From assembly GCA_033439265.1 (NCBI GenBank), contig JAVTVX010000004.1, positions 17,001,701 through 17,065,700 of the forward strand: DNA of 64,000 nt. The letters run 5' to 3'. A model generated the notes under the pieces. The model did not search any database, was not told where the DNA came from, and worked only from the letters and a program-made list of their open reading frames with translations. Shown here piece after piece: positions 1 through 64,000 of this stretch. A program made the position numbers and the translations under genes. Each line of letters starts with the position of its first letter. Position 1 is the stretch's first letter. The DNA is from Dillenia suffruticosa (lineage: Eukaryota > Streptophyta > Magnoliopsida > Dilleniales > Dilleniaceae).

Positions 1-325
1 GTGCATTCGCACCAAGATCCAAGAAGTAAATGGAAAAATATTGCCAAAAGGTAACAATTGCTGAAAGACTATGGAGTGTACTGAGAGAGGTGAAAATAAA
101 ATTACTATTGAGAGGTACTAAATCAACTTTTCACTAAGAAGTCAGATTTTATCGAACCTAGAGGATTCTGATAACCGAATGCCGAACACTTAAAAATTAA
201 AAACTTATAAATCGAGAGTTTAAGGAAATTTATATGCACCCAAAGGATAAAATCCATTTCTAAAATTTAAATTAACTATTCTCGCAAATTTTTACAAAAT
301 ACAGAAAACTCGAATAGTCACTTTA
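1..325. other. AT-rich stretch at the left edge, no gene seen
   Basis: No domain, LTR end or RNA gene is recognisable here. It lies just past the stop of the LINE reading frame, so it may be LINE 3' untranslated sequence. I see no poly(T) run that would mark the LINE poly(A) tail on this strand, so the LINE 3' end is not located. Confidence 0.4.
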
Positions 326-949
326 CTAACGACACCACAACTGAACTTTTCCATTGTTACAATTTTCCATCACTATTCCCTCCCCATATGATCTTGTCTT
401 GAGCAACCTCCAATCTAGGGACAATGATACTTCTATTTCCTCTACCTTCTCAATGGAGAGAATAAGAATAAATTCCTCAATCTTCCATTTCCTGTTTTGG
501 TCCAAGAAATGAACTACTCTTAGGTTGGGGTCTTCCGGTTGAATAACCACATCTATTTGCTTCAGTAAACACTTGTTTCCCACCCATGCGTCTCCCCAAA
601 AGTTAATTTCCATGCCATTATCTAATTTCCATTTTAACCCCTTTCTAATGCAAATTACCGAGTTGCTCTTCTTGCTACTAGCCTCCACGAGGGAATGATA
701 ATGTAAATCTTTTCGACAATGAACTTGACACCAGAGATCGCCCTTCATCAGCTTCCATCCTAGTTTAGCCATCAATGCAAGGTTGCTTTCTCTCATTTTC
801 TTGATCCCCAACCCCCTCCCTTTAAGGATGACAAACTCTTGCCATTTAACTAGTGAGATCTTTCTACCCTCCATCGGATTCCCCTACAAAAACCTCATGT
901 TTATCTTGTCTAGCCTATTGCAAATATCACTAGAAATCCAAGTATATTG
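326..949 (-). pseudogene. LINE (L1-type) pol, C-terminal fragment
   Basis: The minus-strand translation from 949 downward reads like the region after the reverse transcriptase of plant L1-type LINEs. It has a FLWG motif, then KISLVKW, then the characteristic GLGIKKMRESNLALMAKLGW block (GLG-I/L-x(5)-NLALLAKW-GW in the family), then W and C residues typical of the following segment. It is the direct continuation of the fragment ending at 12227; gypsy element A separates the two. The longest open stretch is 326-874, and the piece from 949 to 875 stays in the same sense. No promoter or RNA-processing signal of its own is expected. It is a dead fragment, not a host gene. Confidence 0.8.
945..949. 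repeat. Target-site duplication TATTG, left copy (element A)
   Basis: TATTG at 945-949 is repeated exactly at 12227-12231, immediately outside the two LTRs of element A. A 5-bp direct duplication is what Ty3/gypsy integrase leaves. Confidence 0.93.
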
Positions 950-2795
950 TGTCACGCCCCGAACTGGGGTCGTGAGCAGCCGCCCGTTGCCCTGAATGCC
1001 GACTGTATTTTTACAGAAAATCAGGCAGAACCTCCCTATAAATTGGAGGTCTCCCATGTACAAATAAATCTGTTTAAACCTGTATAATTTAAAAATATCC
1101 TGTAAATAAAATAAAATGGCAATCTCGGCCTCACAACAACCCACCAACCACAACAGACATCCAGAACAACGCTAAGCTATGTAAATTACCAACAATCCTA
1201 ACCACAGATCTCTACTGTCATGCCAAACTAGAGTATGAGCAGCCACCACACTGAGGGGCATAAATTTTATACAATTTACAACCACTTTTCCCAAGTTAAC
1301 ATTTAAACACTACAATTTGCCTCAATGCAAATGAAATATGAGAGTTTCGTAATTTAATGTACATAAATTATACAGTCAATCCCAAATAAATACACGGTCA
1401 ACTATGGACCTCAAGGTCAAGACGTCGCAGGATTGAAAATAAAGTGAGGAGCTCATATCTCAACTTAATTTAAATCTCACCGTCAAAAAAACACTCAAAT
1501 CCGCCAACGAGCTACAAATTCCTCAAGAGCCGAAGTGTCACACTAGCACAATAATCTTGTCTGAAGAAGGACAGAAGAAGGGTGAGTATCAAGGAAGATA
1601 CCCGGTGAGTAAGGGGACTAATCTCAAGTACTAATAGTGTAGGTGAACATTGGAGTATCGAATAATATCATTCATAACCAACAATTCAAATTTTGCAATA
1701 AATCATGATATATTCGTCAAAATGAAATCATTTAATCATTCACATGTTAACATACATATATGCATCCATTTAAAATCAAGTAGATCATAGAGCAAGCCGA
1801 AAGGATCCTAGCAAAGGTCAACCATGACTAAGGACAGGCGCATCGGGGGTTTTATTATACAAAGAGTTTTTAAAAGTAGCTCTCTACCCCAACGTTGACC
1901 ATGAGTTTGCTGGAGCTAGCTCATCATCGTGTATAGAACCCCGCCAGGTACTAGACGGTGGTATCACACATGTCCTCCCCCTTACTTGGGTTCAACCGGC
2001 CATGCCTATAACCATTAGAAATATGACGTTTGTGGATACTTCCTGCAGAAGCGTATCCAGGCAACCCGGTATCTCTACAAATGCCCTTCGTAACTGCGGA
2101 ATTTATCAAATAATGCCATATCATCATATCATCTCAAGCTAGCAGGCATCCGACCCACATAGCAAAATCATCTCATCATATCCTCAAAACAATTCAAATC
2201 TGTGTGCCAATATATTTCATTGAAATCATTTAAATTCAACAAACCAAGCAATCTTAGAATAGAAAACATTCCATTTTTCAAATCATGGCACAATTTCATT
2301 TCATTCAAACATGGATGCATAATTGTAGAAAACATAAGTACGACACTCCGATAATCACAAAACAGATTTGAATTTTAATTCCATACGTCGAGACAATACA
2401 TATCAAAAGCATGTTTGATTAAAAACACAATAAAATCATATTTCACTATTTCATGCAAGAGATTAGGGTCTCACTCACATTTCTATGGAGGGCGGTCACT
2501 CCCTATTTCCAAAATTAAACAAAATCGACTCCTCGAATCTCCAAGAAAGTCAATCTAATCAGATTATTACAATTGTCATCAAATTTCCAATTATTCTTAG
2601 GGTTTATCACCTTCCCTAATTTTGTATAAATCTTAATTTCTCAATTTATAAATATACACCAATGTCATCCTAAAGGTACTGAAACCTAAATTTGATAAAA
2701 TTTATTTCAAATATTGAAGAGATCGCATTTCTCTCACCTAAGGTTTTGCAAATCTCAGACCTAGCTTTCGTTCGCTCATCGAATTGGTTTAAAAC

Positions 2796-2883
2796 CTGTA
2801 ATATTTTTAAATTTGAACAATATTAGCTACTAACTCAAATTCTAAATACCCAACCCTAAGACTACAACCAACATAGCCATTGC
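2796..2883 (-). other. Intron-like segment in the leader part of the LTR (element A left)
   Basis: On the minus strand this 88-nt AT-rich stretch ends in TTACAG before GTTTTAAACC. The start reads GC rather than GT; the right LTR copy at 11071-11158 has GT at the same place (GTAACG). The equivalent site in elements D and E has no insert. Splicing is inferred from boundaries and presence/absence only. Confidence 0.45.
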
Positions 2884-3641
2884 CTACAGTGAAGAAGCTG
2901 CGACCTAAGGTTTCTACGGGGACTGCAGGTGAGCTCTCGAAGTAGATAGCTAGTCCCATGCTCGCAGGCTCGCAGGCTCACAGAGCATAGCAGGCTCGCA
3001 GGCTCGCGGAGTGTAGTAGGCTCGCAGGCTCGCGGGCTCATGGGCTGGCCGGCTCCTGGGCTCCCGGGCTAGGGGGCTCGCGGGCTGGTGGGGTGGCGGG
3101 CTGATCTGCAGTTGTGCGCCCACGCGAGGTAGCGTGCTGTGGCGTGTTCGAGCTAGCGCGGGGAGAGTCGCGTAGGGGGCAGCTCACGCTGGGGAGATCG
3201 CGCAAGGGCCCGCTCGCAGGTTGTGCGCTAGTGGGCTGGAGCGCGCTCGTGCGCAAGCGCGGCTTCTGCTAGAGTTATGGAGCGCTGGAGTGGGGAAACA
3301 CGCGCTCCGCTCATGTAGGGTGGAGCAGCGGTGGCGCTCGCGGGAGGAAGGCGAAGCGGAGGAGTGGCGGAGGGGTGGCTTGTGGTGGTGGCGTGCGTGG
3401 ACGATCGCGGCGAAGTGCGATTGAGAGGGAGGGAGATCGTGAGAGATAGAGAAAGGGTAAGCACCGGAGAGAGAGAGAAACAGTGAGAGAGAGAAAAGGC
3501 AGAGAGGGGTAGATGGCGATGGCGGTGGGCGGCGGCGATGGTAGAAAGGGAGCGGTGGCCGCGGGAAGGGGAAGAGGCAGAGAGAGAGAGGAAGAGAGAA
3601 AGGGATTAGGGCTAAAAACCCTAATCCAATATTGGGGGGTA

Positions 3642-3664
3642 CTGCGTTTTGCCTCAAAACGCAG
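3642..3664 (-). promoter_or_regulatory. LTR inverted repeat downstream of the TA tract (element A)
   Basis: CTGCGTTTTG (3642-3651), a 3-nt loop, then CAAAACGCAG (3655-3664) form a perfect 10-bp stem. A second perfect stem, GGATTAGGG (3603-3611) with CCCTAATCC (3619-3627), lies next to it. Both sit between the TA-rich promoter-like tract and the pyrimidine tract in the direction of transcription, and have counterparts in the LTRs of E and the solo LTR at 13 kb. Confidence 0.6.
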
Positions 3665-3717
3665 CACTCCGTTGGATTTTTTTTTTTCATTTTTTACTCT
3701 TATTATTATTATTATTA

Positions 3718-3749
<32 letters not shown>

Positions 3750-3936
3750 TCATTTTACACCAAAATTCTCGGATACGGTAAAAATTTAAAATATACAAAA
3801 AAATTCAATTTAAATACCCCAAAATAAAAAATCAAAATAAATGAAATATTTCTATATATATATATAACTGAAAAATATTTTATTAAATTCCTGAACAGAA
3901 GTATAGTAGTACGGATACCGCAGTGTCGGTGTTATA

Positions 3937-3957
3937 TTTTCTAACCACCCAAAAACA
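3937..3957 (-). other. Polypurine tract region of element A
   Basis: The reverse complement reads purine-rich up to GGGTGGTTAGAAAA directly before the LTR. This is where plus-strand DNA synthesis is primed. Elements D and E have the matching GGGGTTAGAAAA at 45854-45866 and 30553-30565. Confidence 0.7.
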
Positions 3958-3984
3958 AGTTTTGTCCTCGAAACTAAAAGAGGA

Positions 3985-5420
3985 CTAAACAGCAAATAAA
4001 TGGGGGTACTGTCTCCTCATAGCTTCTTCGGGCTCCCAGGTCTCTTCCTCGACCTAATCACTCCTCTATAAGACTTTGACCAACGAGACTTCCTTGCTCT
4101 GCAGCTTCCTGACTTGCAGATCTAAAATAGTGACGGGCTGAACTGGAAGACTAAGGTCCTCTCATAACTCAATAGGTAGAGGCTCAAGTACATAAGAAGG
4201 ATCGGCCAAATACTTTCTGAGTACTGAGACATGAAAAGCATCATGAATACAGGATAGTTCATCTGGCAACTCCAATCTGTATGCCACATTCCCGACCCTC
4301 TCAAGGATACGGAAGGGCCCAACTTGCCCCGCTGCCAAAACTGTATAACTCCCTTGCAAGGAGATATCCTCAAGAAAACCATATCTCCAGTGGTAAACTC
4401 AAGAGGTCGCTGCCTACGATCGGCATATGCCTTTTGTCTATCCTGGACGGTTTTCATCCGCTCACGGATGACCTTTACTTTATCTTTCGTTTCCTTTATC
4501 AACTCAACACTGTTGAGACATCGCTCTCGGAGCTCATCCCAGCATATCGGGGTACGGCACTTCTTGCCATACAGTGCCTCATACGGGGGCATCCCTCTAC
4601 TGACCTGATAGCTGTTATTATAGGCAAATTCGAACGGGGGAAGATGCCGATCCCAACTACCCCGAAAATCTATCATACATGCCCTCAGTATGTCCTCAAA
4701 GGTATGAATGGTCCTCTCTGACTGACCATCTGTCTACAGATAATAGGCTGTAATAAAATTCAGCCTTGTGCCCATTGCCTCCTACAACTTGGGCCAAAAT
4801 CTGGAAGTAAATCTCGGGTCCCTGTCAGATACTATCGAAACAGGAACACCATGCAGCTGGACTATCGTATCAATGTAAAGACAGGCCAAGGTCTCCAAAG
4901 GATAGTCGCTGCGAATAGGAAGAAAAATGCGCGGACTTGGTGAGTCGATCTATAATCACCCAAATGGCACCATGCCGTGATAAAGTCTGCGGTAGCCCTG
5001 TCACAAAATCCATAGTAATGTGATCCCACTTCCACTCAGGGATGGCTAAGAGCTGTAATGTACCAGCCGGCTGCTAATGCTCGGCCTTCACCTGCTGGCA
5101 AACTAAACACCTAGCCATAAAATCCACGATTTCCCATTTCATGCCAGGCCATCAATAACTATCTCGAATGGTTCGATACATTTTGGTACCACCCGGATGC
5201 AATGCATAAGTGGAGGAGTGCGCCTCCTCGAGCATAGCCTTACGGAGATCTGAATCAGCGGGAATATAAACCCACTCCTTGAACACTATCAAACCATCTC
5301 CTCGGATCCGGAAGTCTCCGCCCTCAGCTCTGCGAACTCTATCCGTAATACTCTGAAACTTCTCATCTGTACTCAGGAGATCTCGGATATGGTTGAACAA
5401 AGTTGGTTTAACCTCAAATC
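3985..5420 (-). pseudogene. Element A integrase with chromo-like tail (broken)
   Basis: Minus-strand domains in order: an H2C2-type zinc-binding N-terminal region (around 5152-5400), the DDE core with MDF, SDRDPRF and the QTDGQSERTI box in about 4680-5050, and the C-terminal part (4122-4676) with the GDMVFLRISP and YRLELPDELS motifs. The tail ends in an EEAMRRQ-like block and a stop at 3985, as in chromoviruses. Several in-frame stops and frame changes separate these pieces. The family inserts retrotransposon cDNA into chromosomes; this copy cannot make a full protein. Confidence 0.85.
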
Positions 5421-5539
5421 TGGCTAGTAAGGCTCCCTAATCATCACTAGTTAAACTGACTCCCAAGACTCGGAGTCCCATCAAAGAAGAGAGATAAGCA
5501 CTCTCTATCATAGTAAAGGGAGAAGAGGAGGATGATGCT

Positions 5540-6113
5540 GACTTCCGACTCAAGACATCTGCTACAACATTCGTCTTACCCAGAGATAGTCAATAATGGG
5601 GTCATAATCTTTGAGAAGCTCTAACCATCTCCTCTGTCTCAAATTCAGCTCTTTTTGGGTAAATAGATATTTCAAACTCCTGTGATCTGTAAATACTCTG
5701 CAGGTCACCCCATAAAGATAATGCCGCCATATCTTTAACACGAAAACTATGGCTGTCAAGTCTAAATCATGTATCGGGTAGTTAACCTCATGTTTCTTTA
5801 GTTGTCACAAGGCATATGTAATAACCCGACCATCTTGTATCAGAACACAACCCAATCCCTATGGGCTAGCATCACTGCACACTATATACTCCTGACTACT
5901 AGTGGGAATGGCTAAAATAGGAGCGGATGTCAACCGTTGTTTGAGCTCCTGGAAGCTCACCTCATAACGGTCATCCCAAACAAACTTGACCCCCTTCTTG
6001 GTCAATCTAGACAACGGAGCAGCTATCCGGAAGAATCCCTCTACAAATCTGCGTAATATCCGGCCAAACTGAGAAAAGTATGCATCTCGGTAACTGTTTG
6101 TGGCTGCTCCCAC
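5540..6113 (-). pseudogene. Element A RNase H domain (broken)
   Basis: Minus-strand segments at 5859-6113 (connection, ending at the first Asp of the CSDAS-like site) and 5562-5759 ([38 protein letters not shown]) match Ty3/gypsy RNase H. It degrades the RNA strand of RNA:DNA hybrids in reverse transcription. The [12 protein letters not shown] box that closes the domain in element E is degraded here. The reading frame breaks between segments. Confidence 0.82.
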
Positions 6114-6129
6114 TTCACTATAGCCTCAA

Positions 6130-6780
6130 CCTTCTGCGGATCAACATAAATACCCTCCGCGGAGACAATGTGCCCCAAGAATCCAATCTGTCTCGGCCAA
6201 AACTCACATTTTGAGAATTTGGCATATAGCTGCTTCTCACGGAGTATCTATAATACCACTCGAAGGTGTTGAACATGATCTTCATCACTCCGTGAATATA
6301 TCAAAATGTTATCGATGAATACGATGACGAACCGATCCAAGTAGTTGTGAAAAACTCGGTTCATTAGATCCATAAAAATAGCTGGGGCATTTGTCAGCCC
6401 AAACGGCATGACTAGAAACTCATAATGGCCGTATCGGGTGTGAAAAGCTGTCTTGGACACATTTTTGGCCCGAATTCTCAACTGATGATAACCCGAACGG
6501 AGATTAATCTTAGAGAAAACCCTGGCTCCCTACAGCTGATCAAACAAATCATCGATACGTGGCAGGGGATATCAGTTTTTTATGGTGGCTTTGTTCAACT
6601 GCCTATAATCCACACAAAGCCTAAGTGTACCATATTTCTTCTTTACAAACAGCACCGGAGCGCCCCAAGGTGAAGTGCTCGGGTGAATAAACCCCTTGTC
6701 TAGGAGATCCTGCAACTAAACCTTAAACTCTCTCAGTTCCGTAGGCGTCATTCTATATGGCAGAATAGAAATTAGATTGG
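6130..6780 (-). pseudogene. Element A reverse transcriptase (broken)
   Basis: The palm region is clear on the minus strand: an [20 protein letters not shown] block, then [13 protein letters not shown] at the catalytic box. The family has F-I/V-D-D here; this copy reads F-I-D-N, so the second catalytic Asp is Asn. Element E shows the same change. Upstream pieces encode the finger region (GFIHPS.., VDYRQLN-like) with stops and frame changes. It copies retrotransposon RNA into DNA in the family; this copy is inactive. Confidence 0.87.
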
Positions 6781-7039
6781 TTCTTGGTACTAGATCAATC
6801 TTAAAATCAAACTCCCGAACTGATGGTAATCCGGGAAGCTCCTCGGGGAATACCTTTGGAAATCCTGCACCACAGAGACCTCCTCAAGTCTCGGTCTCTC
6901 AACGGTGGTGTCAACAACATAAACCAGATAAGTCATACTACCACGGCGTACCAAACGTCTTGCCTTCATAACAGATATAATATAGCGGGGCAATACTCGT
7001 CTCTTGTCCTGGAATACTAATGATAGCTGCCCAGACCTC

Positions 7040-7340
7040 CGAAACTCAACCTCCTTCGTGAAACAATCCATGGAAGCCCAGTGTAAATTCAGCGAATCCA
7101 TCCCTAGGATGGCATCAAAATCAGTGCTATGGAGCGGAATCAGATTTGCCTCTAATACTACCTCCCCAATACCGAACTCACAGCCCTTATAGACTGTATC
7201 TTAAATGATATGCTTGTTAAGAGGAGTGACTACCATAATCTTCTCATCAAGTGGAGAAAGAGGTCTATCAGAATGGCGAGTGAATGTATCGCTCATATAA
7301 AAAAAATTCAACCTAATATCTATAAGAATACGGACGTCGA
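7040..7340 (-). pseudogene. Element A aspartic protease (broken)
   Basis: The minus strand reads RILIDI followed by a changed triplet where the family has Asp-Thr/Ser-Gly at the active site; here the Asp stays but the next two residues are altered to I and R. Further along are the SPLDEKIMVVTPL block and FDAILGMD, which are typical of retropepsins of this lineage. A stop lies in the middle of the domain. The protease cuts the gag-pol polyprotein in functional elements. Confidence 0.75.
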
Positions 7341-7789
7341 TACCAAATATCCACATGGTACCTAGAGATAGGAAAAAGATTAAAAATATTTAAAATGCGA
7401 AGAAAAGTAGACAAATTCATATATATATCAAATTAGTTAAGTTTCTAAAACTTTAACTAGTCAAAACTGTACATCGATATCATGATATACAAAAAGCTCA
7501 TACAGAAAAAAGTACTACACTGAGGGATCTGCAAGAGAATTACCCATAATAACATCAGGGTTTGCCTGTGTGTCCTCCTGCATCATCGCAAACACACGAG
7601 CCTGGGCCTAAGGCTGCTGTCGCTATGGTCCTAGCACTGTACTACTCTCGGCTACAGTCCGAGGAGCAGTAAGAGCTGAGTGCGCAGGTGCCCTTGCTGG
7701 CCTATGCCAGAAGTACTAGTATGACTCTGCAAAGTCGATCCTCCTCGACCTAAATCTGGGTAGACACTCCTAACGTAACCTTGCTTCCC

Positions 7790-8940
7790 ATATTGGAAGC
7801 AAGTAACTGGTACTCTACATGTTCCAAAGGCATTGTGGCTGCCACATCTACGGCAGAAAGGTTATCTCTGTGTAGTAGACTGTATAGAAACACAAGTGGC
7901 TGATTCCCCAAAACTCTGTGGTCGAGGCCCCAGCCCCGGTCTTACTGGTCTGAATCTAGAAGAACCTCCAGGACATCCAAAACCTCTACCCCTCTTCAAA
8001 GACAGTCCACCTTGTGACCCAGTTTTCTCTTCTGGTGACTCTCCCTCTGTCGAGCTTCAGCCCGGACGATCTCCTCTACCCGATATGCTGAATCAATCAC
8101 CTTTGACAGTGTAAAAGAGGGAATCACTATCATATACTTTCTGATGCTTAATTGGAAGCCATCTTCAAACTTGAACATCAACTGAGCTGGTATAGCCATG
8201 TCGGGGACAAAGGCCGCTAGTCGTCTAAGCTCAGCCTCGTACTCTGAAACTGACCTCGTTCCCTAGTGTAAGTGCAGGAACTCCGTCCTCATCCGGTCCT
8301 GCTGGAATGGGGTAAAGTACCTATGGTCGAACTCTCGTAAAAAGTCCTCCCACCGTAGGGTCTGTGTAGCACTGTCACGGATAGCCTTCCACCACGAGAG
8401 GGCATCTCCATCGAGGAGTCTCTCAGCAACTTTCAATCTGAGCTCCTCTGACAACCCCAAATCCGTAAGGATCCTACGAGTCCTGGATCCTGAAAAGTCT
8501 ATGCATTTGAGCTACCAAGACTCTTTCACCAATTAAGTGAACTCGTGGATGCGCCTCAAAACAGCCGACGTTTCATCGGTCGGAGTAGAAACAGAAGAAC
8601 CGACCACCGAAGAAGGAATCGGTGCTGTAGGTACAGGTATGGCCACAGGTGCGGTCGTTAAAGTCTGTAGTGGAGGTGGTGGCATCTGCGCCCCATATCT
8701 ACTGTACCACTCCTGCCACTGCCTCAAGGCATCGAGTCGTGGTGGAGAAATCTTAGCTTTACCAGCCGGTGGAGGTGATGGTGTTGGCACTCGAGAATGT
8801 GCGTGAGTAGAATAAGCACCCTCTGGTGCTCGTGGAGCCTCAAGTACCCTAGAAGCCTCAGGCACTGAGGGACTTTCTGGTGGTGCACCGTGCCTACCAC
8901 ATCTAGGCAGCATAATTCTGGAAAGATAGCACCGTTTCAT
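7790..8940 (-). pseudogene. Element A gag with zinc knuckles (broken)
   Basis: The start is taken at 8940, in the place equivalent to the E gag start. A proline- and alanine-rich N-terminus (8533-8940) is followed by the capsid-like block LRLKVAERLLDGDALSWW with WEDFLREF (8263-8460), then FKFEDGFQLSIRKY (7996-8199). Around 7800-7860 the strand encodes C-x2-C-x2-H-x5-C and a second knuckle in which a Cys and the His are replaced by Tyr. Gag forms the particle and binds RNA in the cytoplasm. Frame breaks separate the blocks. Confidence 0.8.
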
Positions 8941-9194
8941 TAGATATAAGCAAGGATTAGGGTTAGTTACCGGGTAACTAACACCCTAAAAATAGAATTC
9001 GTATTAAAAATGAAGGCATTCGAATGCGGAATCATGGAATATATGCCTCGTATATCGTACCCTTTACAATAAATGATCTTATATGCCTAACCGTGTACAA
9101 GACTTTAAATGACTATATGAAACTCTCTAATGCATTGAGGACTTTTAAACGTACTTGGGAAGACTTTTACTACTATCTTTTCTCTAACCTAGAC

Positions 9195-9206
9195 GCTTTG
9201 ATACCA
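9195..9206 (-). other. Primer binding site, initiator-Met tRNA (element A)
   Basis: The reverse complement reads TGGTATCAAAGC, one base from the usual plant TGGTATCAGAGC, and lies 7 nt from the 5' LTR. It fixes the element's direction. Confidence 0.88.
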
Positions 9207-9213
9207 ATAGAAC

Positions 9214-11995
9214 TATCATGCCCCAAACCGGGTTGTTGAGCAGCCGCCCGTTGTCCTGAATGCGTGTTGTATTTTTACAGAAAATTGGGCAGAATCTCCC
9301 CATAAATTGGAAGTCTCCCATGTACAAATAAACCTGTTTAAACCTGTATAATTTAAAAATATCTTGTAAATAAAATAAAATGGTCATCCCGGCTTCACAA
9401 CAACCCACCAACCACAGCAGACATCCAGAATAATGTCAGGCTATGTAAATTACTAACAATCCTAGGCACAAACCTCTACTGTCATGCTCAACAAAAGCAT
9501 GAGCAGCCGCCACATTGAGTAGCTGCCACATTGAGCAGCCAAAATTTTATACAATTTACAATCATTTTACCCAAGTTAACATTTAAACACTACAATTTGC
9601 CTCAATACAAATGAAATATGAGAATTTCACAATTTAATGTACATAAATTATATAGTCAATCTCAAATAAATATACAGTCAACTATGGACCTCATGGTCAA
9701 GACCTCGCAGGGTCGAAAATAAAGTGCAGAGCTCATATCTCAACTTAATTTAAATCTCACCGTAAAAAAAACACTCAAATCCACAAACGAGCTACAAATT
9801 CCTCAAGAGTCGAAGCGTCACTCTAGCACAATAATGCTGTATGAGGAAGGAAAGAAGAGGGGTGAGTCTCAAGGAAGATACCTAGTAAGTGAGGGGACTA
9901 ATCTCAAGTACTAATAGTGTAGGTGAATATTGGAGTGTCGAATAATATCATTCATAACCAACAATTCAAATTTTGCAGTAAATCATGATATGTTCGTCAA
10001 AATGAACTCATTTAATCATTGACACGTTAACATACATATATGCATCCATTTAAAATCAAGTAGATCATAGAGTAAACTGAAAGGATCCTAGCAAAGGTCA
10101 ACCATGACCAAGGACAAGCACATCGGGGGTTTTATTATGTAAAAAGTTTTCAAGAGTAGCTCTCTACCCCAACGTTTGCCATGAGTTCACTGGGGCTAGT
10201 TCATCATTGTGTATAGGACCCCGCTCAGTGCTAGACGGTGGCGTCACATATGTCCTCCCCCTTACTTGGGTTCAACCGGCCGCGCTTATAGCCATTAGAA
10301 ATATGACGTATGCGGTTACCTCCAACAGAAGCATATCCGGGCAACCCGATGCCTCTATAAATGCCTTTCGTAGTTACAGAATTTATCAAATAATGTCATA
10401 TCATCATATCATCTCAATCTAGTAGGCATCCAACCCACATAGCCAAATCATCTCATCATATCCTCAAAACAATTCAAATCCGTGTGCTAATATATTTTAT
10501 CGAAATCATTTAAATTCAACAAACCAATGCAATGGTAGAATAGAAAACATTCCATTTCTCAAATCATGGCACAATTTCATTTCATTTCAAACATGGATGC
10601 ATAATCATAGAAAATATAAGTACGACACTCTGATAATCACAAAACAGATTTGAATTTCAATTGCATACGTCAAGCCAATGTATATCAAAAGCATATTTTA
10701 TTAAAAACATGATAAAATCATGTTTCACTATTTCATGCACGAGATTAGGTTCTTACTCACATTTTTGTGGAGGGTGGTCACTCCCTATTTCCAAAATCAA
10801 ACCAAATCGACTCCTCGAATCTCCAAGAAAGTCAACCTAATCAGATTATCACAATTGTTATCAAATTATTCTTAGGGTTTATCATCTTCCCTAAGTATGT
10901 ATAAATCTTTATTTCTCAATTTATAAATATACACCAATGTCATCTTAAAGGTATTGAAACCTAAATTTGATGAAATTTATTTCAAATATTGAAGAGATCG
11001 CATTTCTTTCACCTAGGGTTTTGCAAATCTCAGACCTAGCATTCGTTTGCCCGTCGAATTGGTTTAAAACCTGTAATATTTTCAAATTTGAACAATATTA
11101 GTAACTAACTCAAATTCTAAATACCCAACCCTAGAACTACAACCAACATAGCCGTTACCTGCAGTGAAGAAGCCGCGACCTAGGGTTTTTGTGGGGATTG
11201 CAGGTGAGCTCTCGAAGGAGACGGCTGGTCACGGGCTCGCGGGCAGTTGCAGGCTCGCAGGTTATCGCATGTTAGTGGGCTCGTGGGCTGGCGCGCTCAT
11301 AGGCTGGTGGGCTCGCGAGCTCATAGACTGGTCTGTAGTTGTGCGCCCGCAGGAGGTAGCGTGCTGTAGCGTGCTGTGGCGTGCTCGCGCTCGCGCGGGG
11401 AGGGTCGCGCTCACGCTGAGGAGATCACACAAGAGCGCGCTCGTGAGTAGGTGCGCTCCCTAGCAGGCGCACGCTCACGCTATGGAGAGCTGGTGTGGGG
11501 AAACGCATGCTGCGGCACGCTCGTGTAGGGTGGAGCAGCGGCGGCGGTCGCTGGAGGAAAGCGAGGCGGAGGAGCGGTGGAGGGGTGGCTCGTGGTAGTG
11601 GCGTGCGTAGACGATCACAGGGAAGTTCGATCTAGAGGGAGGGAGATCGCGAGAGATAGAGAGAGGGTGAGCAGCGGAGAGAGAGAGAAATATTGAGAGA
11701 GAGAAAAGGCAGAGAGGAGGGTCGGTGGCAATGACGGTGGGCGGCGGCGATGGTGGAAAGGGAGCGGCGGCCGCGGGAAGGGGAAGAGGTGGAGAGAGAG
11801 AGAGAAAGAGAGAGAGAAAGGAAAAGAGAAAGAGAGGAAGAGAGAGAGGGATTAGGGTTAAAAGCCGTATTCCAATTTTTTTGGGGGGTGCTGCATTTTT
11901 AGCCCTAATCCAATTTTGGGGGGTACTGCATTTTGCCTTAAAACGCAGCACTCCGCTAGATTTTTTTTTTTACTCTTATTATTATTATTATTATT

Positions 11996-12039
<44 letters not shown>

Positions 12040-12226
12040 GTTTACACCAAAATTCGTGAATACGGTAAAAATTTAAAATATACCAAAAAATTTTAATTTA
12101 AATACCCCAAAATCAAAAATCAAAATAAATGAAACATTTATATATATATATATATAATTAAGAAATATTTTATTAAATTCCTGAACAGGAGTACAGTAGT
12201 ACGGATACCGCAGTGTCGGTGTTACA
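9214..12226 (-). repeat. Element A 5' LTR (right copy)
   Basis: Same order of parts as the left copy: TA run at 12001-12036, inverted-repeat region (11890-11950), GA-rich tract (11640-11860), GC-rich part (11210-11640), then AT-rich sequence. It carries a local duplication near 11875-11945, where the GGGGGGT-CTGCATTTT block occurs twice. Terminal CA is intact at 12225-12226. Confidence 0.93.
11071..11158 (-). other. Intron-like GT...AG segment in the 5' LTR leader (element A right)
   Basis: On the minus strand CACTGCAG is followed by GTAACGGC, and 88 nt later ATATTACAG precedes GTTTTAAACC. The length and position match the left LTR. The next conserved block ends in CCTAG followed by GTGA, a second donor-like site at 11012. 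Confidence 0.5.
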
Positions 12227-12231
12227 TATTG
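12227..12231. repeat. Target-site duplication TATTG, right copy (element A)
   Basis: Exact match to 945-949, directly after the terminal CA of the right LTR. Confidence 0.93.
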
Positions 12232-12868
12232 CATGTGGTAAATGGGGACATAGATGTAACCACTTGCATGAGAGTTCTTTTTCCCGCCATACTTAAAATA
12301 TTTGCCTTTTAGTTACATAGCTTCTTCTGAACTCTATCAACCAATTGCTCATAGAAATTTTTTCCTATTTTCTTATGAATCATGGGGGCTCCAAGATAAA
12401 TGCCTAAATCCTCCATTAGAACAAATTTACTCATTGCAACAAGAGAGTTCTTTAAAGTCCAAGGTGCCTACGGAAAGACCCATATCTCGACTTCTTAGGG
12501 TTGATTTCAAGCTCGCTTTCAATACAAAAGCATCTCAAGCAGTCTAGCATGGCACTTAAGTTTAGGTGCTCGGCTTCAGACATCAAAGTTAAGTCATTCT
12601 CAAAAAGAGATGCAAGATAGCTGGACCTCTCTTGAAAATTTTTACCGGGTTCCAAACTCCCTTCCTGACTTTTTCCTGAATCATATTCACCAGACGCTCA
12701 ATTACAATAATGAAGAGAGAGTGAGAAAGGGGTCCTCCTTGTCTTAACCCCCGACCAAGCTTAATGGATGAAAGTACTTCCCTATTCCAAATTATTGAGA
12801 TCTCATTGCTAGTCACGAGAAACATAATCAATCTAATGGGAGGGATGGGAAGGTTAGTTTCCATTAGG

Positions 12869-12873
12869 GCTCT
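12869..12873. repeat. Target-site duplication GCTCT, left copy (element C)
   Basis: GCTCT at 12869-12873 is matched at 36453-36457, directly outside the C LTRs. Confidence 0.9.
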
Positions 12874-13013
12874 TGTGATAACCCACTATCTAGGTATCGC
12901 ACCCTTTAGCAAATGGAAACAAACATGCAAATGCGAAAGCAACTAACACGAACAAAATGCTATGTCTGGACTCGCAACAGTTGCACTACCCATGTATGAT
13001 AACTGTAACACCA

Positions 13014-13051
<38 letters not shown>

Positions 13052-13063
13052 ACAATATTTGGA

Positions 13064-13094
13064 GACGCAGCGTTTTGGGACAAAACGCTGCGTC
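13064..13094 (+). promoter_or_regulatory. Perfect 14-bp inverted repeat in the LTR
   Basis: GACGCAGCGTTTTG (13064-13077), loop GGA, then its exact complement (13081-13094). It is followed by TTAGGGTT (13107-13114), loop GAA, AACCCTAA (13118-13125). The AACCCTAA word matches the plant telo-box promoter element. Elements A and E have hairpins at the same place with different stem sequence. Confidence 0.65.
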
Positions 13095-13128
13095 CCCAAT
13101 TGGGGATTAGGGTTGAAAACCCTAACCC

Positions 13129-13178
<50 letters not shown>

Positions 13179-13609
13179 CCCGACGTTCCCTCTCCTGCGG
13201 CCGTTCGTCTTCCTCCGCCATAGCCACCGCTGCCGCCGCCGGCAGCTTCTTCTTCTTCTTCTTCTTCTTCTCCTTCTCCTTCTTCCCTCGCGGTTTCCCT
13301 CTCTACCTCACTCTGTCTTCTCTCCCTCTCGCGATCTTCCACGATCGCTCTCTCTCCGCCTTGCCGTACACTGCCACGAGCCGCGATCGAGCCACCGAGT
13401 GCGCAGCAGCACAGCGCATAAGCGTGCATCAGTGCACGGGCGTGCACCAGCGCGCATCAGCGCACTAGCGCGCGAGCAGGACCCAGCCGCAGCGCGAGCC
13501 CAGGCCGCGAGCAGGACTGAGTCCGCGAGCGCGAGCCCAGGCCGCTAGCTGTAGCCCACGAGCCCGCGACGGCCCGTGAGCCCGTGACAGCCCACGAACC
13601 TCCACGCAG

Positions 13610-13681
13610 GTAAATGACTTAGGGTTTTTGATTCGGATCTAAGTGTTTAGATCTAACAAAATAAAAATCTTGTTTTGATAG
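13610..13681 (+). other. Intron-like GT...AG segment in the solo LTR leader
   Basis: CACGCAG is followed by GTAAATGACT; 72 nt later TTTTGATAG precedes GAAACACTACAG. The segment is AT-rich between GC-rich neighbours, as plant introns are. Its site is the same as the GT...AG segments of A and G and the uninterrupted junctions in D and E. Confidence 0.5.
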
Positions 13682-13751
13682 GAAACACTACAGACCTTGG
13701 AGCGACCAAAGCGACAGTCGGACGAGACTCTGCGCTTCGAGAAAACCCTAG

Positions 13752-15217
13752 GTAAGGAGATTTCTGCTCTAACTGATACTTTGAATGAATCTAAGATGAA
13801 AGGTTCTGTATATGTTCAGAGTGTAAGTAGAATGCGAATAAAATACCAATTCTGAAATGACTATATGTGACTTTGAAGGTTAAGTAGAGAATGTTACAGA
13901 AACTAGATGCTTTGATACGAAAGAAGCATATTAGAGAATCATAAAATCATGTTGAGTTAATTCGAATGATTTCCTTTAGAGTTAAACCTTGAAATATGCA
14001 TGAAAGTATCTAGATTGTAGGGTTGGAATGAAATGAGCCGTAAAGTGGAAGATATTGTACATTTCATGTTTTTCGGATAAACCCTTAAGATGCTTGAGAA
14101 GTTGATATTCAATTTTGATGATCTGATTAGGTTACTCTTTTTGGAGATTCGAGAAAACAGATTGGAATTGTTTTGAAAATAGGGAGTGACCACCCTCCCT
14201 AAAACGGTGAGTGGGACTTTGACATTCGCTATTGATTGAAAACCATGTTTCAAAAATATCTTTTAAATGACATGTTTCTGCAAATGTATGATTGTTAGAC
14301 CTTTCCAATATTTGATGAAATGTTTTGTGACATTTGGAGTGTCTTAACTGCCGACTTTATTGATATGCATCCATGAGTTTTGATAAACGTATATTGTGCC
14401 ACATTTTCGACATATTGATATGTTTTGATATTTCCACTGCATTTGGCACATGGTTTTAAATGGATTTACTTACACATTTGGGCTGTATGCCCGATCGACT
14501 TTATGATATTATGTTTTGGGCTGTATGCCCGGCCGACTTTATGATATTATGCATTGGGTTGTATGCCCGGCTGACGTTATGATATTATTCATGGGGCTAT
14601 ATGCCCGGCTGATCTGGTGATGGGATGCATGGGGCTACGTGCCCGGCTGATATGATATTGTGATCCGTAGCTACGAAGGACATCTGGTAGAGGCACCCCT
14701 TGTGTCCGGATACGCTTCGGCCGGAGGTATCCGCCAGATCGTCGTGTGTATGGGTGTCCCAGGTTGACCCTCATCGGAGAGGACGTTGAGTACGGCTCCG
14801 TCTAGCACCAGGCGGGGGCACCATACACGGCTGACTAGTTATATGTACATTATTATTATTTACAGGCTAGTTGGGGTAGTCTGTGGCCAACATTGGGGCA
14901 GAGAGCCATTCTTTAATACTTGCATTTGGAAAAACCCCCAATGCGCCGTCCTTGGTCGAGGTAGACCATTGCCGGGAATATTTCATTGGCCGGCTCTTCA
15001 TGACATTGATGTGCATATTGGATGCATATCTTGTTTTCTGGGGTGTGCATATTATATATGATTTTGAAATAACATGATCGGTTTGCACACTATGGATATT
15101 TTCTTATCTTATGCTTTGACACTCCAAATTCACCTCGATATTGATAGTATGATGTCAATCCTCTCACTTACTGAGTATCCTCCCATAGATACTCATCCCT
15201 CACTTTCTTTCCCACAG
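13752..15217 (+). other. Possible long second intron in the solo LTR
   Basis: CCCTAG is followed by GTAAGGAG, a near-consensus plant donor. At 15205-15217 TTTCTTTCCCACAG is a strong acceptor with a pyrimidine tract. The same donor and a CAG acceptor occur in D (40122 to 41226), G (62607 to 61589), the left LTR of A and the right LTR of E. Unlike the short segment, no copy lacking this one is seen, so splicing here is less well supported. Confidence 0.3.
14480..14660 (+). repeat. 38-bp tandem repeat, about 4.8 copies
   Basis: The word GGGCTGTATGCCCGG or close variants begins at 14480, 14518, 14556, 14594 and 14632, an exact 38-bp spacing. D carries shorter GGGACGTTGTGCCC units at the same LTR place (three at about 40615-40672 in its left LTR, one in its right). 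Confidence 0.85.
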
Positions 15218-18200
15218 GATTAGTGTTGGACCGAAGAGATATCACTGGGCTTGGGTATGGATATTTTCCATTTCTTCTGCTATGATGATTGGTGACATTA
15301 TTATGTATTGGAGATCTTAGTTTGACCATTCCATTTATCTAAATTTTTGGGATGACTGTATAAATTATGGACTTTTATTCGTGAAATTTTCGTATTGATT
15401 ATTTCATTGCATTGAGCCATTTATAAATATTTAAAAATAACTTGGAAATTTATTTTATATATGCGTAGAATTTAAGTCCGCTCCGTGTGGCGGCTGCTCA
15501 TGCTCTATTTGGACATGACAGTAGAGGTCTGTTGCTAGGACTGTTAGAAACTTTATAGCCTTGCGTTGTTCTGGATGTTGGTTGTGGTATTTGTTGAATT
15601 TGGAGAGGCCGGGATGGCCAATTATTTATTTTTACAGGATGAATGTCATATACAGGTGAAATTGTACATGGGAAACCTCCGATTTATGGGGAGGTTCTGC
15701 CCGATTTTCTGTAAAAATACAGCCGGCATCCAGGGACAACGGGCGGCTGTTCACGATCCCGGTTCGGGGCGTGACAATAACACAGAATGAGATTTATATT
15801 TTACTTGTTATTTTCAAATAAAATAATGGTAAAGTCTCCCTTATTTAGTGACTATTTAACCACCTGGAGTTAATATAAAACCTGATAAAACATACAGATC
15901 ACCTATAATATCAAACAGACAGATATTAATGTCTCTCCCGGCCATTTGATAACGCACCATAGAATATAGTCTCAACATAGACAACTATATATATAAACTC
16001 TCATTGGCCTTCAACTATTAATTTACATATAACAGGAACTCATACAAATCTAAAAGAAACATAAGAACAACATGTCTTAATAATACAAGTAGGTCGGAAA
16101 AAAGTAGGGAATGAAATCCCTTGGCTCAAAGACCTCTACCCTGTGAATCCCTCTTGTCTCCCTGATCACTTAAAAACAAGGATGTCGAGGTTAGCATAAG
16201 TTGAGAAAGTACACGGGGGACCAATAGCGTGCATAATAAGTAATCATGCATAGAAATATCAATATCAACAAGTAAATATCGTGACATCGAAGAGTACACA
16301 AGACATACACATTATCTCAAACAATCCCAAAAAAATAAGTATAATTACCACTCTAGATTCAATACCTTTCTTTATCTTTATTGTTTTAATTTGAAATTGA
16401 TATTTAAAGAAAGGGATAGAATGTTGAACAAAACTAGTGTATGAAGGTCTGGAAGAGCAAGCAAAAATTCGGTATTCCTAAATGAAATTTAGGTCTTTTT
16501 AGGTTAGACACCTCAAACACTTCACTTGCTTCTAATTCCACCCTTATAGGAAGAAGAGATACATCTATAGTTTCTCAAGTTTTAATTACAGGCTTCGCAA
16601 AACTTTTGGAGAAATTATCATAGTATCATTTTCTTTTCATATTACTTTATGTTCACATTAGCAATGATCGTAATGATCCCAATTTATCACAAGGATTACA
16701 TAGGAATCATAACCAAACATTACAAATATGCAATCTCTATAGTCAACCAACTCATAACACTTCAATGAGCTATTTCAGCACAAACAATTTTTTATCACAC
16801 CGTCATATCTTGGGCTGCCATGTTTGGATTGAGATGATTCCATTTGTCATACAAAATTAAGACTTAGGGCTACAGCTTGTATACTCGTAACAAGTTTCAA
16901 TTCCAATTGCACATAGAAAGCCACATCAAACATTGTTACAACCTAAAATTCACAATACAATTTATGTAGACATAGAAAAATCAACATAATGTCTTATATA
17001 CATATCAGATTGAGGTGATTCTTATGGCTATTTAAAGATAGCACATAAAGCTACAATTTTTTATTCAAGGGTTGGCCCAATTCTGCCTAGAAGGTAGCCA
17101 ACAATCGAGGCAAAGTTTAGCATAGAAATAGGCAGAAACATGGTTTTCTGCAAAAAAAATGTAACATTTTGAAAATTTACCAAAAATTCATTTCATAATG
17201 AAACTCTTCGAATTTTATATCATTTTAAAGTTATGGAAGTTTAATTTTTTCAGAAGAAAACATTACTAGATTTATAGTTGTGCAGATAAATATATTTAAC
17301 AAATAACAGAGCATGGTCATGCTATAAATATAACAATTTTTCTGTAAAGATCATTCTATTTCAAAAATTTGCCAAAAATTCAATTATTCATGAAACTCTT
17401 TGAATCATATGTTATTTTAAAACTATGGAAGTCTAGTTTTTTTCAAGAGAAATCCCTACTCAATTTACAATTATGCAAAAAATGATATTAAATAAATAAC
17501 AGAGTATGGTCAGACGGTCTAGAATGTTAAATTTAGATTTGCTCCAATCTTTTGATATTCCAAAGTGAGATTTTCTTTTCCTTTTTCATTCCATTCTTAT
17601 TTAAATACCACAAACAGTCTGAAAACATATTAAACATGGCTATTCAATATCAAAGAAAAATGCAAGGATAGTACTTGCCTCAAACTTGCAATTCTTCCAT
17701 TGAGTTTTCCTTCCTCTCCGCTGCATGCTTTCTTTCGATTTCTAGCTTATTTTATAGATGTTCTACATTTCCTCTTTCTTCCCAAAGGTAAGGGTTAACA
17801 TATATATGGATGGAGATGGTTTCTTTCAAGCTTAAAAGGTCATTTTCATGGAGGTTTGGGTTGGTTTTTGGATGAACATGATGGAATTCGAAAATGAGGT
17901 TTTAGAAGATAAATGTTATATGTTAAGCTCTTTCTCCATCCCTCTCTCTCTATCTAAGTGGAATGTGGAGTCCAAACAAGGTGAGGTGTCAAAGGTAAAG
18001 GTGCCATATGGTCGATGATGATGTACCATGGTGTTTCCAAATTATTTTTATTTTATTTCATTTTTTCCTTTTCTTTTTCTTTTCCTTTTTCTTTTTCTTT
18101 TTCTTTTTCTTTTATGGGTCTCATACCAAATACTAATTTGGTTATCTTGTTGTATTTTTTTCGATCATTTTCGTAGGACAATATGTTACATAATCTATGC

Positions 18201-18378
18201 TAATTTAATATTTTTGACTTTCACTTAAAATCATAAACATATAAATTGAAACATGCATCGCAATTAAGAGAATATTCAGAAATTGTGTCACAGTGTGATG
18301 CGAAAGAATTTAAGAGTTATAAGTAAAAATGCAAACAAAAATATATGCTTTAATGTTTTCTAGAAATGGAACCTTTCA

Positions 18379-18396
18379 TCCTTTTCCCCTTTAAAG
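18379..18396 (-). other. Polypurine tract of element C
   Basis: The reverse complement is AAAGGGGAAAAGGA, ending directly at the LTR start. It primes plus-strand synthesis. Confidence 0.78.
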
Positions 18397-18423
18397 ATCT
18401 AGTCCTCTGGATCATTATTCATG

Positions 18424-19960
18424 CTAAAAAAGATAGGGGTATTGCCTCCTCATTTCTGGTTCTAATTCTAAAGATGCCTCCTCAGAGGTATGGTGCCTCC
18501 ACAAAACCTTTGCCAACTTAATGGTCTTGCTCCTTAAGTTCTGCTCTTGATAGTCTAAAATTTGGATCAGTTGCTCAATATAAGTTAGATCTTCTACAAC
18601 CTGAAGTGGCTCATAGCTGATTAAAAGTGAAGGATAATGAACATACTTCCTTAGCATGGAAACATGGAAAGTAGGGTCAACTCCCTCAAGTGCTGGAGGT
18701 ATGGCTAAGTCATAAACAAATAGTCCAATTCTGGCTAGAATTTCAAAAGGATCAGCAAATCTAAGACTGAATTTTCCCTTTTTCTTTCCAAATCTCATCA
18801 CCCCTTTGCTTGGAGAAATCTTGAGAAAAACTTTATCCCCTACCTCAAATTCTAAATCTCTATGCCTCTGATCAACATAACTCTTTTGATGAGATTGAGC
18901 CGTTCTTAGTTTTTCTCAAATGACTCGGACTTTCTCCGTGGTTTCTTAAAGATAAGCAATTCCTATTTTGGACTAAAGTAGCTGCTTTCACTCAATTCAT
19001 CCCAACAAAGAAGAGTCCTACATTTTCTGTCATATAATGCTTCAAACAGTACCATGCTAATGCTAGAGTAATAGTTGTTGTTATAAGCAAATTTCACCGA
19101 CATCAAATGTTTAGCCTAACTACCACGGAGCTCTAAAATACAAGCTCTCGATATATCCTCTAGAGTTTATATAGTCCTCTCTGATTGACCATCTGTTTGA
19201 GGATGATATGTTGTGGAGAAATTAAGTTTAGTTCCCAACCAGGACTGAAAGTTCTACCAAAATCGAGAAATAATCTCGGATCTCTATCGGAAACAATTGA
19301 TATTAGTATACCATCCAACCTCACGATTTTGTCAATGTAAAGTTTAGCTAATTTCTCCATGGAATGGGTTACTATAGTAGGGAGAAAGTAAACTGATTTA
19401 GTGAGCCAATCCATTATCACCCATATAGTATCAAATCCCCTTAAAGTTTTAGGCAGTCCTGAGATGAAATCTATAGTAATATGCTCCCATTTCCATTCAG
19501 GAATCGTGAGTGACTCAAGTAGTCACCAGGACTTTGGTATTCAGCCTTTACTCATTGACATGTCAAGCATCTACAAACAAACTCTGCAATATCTCTCTTT
19601 AGACTGGGCCACCAAAAGGATTGGCGTAAATCCCTATACATCTCGATGGATCCTGGATGAATAGAATAGGCTGAATTATGTGTTTCCTCCAAAATTAATC
19701 TCTATAATCCCTGAGCCTCTGGAACTACAACCCTATCTCGAAATCTGACTGTTTCATTTAATATATTAAATTCAGGCTTCCCCCCTTTAGAACATCTTCC
19801 TTGAGTTTAATGATCATTTTAGCAGCTTGCTGAATTACTCTAATGGGATCAGATAGATCTGGTCGAATCATAAATCGAGCCAAAAAAGATCCCTGACTAG
19901 TTACATTAGCATCAACTCTTAATTGTTCAAACTCAGCTATCATCTAATGCTCTCTCACCC
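18424..19960 (-). pseudogene. Element C integrase with chromo-like tail (broken)
   Basis: From high to low coordinates: zinc-binding N-terminal part (19600-19960), TIDFISGLP-like first Asp near 19465, SDRDPR second Asp near 19280, and a QTDGQSERTI box near 19175, so all three catalytic residues are still readable although in different frames. The C-terminal open stretch 18424-18801 has FEILARIG, FHVSMLRKY and the chromo-like tail LAKVLWRHHTSEEASLE, ending ...MRRQYPYLF and a stop at 18424. That tail is what chromoviruses use to target chromatin. Confidence 0.86.
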
Positions 19961-19999
19961 ATAGAGATGTGATAGATACTTGGGATTTGCAACTGAGTG

Positions 20000-20460
20000 C
20001 GTTGCAACCACATTTGCTTTGCCGGGTTGATACTAAATAGTAATATCATAGTCCTTCAATAATTCAAGCTACTTGTGTTGCCTTGAATTGAATTCCTTTT
20101 GAGTAAATAAACACTTAAAACTCTGGTGATCAGTGAATATCTCATAGTGTTTACCATATAAATACTGTCTCCAAATTTTCAAAGTAAAGATAATAGCTAC
20201 TAGTTTTAAATCATGTGCTAGATAATTCTCCTCATGAGGTTTCAACTATCTAGAAGCATAGGCTATCACATTTCGTCCCTGCATCAGTACACAACCCAAA
20301 CCAGTTTTGGATGCATCACTAAAAATCACATATCATTGTCTACTAACCGGTAATATTAGTACTGGAGCCAATACAAGCTTATCTTTTAGAGTCCGAAAAC
20401 TGGTCTGCCATAGTTCATCCCACCTGAAGGGTACATTCTTACGAGTCAATCTCCTAAGTG
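20000..20460 (-). pseudogene. Element C RNase H domain (broken)
   Basis: The minus strand shows an IYSDASKTGLG-like start near 20330, YASRQL near 20260, and the TDHQSLKCLFTQKE-type block near 20110, all hallmarks of Ty3/gypsy RNase H. Frame breaks and stops interrupt it. Confidence 0.75.
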
Positions 20461-20559
20461 GAGTAGCTATCAATGAAAATCCTTAACAAATCTATGGTAA
20501 TAACCTGTCAAACCCAAAAAATTATGCATCTCTATAACTATAGTAGGTGGGGACTAGTT

Positions 20560-21300
20560 AACAACAATTTCAATGTTTTTCGGATTTACAGAAAGTCCTT
20601 TACGAGAGACAATGTAATCCAAGAAAGTTACTTCACTAAGTCAGAATTCACATTTACTTAACTTGGCATATAATTTCTCAGCCCTCAAAGTTTGTAAGGC
20701 GATGCGAAGATACTGTTCATGTTGAGCTCTATCTTTAGAATATATCAAAATATCATCAATAAACACCACAATAAAATCATCTAGATAGAGTCTGAAAACA
20801 CGATTCATCAAATCCATAAGCACCACAAGGGCATTAGTTAAGCCAAATGGTATCACCAAGAACTCATAGTATCCATAACGAGAACGGAAAGCTATTTTAG
20901 GTATATCTTCTTCCCTGACCCTAATACAATGATAGCCTGATTTGAGATCCAATTTAGAGAAAATCGTAACATCTCTCAATTGATCAAACAGATCATCAAT
21001 TCTTGGCAAGGGATATTTATTCTTGATGGCTACTTGATTCAATTTGTGGTAATCAATACATAATCTCAAAAACCATCATTCTTCTTTATGAATAAAACTA
21101 GTGGACGCCAAAGAGAAAGACTCGAACGGATAAACCCCTTGTCCACTAGTTCTTGTAATTGATTTTTCAACTTTTTCAATTCAGCTGGTACCATCCTATA
21201 TGGAGCTATGAAGATAGGTATGGTATCTAGTATCACATCAATAGTGAACTCTATCTCTCTAATTGATGGCAATCAGGGCAAATTATCTGAAAACACATCT
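20560..21300 (-). pseudogene. Element C reverse transcriptase (partly open)
   Basis: Two open stretches (21272-21066 and 21069-20641) overlap by a few bases in different frames, so one frameshift splits the domain near 21068. The second has [21 protein letters not shown], a KLDLKSGYH block, [20 protein letters not shown] and the catalytic [13 protein letters not shown] with both Asp residues intact, unlike A and E. Within FGLTNAP the Pro is lost. The domain is the best preserved part of C. Confidence 0.9.
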
Positions 21301-21479
21301 GGAAAATCTTGAACTACTGAAATGTCACACAATTGAGATTGCTCTTTCTTGTTTTCAATGACATAAGCTAAATATTCTTCACAACCCTTGGATAGCATCC
21401 TAGTCACTCTAATGAAAGATACCACTGGAGCTCTGATAAATCTATCACCAATAAAGAAAATCTGTGATTATCCTAGAGG

Positions 21480-21900
21480 TGAAAAGCAAACAATATTTAC
21501 TAACAATCAACCAGTACATAATTAGTTGATAACCAATCCATGCCCAGAATTGCATCCAAATCTAACAACTCTAATGGTAGCAAATAAGTGCTAAAATCAT
21601 GCCCTTGGAAGGTCGCAATACAACCCTTATAAATTTCAGTAATGAGAACCTCATCTCCAAGAGGGGTAGCAACCCACAACCACTGATTTAGAGGTTCAGA
21701 CTCACAAGGCAAGTGCATAATAAATGCAAATGAAATGAATAAATGTGTGGTACCCGGATCAATCAAGACACGAACCTCACAAGAAAATAATTTCATTCTA
21801 CTTGTAATCATATTAGGTGAAGCACGAGCCTCCTGAGTAGTGCCTGCATGAACTCTAGCCTCACCTCCTAGGTTTGGTGGCATCCCTTAAGGTTGCCTCT
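21480..21900 (-). pseudogene. Element C aspartic protease
   Basis: The open stretch 21883-21500 contains VRVLIDPGTTHLFIS, the retropepsin active-site region (family LIDSGATHSFIS; here D-P-G), and DAILGMDWLSTN near the C-end. It is open over its length but has no separate start; in the element it would be part of gag-pol. Confidence 0.82.
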
Positions 21901-22139
21901 ACTGTGGCTGTGGTGGTAAAACTGGTCTAGGTAGTTCTGACCTCAATGGAACTTAAGGGGTTATTGCATACTGAGTGGGTAGAGATCTGAGTGGTGAAAC
22001 ATGCTGTAATGGAGCTGGCTATGACTTCCCTTCGCCTAAGAGGACAAATGGCCTGGCTGAAAAAATATAAAACAAAGTCTCGTTTCTCCCTCGCATGGCC
22101 CCGTATGAAGATTTCTACAAGTGGGACACGATGGCCTCT
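21900..22139 (-). pseudogene. Element C gag C-terminus with two zinc knuckles
   Basis: Directly left of element E the minus strand encodes C-P-T-C-R-N-L-H-T-G-P-C (a CCHC knuckle) and, eight residues on, CFIFFQPGHLS, a second knuckle with its second Cys changed to Phe. Gln/Pro-rich sequence follows. E has cut gag just before these knuckles; the other part lies at 32509-33539. Confidence 0.75.
22135..22139. repeat. Target-site duplication CCTCT, left copy (element E)
   Basis: CCTCT at 22135-22139 equals 32504-32508. Confidence 0.93.
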
Positions 22140-25100
22140 TGTAACACCGACGTCGCGGTGTCTGTAATTTAATTATATAGAGAAAAATTTTTTTTATTTA
22201 AATTGATTTTTGATTTTGGGGTATTTAAATTAAATTTTTAGTATGTTTTAATTTGCCAAATCTGCAAATCAAAATAAATCCCATTTTTACAAAAAATTTA
22301 AATTTTAGTGAAGTGTGGATGTGAAGACATATATATATATATATAAAAAGAGAAGTGAGAGAGGAGATGCTGCGTTTTGGAGTGAAACGCAGCACCTCCC
22401 AATTAGGGTTGTAAACCCAAACTTTATCTCCCTCTCTCTCTCTTTCTCTTTCTCTTTCTCTCTCTCCCTGACCCTTTACCTCCCGTGGCCGCCTTCTTCC
22501 TCCACCGCGATCGGTCGCTCGTCCCGCCACCTCTCTCCACCACGAGCAACCACCACCATCTTCTTCTCTCTCTACCTCAATCACGGTCTTTCTCTCACTG
22601 TTTCTCTCTCTCCACTGTTCACTCTCTCTCTATCTCTCTCGATTTCCCTCCTTCTCGATCGCCCTCCACCGCAAATCACCACCTTCCATTGTGAATCCGC
22701 CACCTTCTACCGTGATCCGCCACCACCGCGAGCGCACCCTAGCCGCTGCAGCTCCTCCCTCCTATGAGCGCGCTGCAGCACGATCCTCCCTACACGAGCA
22801 CGAGTACGCCACAGTGCGCGCATCCCCGCACGAGCGCGCCTGTTTGGGAACGCGCCTGCGCACGAGCATGCGCCTGCACCCGAGCGCGCTCCAGCCTACT
22901 AGCACGCAACCCACGAGCGCACGACTGTAGCCCAGCTCGTGAGTGCACGTGCCTGCCAACCCGCGAGCCCTCGAGCGTGCCAGCCCACGAGCCGACCACC
23001 CCGCGAACGTGCTAGCCCGCGAGCTGACCAACCCACGATAGTCCAAGAGCCCGCGCAGCCCGCGAGCCCACTGCGGCGGTGAAGCCCACTGTTGCCCGCA
23101 GCCCACATCTCGCGATAGCCGGTGACAGCCCGCGAGTCTCTGCGGAGCATTGTAGATTTTGGTGTAATTGAGGACACATTCGGACGAATGTCTGCGCTCC
23201 GAGAAAACCCTAGCTTAGAAAAAATTTCTTACCCATTTGATTTATTTGAATAAATGGTAGGGTTAAGTTGAGAAATGAGGAGAAATGGTTGGCATGCAGG
23301 TGCTGCGTGCCCTAGGTGCTGCTCACTGCACACAGGCACTGCGCGCCCTGCACACAAGCGCTGCGCGCCCTGCACACAGGCGCTGCGCACCCTGCACACA
23401 AACCCTGCACATAGGCGCTGCGTGCCCTGCACATAGACCCTGCACATGGGTACTATGTGCCCTGCAATGGGCGCTGCACGCTGCATAGAGGAGCACTGGG
23501 CTTTGGCCCTGTTTGCCCTTGGGTGCGAGCGAGAGATTGGATTGGTGTGAGCCCTGTGCGTGATTGGTCGAGTCCCAACACTTGAGTCTTGTAAACATGT
23601 TGTATGCATGAAGAAAATATGAGGAATTAGGGTAGGGTTCCAAAGGATTCAAACTACCTGATTTGCATACGTGTATTAGGAGTGATAGCCTATTTCCTAT
23701 AACTACGTAGGTTTGAAACTCGTTGATTTTTATATATATATACATCCATAAGTATTGGGTGCCTTGACTTAAGGGAATATTTTTCTTCGCTTCGTGATAT
23801 TATTGGGGAGAGTGTTATCCTTCCCCATACGGTGAGTGAGATTTATTTCAATGCCTTTGTTTAATATGGAAACCCTATTTTATAACATTTTGATAAATGA
23901 GCATGATTTGTCGTGTGCTTGAAATGTTTTGATTGGTTTTGGAACTGACTTTTTGTGAACCGTTGGAGTGTCCAAAAATTAGGTTGAATTATGAAAATTA
24001 TGCATCCATGTGGTTGAAATGTATAATGTGTCATTTTACGCTATATATTGCATTTGGTTTGTGAACCTGATTACGACATATTTTTTATATGATATTGATT
24101 TTGGTCTTGAGGGCTTTGGTATGTATTGTTCCGTAGCTACAAAGGACACTGTGAGAGGCGCTTGAGTGGCGTCCGGATATGCCTAGGCCTGGGGTATCCA
24201 CGTGTTGTCGTGATTTTATTAACGATACGATACTAACCAGGTTGAACCCGAAAAGGGGGAGGATTTGGATACTCTTTCCAACTCTAGCACCTGGATGAGG
24301 TCCGTCGCCAACGCCGGGGTAGAGAGCACTTTAAATAAATTTATATATAACACCCCCGGTATGTCTGTCATAGGTTGAGGTAGATCTCTGCCAGAACACT
24401 TTCGGGTGGCAGCTCTATGATTTTAATGACAATACTTTGGATGCATATTTGACTTGATAATGCGTGCAAATGATATATTGCTGAAATGAAAAGTATGATG
24501 ATTTGAAGTATGATTTGTATACTTACACTTTGACACTCCAGTTTCACAATTCTTATTAGACGATTACATTGACCCACTCACTCACTGAGTATTCTTTCCC
24601 TGAGTACTCACCCCTCATTTCCCTTTTTGTTTCAGAGATATTATTTGGCAAGGAGCGTTGCTTCTTGGACGCTTAGTATCATTGGGAGATCTAGTCTGAA
24701 TTTAAGGAGTTATTGTATATTTTCGCTATAATTTCGGGACTTAGAAATTGTATTGATGATGTATATGTATTTTGAGGTCTATAGATGATTATTGTATAAT
24801 TTTGGGATGATTGTACAAATATGGATATTTAAATTGTGAAATTCTCATGTCATTGCAAAACACTTACATTGAGGCAATTTCTATTCATTGTGTATGTTAC
24901 TTGAGAATGTGTCATATCCTAGAAGTGTATTTTAGGACCGCACGGTGCCACCTCTAAATCACTAGGGGGTAACTGGCGGCTGTTCATGCTTTTGACGAGA
25001 GCATGGCATTAGAGGTTTGTGGTTAGGACTATGAAAATTCGTTTTGTTAGTCTTGCGTTGTCCTGAAATGTGTGGCATGGATGTGTTTGTTTGATGTTGA

Positions 25101-25260
25101 GATTGGATTTATGTATTGTGAGGCCGGGTTGGCCCTATTGTATAGGTAGCAGGTTGATTGTTATATGGGAAAGCTCCAATATACGGGGAGATTCTGTCTG
25201 ATTTTTTGTCGGTATTCAGGACAACGGGCAGCTACTCACGATCCCGATTCGGGTGTAACA
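22140..25260 (+). repeat. Element E 5' LTR (3121 bp)
   Basis: Order: short TA run (22330-22345), hairpin 22368-22394, TTAGGG block (22403-22420), CT-rich tract (22430-22680), GC-rich part (22690-23130), conserved segment ending CCCTAG at 23215, AT-rich remainder. A run of GCGCTGCG/CCCTGCACA words fills 23300-23480 and has no counterpart in the other LTR. The last bases read GGGTGTAACA, so TGACA of the right copy has changed. Confidence 0.94.
22368..22394 (+). promoter_or_regulatory. LTR hairpin downstream of the TA tract (element E)
   Basis: TGCTGCGTTTT (22368-22378), loop of 5, GAAACGCAGCA (22384-22394): 10 pairs plus one G-T. The right LTR copy (30791-30801 / 30807-30817) differs at one base that still pairs as G-U in RNA. 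The stem sequence differs from that of the solo LTR at 13064 yet pairing is kept. Confidence 0.6.
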
Positions 25261-25267
25261 GTTGACT

Positions 25268-25280
25268 TGGTATCAGAGCC
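25268..25280 (+). other. Primer binding site, initiator-Met tRNA (element E)
   Basis: TGGTATCAGAGCC, 7 nt after the LTR, a full match to the usual plant LTR-retrotransposon primer site. Confidence 0.95.
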
Positions 25281-25570
25281 TAGGTTGAGAGCTATGTAGG
25301 AAGAGAGTTTTAAAAACATTCCTGAGTGTGTTTGTGCTTAAAGTCCTCAATGCGTGAGAATTTCATATAGTCATGAAGTCCCAGTACATGATCATAGTTA
25401 TATGAGTTCATCCATTTTAGGGGGTTAAATATGGTTGGGTTTAACCTAACATCCTTTTTTTTTAGGATTCCATTCTTTGTGAGGGTAGTCAAGATGTGAC
25501 TAGTCCAAATTTCTTGAACCATGCCTATTCTTTGAACGATTCCTAATAAGGATCATTCTCTTTCAGAAGT

Positions 25571-26940
25571 ATGACGACTCGATGGCGCACCCATTTTGCC
25601 CCACCAGAGGAATTAGACGAGCTGGAGGATCGTTCCTCGACTTACGTGCCACCATGGGCACCTACTCAACCAGCTACTCATGCTGAGACTCCCGTACCCA
25701 CACTCGACGCCTTTCGACAGGTGTACGAGTGGTACGCTTCGCATGGGATCCAGATTCCACCCCCACCACCTCCTACAGTGGCACCTGCACCTGCCGCAGC
25801 ACTAGTTCCTTCAGCACCAGTTCCACCGCCGGTGGCCGGTCCTTCTATCTTGTCAGAGCCAAGTGAGACCATATCGGCTACTCTTAGACGAGTACATGAG
25901 TTGACTAAGTTGGTTAAGGAGGCCCATCATCTAGGGTGTACTGATTTCACAGGGCTTGGTGATGCTACGGTAACCAAGCATTGGATCAACCGCACCGACA
26001 AGATTTTGACCGATCTGGGGATTGGAGAGGAGCTCTGCTTGAAAGTGATACAGCGATTATTAGAATGAGAGGCCCTCTTATGGTGGGAGGCCCTCACTGA
26101 TGAGGTAACAGAGCCACTACGGTGGGATGACTTCCTTCGGGAGTTTAACCGCAGATTTTTCCCACTCTACCAGAGGACCGGATGAGGTCAGAGCTGGGAT
26201 GGCTTACACAGGGGTCCAGATCTGTCTCTGAGTATGAGGCAGACATGCGGAGACTTGCCGCATTTGTACCGAATCTGGCCACACCTCAGTATTTGTGCTT
26301 CAAATTCGAAGACAGTCTCTGGCTGAGGTGATAAACTCTACTCACCACGCGGAGGCTTTGGTCCACGCCGAGACTAGGCAAAGAGACAATAGAGAGCTGA
26401 AGAGAAAGAAAGAGAAGTCTCATTCTGCACAGAGCTACAAGAGGGGCAGGGGATCCAGTTCGCACAGAGACGGATTTGGATCTAGATCTTCTAATCTGGG
26501 ATGGGGACAGTACTCCCAGGGGTTCAGACAGCCTGCTCCGACTCACCCTGCACAGTACACTACTCAGCGGTATCCTTATTGTCGTAAGTGTAATAGGTCC
26601 CATTTGATAGGGGCTTGTTCAGTGTCGGTCACTTACTTCCACTATGGGAAGCCGAGGCATATAAGGAGTTTCTGCCTTGAGTTAGGACACGGAGGATAGA
26701 GTTCACAGAACCGCACTAGTACTCCTCATATGAGTCAGTAGGGGCAGCCTACTTGACCAGCATCTTCTACTCCCAAGGTGACCACCGGGAGTAACACAGT
26801 GCAGATCCAGGCACGACAGTAGCATAGGGCTTAGGCCCGGGTTTATGCCATGACCCAGGAGGACGCCCAAGCAAACCCCGACATCATCATGGGTACTCCT
26901 CCTTCTGATCCTGTAGAATAGGATCTCTATTCATATTTCA
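25571..26940 (+). pseudogene. Element E gag with zinc knuckles (broken)
   Basis: ATG at 25571 opens a frame starting MTTRWRTHFAPPEEL, with a Pro/Ala-rich part (residues about 60-100) and the capsid-like block that includes ILTDLGIGEELCLKVIQRLLE. A TGA at 26066 replaces a Gly codon just before a conserved ALLWWEA motif; the same frame continues with WDDFLREFNRRFF. A frame change follows near 26170-26290. The stretch 26295-26699 encodes a basic segment, then C-R-K-C-N-R-S-H-L-I-G-A-C (an intact knuckle), then a second knuckle whose first two Cys are Tyr. Gag packages the element RNA. Confidence 0.88.
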
Positions 26941-27132
26941 ACTTCTTTTGAGGAAGTCAGCATTGTATCATGATAGTTTTATAGGTATTTTATGTTGTGT
27001 ACCCTTTTATCGACATGATACTACTCTGACATCTTTGTACATTGAAGTTGTAAAAGCCTAAGAGGCTCAACTATTTTAACATATATATATATCCAGTTTG
27101 AAATTTTTCTAAGTCTATGTGCATTTTGTTCA

Positions 27133-27500
27133 ATGATAGGTACTATACCTATCTTCGAAATAGATACTCGTATCCTTATTGACATAGGGTCTAACTATTC
27201 GTATATGAGTGATCAATTCTTCCGACATTCTGACAGGTCGCTCTCACCTTTGGACGAGGAGATATTGGTCATCACTCCTCTGGGTGAGCAGATTATGCGC
27301 GGCACAGTGTATAGGGAATATGAGATCAAAGTTGGGGATACAGTGCTGAAGGCAGATCTAATCCCTCTCGCCATGACTGATTTTGATGTTATCTTGGAGA
27401 TGGATTGGCTATATATGCATCGGGCTTCAGTTGACTGCTTTAAGAAGCAGGTCGAGTTTTGAAGACCCGATCAGCCAGTGTTGATTTTTTAGGTTGAGAC
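27133..27500 (+). pseudogene. Element E aspartic protease
   Basis: Open from 27133 to 27462. The active site reads RILIDIGSNYSYMS: Asp and Gly are kept, the middle Thr/Ser is Ile. SPLDEEILVITPLGEQI and FDVILEMDWL follow. A TGA at 27460, where the related frame in A has Arg, ends the open stretch; the next residues continue in frame. Confidence 0.86.
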
Positions 27501-27519
27501 GCGGGTTTTACCCCATTGT

Positions 27520-28400
27520 ATCATTTCAGTTTTGGAGGCCAAACGCATGATTCGCCGCAGGTGTGCGACATATCTGGCTCACATCATAAACACCACTGCT
27601 CAAGGACTGAGACTTGAGGATGTTCCAGTGGTACAAGAGTTTACTGATGTTTTCCCCGAGGAGTTACCCCGATTACTACCGGTTCGGGAGTTCGACTTTG
27701 AGGTCGATTTAGTTTCGGGGACTACCCCTATCTCTATGCCGCCATACAGGATGGCACCGGCTGAGCTGAAAGAGCTCAAGGTCTAGCTGCAGGAGTTGCT
27801 GGATAAGGGGTTTATCCGTCCTAGCACATCACCTTGGGGTGCTCCAGTGCTATTTGTAAAGAAAAATAACGGCTCACTGAGTTTTTGTGTGGATTATAGG
27901 TAGCTTAATCAGGTGACTGTGAAGAATAGATATCCACTATCTCACATAGATGATTTGTTTGATCAATTGCAAGGTGCCCGAGTCTTCTTGAAGATTGATC
28001 TTCGATCGGGATATCATCAGTTACGGATTAGGACTCAAAATGTACCAAAGACAGCTTTTCACACTCGATACGGGCACTATGAATTCTTTATCATGCCGTT
28101 TGGGCTGACTAATGTTCCAGCTGCGTTCATGGACTTGATGAACAGAGTTTTTCACGACTATCTAGATAGTTTGTCATAGTCTTCATAGACAATATACTGG
28201 TGTATTCACAGAGTGACGAGAATTATGCTCAGTATCTTCGCACCATTTTACAAATCCTCCGCAATGAGTAGCTATATGTCAAATTCACAAAATATGAATT
28301 TTGGCTAAGATAGGATGGATTTTTGGGGCATGTCATTTCTGCAGAGGGGATTTTTGTCGACCCACAAAAGCTCAATGCCATTATGAGATGGGAGCAGCCA
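27520..28400 (+). pseudogene. Element E reverse transcriptase (broken)
   Basis: Segments 27532-27786 (fingers: PLLPVREFDFEVDLV-like, PPYRMAPAELKELK) and 27913-28179 (palm: [46 protein letters not shown]) lie in one frame with TAG stops between them at 27784 and 27901. A one-frame shift near 28160 precedes [12 protein letters not shown], where the second catalytic Asp is Asn. Two further TAGs follow in the thumb. No product is possible without readthrough and frameshift. Confidence 0.9.
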
Positions 28401-28559
28401 CAGACAGTGACTGAGATTAGGAGTTTTCTTGGTTTGGCCGGGTATTACTGCAGATTTATTGAGGGTTTTCCCAGATAGCTACACCATTGTCTAGATTGAC
28501 GCGAAAAGGTGTCAAGTTTGTATGGGATAACCATTGTGAGGCGAGTTTTTAGGAGCTCA

Positions 28560-29065
28560 AACAACGATTAACTACAGCTCCGATTTTGGCGCTTCCCACC
28601 AGCAGTCGAGACTACACAGTGTACAGTGATTCTAGCCGACAAGGGTTGGGTTGTGTTTTGATACAAAATGGTCGGGTGATCGCCTACGCTTCTAGACAGT
28701 TGAAAAAACATGAGGTGAATTATCCAACACACAATCTGGAGATTGCGGCCATAGTCTTCGCATTAAAGATATTGCGCCATTACTTCTACGGAGTGACTTG
28801 CCGGGTGTATACGGATCATAAAAGTCTGAAGTATTTATTCACCCAGCGAGAACTTAACCTGAGACAGAGGAGATGGTTGGAACTTTTCAAAGATTATGAT
28901 TTTGTCATTGATTATCATCCGGGCAAGGCTAATATTGTTGCTGATGCCTTGAGCCGTAAATCAGCTTCATCGTATCAGGAGAACGATATAGCATACCTTA
29001 ATTGTTTGATGGGAATCCAGGATTTGGGAGTCAAATTGGCTAGTGATGATCAGGCACTATGCTAG
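28560..29065 (+). pseudogene. Element E RNase H domain, open
   Basis: The stretch 28586-29065 is open for 159 codons: [17 protein letters not shown] (first catalytic Asp), [36 protein letters not shown] (catalytic Glu), [19 protein letters not shown] (Asp), and [14 protein letters not shown] (final Asp). All four expected acidic residues can be seen. It would act only as part of pol, which is broken on both sides. Confidence 0.92.
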
Positions 29066-29079
29066 TCAGGTTTGAGGTC

Positions 29080-30518
29080 AGGCCGACGCTGTTAGACCGT
29101 ATTAGGGAGCTTCAGGGTACTGATACCAAACTCTAGGCTCTTATTAAGAGAGCCCGCAGAGGTGATATAGATGATTTCAGAGTCTGTAGTGATGGACTTC
29201 TAACTTATCGAGATAGAGTGGCTATACCCGCCGATGAGGATCTCTACAGGTCCATATTAGAGGAGGCACACTCCTTGGCCTATGCCTTATACCCGGGTAG
29301 TACAAAGATATATCGAACTATTCGGGTAGCTATTGGTGGCCAGGTATGAAGAGGGACATTGCGGAGTTTGTAGCTAGATGTTTAGTCTGTCAGCAGGTGA
29401 AGACTGAGCATCAGAGGCCAGCAGGTTTACTACAGCCTCTTCCCATTCCCGTATGGAAGTGGGAACATGTGACTATGGACTTTGTTATGGGATTGCCGCA
29501 GACTCAGGCCAGATATGATGCTATTTGGGTGGTAGTCGATCGACTCACCAAGTCCACCCATTTCATCCGGATGCGTAGCGACTCTCCATTAGAGACATTG
29601 GCACGTCTGTATATTGACAAGATAGTCATATTGCATGGAGTTCCCGTATCCATAGTCTCAGATAGAGATCCGAGATTTACTTCTCGATTTTGGCCCAAGC
29701 TGCAGGAAGCTTTGGGCATGTGGTTCAGTTTTAGCATAGTATATCACCCACAGACAGATGGTCAGTCGGAGAGGACCATTCAAATGCTCGAAGATTTACT
29801 TCAGGCTTGTGTCATAGATTTTCGGGGTAGTTGGGACAGGCATTTACCGCTAGTGGAGTTTGCATATAATAATAGTTATCAGGCGAGTATCGGTATGCCA
29901 CCCTATAAAGTATTTTACGGTAGGAAGTGTCGTACCCCGTTGTGCTGGGATGAGCTAGGTGAGAGACACCATACCAGTGTTGAGTTAGTTGAGGAAACTA
30001 AGGAAAAGGTCAGGGTGATCTGCAAGCTGTTGAAAGCCGCCCAAGACAGACAGAGGGCATATGCGGATCGGAGACGCCGGCCCTTAGAGTTTGAGGTGGG
30101 TGATATGGTATTTTTGAGGATTTCTCCCTTGAGGGGACTCATTCGACATCGGCAGCAGGGCAAATTGAGCCCTAGGAACATTGGTCCATTCCATATCCTC
30201 AGTAAGGTTGGGAGCGTAGCATACAGACTAGAGCTACCAGACAACTTATCTCAGATCTATGATGTCTTCCATGTATTAGTGTTGAGGAAGTATGTCCCAG
30301 ATCCTTCGCATATTTTAGCGCCTCCACCTGTTGAGTTATGAGAGGACCTCAGTCTTCCAGTCCAACCTGTGGCTATTCTAGATCAGCAGGTCAGGAAGCT
30401 GCGGAGTAAGGAAGTCTCATTAGTTAGAGACTTGTGGAGGAGTGACCAGGTTGAGGAGGAGACCTCGGAGCCCGAGGAGGCCATGAGGAGACAACACCCT
30501 CATTTTTTTGCTGGTTAG
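29080..30518 (+). pseudogene. Element E integrase with chromo-like tail
   Basis: The N-terminal zinc-binding region (HxxH near 29270-29330, CLVCQQVK at 29375) has a frame change near 29325. From 29346 an open stretch of 331 codons covers the DDE core: D45 (VTMDFVMGLP), D106 (VSDRDPRF) and E142 (TDGQSERTI), giving 35 residues between D106 and E142 as the family requires. The C-terminal part has GDMVFLRISPLRG and VAYRLELPDNLS. A TGA at 30339 in VEL|EDLS replaces Arg; the chromo-like tail (KEVSLVRDLWRSDQVEEET) continues to a stop at 30516. It inserts cDNA in the nucleus in active relatives. Confidence 0.92.
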
Positions 30519-30548
30519 TCCTCTTTTAGTTTCAAGGATGAAACTTGT

Positions 30549-30565
30549 TTTTAGGGGTTAGAAAA
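30549..30565 (+). other. Polypurine tract of element E
   Basis: TTAGGGGTTAGAAAA ends directly before TGTAACACC of the right LTR. Confidence 0.78.
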
Positions 30566-32503
30566 TGTAACACCAACACTGTGGTATCTGTAATTTAATT
30601 ATATAAAGAGAAATTTATTTATTTAAATTGATTTTTGATTTTGGAGTATTTAAATTAATTTTTTTTTTATGTTTTAATTTGCCGAATCTGCAAATTGAAG
30701 TAAATCTAGTTTTTACAAAAATTTAAATTTTAGTGAAGTATGGGTGTGAAGACATATATATAATAAAAAAAAGAGAAGAGAGAGAGGAGATGCTGCGTTT
30801 TGGAGTGAAACGTAGCACCTCCCAATTAGGGTTGGAAACCCTAACTATATCTCTCTCTCTCCCTCTCCCTCTCTCTCCCCGACCCTTAACCTCCCACGGC
30901 TGCCTTTTTCCTCTGCCATGATCGGTCGCTCGCCCTACCACCTCTCTCCACCAAGAGTAACCACCACCATCTTCTTCTCTCTCTACCTCACTCACGGTCT
31001 CTCTCTCACCGTTTCTTTCTCTCTCTCCACTGTTCACTCTCTCTCTATCTCTCGCGATCTCCCTCCCTCTCGATCGCCCTCCACCGCAAATCCACTACCT
31101 TCCATCGCGAATCTACCACCTTCCACCGCGATCCGCCACCACCGCGAGCGTACCCCAACCGCTGCAACTCCTCCCTCCCGTGAGCGTGCTGCAGCGCAAT
31201 CCTCCCTGCACGAGCGCAAACGCGCCACAGCGCGTGCTTCCTTGGGCGAGCGTGCCTGAGCACCAGCGCGCGCCTGCGCCCGAGGGTGCTCCAGCCCACT
31301 TGCGCGTAACCCGCGAGCGCACGACTGTAGCCCAACTCGCGAGCGCACGTGCCAGCCCGCGAGCCCACCAGCCCACAACAGTCCACGAGCCCGCATAGCC
31401 CACGAGCCCATTGCGGCCGCGAAGCCCACTGCGGCCTGTAGCCCGCAGCCCGTAGCCCGTGATAGCCCATGACGGCCCGCGACTCATTGCGGAGCATTGT
31501 AGATTTTGGAGTGATTGAGGAGACATTCGGATGAAGGTTTGCACTCCGAGAAAACCTTAGGTGAGACAGTGCTTTGGATACATATTTGATAGTGCGCCTG
31601 TCAAAGGTCGAGATAGACCTCTGCCAGAACACTTTCAACTGGCAGCTCTATGATTTTAATGACAGTGTTTTGGATACATATTTGACTTGATAATGCGAGC
31701 AAATGATATATTGTTGAAATGAAAAGCATGATTATTTGAAGTATGATTTGTATACTTACGCTTTGACACTCCAGTTTCACAATTCTTAGACGATTGCATT
31801 GACCCACTCACTCACTGAGTATTCTTTCCCTGAGTACTCACCCCTTATTTCCCTTCTTGTTTCAGAGATAGTATTTGTCAAAGAGCGTTGCTTCTTGGAC
31901 GCTTAGTATCATTGGGAGATATGGTCTGGATTTGAGAAGTTATTGTATATTTTCGCAACAATTTCATGAGTTAAAAATTGTATTGATGATGTATATGTAT
32001 TTTGAGGTCTATAGATGACCATTGTATAATTCTATGATGAATGTACAAATATGGATATTTAAATTATGAAACTCTCATGTCATTGCATAACACCTGCATT
32101 GAGACAATTTCTATTCATTGTGTATGTTACTTAGGAATGTGTCATATCCTAAAAGTGTATTTTAGGATCGCTTGGTATCACCTCTAAATCACAGGAGGGG
32201 CGATTGGCGGCTATTCATGCATTTGATGGGGGCATGGCAGTAGAGGTCTGTGATTAGGATTGTGAAAATTTGTTTTGTTTGCCTTGCGTTGTCCTAGATT
32301 GTGCGGTATGGATGTGTTGGTTTGATGTTGAGATTGGATTAATGTATTGTGTGGTCGGGTTGGCTCTATTGTATAGGTAGCAGGTTGATTGTTATATGGA
32401 AAACCTCCGATATGCGAGGAGGTTCTACCCGATTTTTTGTAAAAATACAGTTGGTATTCAGAACAACGGGCGGCTGCTCACGATCACAGTTTGGGGCGTG
32501 ACA
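30566..32503 (+). repeat. Element E 3' LTR, internally deleted (1938 bp)
   Basis: It follows the left LTR until CCTTAG-GTGAG at 31565 and resumes with sequence equal to left-LTR position about 24356 onward. About 1.15 kb is missing. At the join lies an extra copy of about 25 bp (31565-31589) of sequence found 96 bp downstream (31661-31685). Confidence 0.93.
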
Positions 32504-32508
32504 CCTCT
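32504..32508. repeat. Target-site duplication CCTCT, right copy (element E)
   Basis: Exact match to 22135-22139. Confidence 0.93.
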
Positions 32509-33539
32509 TATGGGAGCTCTTACCCTCCTTAAATTGCCTCTTCTCCTTTTTCTTCTTCATGCTAGGAGCTTGGACTTCCGCTAGCCTTTTTCCTCACAAC
32601 CTTTCATGTTTGTCCTTAGTAACCAATTCCAAGGCCTTTGCATTGATCACTAAGTCCTGATAAGTCGTAAAAGGCAGAGCTTCCAGATACCTTTGGAAGA
32701 AGGATCGTAATCTTTTTCTGAACCTCTTGACTCTCTTTTCATCTGTATCAACTAATTCCAGATTATGTACTGACAATTTAGCACAACGATCTTTATACTG
32801 ACTAATAGTCTGGCTGCCCTATCTCAAATTCAGAAATTTAGACATTTTCTGATCTCTAATAAAAGAAAGCACATATCTTTTGTGGAAAATCTGAGTGAAA
32901 TCACCCCAGCAAACACACTGAAGGTCATTGCCATATCGGAGTCTTAACTCCAAACTCTACCAATCATACACCGCTTCCTTCAGATAATAGGTGGCCAGTT
33001 TGACCTTTGTAACCATAAACTTAGAAAATAGTTTTTGCATCTCTAAAATCCAAGTCTTACAACCTGTAGATCATGATTCTCGAAAAATATCATCGGCTCC
33101 ATCTTTTTAAACTCAGTCATCAGTTCTGGAATCGACTACCCTTTGGTGGCATGCATACATTTCCTTTGTCTTCGTGTCCCTCTCCACATTCGGTGGCTTT
33201 CTGATCTCTACATGATCTAATCCAATCTAACTCAGAACCAACGGATACCATTGGAGTTGCTGAAACTGACATAGCTGAAGAGGTAGGCGTGGAATGAGTA
33301 GTTAGACAGACATCTACACTCTTACTCCCTATCACTGGTGGAGACAATCTCTTGATCAGTCTACGAATGTCGCCTGATATAGTGCCTACCAAAGCCATCA
33401 ATGTGGCTAAATCCTGTTGCAAACCTGGCCCTTCTGGACTCTAATCACCTGGTACCTGAAATTGGGGCTCCTGCCTCTGCTCATCATCCCTATGCTCTCC
33501 CTCAGGAGATACTTCATTTTGTCTCCTGGTCTTAACCAT
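32509..33539 (-). pseudogene. Element C gag, N-terminal part (broken)
   Basis: ATG at 33539 reads MVKTRRQNE. A Ser/Thr-rich linker follows (33120-33422), then after frame breaks the capsid-like part: FHKRYVLSFIRDQK-like near 32870, and 32776-32594 with LELVDTDEKRVKRFRKRL, QDLVINAKALELVTKD. The retrotransposon gag family has this arrangement (YLxxWFxFVQxx...). E interrupts it at 32508; the zinc knuckles are at 21900-22139. Confidence 0.78.
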
Positions 33540-33661
33540 TTGTATTCTAGTAACCTGATGTATATAAATAACAAACAATATCACTCATGATAAAAACTAC
33601 CTTCTATCTAGTAACCTATAGATATAGTCACAAATCCTAGGTATAGATTATCCAAAACGTT

Positions 33662-33675
33662 GGACTCTGTTACTA
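33662..33675 (-). other. Primer binding site of element C
   Basis: The reverse complement TAGTAACAGAGTCC resembles the initiator-Met site TGGTATCAGAGCC with three changes. It lies 2 nt from the LTR. Confidence 0.65.
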
Positions 33676-33677
33676 AC

Positions 33678-36452
33678 TGTGACGGCCTACTATCCAAGCA
33701 TCGCACCCCCTAGCAAAAAGGAATAGGCATGCAAAGGCGGAAACAACTAACACGATTAAAATGTGATGTCTAAACTCGCGACAGTCGCACTCCCCGTATG
33801 TGATAACTCAGAATGAGATTTATATTAAAAGAAAATAAATTACTTGCTATTTTCAAGTAAAATAACAGCAAAATCCCTCATATTTAGTAACTATTTAGCT
33901 ACCTGGGGTTAATATAAAACCTAATAAAACATACAGATCACCTATAATATCAAACAAACAGGTATTAATGGCTCTCCTGACCATTTGATAACATACTATG
34001 AAATATAGTCTCAATATAGACAAAACTATACATATAAGACACTTCTTGACCTTCAACTATTAATTTATATATAACAGATACTCATACAAATCTAAAAGAA
34101 ACACAAGAACAATATGCCTTAATAATACAAGTAGATCGGAAAAAAATAGGAAATGAAATCCCTTGACTCAAAGGTCTCTACTCTGTGATTCCCTCTCGTC
34201 TCTTTGATCACCTAAAAACAAGGATATCGGGGCCATCATAAATTGACTAAGTACACAGGAGACCAATAGTATGCATAACAAGTAATCAGACATAAAAATA
34301 TTAATATCAACAAGCAGATATTCTGACGTCAAAGAGTACACAAGAGATCCATATTATCTCAAACAATCCCAAAAAAATAAATGTAATTACCACTCTAGAT
34401 TCATTACCTTTCTCTATCTTTATTGTTCTAATTTGAAATTGATATTTAAATAAATGAATAGAATGTCAAACTGAGTTAGTGTATGTGAGTCTCCAAAAGC
34501 AAGCCAAAATTCGGTATTACTAAATAAAATCTAGGTTTTTTTATATTAAACACATTAAATATTTCACCTGTTTTTAATTCCATTCTTGTAGGAAGAAGAG
34601 ATATATCTATAGTTCCTCAAGCCTCACCCATAGGCTTCGCAAAGCTTTCGGAACTCCATATACCAACTGTACTCCTAAAGCTTCACCCACAGGCTTCGCA
34701 AAGATTTCGAAAAAATCATTGTAGTATCATTTTCTTTTCAAATTATTTTATGTTCATACAGTAATGATCACAATGATCCCAATTTATCACAAAATTTACA
34801 TAGGAATCATAACCAAACACCACAAATATGCAATCCCTACGGTCAACCAACTCATATCACTCCAATGAGTTATTTCAGCGCAAACAAGTTTTGATCACAC
34901 CATTATATCTTGGGCTACAATGTTTGGATCGAGATGAATCCATTTGTCATATAAAATTAAGATTTAGGGCTTTAACTTGTATACTCATAACAAATTTCAA
35001 TTCTAATTGCACATAGAAAACCACATCAAATAATGGTACAATCCAAAATTTGCAATACAACTTGCGCAGTCATAGAAAAATCATCATAACTTCTTCTACA
35101 CATATCGGATTGAGGTGATTCTGATAGTCATTTAAAGATAACACATAGGGCTACAATGTTTGTGTTTAGAGGTTGATATAATTCAGGCTAAAAGGCAGCC
35201 AACAATTGAGGCAAAAGTTAGCACAGACACAAGTAGAAACAGGGTTTTTTTGGCAGAAAATGTGATATTTTGAAAATTCACCAAAAATTTATTTCTTAAT
35301 GAAACTCTTTGAATTTTATGTCATCTTAAAGTTATGGAAGTTTAGTTTCTTTAAAAGATTACCTCACTAGATTGATAGTTGTGCAGAGAAAGATATTTAA
35401 CAAAAAATAGAGCATGGTCATGCTATAAGTAGAGTAGTTTTTCTGTAAAGATCATACTATTTCCAATTCTCCACAAAACACTTTGAATCATATGTGATTT
35501 TAAAGCTACGGAAGTCTAGTTGATTTAAGAGAAAACTCTACTCAATTTGCAATTGTGTAAAAAATAATATTGAATAAGAAACAGAGTATGGTCAGATTAT
35601 CTAGAATATTAAATTTAGGCTTGCTCCCATCTTTTGATGTTTCAAAGTGAAATTTTCCTTTTTTTTTTAATTCCATCCTTATTTAAATACCACAAACAGT
35701 TTGAAAACATATTAAACATGACTATTAAATATCAAAGAAACAACACAAGTATGGTACTTGACTCAAACTTGCAATTCTTCCTTTGAGTTATCATTCCATT
35801 CCTCTTCAAAATTTGTTTGGATTCTAACTTATTTTATAAGTGTTCTACACTTCCTTTTTCTTCCCAAAGGCTAGGGTTAACATATATATAGATAGATGTG
35901 GTTTATTTCAAGCTTAAAGGTCATTTTCATGGAGATTTGGATTGGTTTTTGGATGAAAATGATGAAATTCGAAAATGAGGTTTTAGGAAAATAAATTTTA
36001 TATTTTAAGCTCTCTCTTCATCCCTCTCTCTCTACCTAAATGGAATGTGGGGTCCAAATATGATGAGGTGTCAAAGGTCAGGGCCATGTGGTAGGTGATG
36101 ATATGTCATAGTGTCCCAAAATTATTTTTATTTTATTTCATTTTTTCCTTTTCTTTTTCTTTTTCTTTTTCCTTTTCTTTTTCTTTTGTGGGTCCACACC
36201 AAAGCCTAATTCTGTTCACTTGTTGCATTTTTTCTGATCATTTCCATAAGCCAATATATTTCATAATCTATACTAATTTTAATATTCTTGATCTCTAATT
36301 AAAGTCATAAACATAAAAATTGAAATAAGTAATGCAATTAAGAGAAAATTTACAAATTCTATCACAGTACGATGCGAAAGAATTTAAGCGTGATAAGTAG
36401 AAATGTAAACGAAAATGCATATTTTAATGTTTTCTAAAAATGAGATCATACA
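33678..36452 (-). repeat. Element C 5' LTR (right copy)
   Basis: Runs TGTGACGG ... CATACA, 2775 bp, colinear with the left copy. It is AT-rich, with a (CTTTTT)-like stretch at 36140-36190. It lacks the GC-rich and hairpin parts of the A/D/E/G LTRs, so it is another family. Confidence 0.93.
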
Positions 36453-36481
36453 GCTCTACCCAAGAAGCGCCAATTAACCTT
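36453..36481 (-). pseudogene. LINE reverse transcriptase, 29-bp sliver
   Basis: This short piece between elements C and CACTA-1 reads VNWRFLGRA on the minus strand, which is the segment expected between FKKAYDE (38926 side) and METNLP (12864 side) in L1-type reverse transcriptase. The first five bases are the right GCTCT duplication of element C. Confidence 0.8.
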
Positions 36482-37609
36482 CACTACTAAAAAACACGGT
36501 TTTAGCCACGAATTTTCGTGACGAAAAAAATTTGTCTCTATTTTGCAAAAAAATTAGCAATAAAAACTTTTTTGTCGCTAATTTGCCACAAAATTTGCGA
36601 CGAAAATGAAGTCGTGGTTAAATTATCGACGAGCACATCATTCGTAACTAAATTTGTCCCTAATTAATGACGAAAAAATTTTCATGGCTAAATTCGTCAT
36701 TAATTGGTGACAAAAAATTTTTCGTTGCAAACTTCGTCCCTAATTAACGACGAATAATATTTCGTGACTAAATTTTACCACAGATTTAAAATCCGTTGTA
36801 AAATTTAATATTTTTTAAATAGAATTTTATTTTTTTTATTTTTCTTTTTCTTTTATTAATATGTTATATTTAAGTTAAAAATTAATTTAGTGACGGATTT
36901 ATTTTCTGTTGCTAAATTTAGCAACGAAAATCCCAATCCGTCGCTAAATTTTTTATATATAATTAAATATAATATAATATTAATATAATATTTAAATTAA
37001 AAAATTAATTTAGCAACGACGAAATTTATCTGTTGGTAATTTAGCGACGGATTTCCAAATCCGTCGCTGAATTTAATTTTTTTTTAATTAGAATTTTATT
37101 TTATTTTTATTTTATTTTATTAATTTATATTAACAAATCATATTATTATTTTATAAAATTTTAATTTACATTTTATTTTATTATATTATATTTCATTTTT
37201 TTAAAAGAATAATATTATTTAATTCTTAAAAAAAACCATATATTTTATTTTATTTAAATTATATATATATATATTAATTAATTTATTATTTTTTTCTTTT
37301 TTTGTTTGATTTAATATTTTTTATTATTGTATAGGTAACTTTTATTTTATTTGTATTATTTTATTCAATAATACAAATTTTTTAATTAAATATTAATCCA
37401 ACGGACATGCTGGATGCGAGCTTGCGCGGGGGCCAGCGCATGCACGCACAGGCGCCGGGCGCAGGCAGGGGTGGGCGCCTGTCTGCGCTTGCCTGCGCCT
37501 GGCGCCCATGCATGCTGCGTACGCCCGCCTGCCTGGGTGCCCGCTCCCTGTGCGTGCCCTCCTGCCTGTATGCCCACGCATGCACACACAGGCGCCCGCC
37601 CTTCATTGT

Positions 37610-37712
37610 TTTAATGCTAAAAAAAATGCTAAATGCTATTGAAGGGATTCGAATATTGGATCTCAGATCTCGCATTTGAACGGAAGACATATCACCACTA
37701 CACCACCGCTTA
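37610..37712 (-). other. tRNA-like (Pol III box) module inside CACTA 1
   Basis: The minus strand has TGGTGTAGTGG, a good A-box, and about 30 nt on CGTTCAAATGC plus ATATTCGAATCCC, B-box-like. Spacing is roughly that of a tRNA. No full cloverleaf is claimed. Confidence 0.35.
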
Positions 37713-38244
37713 GTATTGTGTGATAATATATCTGTTTTTCTTTCTTTCTCCTCATTTGTTTTCTATTCTCGTTTTTTTTTCATTTCTCTTACTTTCATCT
37801 CTATTTTTTGTTTTTTTTTCTTTTTATTCTCATTATTGAAATTTCTTATATATAATAATTATATTGAAATTTCTTATATATTCAAACGAATAAAAATATT
37901 TTGTGATTAAATATATAGATTTTTAAAATTATTAATATATTATAATTTATTGATAATTATAATTTTATATTATTGAGATGTCGTAATCCATTTTTAAACT
38001 ATAGAGTAAAAAAATAAAATAAAAATGAAAAAGAATAATAAAATAATAAAATAAAAGAGAAAAGAAGAAAACAAAATATAATATTAATATATTTTTTAAT
38101 TGATTTATTATTTTATTTTAGGTTGGTGGTTTAAATAAAAAAAGATATTTTATTTATTATTTTAAATTGTTATTATATATTATTTTATTATTATTAGAAA
38201 AATGTGAAGAAAAGATAATAAGTAAAAAAAATTTTCTATCACAT

Positions 38245-38325
38245 AATATCATTTGGTTTGATGGTTTACAGATTTATGCTTATGTGTGTGCGTGCAGATG
38301 TGCAGGAGTTCGAACCATGGCAGCG
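38245..38325 (+). other. Second tRNA-like module inside CACTA 1
   Basis: TGGTTTGATGGTTTA (A-box-like) is followed by GAGTTCGAACC at 38307-38317, a strong B-box match, and then a GC-rich stretch. It faces the module at 37610-37712. Confidence 0.35.
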
Positions 38326-38925
38326 AGAGTGGCAAAGCGGCATTTTCCGGCAATTAAGTGAGGAGGGCTGACGCTGGAGCGGGGGTGCTGGGTCAGGCAG
38401 GCGGGCAGCTTGCAGGCTGGTGCTGGCTCAGGTGGGCAAGGGTCCATCCAGGCACGTGCGCTCCCCATTTCGACAAATTTGGAATCAGCGACGGATTCCA
38501 AATTCGTCGCTAATTCAGCGATGGATTTTTTTATTCGTCACTAAATTAGAGACGGATAATTTTTGGACACACATTTTTTTTGTCTAAATTAACGACGGAT
38601 TTTAGCGACAAAAATTATCCGTCGCTAAATTTAGCGACGAATTTTAGATTTTCGTCGCTAAATTTAGCAACGGATTTTTTTATATCGCTAATTTAGCGAC
38701 GGATAATTTTTCGTCGCTAAATTTTGTGATGAATTTTAGCGATGAAAAATTATTTATCGCTAAATTTAGCGACGGATTTCTAATTTTCGTCGTTAAATTT
38801 TTGCAACTCGTTATTAGCGACGAAAAATTTTTCGTTGCTAAATCCATCGCTAATGTTTTTAGTGACGAATTTTTTTAAAATTTTCGTCGCTAAATTTGTT
38901 GATAAAAGGCTGTTTTTTGGTAGTG

Positions 38926-39235
38926 CTCGTCATACGCTTTCTTAAAATCAAGTTTCAACACCATATTATGCTTCCTGCTTTTAGATGTCTGAATGGTGTG
39001 AATGACCTCTTGAAGAATGATGATGTTGTTACTTGTTCCTCTTCATGGAAGGAAGTTGCTTTGGTAAGGACCAATGATCACTTGGAGGTGGGGTCGCAAT
39101 CTTTGAATTATGAGCTTGGCAAGCACTTTATAAGAGGTATTAAGTAAGCTAATAGGTTAAAAATCTCCCATGTTGCTAGGCTTCGCTTGCTTGGGAATTA
39201 AGATAATTGGAGCTTTCGCAAAGAGTAGCTTTAAT
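38926..39235 (-). pseudogene. LINE reverse transcriptase, N-terminal/palm fragment
   Basis: Read on the minus strand it gives LIPKQAKPSNMGDF, PISLLNTSYKVLAKLI, GPYQSNFLP, NIIILQEVIHT and VLKLDFKKAYDE, the standard series of blocks before and including RT motif A in plant L1 elements. One or two frame changes are needed and a stop replaces Arg before PISL. It joins the fragment at 48335 on one side and the sliver at 36453 on the other. Confidence 0.9.
39231..39235. repeat. Target-site duplication TTAAT, left copy (element D)
   Basis: TTAAT at 39231-39235 equals 48335-48339. Confidence 0.93.
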
Positions 39236-41782
39236 TGTAATACCCAAAAAAAAAAAGGGGGGGAAATTAAAATTAGGGTTTAAAGCCCTAATTCTTCTTC
39301 ATTTTCCTCTCTCTCTCTCTCTCTATCTTTCTCTCTCTCCCTCTCTCTCTCTCACTCCGTCTCTTCCTCTCCCGCTGCCGCCGCCAGCACCGTCGTTTGC
39401 CACCATCGCCACCGCACCCAGCCGCCGCCGCTCCTCCCTCCTCACGCGAGCGTGCTAGCCGCAGCGCCTTCCTCCTCCGCGCAGCGCGATCTCCCGCTGC
39501 CATCCTCCGCCGAGCGCAATCGCTTCACCACCACGAGTGCACCAGCGCATGCGACAGCACAGCGCGCGAGCCCAGCGCGAGCCAGCGCACGAGCCTAGTG
39601 CACGAGCCCAGCGCATGAGCCCAGCGCGAGCCCAGCGCCAACCCAGCGCCACCCCAGCGCCAGCCAGCGCACGAGCCAGCGCGCGAGCCCAGCGCAAGCA
39701 GTGCGCGATCCTCTGCACGAGCCCATGCGTGCCTCTGTACGCTCCTGCACGAGCGCCAGCGCACCCTTGCGCGCCTCTACACGAGCCCCTACGCGCCCCA
39801 GCGTGGCCCAGCACGGGCTCCCCTATGCCAGCGCGCCCTCCAGCACGCCCCAGCACGAGCACGAGCGCTCCAGCGCACGAGCGATCCAGCTCGCGAGTGC
39901 GAGCCCTAGCCACTGCGACCCAATCCAGCACGCGGCCCAGTCCGGCCCGCGGCCTACCAGACCCATCAGACCGGCAGGCCCACCAGGCGGCCAGCCCATC
40001 AGCCCGCCAGCCTGCGGCTCACGAGCCCGTGACGGCCCGTGACAGTCCGGAGCCTCTACGAAGGTTTTAGACCAAACCGACGGGCGAACGACAGCTAGGT
40101 CTGAAACCCGAGGAATTCTAGGTGAGAAAAACGCACTCACTTCACTGTGTAAATAAATTTTCCCTTATTAGGGTTTTATTTGATATAAAATTTGATGATT
40201 TAATTAGATTTGTCTTTTGGAGAGTCGTTGAAAAGTAGGGAGTGACCACCCTCTCTAGATAAGTGAGTGGGACTCTAACCTCTTGCATAAAATAGTAAAA
40301 TGTATTTTCTACCGCGTTTTCGATAAAACATGCTTTTGATATGCATTGATCTGACGTATGATATTGAATTTCAAAACCGTTTTGTGATTCTTGGAGTGTC
40401 TCGAATATGTTTACGATGACTATGCATCCATGGTATGAAATGAAACAATAATTGTGCCATTACTTGAAATTTTAAAATTTCCTTTTCTACCGTCGCATTG
40501 ATATGCCGTTTGAAATGATTCAATGAAACGTATTGGTACGCAGATTTGAAATGTTTTGATGAACTATGTGGGTTGGATGCCTACTAGTTATGCGATTATG
40601 TGATGTTACTTGTAGGACGTTGTGCCCTGGGACGTTGTGCCCTTGTGTTACTATGGGACGTTATGCCCTTGTGATATTATGATGATTCTGTAGCTACGAA
40701 GGGCGTTTGTAGAGGTACGGGTTGCCCGGATACGCTTCTGCAGGAGGTATACACAAACGTCATTTATTCTAAAGGCTATAGACGCGGCCGGTTGAACCCA
40801 CGTAGGGGGAGGACGTGTGTGACGCCACCATCTAGCACCGGGGGGTCCTATACACGTTAATGAGTTATCCCCAGCGAACTCATGGCCAACGTCAGGGTAG
40901 AGAGCGTTTTAAAGTCTATGCATAATAAAACCCCCGATACGCCTATCCTCGGTCACGGTTGACCTTTGCCAGGACCATTTTTGGTTCGCTCTGATGTTAC
41001 TTGATTTTAAATTGATGCATACTTGTTTGTTATCGTATGATTGATTTAATAAATTTTAAATTGCTAAACATATCATGTTTTGCCGCGAAAATGTAAATTT
41101 TGTTTCAAATGATATTATTTGACACTCCAAATTATTCACTCATGCTATTTATGCTTGATATTATCCCCCTCACTGACTGAATATCTTCCCATGATACTCA
41201 TCCCTCTCTTTTCCTTCCTCTGACAGGTTTATTGTGATAGAGCGACGTTACAGGCTCTAGAGCGGATTTGGTGTTCATGACGGTGAGATTTACTTTAAAT
41301 AGAAATATGAACTCTTAAATTAGTTTCGACCCTGCGAGGTTTTGACATTGAGATCCGTAGTTGGCCGTGTACTTATTTTGAGATGACTGTATAATTTAAC
41401 TCTCATATTTTCTTTGCATTGAGGCGATTGTATGTATTTGAGTGTTATTTGAGAAAATTATTGTATCTTTCATAAAATTTAGGTCCGCTCGGTGTGGCGG
41501 CTGTTCATGCTCAAATTGGACATGACAGTAGAGGTCTGTGGCTAGAACTGCTAGAAACTTGTAGTCTTGCGTTGTTCTGGATGCTGGTGGTGGTGTGTGT
41601 TGATTTTGGAGAGGCCGGGATGGCCATTTGTTTAAATTACAGGTTGATTTTGATTATACAGGTTTAATTATACACGGGAAACCTCCGATTTATAGGGAGG
41701 TTCTGCCCGATTTTCTGTAAAAAAACAACCGGCATCCAAGGGCAACGGGCGACTGTTCACGATCCCGGTTTGGGGCGTGACA
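39236..41782 (+). repeat. Element D 5' LTR
   Basis: TGTAATACCC, an A-run and G-run, an AATTAGGG/CCCTAATT inverted repeat (39271-39278 / 39286-39293), CT-rich tract (39300-39370), GC-rich part with repeated GCGCGAGCCCA-like words (39420-40060), conserved leader segment (40064-40121), then AT-rich sequence with GGGACGTTGTGCCC repeats near 40615-40672. Frames open over the GC-rich part exist on both strands. Confidence 0.93.
40064..40121 (+). other. Conserved leader segment, intronless junction (element D left LTR)
   Basis: CTACGAAG at 40056-40063 runs straight into GTTTTAGACCAAACCGACGG. In G the same two flanks are separated by a 100-nt GT...AG segment. The segment ends ATTCTAG before GTGAGA, a donor-like site at 40122. 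The right LTR shows the same junction at 46729/46730. Confidence 0.55.
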
Positions 41783-41789
41783 GTTCTAT

Positions 41790-41802
41790 TGATTTCAGAG
41801 CC
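41790..41802 (+). other. Primer binding site of element D (degenerate)
   Basis: TGATTTCAGAGCC, three changes from TGGTATCAGAGCC, 7 nt after the LTR. Confidence 0.7.
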
Positions 41803-42107
41803 TCTAGGTTGAGCGCTATAGGAAGAAAATCTTGAAAATATTCCTGAGTGTGTTTGCGTTTAAAGTCCTCAATGCATGAAAGTTTCATACAGTCATTTAT
41901 ATCCCTGCATATGGTTTTAGGAATTGAGTTTATCTATTTTAAGGGGTTAGATACTAATTCTTATCTAACCTAGCATTTCTTCATTTTCAAAGAAGGAACC
42001 AATGGAGATGGTTCTTAAATTGATGATTTTATTCATTTTAGGGGGTTAGTTGTAACTAACCCTAATCATTGAACAATGCCTAATGAGAATTCTTATATTG
42101 CTGAACC

Positions 42108-43150
42108 ATGATGATTACATGGAGAGCTAGATATGTACCCCCTAATTCACTTAAAGAGAGTGAGGATACTTCCTCATTTCTGGCGCCCCTTTCGGTGCCG
42201 AAGAATACATCCTCAAGGTGTGTGTTTTCTCTAGCACCTTTTCAGCCGGCTATTATACCAACGTCTCCACCATTTACTCTTGATATTTTCGGGTAAGAGT
42301 ACGAGTGGTACACGGCATATGGGGTCCAGATGTCACCCCATCACCTTTGATAGCAATGTCGATATCTACGGCTGGGCTTATTTCTCCTACAGTAGTTCTT
42401 ACTCAAGCGGCACCAAATCGTCCATCGATGGCCGTTCTTCTTACAGTTTCCATCGTCCCCGAGATGAACCAATTAGTCACGGGAGCTCGACAGTTGGGAT
42501 GCACAGATTTTTAGACATGGTGATGCTATGGTAGCAAAGCACTGAGTTAACTGAATCCGACGGATCTTGATAGATCTAGGCTTGCGCGAGGAGTATAGTC
42601 TACGAGTAACTGAGAGACTATTCGATAAGGAAGCCCTCACTTGATGGGAGGCTATTTGCGATGAGGCTATAAGTCATTGCGGCAAAGCGATTTCCTAATG
42701 GAATTCGACCGTAGATATTTCACGGAGTTTTAGCGGGACCATATCCCTAGTGGTTATATCACTAGCCCTAGTGCCATGAGCTAGGCCACTGCTCAGCGGC
42801 CTTTTCTTTGCCGCATATGCGGCAAGCACCACGCTCGAATAAATATGTAGAGCACTTATTACATGCTTCCACTATGAGAAGCCGGGATATATCAGGAGTT
42901 TATGCCCTGATTTGTGACTTGGAGGCTAGTTGGCTTCGAGTCATCAGAATACACCACATGTAGGATAGCAGGGAATACCTGCGCATTCTAGTAACACTGC
43001 TCCACGGACTGCAGCCGGGAGCAATATAGTATTAGGTTTTCACGAGAGTAGTTGAGGGTGCAGGCCCTTGTGTATGCGATGACTCAGGAGAACGCTCTGG
43101 CGAACCCAAATATGATTGTGGGTAATCCTCCTGCGGATCCTTCCGTTTAG
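42108..43150 (+). pseudogene. Element D gag (broken)
   Basis: Frame from 42108 reads MMITWRARYVPPNSL, aligned with the E gag start. EWYTAYGVQM is read after a stop near 42295. Later pieces include LRRI.HEMNQLVTGARQLGCTDF-like sequence (42305-42514 in a shifted frame), LTWWEA-like near 42640 and a CRICGKHH zinc-knuckle remnant near 42810 that lacks its last Cys. Stops and frameshifts are frequent. Confidence 0.72.
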
Positions 43151-43269
43151 AGGTTCTTATGCACTGTTTCTTTTGAAATCGTGTATTTTGTGATGATATG
43201 TACGGACATGATTGTTATAGTACTAGAGGCTTAACTATTTTGATATACAGGTGTATATCCCTATTCTTT

Positions 43270-43600
43270 CCGTACTCTTAGTAAATTCTTCTTATTTTAT
43301 TTTTTTTTTTTTTTGAATCTTGGTGCTATGGAAATACATGGAGTCGACGTTTGTGTTCTTATTGGCACAAGGTCGAACTATTTCTATGTGAGAGTTTCTT
43401 TCGCTCAACAGTCGGATGGGCTGTTATCGTTGCTTGATGAGGAGCTATTAGTTGTCGCTCCTCTTGGTGAGCAGTTGGTTAGAGAATTCGTATATAGAAA
43501 GTATGATGTCATGGCAGGTGAGACAGTGCTGAGAGCAAATCTGATCCCACTGGATATGACAGATTTCGATGCCATCTTAGAGATAGATTAATTGTATACT
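43270..43600 (+). pseudogene. Element D aspartic protease with lost active-site Asp
   Basis: The stretch 43313-43591 reads VCVLIGTRSNYFYV where the family has LIDTGS: the catalytic Asp is Gly and the Gly is Arg. LLDEELLVVAPLGEQLV and FDAILEID follow. Open over 92 codons but not functional. Confidence 0.82.
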
Positions 43601-44440
43601 TATAGAGTTTCCTTAGACTGTTTTATCAAGAAAGACGATTTATGGAGGCCTGAAGGGCCACCACTAACGTTTGCAAGTGAGAGACGGGTGTTACCCCATG
43701 GTATTGTATTAGTGAGGAAAAACAGACGTAAAATACGTCGGAGATGTGTGACAGATCTGACACATATGATCTATACCACCATACAGAATCCGAGACTTGA
43801 TAAGATTCTGGTGGTACAGAAGTTTCCTGAAGTATTTCCCGAGGAGCCACCCAAATTATCATTGATTCGGAAGTTAAATTTTGAGATTGATCTGGCTCTA
43901 GGGATTACTCTTATTTTTATTCCGTCATATAGAATGGTACCATTTGAGCTGAGAGAGCTCAAGATTTAATTACAGAAAGTGTTTGATAAATAATTCATCT
44001 ATCCAAGCACCACACCTTAGGGTGCTTCGGTATTATTTGTAAAGAAGAAATATAGAACACTTAAACTTGTTATGGATTATTGACAGTTAACTAAGGTCAC
44101 TACCAAGGATTGATATTCATTTTCCCACATCGATGATTTGTTTGATCAGCTTCTCGGTGATAAGGTCTTTTCGAAAATAAATCTTCGATCGCGTTATACT
44201 CGGTTACGGGTTAGGGTCGAGGATCTGTAAAAAAAAATCGCAATTCCGTATCAGTATGGACACTTTTGAGTCCTTGGTCATGCCATTTGGGCTGACCAAT
44301 GTCCTAGCTGCATTTATGGACCGAATAGATCGGGTCTTTTATGAATTTCCTAGATCGATTTGTTATCGTTTCCACTGATGACATCCTAGTCAGCTTGCAG
44401 AGTGTTGAGGAGCATGCTCAGTATCTTACTCTCAGACGGC
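43592..44440 (+). pseudogene. Element D reverse transcriptase remnant
   Basis: 43592-43969 carries the connector and fingers (RCVTDLTHMI, PPKLSLIRKLNFEIDL, YRMVPFELREL). Later pieces in other frames give [16 protein letters not shown] near 44280, and DDILVS near 44380, with both catalytic Asp residues kept. The sequence breaks off after EEHAQYLTLR; the rest of RT and all RNase H are deleted. Confidence 0.8.
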
Positions 44441-44479
44441 AGAGAGAGTGCTTACCCCTCTTTATTGGTGGGACTCCGT

Positions 44480-45819
44480 ACCTTAGGAGTCAGTGTGGTT
44501 AATGATGTGTAAGAAGCATCATTAGCCAGATATGAGGACAGGCAGACCTTGTTCAACCATGTTAGAGACTTCGGATTCCGAGAGAACGGATAGATAGTGT
44601 TTGGAGAACGGATTTGTATTTCAGTTGACATTGATTTCCGCAAGGCCATACTTAAGGAGGCACACTCCTCAACTTAAGCATTTATCCAGGTAGTACCAAG
44701 ATGTATTGGACTATTCGGGATAGTTATTGGTGGCCTAACATGAAACGAGAAATTGAAGATTTTGTGGCAAGATGTTTAGCTCGCCAATAGGTAAAAGGCC
44801 GAGTACCAGCGTTTAGCCGATATTTCACAGCCTTTTTTTTTTTCCCATTCTTGAGTGGGAGTGGGAGTATGTCACGATAGGCTTCGTAGTAGAGTTGCAT
44901 CAGACTTTGGCACAGTATGATGCTATTTGGGTGATAGCTAATTAATTAACTCGGTCTGTACATTTTCTCCTTAATCACAGTAGAAGCGTGTTGAGCCCAG
45001 AATGCAAGAGGTTTTGGGCACGCGGCCTAGTTTTAGTACAACATATCACCTACAGACAGATGGTCAGTCGGAGAGGACCATTCAGACGCTCGAGGATTTA
45101 CTTCGGGTTTGTGTTATGGATTTTCGGGGTAGTTGGTACATGCATTTACCGCTGATGGAGTTTGTGTATAATAATAGTTATCAGACCAGTATCGCATGCC
45201 ACCCTATGAGGCACTCTACGGTAGGAAGTGTTGTACCCCGTTGTGCTAGGATGAGGTAGGCGAGAGATATCTTACCACTGTTGAGCTAGTCGAGGAGACT
45301 AAAGAAAAGGTCAGAGTGATCCGCGAGTGGATGAAAGCTGCCCAAGACAGATAGAGGGCATATACAGATCGAAGACGCCGACCTTTAGAGTTTGAGGTGG
45401 GCGATATGGTGTTCTTGAGGATTTCTCCCTTGAGGGGACTAGTACAACATTGGCAGCGGGGCAAGTTGAGCCCCAGGTACATTGGCCCTTTCCGTATCCT
45501 CAGTAGGGTTGGGAGCGTGGCATACAGGCTAGAGCTACCAGATGAACTATCTCGGATCCATGATATCTTCCATGTATCAGTGTTGAGGAAGTACATCTCA
45601 GATCCTTCACACATTTTGGAGCCTCCGCCAATAGAAATGCAAGAGAACTTAAGCTTACCTGTCCAGCCCGTGATTATTTTGGATCGACAGGTTAGAAAGC
45701 TACGGAGCAAAGAGATTTCTCTTGTTAGAGTTTTGTGGAGGAGCGACCAGGTTGAGGAACAGACCTAGGAGCCTGAGAAAGCCATAAGAAGACAACACCC
45801 CCAACTTTTCTCTGTATAG
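44480..45819 (+). pseudogene. Element D integrase remnant and chromo-like tail
   Basis: N-terminal zinc-binding part at 44640-44790 (YWTIRDSYWWP, FVARCLA). The core between the first Asp and SDRDPRF is shortened, then 45002-45259 gives TDGQSERTIQTLEDLL and FVYNNSYQTS. The C-terminal part 45397-45768 is open: GDMVFLRISPLRG, IGPFRILSRVGSVAYRLELP, FHVSVLRKY, then LRSKEISLVRVLWRSDQVEE; the tail ends at a stop near 45817. Confidence 0.84.
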
Positions 45820-45849
45820 TTTCTTTTAGTCTCGAGAACGAGATTTGTT

Positions 45850-45866
45850 TTTAGGGGGTTAGAAAA
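45850..45866 (+). other. Polypurine tract of element D
   Basis: TTAGGGGGTTAGAAAA precedes TGTTATACCC of the right LTR. Confidence 0.78.
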
Positions 45867-48334
45867 TGTTATACCCAAAAAAAAAAGGGGGGGAAAATAG
45901 GTTTGTCTGTAAAGTCCTAATTCTTCTTCATTTTCCCCTCTCTCTCTCTCTCTCTCTCGCACTCCGTCTCTTCCTCTCCCGCTGCCACCACCAGCACCAT
46001 CGCTTGGCACCATCGCCACCGCACCCAGCCGCCGCCGCTCCTCCCTCCTCACGCGAGCGCACTAGCCGCAACGCCTTCCTCCTCGGCGCAGCACGATCTC
46101 CCGCTGCCATCCTCCACCGAGCGCAATCGCTGCACTACCGCGAGTGCACCAGCGCACGCGACAGCGGCAGCGCGCGAGCCCAGCGCGAGCCAGCGCACGA
46201 GCCCAGCGCCAGCCCAGCGCCAGCCCAGCGCCAGCCCAGCGAGCGAGCACAGCGCGAGCCAGCGCACGAGCCCAGCGCGAGCTAGTGCGCGATCCTCTGC
46301 ACAAGCCCATGTGCGCCTCTGCAAGCTCCTGCATGAGTGCCAGCGCGCCCTTGCGTGCCTCTGCACGAGCCCCTGCGTGCCCCAACACGGGCTCCCCTGT
46401 GCCAGTGCGCCCTCCAGCACGCCCTCGAGCACGCCCTCGAGCACGCCCCAACACGAGCACAGCGCACTCCAACGCGCAATCCACTGCTCGAGCGTGCCCT
46501 AGCACGAGCGCGAGCGCTCCAGCGCCCGACCCACTGCACGAACACTCGATCTAGCTCGCGAGCGCGAGCCCTAGCCACTGCGGCCTAGTCCAGCACGCGG
46601 CCCAGTCCGGCCCGCGACCCACCAAACCCATCAGACCCGCAGGCCAACCAGGCGGCCAGCCCGTCAGCCAGCTATCCTGCCGCCCACGAGCCCGCGACGG
46701 CCCGTGACTGTGATTGAGCCTCTGCGAAGGTTTTAGACCAAACCGACGGGCGAACGACAACTAGGTCTGAAACCCGAGGAATTCTAGGTGAGAGAAGCGC
46801 ACTTACTTCACAATGTGAATAAATTTTCCCTTATTAGGGTTTTATTTGATATAAAATTTGATAATTTAATTAGGTTTGTCTTTTGGAAAGTCGTTGAAAA
46901 GTAGGGAGTGACCACCCTCCCTAGATAGGTGAGTGGGACTCTAATCTCTTGCATAAAATAGTAAAACGTGTTTTCTACCGTATTTTCGATAAAACATGCT
47001 TTTGATATGCATTGATCTGACGTATGATATTGAATTTCAAAACCGTTTTGTGATTATTGGAGTGTCTCGAAATATGTTTACGATGACTTTGCATCCATGG
47101 TTTGAAATGAAACAATAATTGTGCCATTACTTGAAATTTTAAAATTTCCTTTTCTACCGTCACATTGATATGCTGTTTGAAATGATTCGATGAAACGTAT
47201 TGGCACGCAGATTTGAAATGTTTTGATGAACTATGTGGGTTGGATGCCCACTAGTTATGCGATGATGTGATGTTACTTGTGGGACGTTGTGCCCTTGTGA
47301 TACTATGATGATTCCGTAGCTACGAAGGGCGTTTGTAGAAGTACGGGTTACCCGGATACGCTTCTGCAGGAGGTATCCGCAAACGTCATTTATTCTAAAG
47401 GCAATAGGTGCGGCCGGTTGAACCCAAGTAGGGAGAGAACGTGTGTGACGCCACCGTTTAGAACCGGGCGGGGTCCTATATACGTTGATGAGTTAGCCCC
47501 AGCGAACTCATAGCCAACGTCGGGGTAGAGAGCGTTTTAAAGTCTATGCATAATAAAACCCCTGATGCACCTGTCCTCGGTCACGGTTGACCTTTGCCAG
47601 GACCATTTTTGACTCACTCTGATGTTACTTGATTTTAAATGGATGCATACATGCTTGTCAAATGATATTATTTGACACTCCAAATTGTTCACTCATGCTA
47701 TTTATGCTTGATATTATCCCCCTCACTCACTGAATATCTTCCCATGATACTCATCCCTCTCTTTTCCTTCCTCAGACAGGTTTATTGTGATAGAGCGACG
47801 TTACAGGCTCTAGAGCGGATTTGGTGTTCACGACGATGAGATTTACTTTAAATAGAAATATGAACTCTTAAGTTAGTTTCGACCCTGCGAGATCTTGACA
47901 TTGAGATCCGTAGTTGGTCGTGTACTTATTTTGGGATGACTGGATAATTTAACTCTCATATTTTCTTTGCATTGAGGCGATTGTACGTATTTGAATGTTA
48001 CTTGGGAAAATTATTGTATCTTTCATAAAATTTAGATCCGCTCGGTGTGGCAGCTGTTCATACTCAAATTGGGTATGACAGTAAAGGTCTGTGGCTAAGA
48101 CTGCTAGAAACTTGTAGCCTTGCGTTGTTCTGAATGCTGGCTGTGGTGTGTGTTGATTTTGGAGAGGTCGGGATGACCATTTATTTAAATTACAGGTTGA
48201 TTTTGATTATACAGATTTAATTGTACACGGGAAACCTCCGATTTATGGGGAGGTTCTGTCCGATTTCTATAAAAATACAGTCGGCCTCCAAGGGCAACGG
48301 GTGGCTGTTTACGATCCCGGTTTGGGACGTGACA
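45867..48334 (+). repeat. Element D 3' LTR
   Basis: Colinear with the left LTR, 2468 bp, with one GGGACGTTGTGCCC unit instead of three and a missing stretch near 47655. Same intronless leader junction at 46729/46730 and same GTGAGA donor-like site near 46788. Confidence 0.93.
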
Positions 48335-48916
48335 TTAATAATATCCCAGTGTTTTTGCCAAAAAAAACAAGTTGAAGCCCATTTGGACCTAGAGCTTTGA
48401 GCCCTTGCATGGAGAAAAGGGCAGCCTTAACTTCATCTTCTCCGGCCCCTCGAGTTGGCTTTGCGTCCTCATCCTTAATTTTAGCTACCCATCCGTGGAA
48501 CCTATCACTGGGAATCTCAACAACCTAGCTAGCGAAGAGGTCTGAGAAATAATTCTGAGCTTGCTCTTTTAACTTGTCTTGATCATTACACCACTCTTCT
48601 CCCAACTTCAACGCCACTATTCTATTATTGTGTCTTCACACTTTGTTGGCATATGAAAAAAAAATGTATTTCTGTCCCCTTTAATTAACCAATTTAATAT
48701 GTTCTTTTGATGCTAGAAAATTTCCTCTTGGTTGAGGATTGCCTGATACTTTTCTATCAGCTTTTGCTCTAGGTCCTGGATAAAATTAGACTTGCCAGAA
48801 TTCTTGGACCTCACAATACCTTGAATCCTCCTCTCGATGTCCCTTTTTTTGATGAAGATATTTCCAAAGATTAGCTTGTTCGAAGCTTTTAGCTCATCCA
48901 CGGTTTCCTTGATTTT
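48335..48916 (-). pseudogene. LINE linker and start of reverse transcriptase
   Basis: The minus strand reads NFIQDLEQKLIEKYQAILNQEEIF and WLIKGDRNTFFF (family WLKEGDRNTKFFH), then KEQAQNYFSDLFAS near 48540, then EVKAALFSMQGLKALGPNG near 48400 (family K-x-A-PGPDG). These blocks link endonuclease and RT in plant L1 elements. In-frame stops occur. The fragment is cut at 48335 by element D. Confidence 0.87.
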
Positions 48917-49751
48917 CTACAATAACGGACCATCTGCTTCTTTCCAAGCATTCTTGAAGACTTGAGTGAACTGGGGATGCTCCAACCACATAGCCTCACA
49001 TCTGAAGGGCTTCCTCTCACTTCTCAGATGGGAGGAAAGTCTCGTCTTTAGCATGATTGGACAGTGATCGTTGTGAAGCCGAAGAAGATTTATCACTCTA
49101 AATTCGGGGAACACCATTCTTGCCAAAGGATTACAAAGCACCCTATCCAATCTTTGTTGCAGAGTAACTCTTCCCTCTTTCTTTATAATCCAAGTGAATC
49201 TTTCTCCTGAAGACCCTGCATCATTAAGGTTACAACTTTCCCATTTCTCCCTAAACCTCTTGTTTCTATTCCACTCTATCCCTCATTTGTTGTTGGTGTC
49301 CTCAACCCCGGCTATGTCGTTAAAATCTACCATGACAAACCAAGGCCCTGAAATATTAGTCTTCGGCTTCTTCATATCCCTAAAAAATTTTTCTTTACCA
49401 CTTGGATTGGGCTGCACATACGCAAAGGTAATTTCCCATTTTGTTGAGTTGTCCTCTACAATCACATGAATCCACTGATCAGAATGATTGTAAATAGTAA
49501 GTTGAACGGCTCTACTATCCCATGTTAATCAAAGACCACCTTTGAAACCATTAGAGGGGATTACATACCCCCCCCCCCGGGTCCATGCCACCATTCTTCA
49601 AGAACCTAGGGAACTTGTTTCTCTCGGCTTTCGTTTCCATCAGACAAAGAATAGCCGGCTTATGTTTTCTAATCATTTCCTTACAAACTCTAGCAAATCT
49701 ACAATTACATACCCCTCGGCAATTCCAGGCAATGATAGAGATATTCATCAT
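48917..49751 (-). pseudogene. LINE endonuclease domain (AP-like)
   Basis: Starts with MMNISIIAWNCRGVCN at 49751 and METKAE, the first two active-site blocks of the exonuclease-endonuclease-phosphatase fold. Further on are WFVMVDFNDI (family GDFN) and DRVLCNPLARMVFP with NDHCPIML (family SDHxP, His kept). It nicks target DNA in active LINEs. A run of 12 C residues (49568-49579) and several stops break the frame. Confidence 0.87.
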
Positions 49752-49782
49752 TAATAAAAACAGCTATAAAAAAGATTGATAC

Positions 49783-50910
49783 TCACAAGGAATCTAAAAA
49801 AATTCGACCTCCATCCCTGCTCTCTCTCGTTTCTTCATCATTATCTTCCTGCACGCACTCCAGCTCGTCACTTCCTGCATGCATGAGCTCTTCCTTATCT
49901 CTTGCACCTTCGTACTTCCATTTTACCGTTGCTTTTAAATTTTCCTCTCGGACCAAAACTACTTCTTGTTCTCCTGGATCAAACGGTAGCCCCGTTTGCA
50001 TTTCAATAGTCCCTTCTTGACTCGGTCTGCTTTCCATTTGCTTACAATATTCTTTACTCCTTTTAAATCCATCAGGCCTCTTTTTGACAACCACTGGACT
50101 TCCTCCTTCCTAATTACAACCAAAGCTTCACTTGGCCCATCTACTTCCTTCTCGGCCCAGTTGATAACAGAGCCTACTCCCTTGGCATAATTCTCAATTC
50201 CCACTTTCTCAATTACGTCCTAATGCGTGAGCCGTATTCATGTCAACTTTGATGGGTTTACCAATTGCTTTCCCGATTTCGAAAAGTATATCTTCATTGA
50301 AGAATTATATTGGAAGATGTAGCAGCCTGATCGATATGGCTGTAGACTTAATTTTGTCTTTCAACAGTGAGAACCATGGTCTCCACTTTCTGACTGTTAA
50401 GTAGTGTTCATGTATTTGCCAAGGCCCTTCTGTTAGCACTCTTATATAGCTAATATAATCTTCGTTAGAAGTAAACTTAGCCAAATAGTAGCTCTCCCCC
50501 AGGTCCAGTAATTCTAAGTTCCCTTCTAACCTCAACATACTGGTTGTCATGTTTAGCATGAACCCCACGCTCTTTCCTAGGAGTTTGAGGATTACTGATT
50601 TCTTCCATGGTTTCCACAATTTTTTTAGCTCTTCATCGGATACCACAACCCTCGGAATGTTTCCTCTAGCTTCGTCCTGCTCTTCTGGTTCATCTAACAA
50701 CTGGTCGGAGTCTGATCCCGAATCTTCCTCATACTCCATTGGTTCACAGTTTGAGTTTCTCCTACCCAGCAGCATATCCTTAAATGAGAGCTCTTGTCTC
50801 CCTACCATCATCTTCTTCCTACGTTGACATTTTTCCATGATAGATCCACCATGTAAGCTGATTCCACCATCCCTGTTTCCTTTGTCTATCTCCTCACGTT
50901 CTCTCTGCAT
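49783..50910 (-). pseudogene. LINE ORF1, DUF4283-type
   Basis: From ATG at 50910 a 201-codon stretch has an acidic Ser/Asp/Glu-rich part (residues about 55-80), then WKPWKKSVILKLLGKSVGFML, LLDLGESYYLAKFTSNEDY and VLTEGPWQIHEHYLTVRKW, the DUF4283 domain of plant LINE and zinc-knuckle ORF1 proteins. After a stop at 50305 the same sense continues with FFNEDILFEIGKAIGKPIKVD. The remaining pieces to 49783 are in shifted frames and Lys/Glu-rich. It would bind element RNA. Confidence 0.87.
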
Positions 50911-50943
50911 TCCCTCCCTTCCAGGATCTCAAATATTTGTGTG

Positions 50944-50987
50944 TGCAGATGATCCTTAGGTCGCTAGTTCGAATCCGGCGGGTCGGA
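50944..50987 (+). other. tRNA-Cys-like 3' half fragment
   Basis: TGCAGATGATCC followed by TAGGTC, GTTCGAATCC and GGGTCGG resembles the anticodon loop (GCA), variable region, T arm and acceptor of nuclear/organellar tRNA-Cys. The 5' half is not present upstream, where LINE leader sequence lies. It is not a functional tRNA gene. Confidence 0.3.
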
Positions 50988-52404
50988 TTTATTCTAGCAG
51001 CTATATTGACTCGTGCATTTAAGAGGTTGATCCGAGCAAATAGGTGAACCAAATTGGGAAAGCGAGGATGCGCGAACTACTAAGGGCTTAGGGAGTCTGT
51101 GCTACATAGGCCCGTGCTTGTGGCATGGGCCTATACTTGTGCCTAAGCTTTGGAAGCCCATAATGTTCACTGAGCGAGCCCTTGCACAAGCAGTGCAACG
51201 CACCGCGTGTGAGGCCATTTGCTAAAGCATTCGCACGTGACATGCTTGTGGGACCCATGATGGCTTGCTTAGCATGGACCCACCTTCATACCCTAAAGTT
51301 GACCCTTTAAAATTTCTCAATTTGTTCTTTCGAGTCACTCAAATTTCTCAAAGTTTTAGTGAATTTCAGTATATTTTATGAGATAAAAAATCTAATTGAC
51401 GAGTGTGTATCAAAAATCTTCTAATTTTAAAACTCTTTGAAATAAAATTTTTCTTACTTTGGAAACTTTCTGAATCAAGTTAAACTTATCTCCACTCTTA
51501 TTAAAACAAGTTGAGAGTTTAATTTCTTAACTCGATGATAAAAATCTTGCTATTCAATCAATTACAAATCAAGATTAAAATTCTTATTCTATTTTGGTGA
51601 GTGCTATTTTGTTGTGTTTGACTTTCAATTTTGGTGAGTGATAATTACTTAAAAACAATTTTCTAGAAAAATAAGTGTGAGGGATTTAAATATTTGAACA
51701 TTTTTTCTTAGTGACAGAACACTGTTTACACGTTTTGAGAAAGTGAAAGAATGAAGTGGCTATTTCCGAGGAGAGAAGCAAAGACGCACTCTAGGTATTT
51801 TGTTTTGGGATTAATTGTTCAGGGGGTATTTTCATCGCTCTTGCATTTGTTCGATAGGAGTCTTGTTTTGTCTTGGAAAGAGTGCTTGTATTGACTCTCT
51901 AGAGGTTTTACATTTGGCGGACTCTAATTCAATTTTGGAGTAAGGAACATATGTTTATAGAGGGTATAAATATCCAGACTATTTATCAATTCGTATATAA
52001 TTGCTTGTTTTTTAAAATGGCATATGTGAGTAAGAAAAATAACTCTATTTTTCTACGTAGGGCAAAGAGAAAACATGTAGATAACAAGTGACTAGACATT
52101 TTTAGAGAGAGTTAGAGGACGGAAGAATAGAAATAAATAAATAAATTCTCTTTTTTACTATTGGGTTGGACTCTCTGACATTTCGTCTCAAATTTGGATT
52201 TTAAATTTAAAATAACTAATTTCAAATTCATATTATAAGTGCTAGTTATAAGATTGACCTTACAGAATTTCTTTTTGCATCTAACATTTGGATTTTAAAT
52301 TCAAAATATGATTTGATATGTTAAGAGTTGATGCATTGTAAATGCATACTAAGTATAAAATTCAAACTATTGATCAAAACTATTTTAATCAATTAAATGA
52401 ATTC
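50988..52404. other. AT-rich DNA with no recognised feature
   Basis: No coding block, LTR end pair or RNA gene could be recognised. The first 300 bases are mixed in composition, the rest AT-rich. The last five bases AATTC form the left duplication of element F. Confidence 0.4.
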
Positions 52405-55125
52405 TGTTAAGAAAATTATTATTGAACTCTAATATTTTGATTATAACAAAATGCTACATATGTTACTAATCATTTTATCAAATGTGCAGATATTTTAAAA
52501 TATTTATTTTTCAAATAATACAATCTTCTATGCGTACGAGTTCAAGTTCTATAAAAATACTCATGAAAACTTGAAAATAGCTACTTTATAGAAGATGTTG
52601 GCAATAAAAACATGGTACAATAAGTTGAAAATCAGAATATTAAGGAGTTGTTATGATTTTGATTTATTTTCAAAACCTAACTCAACGGATTATGTACAGA
52701 TTGGGAGTTGTACTTAATTCTCAAACTTTTCTAAATAGGTTAATAAAGATCAAAATGTTTGGAGGATACAAATTCAAGTTTTTACTCAAGGTAAAATTCA
52801 AATTCAAAATTTAAAGTAGGATTTTAAGAAGATATGATTGATTTTCAGGAATTATTCTCTCAAATGTAACCTTTTCATCAACCAAAAGTTTTCAAATTTG
52901 AAAGTTCCAGACCTTGAGGTGATTGCTAGACTTTAAATTTGAATGATTACAATAGTAAAAATCAGAAAATAAGATGAAGAAAATCAATCACAAAGTTAGC
53001 AATTTAATCAAATTTTTATAGTAGTAAAAGTTGGTGAAAAGCCAATTTTGTAGTCTTATATATATTTTCACGATGATGACTAGTTTAGCAAAGAACACTT
53101 CCTGAATTTTAAAGTTCAATATTCATATAATACCTAGGATATTTTAGAGTATTATTTTGATACTTTGGGAGTGAGATATTTTTTCTGAAAGTTAACTACC
53201 TGGAAAAGTGTCTATTACGTAGATATTGTTTATGCTTTGTTTTATATTGTATAGTTTCACAAGTTTGGAAAGAGTGTGAAGAACACTTGATTGAGAGAAT
53301 AGGCTGGTTGGGTGACAGTTAAAATTGAGTCTTATTGGACTAAATCATTCTCAAGACTGAAGGTGCAGATTTTCAACAAATGTCTATATTCAACCTTATA
53401 ATTCTTATGGATTGGTGGAAACTAGCTATTACTAGATCCTAGCTTGCTAAGTTGGAAAAGTGGATGTAGATACAAAACCAAATCACTATAAATCAGGTTT
53501 GTTTTCTTTTCCCTAACCTTAATTTATCCTACACTTTTGCATGTTTTTTTTATATTAAGATTATTTAGATTAATTGGAAATTAATATAAAAATTTTTTGT
53601 GACAATCTGTCATGTCCCGATTCCACCCCTTCTCCGAGGCTTCATTGAAGACAAATTGTCTAACTCTCGCCAAGGCTCACTCACTTAGTTAACTAAGAAA
53701 AAAAAACCAAACTTTTATTTATATATAGTTAACGATATTGATGGGTACATAGCATGGCAGTAAAATTATTACAACTTTTAAGACTCTACTTTTTGCCTAA
53801 GATGAATTTATTACAACACAGACTCCAAATGCTAAGAAGTCTATACTTATTCATCTTTGGTTCCTGCAAGGTCTATAAATAACTTTTTGTATGACTTTGA
53901 CAACTTTGTGAGGTCTGTGTGTGCCCGTGTGAAAAAGTTTTCATTGTAAAATTGTGAGAAAAAGTTTTCAATTTGAGAATGCAATAAATATTAAACAACA
54001 GCATGCACAAAATAGTAATAACAATAACACATTTCAAAGATATAGTATTGGTTGTTGGTGACAAGCCGGTTCCATCTTATACCACTATCACGAGCATAGT
54101 TTCCTTATTCCCTCCAAACAAGAGGTCAATTTCGGAAAGATCTATCAACCTCCAACTTATCAAGTGGACAAACTTCCTATCTACATAATGGGCTGCTACC
54201 ATTATGTATTTTGACAATCAACAAAATCCTTGCTTACTCGACTGATTTTCACACATATTGTCTTATATAACAATCACAAACACATGAATTGATAGAATAT
54301 GTAATGGTAGAAAATCATAATAGTTATGCATAAAAAGATATATGAAAACATTGAACACTTATCTCAAAGAGTTGTTTTAACCAAGTGTTTACTTAATTGA
54401 TTTGCTTTCTCTTTTCTATTCACTTTCTTGGAGCAGCACTTCTCCTTTTTTTAACCAAGGGGAAGGGGTATTTATTTATAGGCATAGGAGGGATTCATGA
54501 GTCAGCATTTGAGCACACAAGGTCATGCATGTGGCAAGGAAACTGACACATGTATGGACACGTGTCATACGGTGGCATAATGGTAATGACATGTGGCAGG
54601 GTTCAGAGGTTTTAGGTATCCAGCAAGATATTTAATTCCTTGTAATGTCATTTAAATAAATATAAATATTTACTTAAAAATTACACGTAAATAAGGAAAT
54701 ACCCCCATTTGGATTTAATAAAAATTGTTTTATAGCCTAATTTTTTAAGAAAAAAAAGTTAACCCTCCATTCCAAGAAGAAAGTTCGCAACATCTAGTTT
54801 GGATAGATTTTATTCAAAAAGCTAACAATTTAGAAAAATTCTAAAAAAATAGATTTTAATGTGATTGATATATGGGAACAAATACCGAGACTTTTATTTT
54901 TCATTCTCTAGATATTTGATACACTAATTTTTTTGGGTACTTAGTCTCCAGTAAACTAGTCAAACCTAGGTTTTTAACATTCAAAATAACTGATTTCGTA
55001 TTCAATTCACTTGTTTGAGTAGTATCATCATTCTGCTATTAATAATAAATTATTTCTTTGTAACTAAATTAGAGTATGTGACACAATCAATTCAAATCCG
55101 TTCTTGATTGCTATAGGGACCAACA
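52405..55125 (+). repeat. Element F 5' LTR, interrupted at 53608-55088
   Basis: TGTTAAGAAAATTATTATTG to CCAACA, 1240 bp once the nested solo LTR and its 5-bp duplication are skipped. It matches the right LTR (1255 bp) throughout. Confidence 0.92.
53608..55083 (-). mobile_element. Solo LTR (1476 bp) with CAATC duplication
   Basis: Starts TGTCATGTCCCG and ends TATGTGACA; CAATC is at 53603-53607 and 55084-55088. TG...CA ends and a 5-bp duplication mark an LTR. Read on the minus strand the end CGGGACATGACA resembles the GGGGCGTGACA end of the gypsy LTRs here, which is why minus is preferred. No coding region inside. Confidence 0.85.
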
Positions 55126-55137
55126 AGTGGTATTAAA
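55126..55137 (+). other. Primer-site-like sequence of element F
   Basis: AGTGGTATTAAA directly follows the LTR; the core TGGTAT matches the initiator-Met site, the rest is changed. Confidence 0.55.
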
Positions 55138-55139
55138 AT

Positions 55140-56008
55140 TAGTGTTCTATCTCAAAAAAGTATTCACTTTTGAGCTAAAAATCTAATGGTATCATACTTA
55201 ACTTTTGGCCAATCCACCAATAGGATTTCATACTTTGATGGAATGAATTTTTCTCATTGAAAGTATAGGATGGAGACCTTTATTAAAGCCACCGATTATG
55301 ATGCATAGGAAATCATAGCCTCTGGAAATTTAGATGTTAAGCACCTTATAGTAACCGAGAATGATAATAGGAAGATTTTAATAAACTTTAAGGCAAAACA
55401 TCTACTTTTATGTGCAATTTCTCCTACTGAATTTAACCTTATTTCTTCTTGTGCTATAGCTAAAAATATTTAGGACAAATTGTGCATTACTCATGAAAGA
55501 ACAAACGCTATAAGGGAGACAAGAATTAACCTTTTAATATAGGAATATGAACTCTTCAAAATTCAGTCTAAAGAATTGATAAAAGACATATTCAACAGAT
55601 TCACAACCATCATAAATGAGTTGGATTCACTTGAAAAGACATTTTCAAAGATAGATTTGTTAAAAAAATTCTGTGAGTCCTCCCTAGAGCCTAGGATACA
55701 AAGAAAACAATCGAGAAAGCTCAAGGCCTATCAAAGTTATCTTTAAATGAGCTGAGAGGAAAGCTGATGGCTTATGCAAAAGATCATTATTCTGTTGTAA
55801 ATGATGGAAAGAAAAAGAGCATTGCATCCATGGCAAAGGAGGAAACAAAATCTTAAGAAGACAGAAGTGAAATGAGATGAATTTGTTAGGTAGAATGCTA
55901 TCTCCAACGCTTAGAAAAAGAGGTAAAGAAATCTGTAAATTTTCAGAAAGATAATATCGTTTAAAAGTCCAAAAATTATGCAAGAAAAAACACTAAAATA
56001 AAGGAAGA
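55140..56008 (+). pseudogene. Element F gag (Retrotran_gag_2 type), first part
   Basis: Translation gives FDGMNFSH.KYRMETFIKA (55224 onward), HLLLCAISPTEFNLISSCAIAKNI, HERTNAIRETRINLLI.EYELFKIQSKE, then LSLNELRGKLMAYAKDH near 55740. These are the ordered blocks of copia gag. Stops replace Trp and Gln codons and there is a frame change near 55700. CACTA 2 interrupts it at 56009. Confidence 0.85.
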
Positions 56009-56279
56009 CACTACCAGAAAATACGATATCAGTGACGAAATATTACTAACGAACAAAGATCCGTCGCTAATAGCGATAGATTTGCGACGGATAACCGTCG
56101 GACAGAATACCATGAGATTTGCGATGGATTAGCGATGAAAATTTTTCTGTCGCTAATCCATCGGTAAAGTCTAAACCGAGAAAAAATATATATATTTAAA
56201 CCTGTCAGCGATGGATTATTAACGAAATTTTTAGCGACGAAAAATTTCCGTCGCTAATCCGTTACTAATTTTTCAAGGA

Positions 56280-56327
<48 letters not shown>

Positions 56328-57186
56328 GATATCAGCATCGGATTACCGACAGATTAGCGACGAAAATTTACAGACGGAAATTTTAGAGACGAATTTGCGA
56401 CGAATTTTTTATTTTTTATTTTATTTTGTAGAAGAATAATATTATTTTATTTTTAAAAATTTTTTATTTTTTATTTTTTAATTTTTAATTTTTTTAATTT
56501 TTAAATTTTTTAAAATTTTTTTAAATTTTTAAATTTTTAAATTTTTAAATTTTTAAATTTTATTTAATAATTCTTTTTAATTTTATTTTGTTGAAAAATA
56601 ATATTATTTTATTTTTTAAAAATTTTTTATTATTTATTTTATGCTAAAATAAATTTTAATTTATTATTTTATAATAAATTATAATTTTATATTATTTTAT
56701 TATTATTAAAAAATATGAGATTAAGTAAATAAATAAAAAAAAGAAATATGATTAGGTAAGTAAGTTGGTTTGGTAGTTGGGTTGCTCTTATCTCTCTCCT
56801 TGTGCATGGGTTTGATCCAGAGCAGAGGTTTTTTTCAAATAAAAGGCAGGCTGTGTGGGTGGGTTGGGTAGGCTCTGGGGTAGGCACTTGGAGCAACAGA
56901 TTTATTTTTTTCAGAACTTTGGCAACAGCGACGGAATTGGATCCGTCGCTGATTTTTTTTTTTTTTATGTTTTAACGACGGATTTTTTCCATCGCTAATA
57001 TCAACGACGAATTTTTTCTATCGTTGATATTAGTGACGGAAAAAATCCGTCTTTGATATTTATCGTGGTCAATTTTACCGACGGATTTAATGACGGAAAA
57101 AATCCATTGCTGATACCCTTCAACGACGGAGTTCTGGCTTTCAGCGACGGATTTTTCAATCGCTGATGGCATGTTTTCTAGTAGTG
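56009..57186. mobile_element. Non-autonomous CACTA element 2 (1178 bp)
   Basis: Ends CACTACCAGAAAA and TTTTCTAGTAGTG; AGA duplicated at 56006-56008 and 57187-57189. Subterminal GCGACGGA/TCCGTCGC words fill both ends (56034-56405 and 56930-57170). It carries a TA run at 56286-56321, a (TTTTTAAA)n stretch near 56500-56560 and a tRNA-like module. No transposase. Confidence 0.93.
56762..56830 (+). other. tRNA-like (Pol III box) module inside CACTA 2
   Basis: TTGGTTTGGTAGTTGG (A-box-like) and GGGTTTGATCC at 56810-56820 (B-box-like), followed by a GT-rich stretch. The arrangement matches the modules in CACTA 1. Confidence 0.35.
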
Positions 57187-57189
57187 AGA

Positions 57190-58100
57190 AAAGGAAGAAC
57201 TAATTTGTTATGAGTACAACAAATCAGAAAATATCAAGTATGACTGTTCCGTCTAACTAAAGAAGTTAAAAAAATTCTAAAAGAAGGGAAAGGCAATGAT
57301 GCAACATGGAGTAATTTGAATGAACCTGATTCAGAATTAGAAAGTTGCAAAAATCACAGGTTACCTCTGATATTGAGTCTGGAAGTTCTGCAAATTCTTG
57401 TTTTGATACTAAAATGTGCTTAATGTGATTATTAAACCAAAATACATAATAGTTGATCTAGAAAATGAAAAGAATGTTCTGAAACAAACAAATCTAACTT
57501 TTGAATTCAGAACTAAAGTCTGTTAAATATAAAAGTTGTGCTGAAAATTCTAAACTAGCAGCCTTAAAGTCTGAAAATGAAGTCATAAAGTTGAAAAATT
57601 TTGCTAGGAAGGATGAAATACGTTTGTTGAAAGCTAGGGTAGAAGATTTGTCAGTGTCCATTAAAAACACCCTCCAAAAATTCAATGAAGGTGATGTAAA
57701 ATTGACTAAACTTTTTGCAATTCAAAGACATGACATTTTTAAAAATGGTTTACGGTATATTTCAGATGTTGGAAGTGATTTACAATCCAATAAAACTATT
57801 TTTGTTAGTGCAGAAACAAAAATATAAAAGGAAAGAAATCAGAAACACAGTCTATAAAATTCAGTCATAGAAGCAATGGTCATACAAATAGTGTTTCTAG
57901 GGTAGAAAAAGTTATGATCCAGCCTATTTTTACGAAAATTTTAGGAATATTTCTAAATACCAAAAATCTATTTTTTTACATGTAAAATATAGATATAGGA
58001 ATAATTTTCAGAAAATGAAAAATAATTTTTCATACTATTATTGTCATAAATATGGTCATATTACAAAATTTTGTTTTTTAAGATTAAATAAACTTAGTCA
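57190..58100 (+). pseudogene. Element F gag, C-terminal part with coiled coil and zinc knuckle
   Basis: 57501-57827 is open and Lys/Glu/Leu-rich: LKSENEVIKLKNFARKDEIRLLKARVEDL predicts a coiled coil, then KFNEGDVKLTKLFAIQRHDIFKNGL, like the end of SIRE-type gag. At 58036-58080 the strand encodes Y-Y-C-H-K-Y-G-H-I-T-K-F-C, a CCHC knuckle whose first Cys is Tyr. Confidence 0.75.
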
Positions 58101-58252
58101 AAAATAAGATAAATGAAATATAAGTACAATCTTATTTTCTAGAGGATCTAAACTAATTTGAATTCCTAAAAATAGATGATCCATTGAATGAATGAAAAAA
58201 AATGGTTTTTTGATATATAAAAAAAGAAGTATATGTTAGTTAACTTCTGGAT

Positions 58253-58740
58253 TTGAAGAACCTAATAAACAAAATAATGTTTAAAGCATTATATAGATTA
58301 AAACAAGCAACTAGGAGATGGAATAAAAGATTAAGTGATTTGTTTATGAAAATTAATTTTAAGAAAAGAAATATTGATACTATCTTGTTTATCAAGCATG
58401 TTGATAAAGATATTTTAGTTGTACAAATTTATGTTGATGGTATTATTTCTTGTACTACTAAAGAATGCTTATGTGATATTTTTAGTAATATGCTGAAAAG
58501 TAAATTTGAAATATCTATAATGAATGAATTGAATCTCTTTTTAAGTTTACAAACTAAACATGCATCCAAAACAATTTTTATAAGTCAAGAAAAAAATTCA
58601 AAAGAGTTAATTAAGAAATTTTGTATGGAAAATTCAAAATATTGTAGTATTTTAGTGTCTATATCGATTAAATTAGATTTAGATGAAAAAAGGGAAAGGT
58701 AAATGAAAAATGTTATAGAAGTATAATAGGATTTTTGTTA
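58253..58740 (+). pseudogene. Element F reverse transcriptase, C-terminal part
   Basis: Open for 149 codons: ALYRLKQATRRWNKRLSD (family ALYGLKQAPRAW), DTILFIKHVDKDILVVQIYVDGII with the YVDD box changed to YVDG, then MNELNLFLSLQTKH, IFISQEKNSKELIKKFCMEN and LDLDEK. The preceding 150 bp have no earlier RT, protease or integrase block, so a deletion joins gag to RT. Confidence 0.9.
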
Positions 58741-58769
58741 TATTTGATCGCAAAAATATCTCACATACT

Positions 58770-59190
58770 TGTCAATTTTTAGGAAATAGGATTGTGAGTT
58801 GGGTGTCTAATAAGTAAAATCCAGTTATTCATCCACGTTTGAGAATATGTGTCAATAGAAAATTGTTGTATTCAAATGTTATCGCTAAAACAACTAAAAA
58901 ATTATAGATTGGATTATAAAAATATTTTGATAAAATGTGAAAATACAAATTTTATATGTCTTACAAAAAATCCCATAAATTATTTTAGATCTAAACATAT
59001 AAAGTTAGACACTAATTTATAAGAGATCATGTTTTAAATAGAAATATTGTTTTAGAATATGTTGATACTAAAAATTAGTTGATAGATATTTTTACAAAAT
59101 CCTTAGATAGAGAAAGGATTGAGTTTATCAGGAATGAAGTTGGTACTTGTTTTCTCTTTGAGAGAGAAAAAAATATAATCAGAAAATTCT
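58770..59190 (+). pseudogene. Element F RNase H remnant
   Basis: Pieces in several frames give FLGNRIVSWVSNK, a KNPINYF-like block, FIRDHVLNRNIVLEYVDTKN and DIFTKSLDRERIEFIRNEVG, the closing blocks of Ty1/copia RNase H. The middle catalytic part is largely gone. Confidence 0.82.
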
Positions 59191-59508
59191 ATAGAAGCAT
59201 GAACAAAAGTAGGAAATAGTGGTTTTATAAGTTCCTTACGTTGACTATATTGCCTATTTTTTTATCTATGTTTTGATGAATGTTTGCAATTTCTAAATCT
59301 GAATTTAAATTTCTTATTTTTGATGAAACAAAAAGGGAAAGGTAGAGAATTAACAAGAAATTGGAAAAATTGTGCACGTGTTAAGGGAAGAAAGCAAAAT
59401 ATTCATATGTTCATTAATAGTAGGGGAGCATGATCTTGCGTATTCATGCACAAATTCTATCAATTTTTTTTTTTGTTTTTTATTTTGTTATCATTAAAAA
59501 TGAGAGGC

Positions 59509-60763
59509 TGTTAAAAAAATGGTTGTCGAACCATAATATTTTGATAATAACAAAACTCTATATTTGTTATTAATCATTTTACTAAGTGAGTAGATTTTTA
59601 AAATATTTATTTTTCAAGTAATACAGTCTTCTATAGACAGAAGTTGAAGTTTTATCAAAATTCTCATGAAAACTTAAAAATCGCTACTGCATAGAAGATG
59701 TTGGCATAGAAACAAGGGCAGAAGCAATTGAAAATAAGAATTTATGGGCAGATATGAGCTACTATGATTTTGATTCATTTTCAAGGTGTAACTCAGCAAA
59801 TTAAGTATTGATTGAGAGATGTTCTTAATCTTCAAATTTGTCTAAATGGCTTAATCAAGGTCAAACTGCTTAGAAGATTCAAATTTAAGTTTTTACTCAA
59901 GATAAAGTTCAAATTCAAAATTTCAAATAAGATTTCCAAAAGATATGGTTGATTTTCAAGAGCTATTCTCTCAAGTGTAATTTTTTAATTAACCAAAGGT
60001 TTTCAAATTTGAAAGTTCCACACTTGAAGGTGGTTGTTTGGACTTTAAACTTGAATAATTACAATAGTAAAAATCAGAAAATATGATGGAGAAAATCAAG
60101 CACAAAGTTAGCAACTTAATCAAATTTTTACAACACTAAAAATTGTTGGAATGCCAACTTTGCAGTCTTGTATTTTCACAATGGTGACCAGTTTAGCAAG
60201 AACACTTGCTATAGTTTAAAGTTCAATATTATATATTTTACAGTGTTATTTCAATATTTTGGGAGTGAGATATTTGTTCTCAAATTTGGTTAATTGTACA
60301 GCCTAGGAAAGTGTCTATTATGTTGTGATTAATTTGTAGAGATTGTTTTTGTATTTGTTTTGTTTTTTATAGTCTCATAAATTTGGGAAGAATGTGAGGA
60401 ATACTTGATTGAGAGGATACACTAGTTGAATGAGAGTTAAAATTGAATTTTGTTGAACTAAGTCATCCACAAGATTGAAGGTGCAAATTGTCAATAAATG
60501 GCTATACTCAAGCTTGTTACTCTTATTGAATAATGGAAACTAGTTATTGTTAAACCCTAGTTTGCTGAGTTGAAAGAGTAAACGTTGACTTAAAACCGAA
60601 CCACTATAAATCAGGTTTACTTTCTCTTTCCTAACTTTTATTTATCCTATACTTTTGTATGCATTTTTTGTATTAAGATTACTTAGAATAATCAGAGACA
60701 AATCTAAAAATTTTTAGTGATAATCAATTCAACCCCTCTTCTTTATTGTCATAGGGACTAACA
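59509..60763 (+). repeat. Element F 3' LTR
   Basis: TGTTAAAAAAATGG to ACTAACA; a purine-rich AAAAATGAGAGGC precedes it (59496-59508) as polypurine tract. Confidence 0.92.
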
Positions 60764-60980
60764 AATTTAATTATCAACAATTTACTACTCATCTGGTATG
60801 ACTTGTTGGATTCACTACTAAATGACAATAATAATTATATTGACAACATTTTTGATGTTACACGATGATGACCTAGAGCAAAATTACCATATCATCTCTA
60901 ATTCTCATAAATCAAGATTGACAACTAAGGATCATGTGCACCATGTATTAGTATCCTATCATTTTAGGATTCATGGAAAA
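60764..60980. other. Short unassigned DNA between F and G
   Basis: 217 bp. Begins with the AATTT duplication of F and ends with GAAAA, the presumed target duplication of G, whose other copy is outside the window. Nothing else recognised. Confidence 0.4.
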
Positions 60981-63459
60981 TGTCACGCCCCGAACCGGGA
61001 TCGTGAACAGCTGCCCATTGCCCTGGATGCCGACTGTAATTTTACGAAAAATTAGACAGAAACTCCCCATAAATCAGAGATCTCCCATATACAATTTCAC
61101 CTATATATCAATATTCATCCTATAAAATAAACAAATGGTCATACTAATCTCTCCAAAATCAACCAATCCCACAACCAATATCTAGAATAATGCAGCTATG
61201 ACAACGAATTTCCACAATCCTAACCACAGACCTCTACTGTCATGCCCCCGTCAAAGGCATGGACAGCCGCCAGTCGCCCCTCCTATGATTTAGTGGAGGC
61301 ACCGAGCGATCCTAGAGTACACTTCTAAGACATGATACATTCCCAAGTACTTACACAATGAACCAGAAATGCCTCAATGCAATGTTATGCAATGACATGT
61401 CCATATTTATACAGTCATCCCAGAATTTTACAATGGTCGTCTATCGACCTCATAATACATATACATCACCAATACAATTGCTAACTCACGAAATTGCAGC
61501 AGAAATATATAATAACTCCTCAGATCCAGATCAATCTCCTAATGATACTGAGCGTCCTAAAAACAACGCTGCTTGCCAAATACTATCTCTGAAACAAGAA
61601 GGGAAATGAGGGGTGAGTACTCGGGGAAGAATACTTAGTGAGTGAGTGGGTCAATGCAATCGTCAAATATGGAGTGTGAAACTGGAGTATCAAAACACAA
61701 ATATACAAATCATATTTTAAATCATCATGCTTTTCATTTCAACAATATGTCATTTGTACGCATTATCAAGTCAAATATGCATTCAAAGCACTGTCATTAA
61801 AATCATAGAGCTACCAATCGAAAATGTCCTGACAGAGGTCTACTACGACCTATGACAGACGCACCGGGGTGTTATATGTAAGTTTATTTAAAGCGCTCTC
61901 TACCCCGGCGTTGACGACAAACCTCGTCCAGGTGCTAGACTTGAAGAGGATATCCAAATCCAAATCCAAATTCTCCCCCTTTCGGGTTCAATCTGGCTAG
62001 TACCGTGTCGATAATCAAATCACGACAACTCGTGGGATACCCCAGGCCTAGGCATATCCGGACGCCACCAAAGCGTCTCTCACGGTGTCCTTCGTAGCTA
62101 CGGAACAATACAATCCAAAACTCTCAAGGCTAAAATCAATATCGTAAAAAAGATGTGCAGAAATCAGGTTTACAAATCAAATGCAACATATAGCATAAAA
62201 TGGCACATTATACATTTCAACCACATGGATGCATAATTTCATAATTCAACACAGTTTTTGGACACTTCATCGGTTCACAAAAAAATTAATTTTTTAAAAC
62301 TAGTCAAAACATTTCAAACATACGACAAATCATACTCATTCATCAAAATGTTGTAAAACAAAGTTTACATATTAAACCAAAGTATTGAAATAAATCCCAC
62401 TCACAGTATACGGGAGGGTGGCCACTCCCTATTTTCAAAACCAATTCAAATCTGACCACTCAAACCTCTAATGAGATTTTCCTAATTAATCATCACAATT
62501 CGATATCAAATAAGGGTCTAGTTATGGATCTTCAATTTTCTTTCCAACCAAAACTAGCTAATTTGATAAAATTTATTCAAGAGTTAAATAGATTTCCTTT
62601 CTCTCACCTAGGGTTCCTCGGTTCTCGAATCTAGCTTTCGTTTGCCCATCGGTTTGGTCTAAAACCTGAATGTTTCCAAATTCGAAACAATTATGAGCAA
62701 TTTAAGTCCAATTACTAAAGAAATTCAAAACCCTAGTGCGAAAATCGAAACTTTGAGTCATTTACCTTCGCAGAGGCTCACGGACTGTCACGAGCTGTCG
62801 TGGGCTCGTGGGCTCGTGGGCCGCGGGCTGGCAGGTTGATGGGCTGGTGGGCTTGAGGGCCTAATGGGTCTGGTGGGCCTGGAGGGCTTGCGGGTCGGTA
62901 GTGGGCCGCAGGCCTGCGGGCTTGCGGCTGGCGGCCTGTGGGCAAGCGCGCAGTGGCTAGGGCTCATGCTCACGAGTTGGATTGAGCGCTCGCGCAGTGG
63001 GTCGCGCGCTGGAGCGCTCGCGCTCGTGCTGGGGTGCGCTCGAGCAATGGATTGCGCGTTGGAGCGCGCTGTGCTCACGCAGAGGGTTGCGCGCTGTGCT
63101 CGCGCAGGGCTTGCGCGCTGGCTCGCGCTGGGCTCGCGCGCTGGTGCACTCACGGCTGTGCAGCGATCGCGCTCGGCGGAGGATGGCAGCGGGAGATCGT
63201 GCTACGCGGAGGAGGAAGGCGCTGCGGCTAGCGCGCTCACGTGAGGAGGGAGGAGCAGCGGCGGCTGGGTGTGGTGGCGATGGTGGCGAGCGGCGGTGCT
63301 AGCGGCGGTAGCAGGAGAGGAAGAGATGGAGTGAGAGAGAGAGAGAGGGAAAGAGAGAGAGGGAGAGAGAGAGAAAGGAGAAAATTAGGGCTTTAAGCCC
63401 TAATTTAAAATTTATTTATTTATTTATTTATTTATTATTTTTTTTGTTTGGGTATTATA
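60981..63459 (-). repeat. Element G 3' LTR (2479 bp)
   Basis: TGTCACGCCCCG to GGTATTATA (terminal CA changed to TA). Minus-strand order: (TAAA)n-rich tract (63405-63445), a perfect 12-bp inverted repeat with AAATTAGGGCTT (63382-63393 / 63395-63406), GA-rich tract (63305-63380), GC-rich part (62780-63300), intron-like segment (62666-62765), conserved segment (62608-62665), donor-like GTGAGAG at 62607, then AT-rich sequence. Confidence 0.92.
62666..62765 (-). other. Intron-like GT...AG segment in the LTR leader (element G)
   Basis: On the minus strand CTGCGAAG is followed by GTAAATGACT and 100 nt later ACATTCAG precedes GTTTTAGACCAAACCGA. Element D has CTACGAAG joined directly to GTTTTAGACCAAACCGA. 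The segment is AT-rich with GC-rich sequence before it. This pair is the clearest presence/absence case. Confidence 0.6.
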
Positions 63460-63482
63460 TTTTATAACCCCCTAAAAACAAG
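63460..63482 (-). other. Polypurine tract of element G
   Basis: The reverse complement reads TTTTTAGGGGGTTATAAAA up to the LTR start. Confidence 0.72.
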
Positions 63483-63506
63483 TCTCGTCATCGAGACTAA
63501 AAGAAA

Positions 63507-64000
63507 CTATACAGAGAAAAGTTGGGGGTGCTGTCTTCTCATGGCTTCCTCAGGCTCCCAGGTCTGTTCCTCGACCTGGTCTCTCCTCTACAAAACTCTA
63601 ACAAGAGGAACCTCTTTGCTCCGTAGCTTTCTGACCTATCGATCCAGAATAGTCACGGGTTGAACAGGTAAGCTCAAGTCCTCTCGAAACTCAACTGGCG
63701 GAGCCTCTACAATGTGTGAGAGATCTGGCTGATATTTCTTAAGTACTGAGATATGAAATATGTCGTGAATACGCGATAGGTCCGCTGGTAGCTCCAATTT
63801 ATATGCTAGACTTCCGACCATCTCAAGGATACGGAAGGGCCTAATATACCTGGGGCTCAACTTCCCTCGCTGCCCAAATCGAATGACTCCCTTCAAGGGA
63901 GATATCTTTAAGAATACCATGTCTCCCACAGTAAACTCTAGAGGTTGCCGCCTACGATCTGCATAAGATTTCTGTCTGTCCTGAGTGGCTTTCATCCGTG
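63507..64000 (-). pseudogene. Element G integrase C-terminus and chromo-like tail (partial)
   Basis: From the window edge the minus strand is open to 63636: QDRQKSYADRRRQPLEF, VGDMVFLKISPLKG, PRYIRPFRILEMVGSLAYKLELP, FHISVLKKY, LSLPVQPVTILDR. A TAG then replaces Gln, and another replaces Trp in the chromo-like tail, which ends in the QHPQLFSV block and a stop at 63507. The same ending is found in D. The rest of the element lies beyond 64000. Confidence 0.87.

Follow-up and report, generated by a model that had tools for sequence, protein, structure and literature searches.

A segment of 72-102 nt in the LTR leader of several related Ty3/gypsy families is, in our judgement, very probably a functional spliceosomal (GT-AG) intron whose spliced RNA was reverse transcribed, giving rise to copies without it. 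We observe the pattern at the level of the genome, and from it we infer every RNA step of this account. A first-pass annotation of the window (the whole 64,000-nt stretch that was analysed, G000:C4:17001701-17065700) had proposed that spliced leader RNA was reverse transcribed, and this proposal is borne out by segment lengths that fall into two states and by the same exact ends in copies with G/D-type, A-type and (by pattern) solo-type exons. It is the exactness of the ends together with their recurrence that points to splicing; absence from both LTRs of an element is insufficient by itself.

The elements and their leader segment

The window is rich in related LTR elements, among them A, D, E, G and a solo LTR. 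Their LTRs start near TGTAA(T/C)ACC and end, in most copies, in (G)GGCGTGACA, after which comes a PBS-like TGGTATCAGAGC or a close variant; in E we take TGGTATCAGAGC to be the PBS. The E open reading frames match RT_RNaseH (2.1e-30), Integrase_H2C2 (8.8e-10) and SH3_Tf2-1 (1.5e-23), in addition to an rve match (1.8e-6) that lies under the curated cut-off. The LTRs, the PBS-like site and, judged by coordinates, the position of RT-RNaseH before integrase place the elements in Ty3/gypsy, where they may resemble the Tekay/Del sub-lineage. The leader features of the window are as follows (a slash marks a splice site or junction):

62766..63459, minus strand: LTR start and GC-rich exon 1 of G; the LTR start is approximate
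62666..62765, minus strand: leader intron 1 of G (3' LTR), 100 nt, GT...AG; branch-point-like CTCAT starts at -32
62608..62665, minus strand: leader exon 2 of G, GTTTTAGACC...CCCTAG
11071..11158, minus strand: leader intron 1 of A (5' LTR), 88 nt, GTAACGG...TTACAG; CTAAT starts at -31
2796..2883, minus strand: leader intron 1 of A (3' LTR), 88 nt; the donor is GC in this copy
11013..11070, minus strand: leader exon 2 of A; the second donor starts at 11012
13610..13681, plus strand: leader intron 1 of the solo LTR, 72 nt, GTAAATGACT...TTGATAG; CTAAC starts at -29
13682..13751, plus strand: exon 2 of the solo LTR; the second donor, GTAAGG, starts at 13752
40063..40064, plus strand: intronless junction of the D 5' LTR, GAAG/GTTTTAGACC
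46729..46730, plus strand: intronless junction of the D 3' LTR, GAAG joined to GTTTTAGACC
40064..40121, plus strand: exon 2 of D; the second donor, GTGAGA, starts at 40122

Read on the minus strand, G has CTGCGAAG, then the segment (62765-62666, GTAAATGACT...ACATTCAG) and then GTTTTAGACC; the segment is 69% A+T, its flanks are GC-rich, and it holds one branch-point-like CTNAY. The LTR in the window is the 3' LTR of this element, the 5' LTR lies about 8 kb farther (C4:17072202), and the segment is present in both (L001, L084). The first-pass coordinates and flanks for G, the direct joining in both LTRs of D, the 88-nt segment in both LTRs of A and the 72-nt segment of the solo LTR were all recovered, the one qualification being that the copy in the 3' LTR of A starts with GC, not GT. 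Exon 2 measures 58-70 nt across these leaders.

The composition and internal motifs of the segment are those of an intron. Its description as AT-rich within GC-rich surroundings agrees with our composition count, in which the four window introns are 69-72% A+T and 39-41% T and the last 100 nt of exon 1 are 28-37% A+T and 8-17% T. CTNAY is the plant branch-point pattern, and each of the four introns contains exactly one, starting at -29 to -32, so that a branch-point-like motif 20-45 nt before the acceptor is combined with an interior that is T-rich relative to the exons.

The splice-site letters are also conserved beyond the window. Variable or non-GT/AG ends among aligned copies had been named in advance as evidence against an intron; among fetched intron-bearing G copies, GT is present in 22 of 24 and AG in 24 of 24. 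At A-type loci, compared by eye, the donor is GT in 29 of 30 (L039 has GC) and the acceptor AG in 26 of 30 (changed in L045, L047, L058 and L066). The spliced junction would read CAG/GTTTTAAACC in the A type and AAG/GTTTTAGACC (AAG/GTTTTAG) in the G type.

Element E had been described as cleanly intronless. Both of its LTRs do lack the segment, but the junctions (CTGCGGAG/CATTGTAG in the 5' LTR, TTGCGGAG/CATTGTAG in the 3' LTR) do not match, letter for letter, what an intron-bearing family gives when spliced, and a genome-wide search for an intron-bearing E-type copy with one gapped pattern gave 0 matches. We therefore set E aside as a case of clean loss; loss of the intron in E is plausible, unlike the clean absence demonstrated in D.

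Copies lacking exactly the segment across the genome

Pattern searches covered the 596-Mb assembly (37 contigs). For the length spectrum we used CTGCGAAG and GACCAAACCGACGGG as fixed anchors, since only fixed-anchor patterns are comparable as counts. With the anchors 0-30 nt apart there were 14 matches, and GTTTTA, the exact splice product, stood between them in 14 of 14; at 32-92 nt there were 0 matches genome-wide, and at 88-118 nt there were 185. Among the matches listed, those of the 88-118 nt class have stretches of 126-131 nt, corresponding to segments of about 97-102 nt. The exact 21-letter junction pattern matched 32 times and its reversed control 0 times; across the real patterns with 32, 185, 14, 126 and 21 matches, reversed controls gave 0 each.

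We fetched 58 G/D-type loci, of which 34 are intronless and 24 carry a 99-100 nt segment, a ratio that is not a frequency because the rows were found by queries both with and without the intron. Point mutations aside, all 34 intronless copies share a single joining point. The A-type joined form had 126 matches at up to 3 mismatches, which mix intronless junctions with intron-bearing acceptors. At up to 2 mismatches 31 were listed, and the 10 that we fetched comprise nine exact intronless copies and one with the intron (L098); in all nine the exons flanking the junction are of the A type, and the copies fall by eye into subtypes (L091/L099/L100; L092-L094; L095-L097). L093 and L094 possibly belong to a single element, as its two LTRs. 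The joined 26 letters of the solo type matched 21 times at up to 3 mismatches, three of them exactly (control 0). Genomic copies lacking exactly the GT...AG segment are thus found in the G/D and A types, and in the solo type by pattern only.

Deletion at the DNA level, or slippage of reverse transcriptase, between the flanking AGG(T) repeats would leave GT and AG as by-products; the splice-site letters themselves form a microhomology of 3-5 nt, AGGT in G (4 letters), CAGGT in A (5) and AGG in the solo LTR (3), from which a deletion could yield an identical product. Shared deletions do occur elsewhere in these LTRs: the D-clade alignment (21 copies) has one of 26 nt common to 4 copies and one of 41 nt common to 3, so that recurrent or inherited deletions do arise, a point against the splicing account. 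In the G-clade alignment (35 copies, 1522 columns), the segment is the only deletion of at least 20 nt common to more than 3 copies, being absent from 12. The neighbourhood is, moreover, rich in alternatives: in the 272-300 nt around the segment, direct repeats of at least 4 letters at 50-150 nt spacing form 55 pairs in G, 58 in A and 39 in the solo LTR; the end repeat of the solo LTR lies outside its 39 pairs, and that of G outside the 14 pairs of at least 5 letters. With so many competing pairs, deletion predicts many other products, yet no copy with the anchors 32-92 nt apart was found in the assembly. Deletion also leaves the branch-point-like motifs and the base composition unexplained, and we consider it very unlikely.

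The first-pass annotation had further read the loss from both LTRs at once as a pointer to splicing. This argument does not carry, because any change before or during reverse transcription enters both LTRs. We paired LTRs as same-strand neighbours 4.5-11 kb apart among 183 typed places (53 without the intron, 130 with it), drawn from match lists that include part of the 185, with unfetched matches crossing the junction counted as intronless. This gave 23 with/with, 12 without/without and one mixed pair. The members of the mixed pair share 86.5% identity over 325 positions and have different nearest relatives, so they are two elements; wherever one member of a presumed LTR pair is intronless, the other is too (12 of 12). 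This concordance dates the change to before insertion, but does not on its own indicate splicing. Some of the with/with neighbours form a tandem array on C16.

Homology, flank phylogenies and the number of losses

Along their length, the introns of G and A are homologous (z 6.0, matched by 0 of 1000 dinucleotide shuffles when the splice-site letters are excluded). The solo intron has GTAAATGACT in common with G but aligns without significance to either (z 1.2 with G, 0.6 with A). From the G-A homology it follows that absence is loss and that the intron predates the split of the G and A families. The opposite polarity would have the segment gained in intronless LTRs, by an introner-like insertion that duplicated 4 nt of the target; the flanking AGGT could be such a target-site duplication, and the numbers of state changes on our trees are blind to the direction of change. 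Because homologous introns stand at the same place in different families, however, this reading comes down to one gain before the split followed by the same losses, and intron-bearing matches outnumber intronless ones 185 to 14 with the same anchors, so that we regard a gain as extremely improbable.

To count losses within the G/D types we compared phylogenies, keeping in mind that tree change counts do not separate gain from loss. A first tree of 66 rows gave 7 changes and contained two long rows (L072, L031); for the later trees these were removed and fewer A rows were used, leaving 62 rows (56 G/D and 6 A as outgroup). The downstream flank gave 6 state changes, a number that is not settled (5-7 over bootstraps, 4-5 forced by starred branches), and the upstream flank gave 4, of which 2 are forced.

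This conflict between the two trees suggests that one or a few losses may have been spread by gene conversion or by recombination of co-packaged RNAs, instead of recurring through repeated splicing. When their own group is left out, the upstream flank scores best against an intronless D copy in 9 of the 13 intronless G-clade copies and against an intron-bearing G copy in the other 4; in the downstream flank all 13 are far closer to G than to D. The clearest cases are L085, 95.4% identical upstream to D vs 89.8% to intron-bearing G, and L034 (93.3% vs 89.6%), and the LTRs appear mosaic. With the flanks in disagreement, recombination among G/D LTR copies is likely, how many times the intron was lost within G/D is uncertain, and we do not claim six independent losses, given that the upstream tree has only 4 changes. 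Nevertheless, in the intronless A-type copies the junction is flanked both upstream and downstream by their own A-type exon letters, and the same holds by pattern for the solo-type copies, which places the former, and probably also the latter, beyond the reach of recombination. Spread in place of repeated splicing is possible, though we rather doubt it, and it bears on the number of events and not on splicing as their cause. Taken together, the exons flanking the junctions point to at least two separate events of intron loss, and probably three in all.

Proposed route from spliced leader to intronless copies

Minus-strand strong-stop DNA copies the 5' leader of an LTR element and ends in both LTRs. 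Under the splicing account, transcription would begin close to the LTR's 5' end, and the leader RNA would consist of the GC-rich exon 1, intron 1, exon 2 and the long remainder of the LTR up to the PBS. The genome RNA that is reverse transcribed would mostly retain intron 1, and an occasional RNA spliced at intron 1, with its PBS kept, would be packaged and copied; minus-strand strong-stop DNA made from such a spliced leader would then give a new insertion that is intronless in both LTRs. The excess of intron-bearing over intronless anchor matches (185 vs 14) implies that most templates were unspliced at intron 1, and retention in most copies counts against the account insofar as it needs the extra assumption that genome RNA is mostly unspliced. 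Intronless copies can be fertile, as the intronless D clade has multiplied (21 D-clade tree rows). Leader introns are described as able to raise expression in plants.

Two other properties of the leader were considered and rejected. RNA structure is a poor candidate for the cause, as the fold of the G stretch has only modest stability (z -1.88, equalled by 10 of 200 shuffles), and there was no Rfam match at gathering score in 60900-63500. Exon 1 contains 1-12 upstream ATGs, where 5.1-11.1 are predicted from composition; the counts lie near the prediction except in G (1 vs 5.1), and we do not regard exon 1 as depleted of ATGs.

A predicted second leader intron

A second donor-like site, absent from the first-pass annotation, lies at the end of exon 2, and may pair with an acceptor just before gag. 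The sites concerned are:

62602..62607, minus strand: second donor-like site of G, CCCTAG/GTGAGA, predicted start of intron 2
31555..31566, plus strand: second donor of the E 3' LTR, CCTTAG/GTGAGA
23208..23219, plus strand: second-donor site of the E 5' LTR, altered, CCCTAG/CTTAGA (CT for GT)
25268..25279, plus strand: PBS-like TGGTATCAGAGC of E, within predicted intron 2
8918..8930, minus strand: predicted intron-2 acceptor of A, GCTATCTTTCCAG/AATTATG; gag ATG at 8913-8911, CTAAT at 8943-8939
25556..25566, plus strand: predicted intron-2 acceptor of E, TTCTCTTTCAG/AAGTATG; gag ATG at 25571, CTAAT at 25543-25547
42097..42110, plus strand: pre-gag site of D, ATTGCTGAACCATG, with no CAG; gag-like frame from the ATG at 42108

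The end of exon 2 reads C(T)TAG/GTGAGA in G, A and D, with GTAAGG in the solo LTR and GTGAGA in the 3' LTR of E, and AG/GT is intact at this site in 78 of 88 G/D/A-type loci. The predicted acceptor lies 4 nt before the gag ATG, as TTCTCTTTCAG in E, TATCTTTCCAG in A and TTCTCTTGCAG in G (5' side, L101; also L106). In A and E a CTAAT precedes the AG by about 20-22 nt; L101 and L106 showed no CTNAY before the pre-gag acceptor. L103, of the A type, has CAT in place of CAG, and D, L104, L105 and the solo-type L102 have GCTG or GCGG at the site while keeping a gag-like frame from that ATG. The acceptor is thus present in three of the five families, not in all families that keep the gag start, and its lack in the D and solo types weakens the prediction of intron 2. 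In 8 of 9 stretches a TTTTA(A/G)GGGG-like site, a possible alternative acceptor, occurs 73-81 and/or 159-175 nt upstream of the ATG. That the D and solo types might be gag-less partners whose acceptor disappeared together with gag was rejected: the gag-like frame of D is open for 62 codons from 42108, and L102, L104 and L105 have the same start. The gag of E matches D at 3.7e-19, in three pieces, from residue 1.

The stretch from the second donor to the pre-gag acceptor measures 1953 nt in G, 2095 in A and 2353 in E, and contains the PBS; its first 1500 nt hold 35-55 ATGs, against 29-33 predicted from composition. We tentatively suggest, as a reading that may well prove wrong, that the host spliceosome separates translation from replication in these elements. 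Splicing from the LTR donor to an acceptor located past the PBS and ahead of gag (in A, E and G the site 4 nt from the ATG; in the D and solo types perhaps TTTTAG/GGGG) would produce a gag-pol mRNA free of the PBS and of the ATG-rich LTR body, which could not be reverse transcribed, and RNA keeping the stretch would serve as the genome, with intron 1 in or out. As RNA spliced at intron 2 would have no PBS, its loss would leave no genomic trace, whereas loss of intron 1 would be heritable. A search for genomic loss of the predicted intron 2, made with the A- and G-type pre-gag acceptors and allowing up to 2 mismatches, returned 0 matches (the reversed control gave 1), which fits a PBS-less RNA and equally fits an intron 2 that is never spliced. 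If intron 2 is real, it would be a simple way of excluding mRNA from reverse transcription, and it would explain how gag is translated behind an ATG-rich leader of 2-3 kb, a puzzle posed in 2005 in the discussion of Diaspora (PMC1142308).

Comparison with known systems

Transcripts of rice centromeric elements are reportedly spliced, and the intron of Ogre is reportedly, like others, internal and outside the LTR. Penelope-like elements are said to have an intron in the terminal repeat; they are another class of retroelement with another mode of replication. They are described as carrying and keeping introns (PMC3846280).

Within the plant LTR elements, which a review describes as generally intron-free, Ogre and EVADE are given as cases with functional introns and separate RNA forms, the splicing of EVADE being at gag/protease and not in the LTR leader (PMC12786077). 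The nearest plant biology is that of barley BARE1/BARE2, in which a 104-nt facultative intron, U-rich relative to the exons, accompanies separate RNA pools for translation and replication (PMC3735527). That intron lies at the gag-pr border and ours inside the LTR, and in the amplification of BARE genomic DNA described there no smaller product appeared, so that a spliced form was unseen in the genome (PMC3735527). For soybean Diaspora, splice donors were predicted in the LTR, 1400-2200 bp upstream of gag-pol, with predicted acceptors flanking the start codon, and introns upstream of gag were stated there to have gone unreported (PMC1142308). Those are predictions only, whereas here genomic copies show the mark expected of splicing at intron 1.

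Outside plants, the major splice donor of foamy virus lies in the LTR, where U1 binding suppresses polyadenylation in the 5' LTR (PMC3694450); by analogy, such suppression is a possible further role for the second donor. Foamy virus is a retrovirus, and the account consulted describes neither an intron wholly in the LTR nor its genomic loss (PMC3694450). In the tapeworm ta-TRIM elements, transcripts started in the LTR are cis-spliced, some of them within the element, with no precise genomic loss of an LTR intron described in the portion of the source consulted (PMC4558846).

The earlier remark that introns within LTRs are unusual holds in the openly licensed literature that we searched. That literature contained no report of an intron wholly in an LTR with genomic loss, subscription papers being mostly outside the search; within it, precise genomic loss of a wholly LTR-internal intron is new, and the mechanism of splicing followed by retrotransposition is known. 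An intron in the LTR leader makes the genome a record of reverse-transcribed RNAs, in which each new intronless lineage would mark a spliced template, and intronless lineages would provide a natural, reporter-free count of spliced RNA entering replication.

The nearest mechanism is that of the SpIREs of human L1, in which a GT/AG segment of the 5' UTR is spliced and the spliced RNA retrotransposed, the main junction being found in 116 of 6,609 annotated full-length L1PA1-L1PA6 copies (PMC5860796). SpIREs are reported as generally dead ends (PMC5860796), and L1 is without LTRs, whereas our segment is part of an LTR leader and one clade has multiplied without it.

LTR modules and gag starts

The LTR bodies of the related Ty3/gypsy copies A, D, E and G were compared over the following segments.

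62409-61203, LTR body of G
23827-25043, LTR body of E
40675-41782, LTR body of D
950-2112, LTR body of A

The bodies of G and E are 83% identical and that of D matches that of A, while the leader of G resembles that of D, unlike the E-like body of G. Compared in this way, the LTRs of G, E, D and A look like mosaics, and modules may have been swapped between LTRs close to the end of exon 2, the second leader exon.

In D- and solo-type elements alike, gag opens with MTITW/MTSTW... and the pre-gag site is degenerate, reading GCTG/GCGG (42097-42110; fetched genomic stretches L102, L104 and L105). A and G instead begin gag with MPPR/MLPR... and also have a pre-gag site unlike the D-/solo-type one; D and A differ in both, even though their LTR bodies and leaders have features in common.

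A TTTTA(A/G)GGGG-like motif lies between the primer-binding site (PBS) and gag in 8 of the 9 stretches read, and could be a splice acceptor or have another role.

41937, TTTTA(A/G)GGGG-like motif
42036, same
25415, same
8991, same
L101 (G's own 5' side), L102 (solo-type), L103 (A-type), L104 and L106, same

Intron 1 variants and repeated copies

The intron 1 donor in the 3' LTR of A is GC in place of GT (2882-2883). Solo-type leader matches, 94-99% identical, fall into two length classes (~236-241 versus 246-249 bases matched), and the family may be polymorphic in intron length.

On another contig of the assembly (G000:C16), three G-type intron-bearing LTR matches with identical displayed letters (~16.195, 16.200 and 16.205 Mb) are spaced at 5104 bp and, judged by letters and spacing, constitute a tandem array. 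Four C16 matches to the joined A-type exon 1-exon 2 pattern (~10.39, 10.83, 11.28 and 11.73 Mb), identical in their letters and spaced at ~440-454 kb, perhaps reflect large segmental duplications.

LTR start motifs

Close to the LTR start, (A)GGGTTTAAAGCCCTAA / AGGGCTTAAAGCCCTAA motifs are followed by CT tracts (39240-39330; 63360-63459), an arrangement we take to be reminiscent of plant telo-box/TOP-type promoters.
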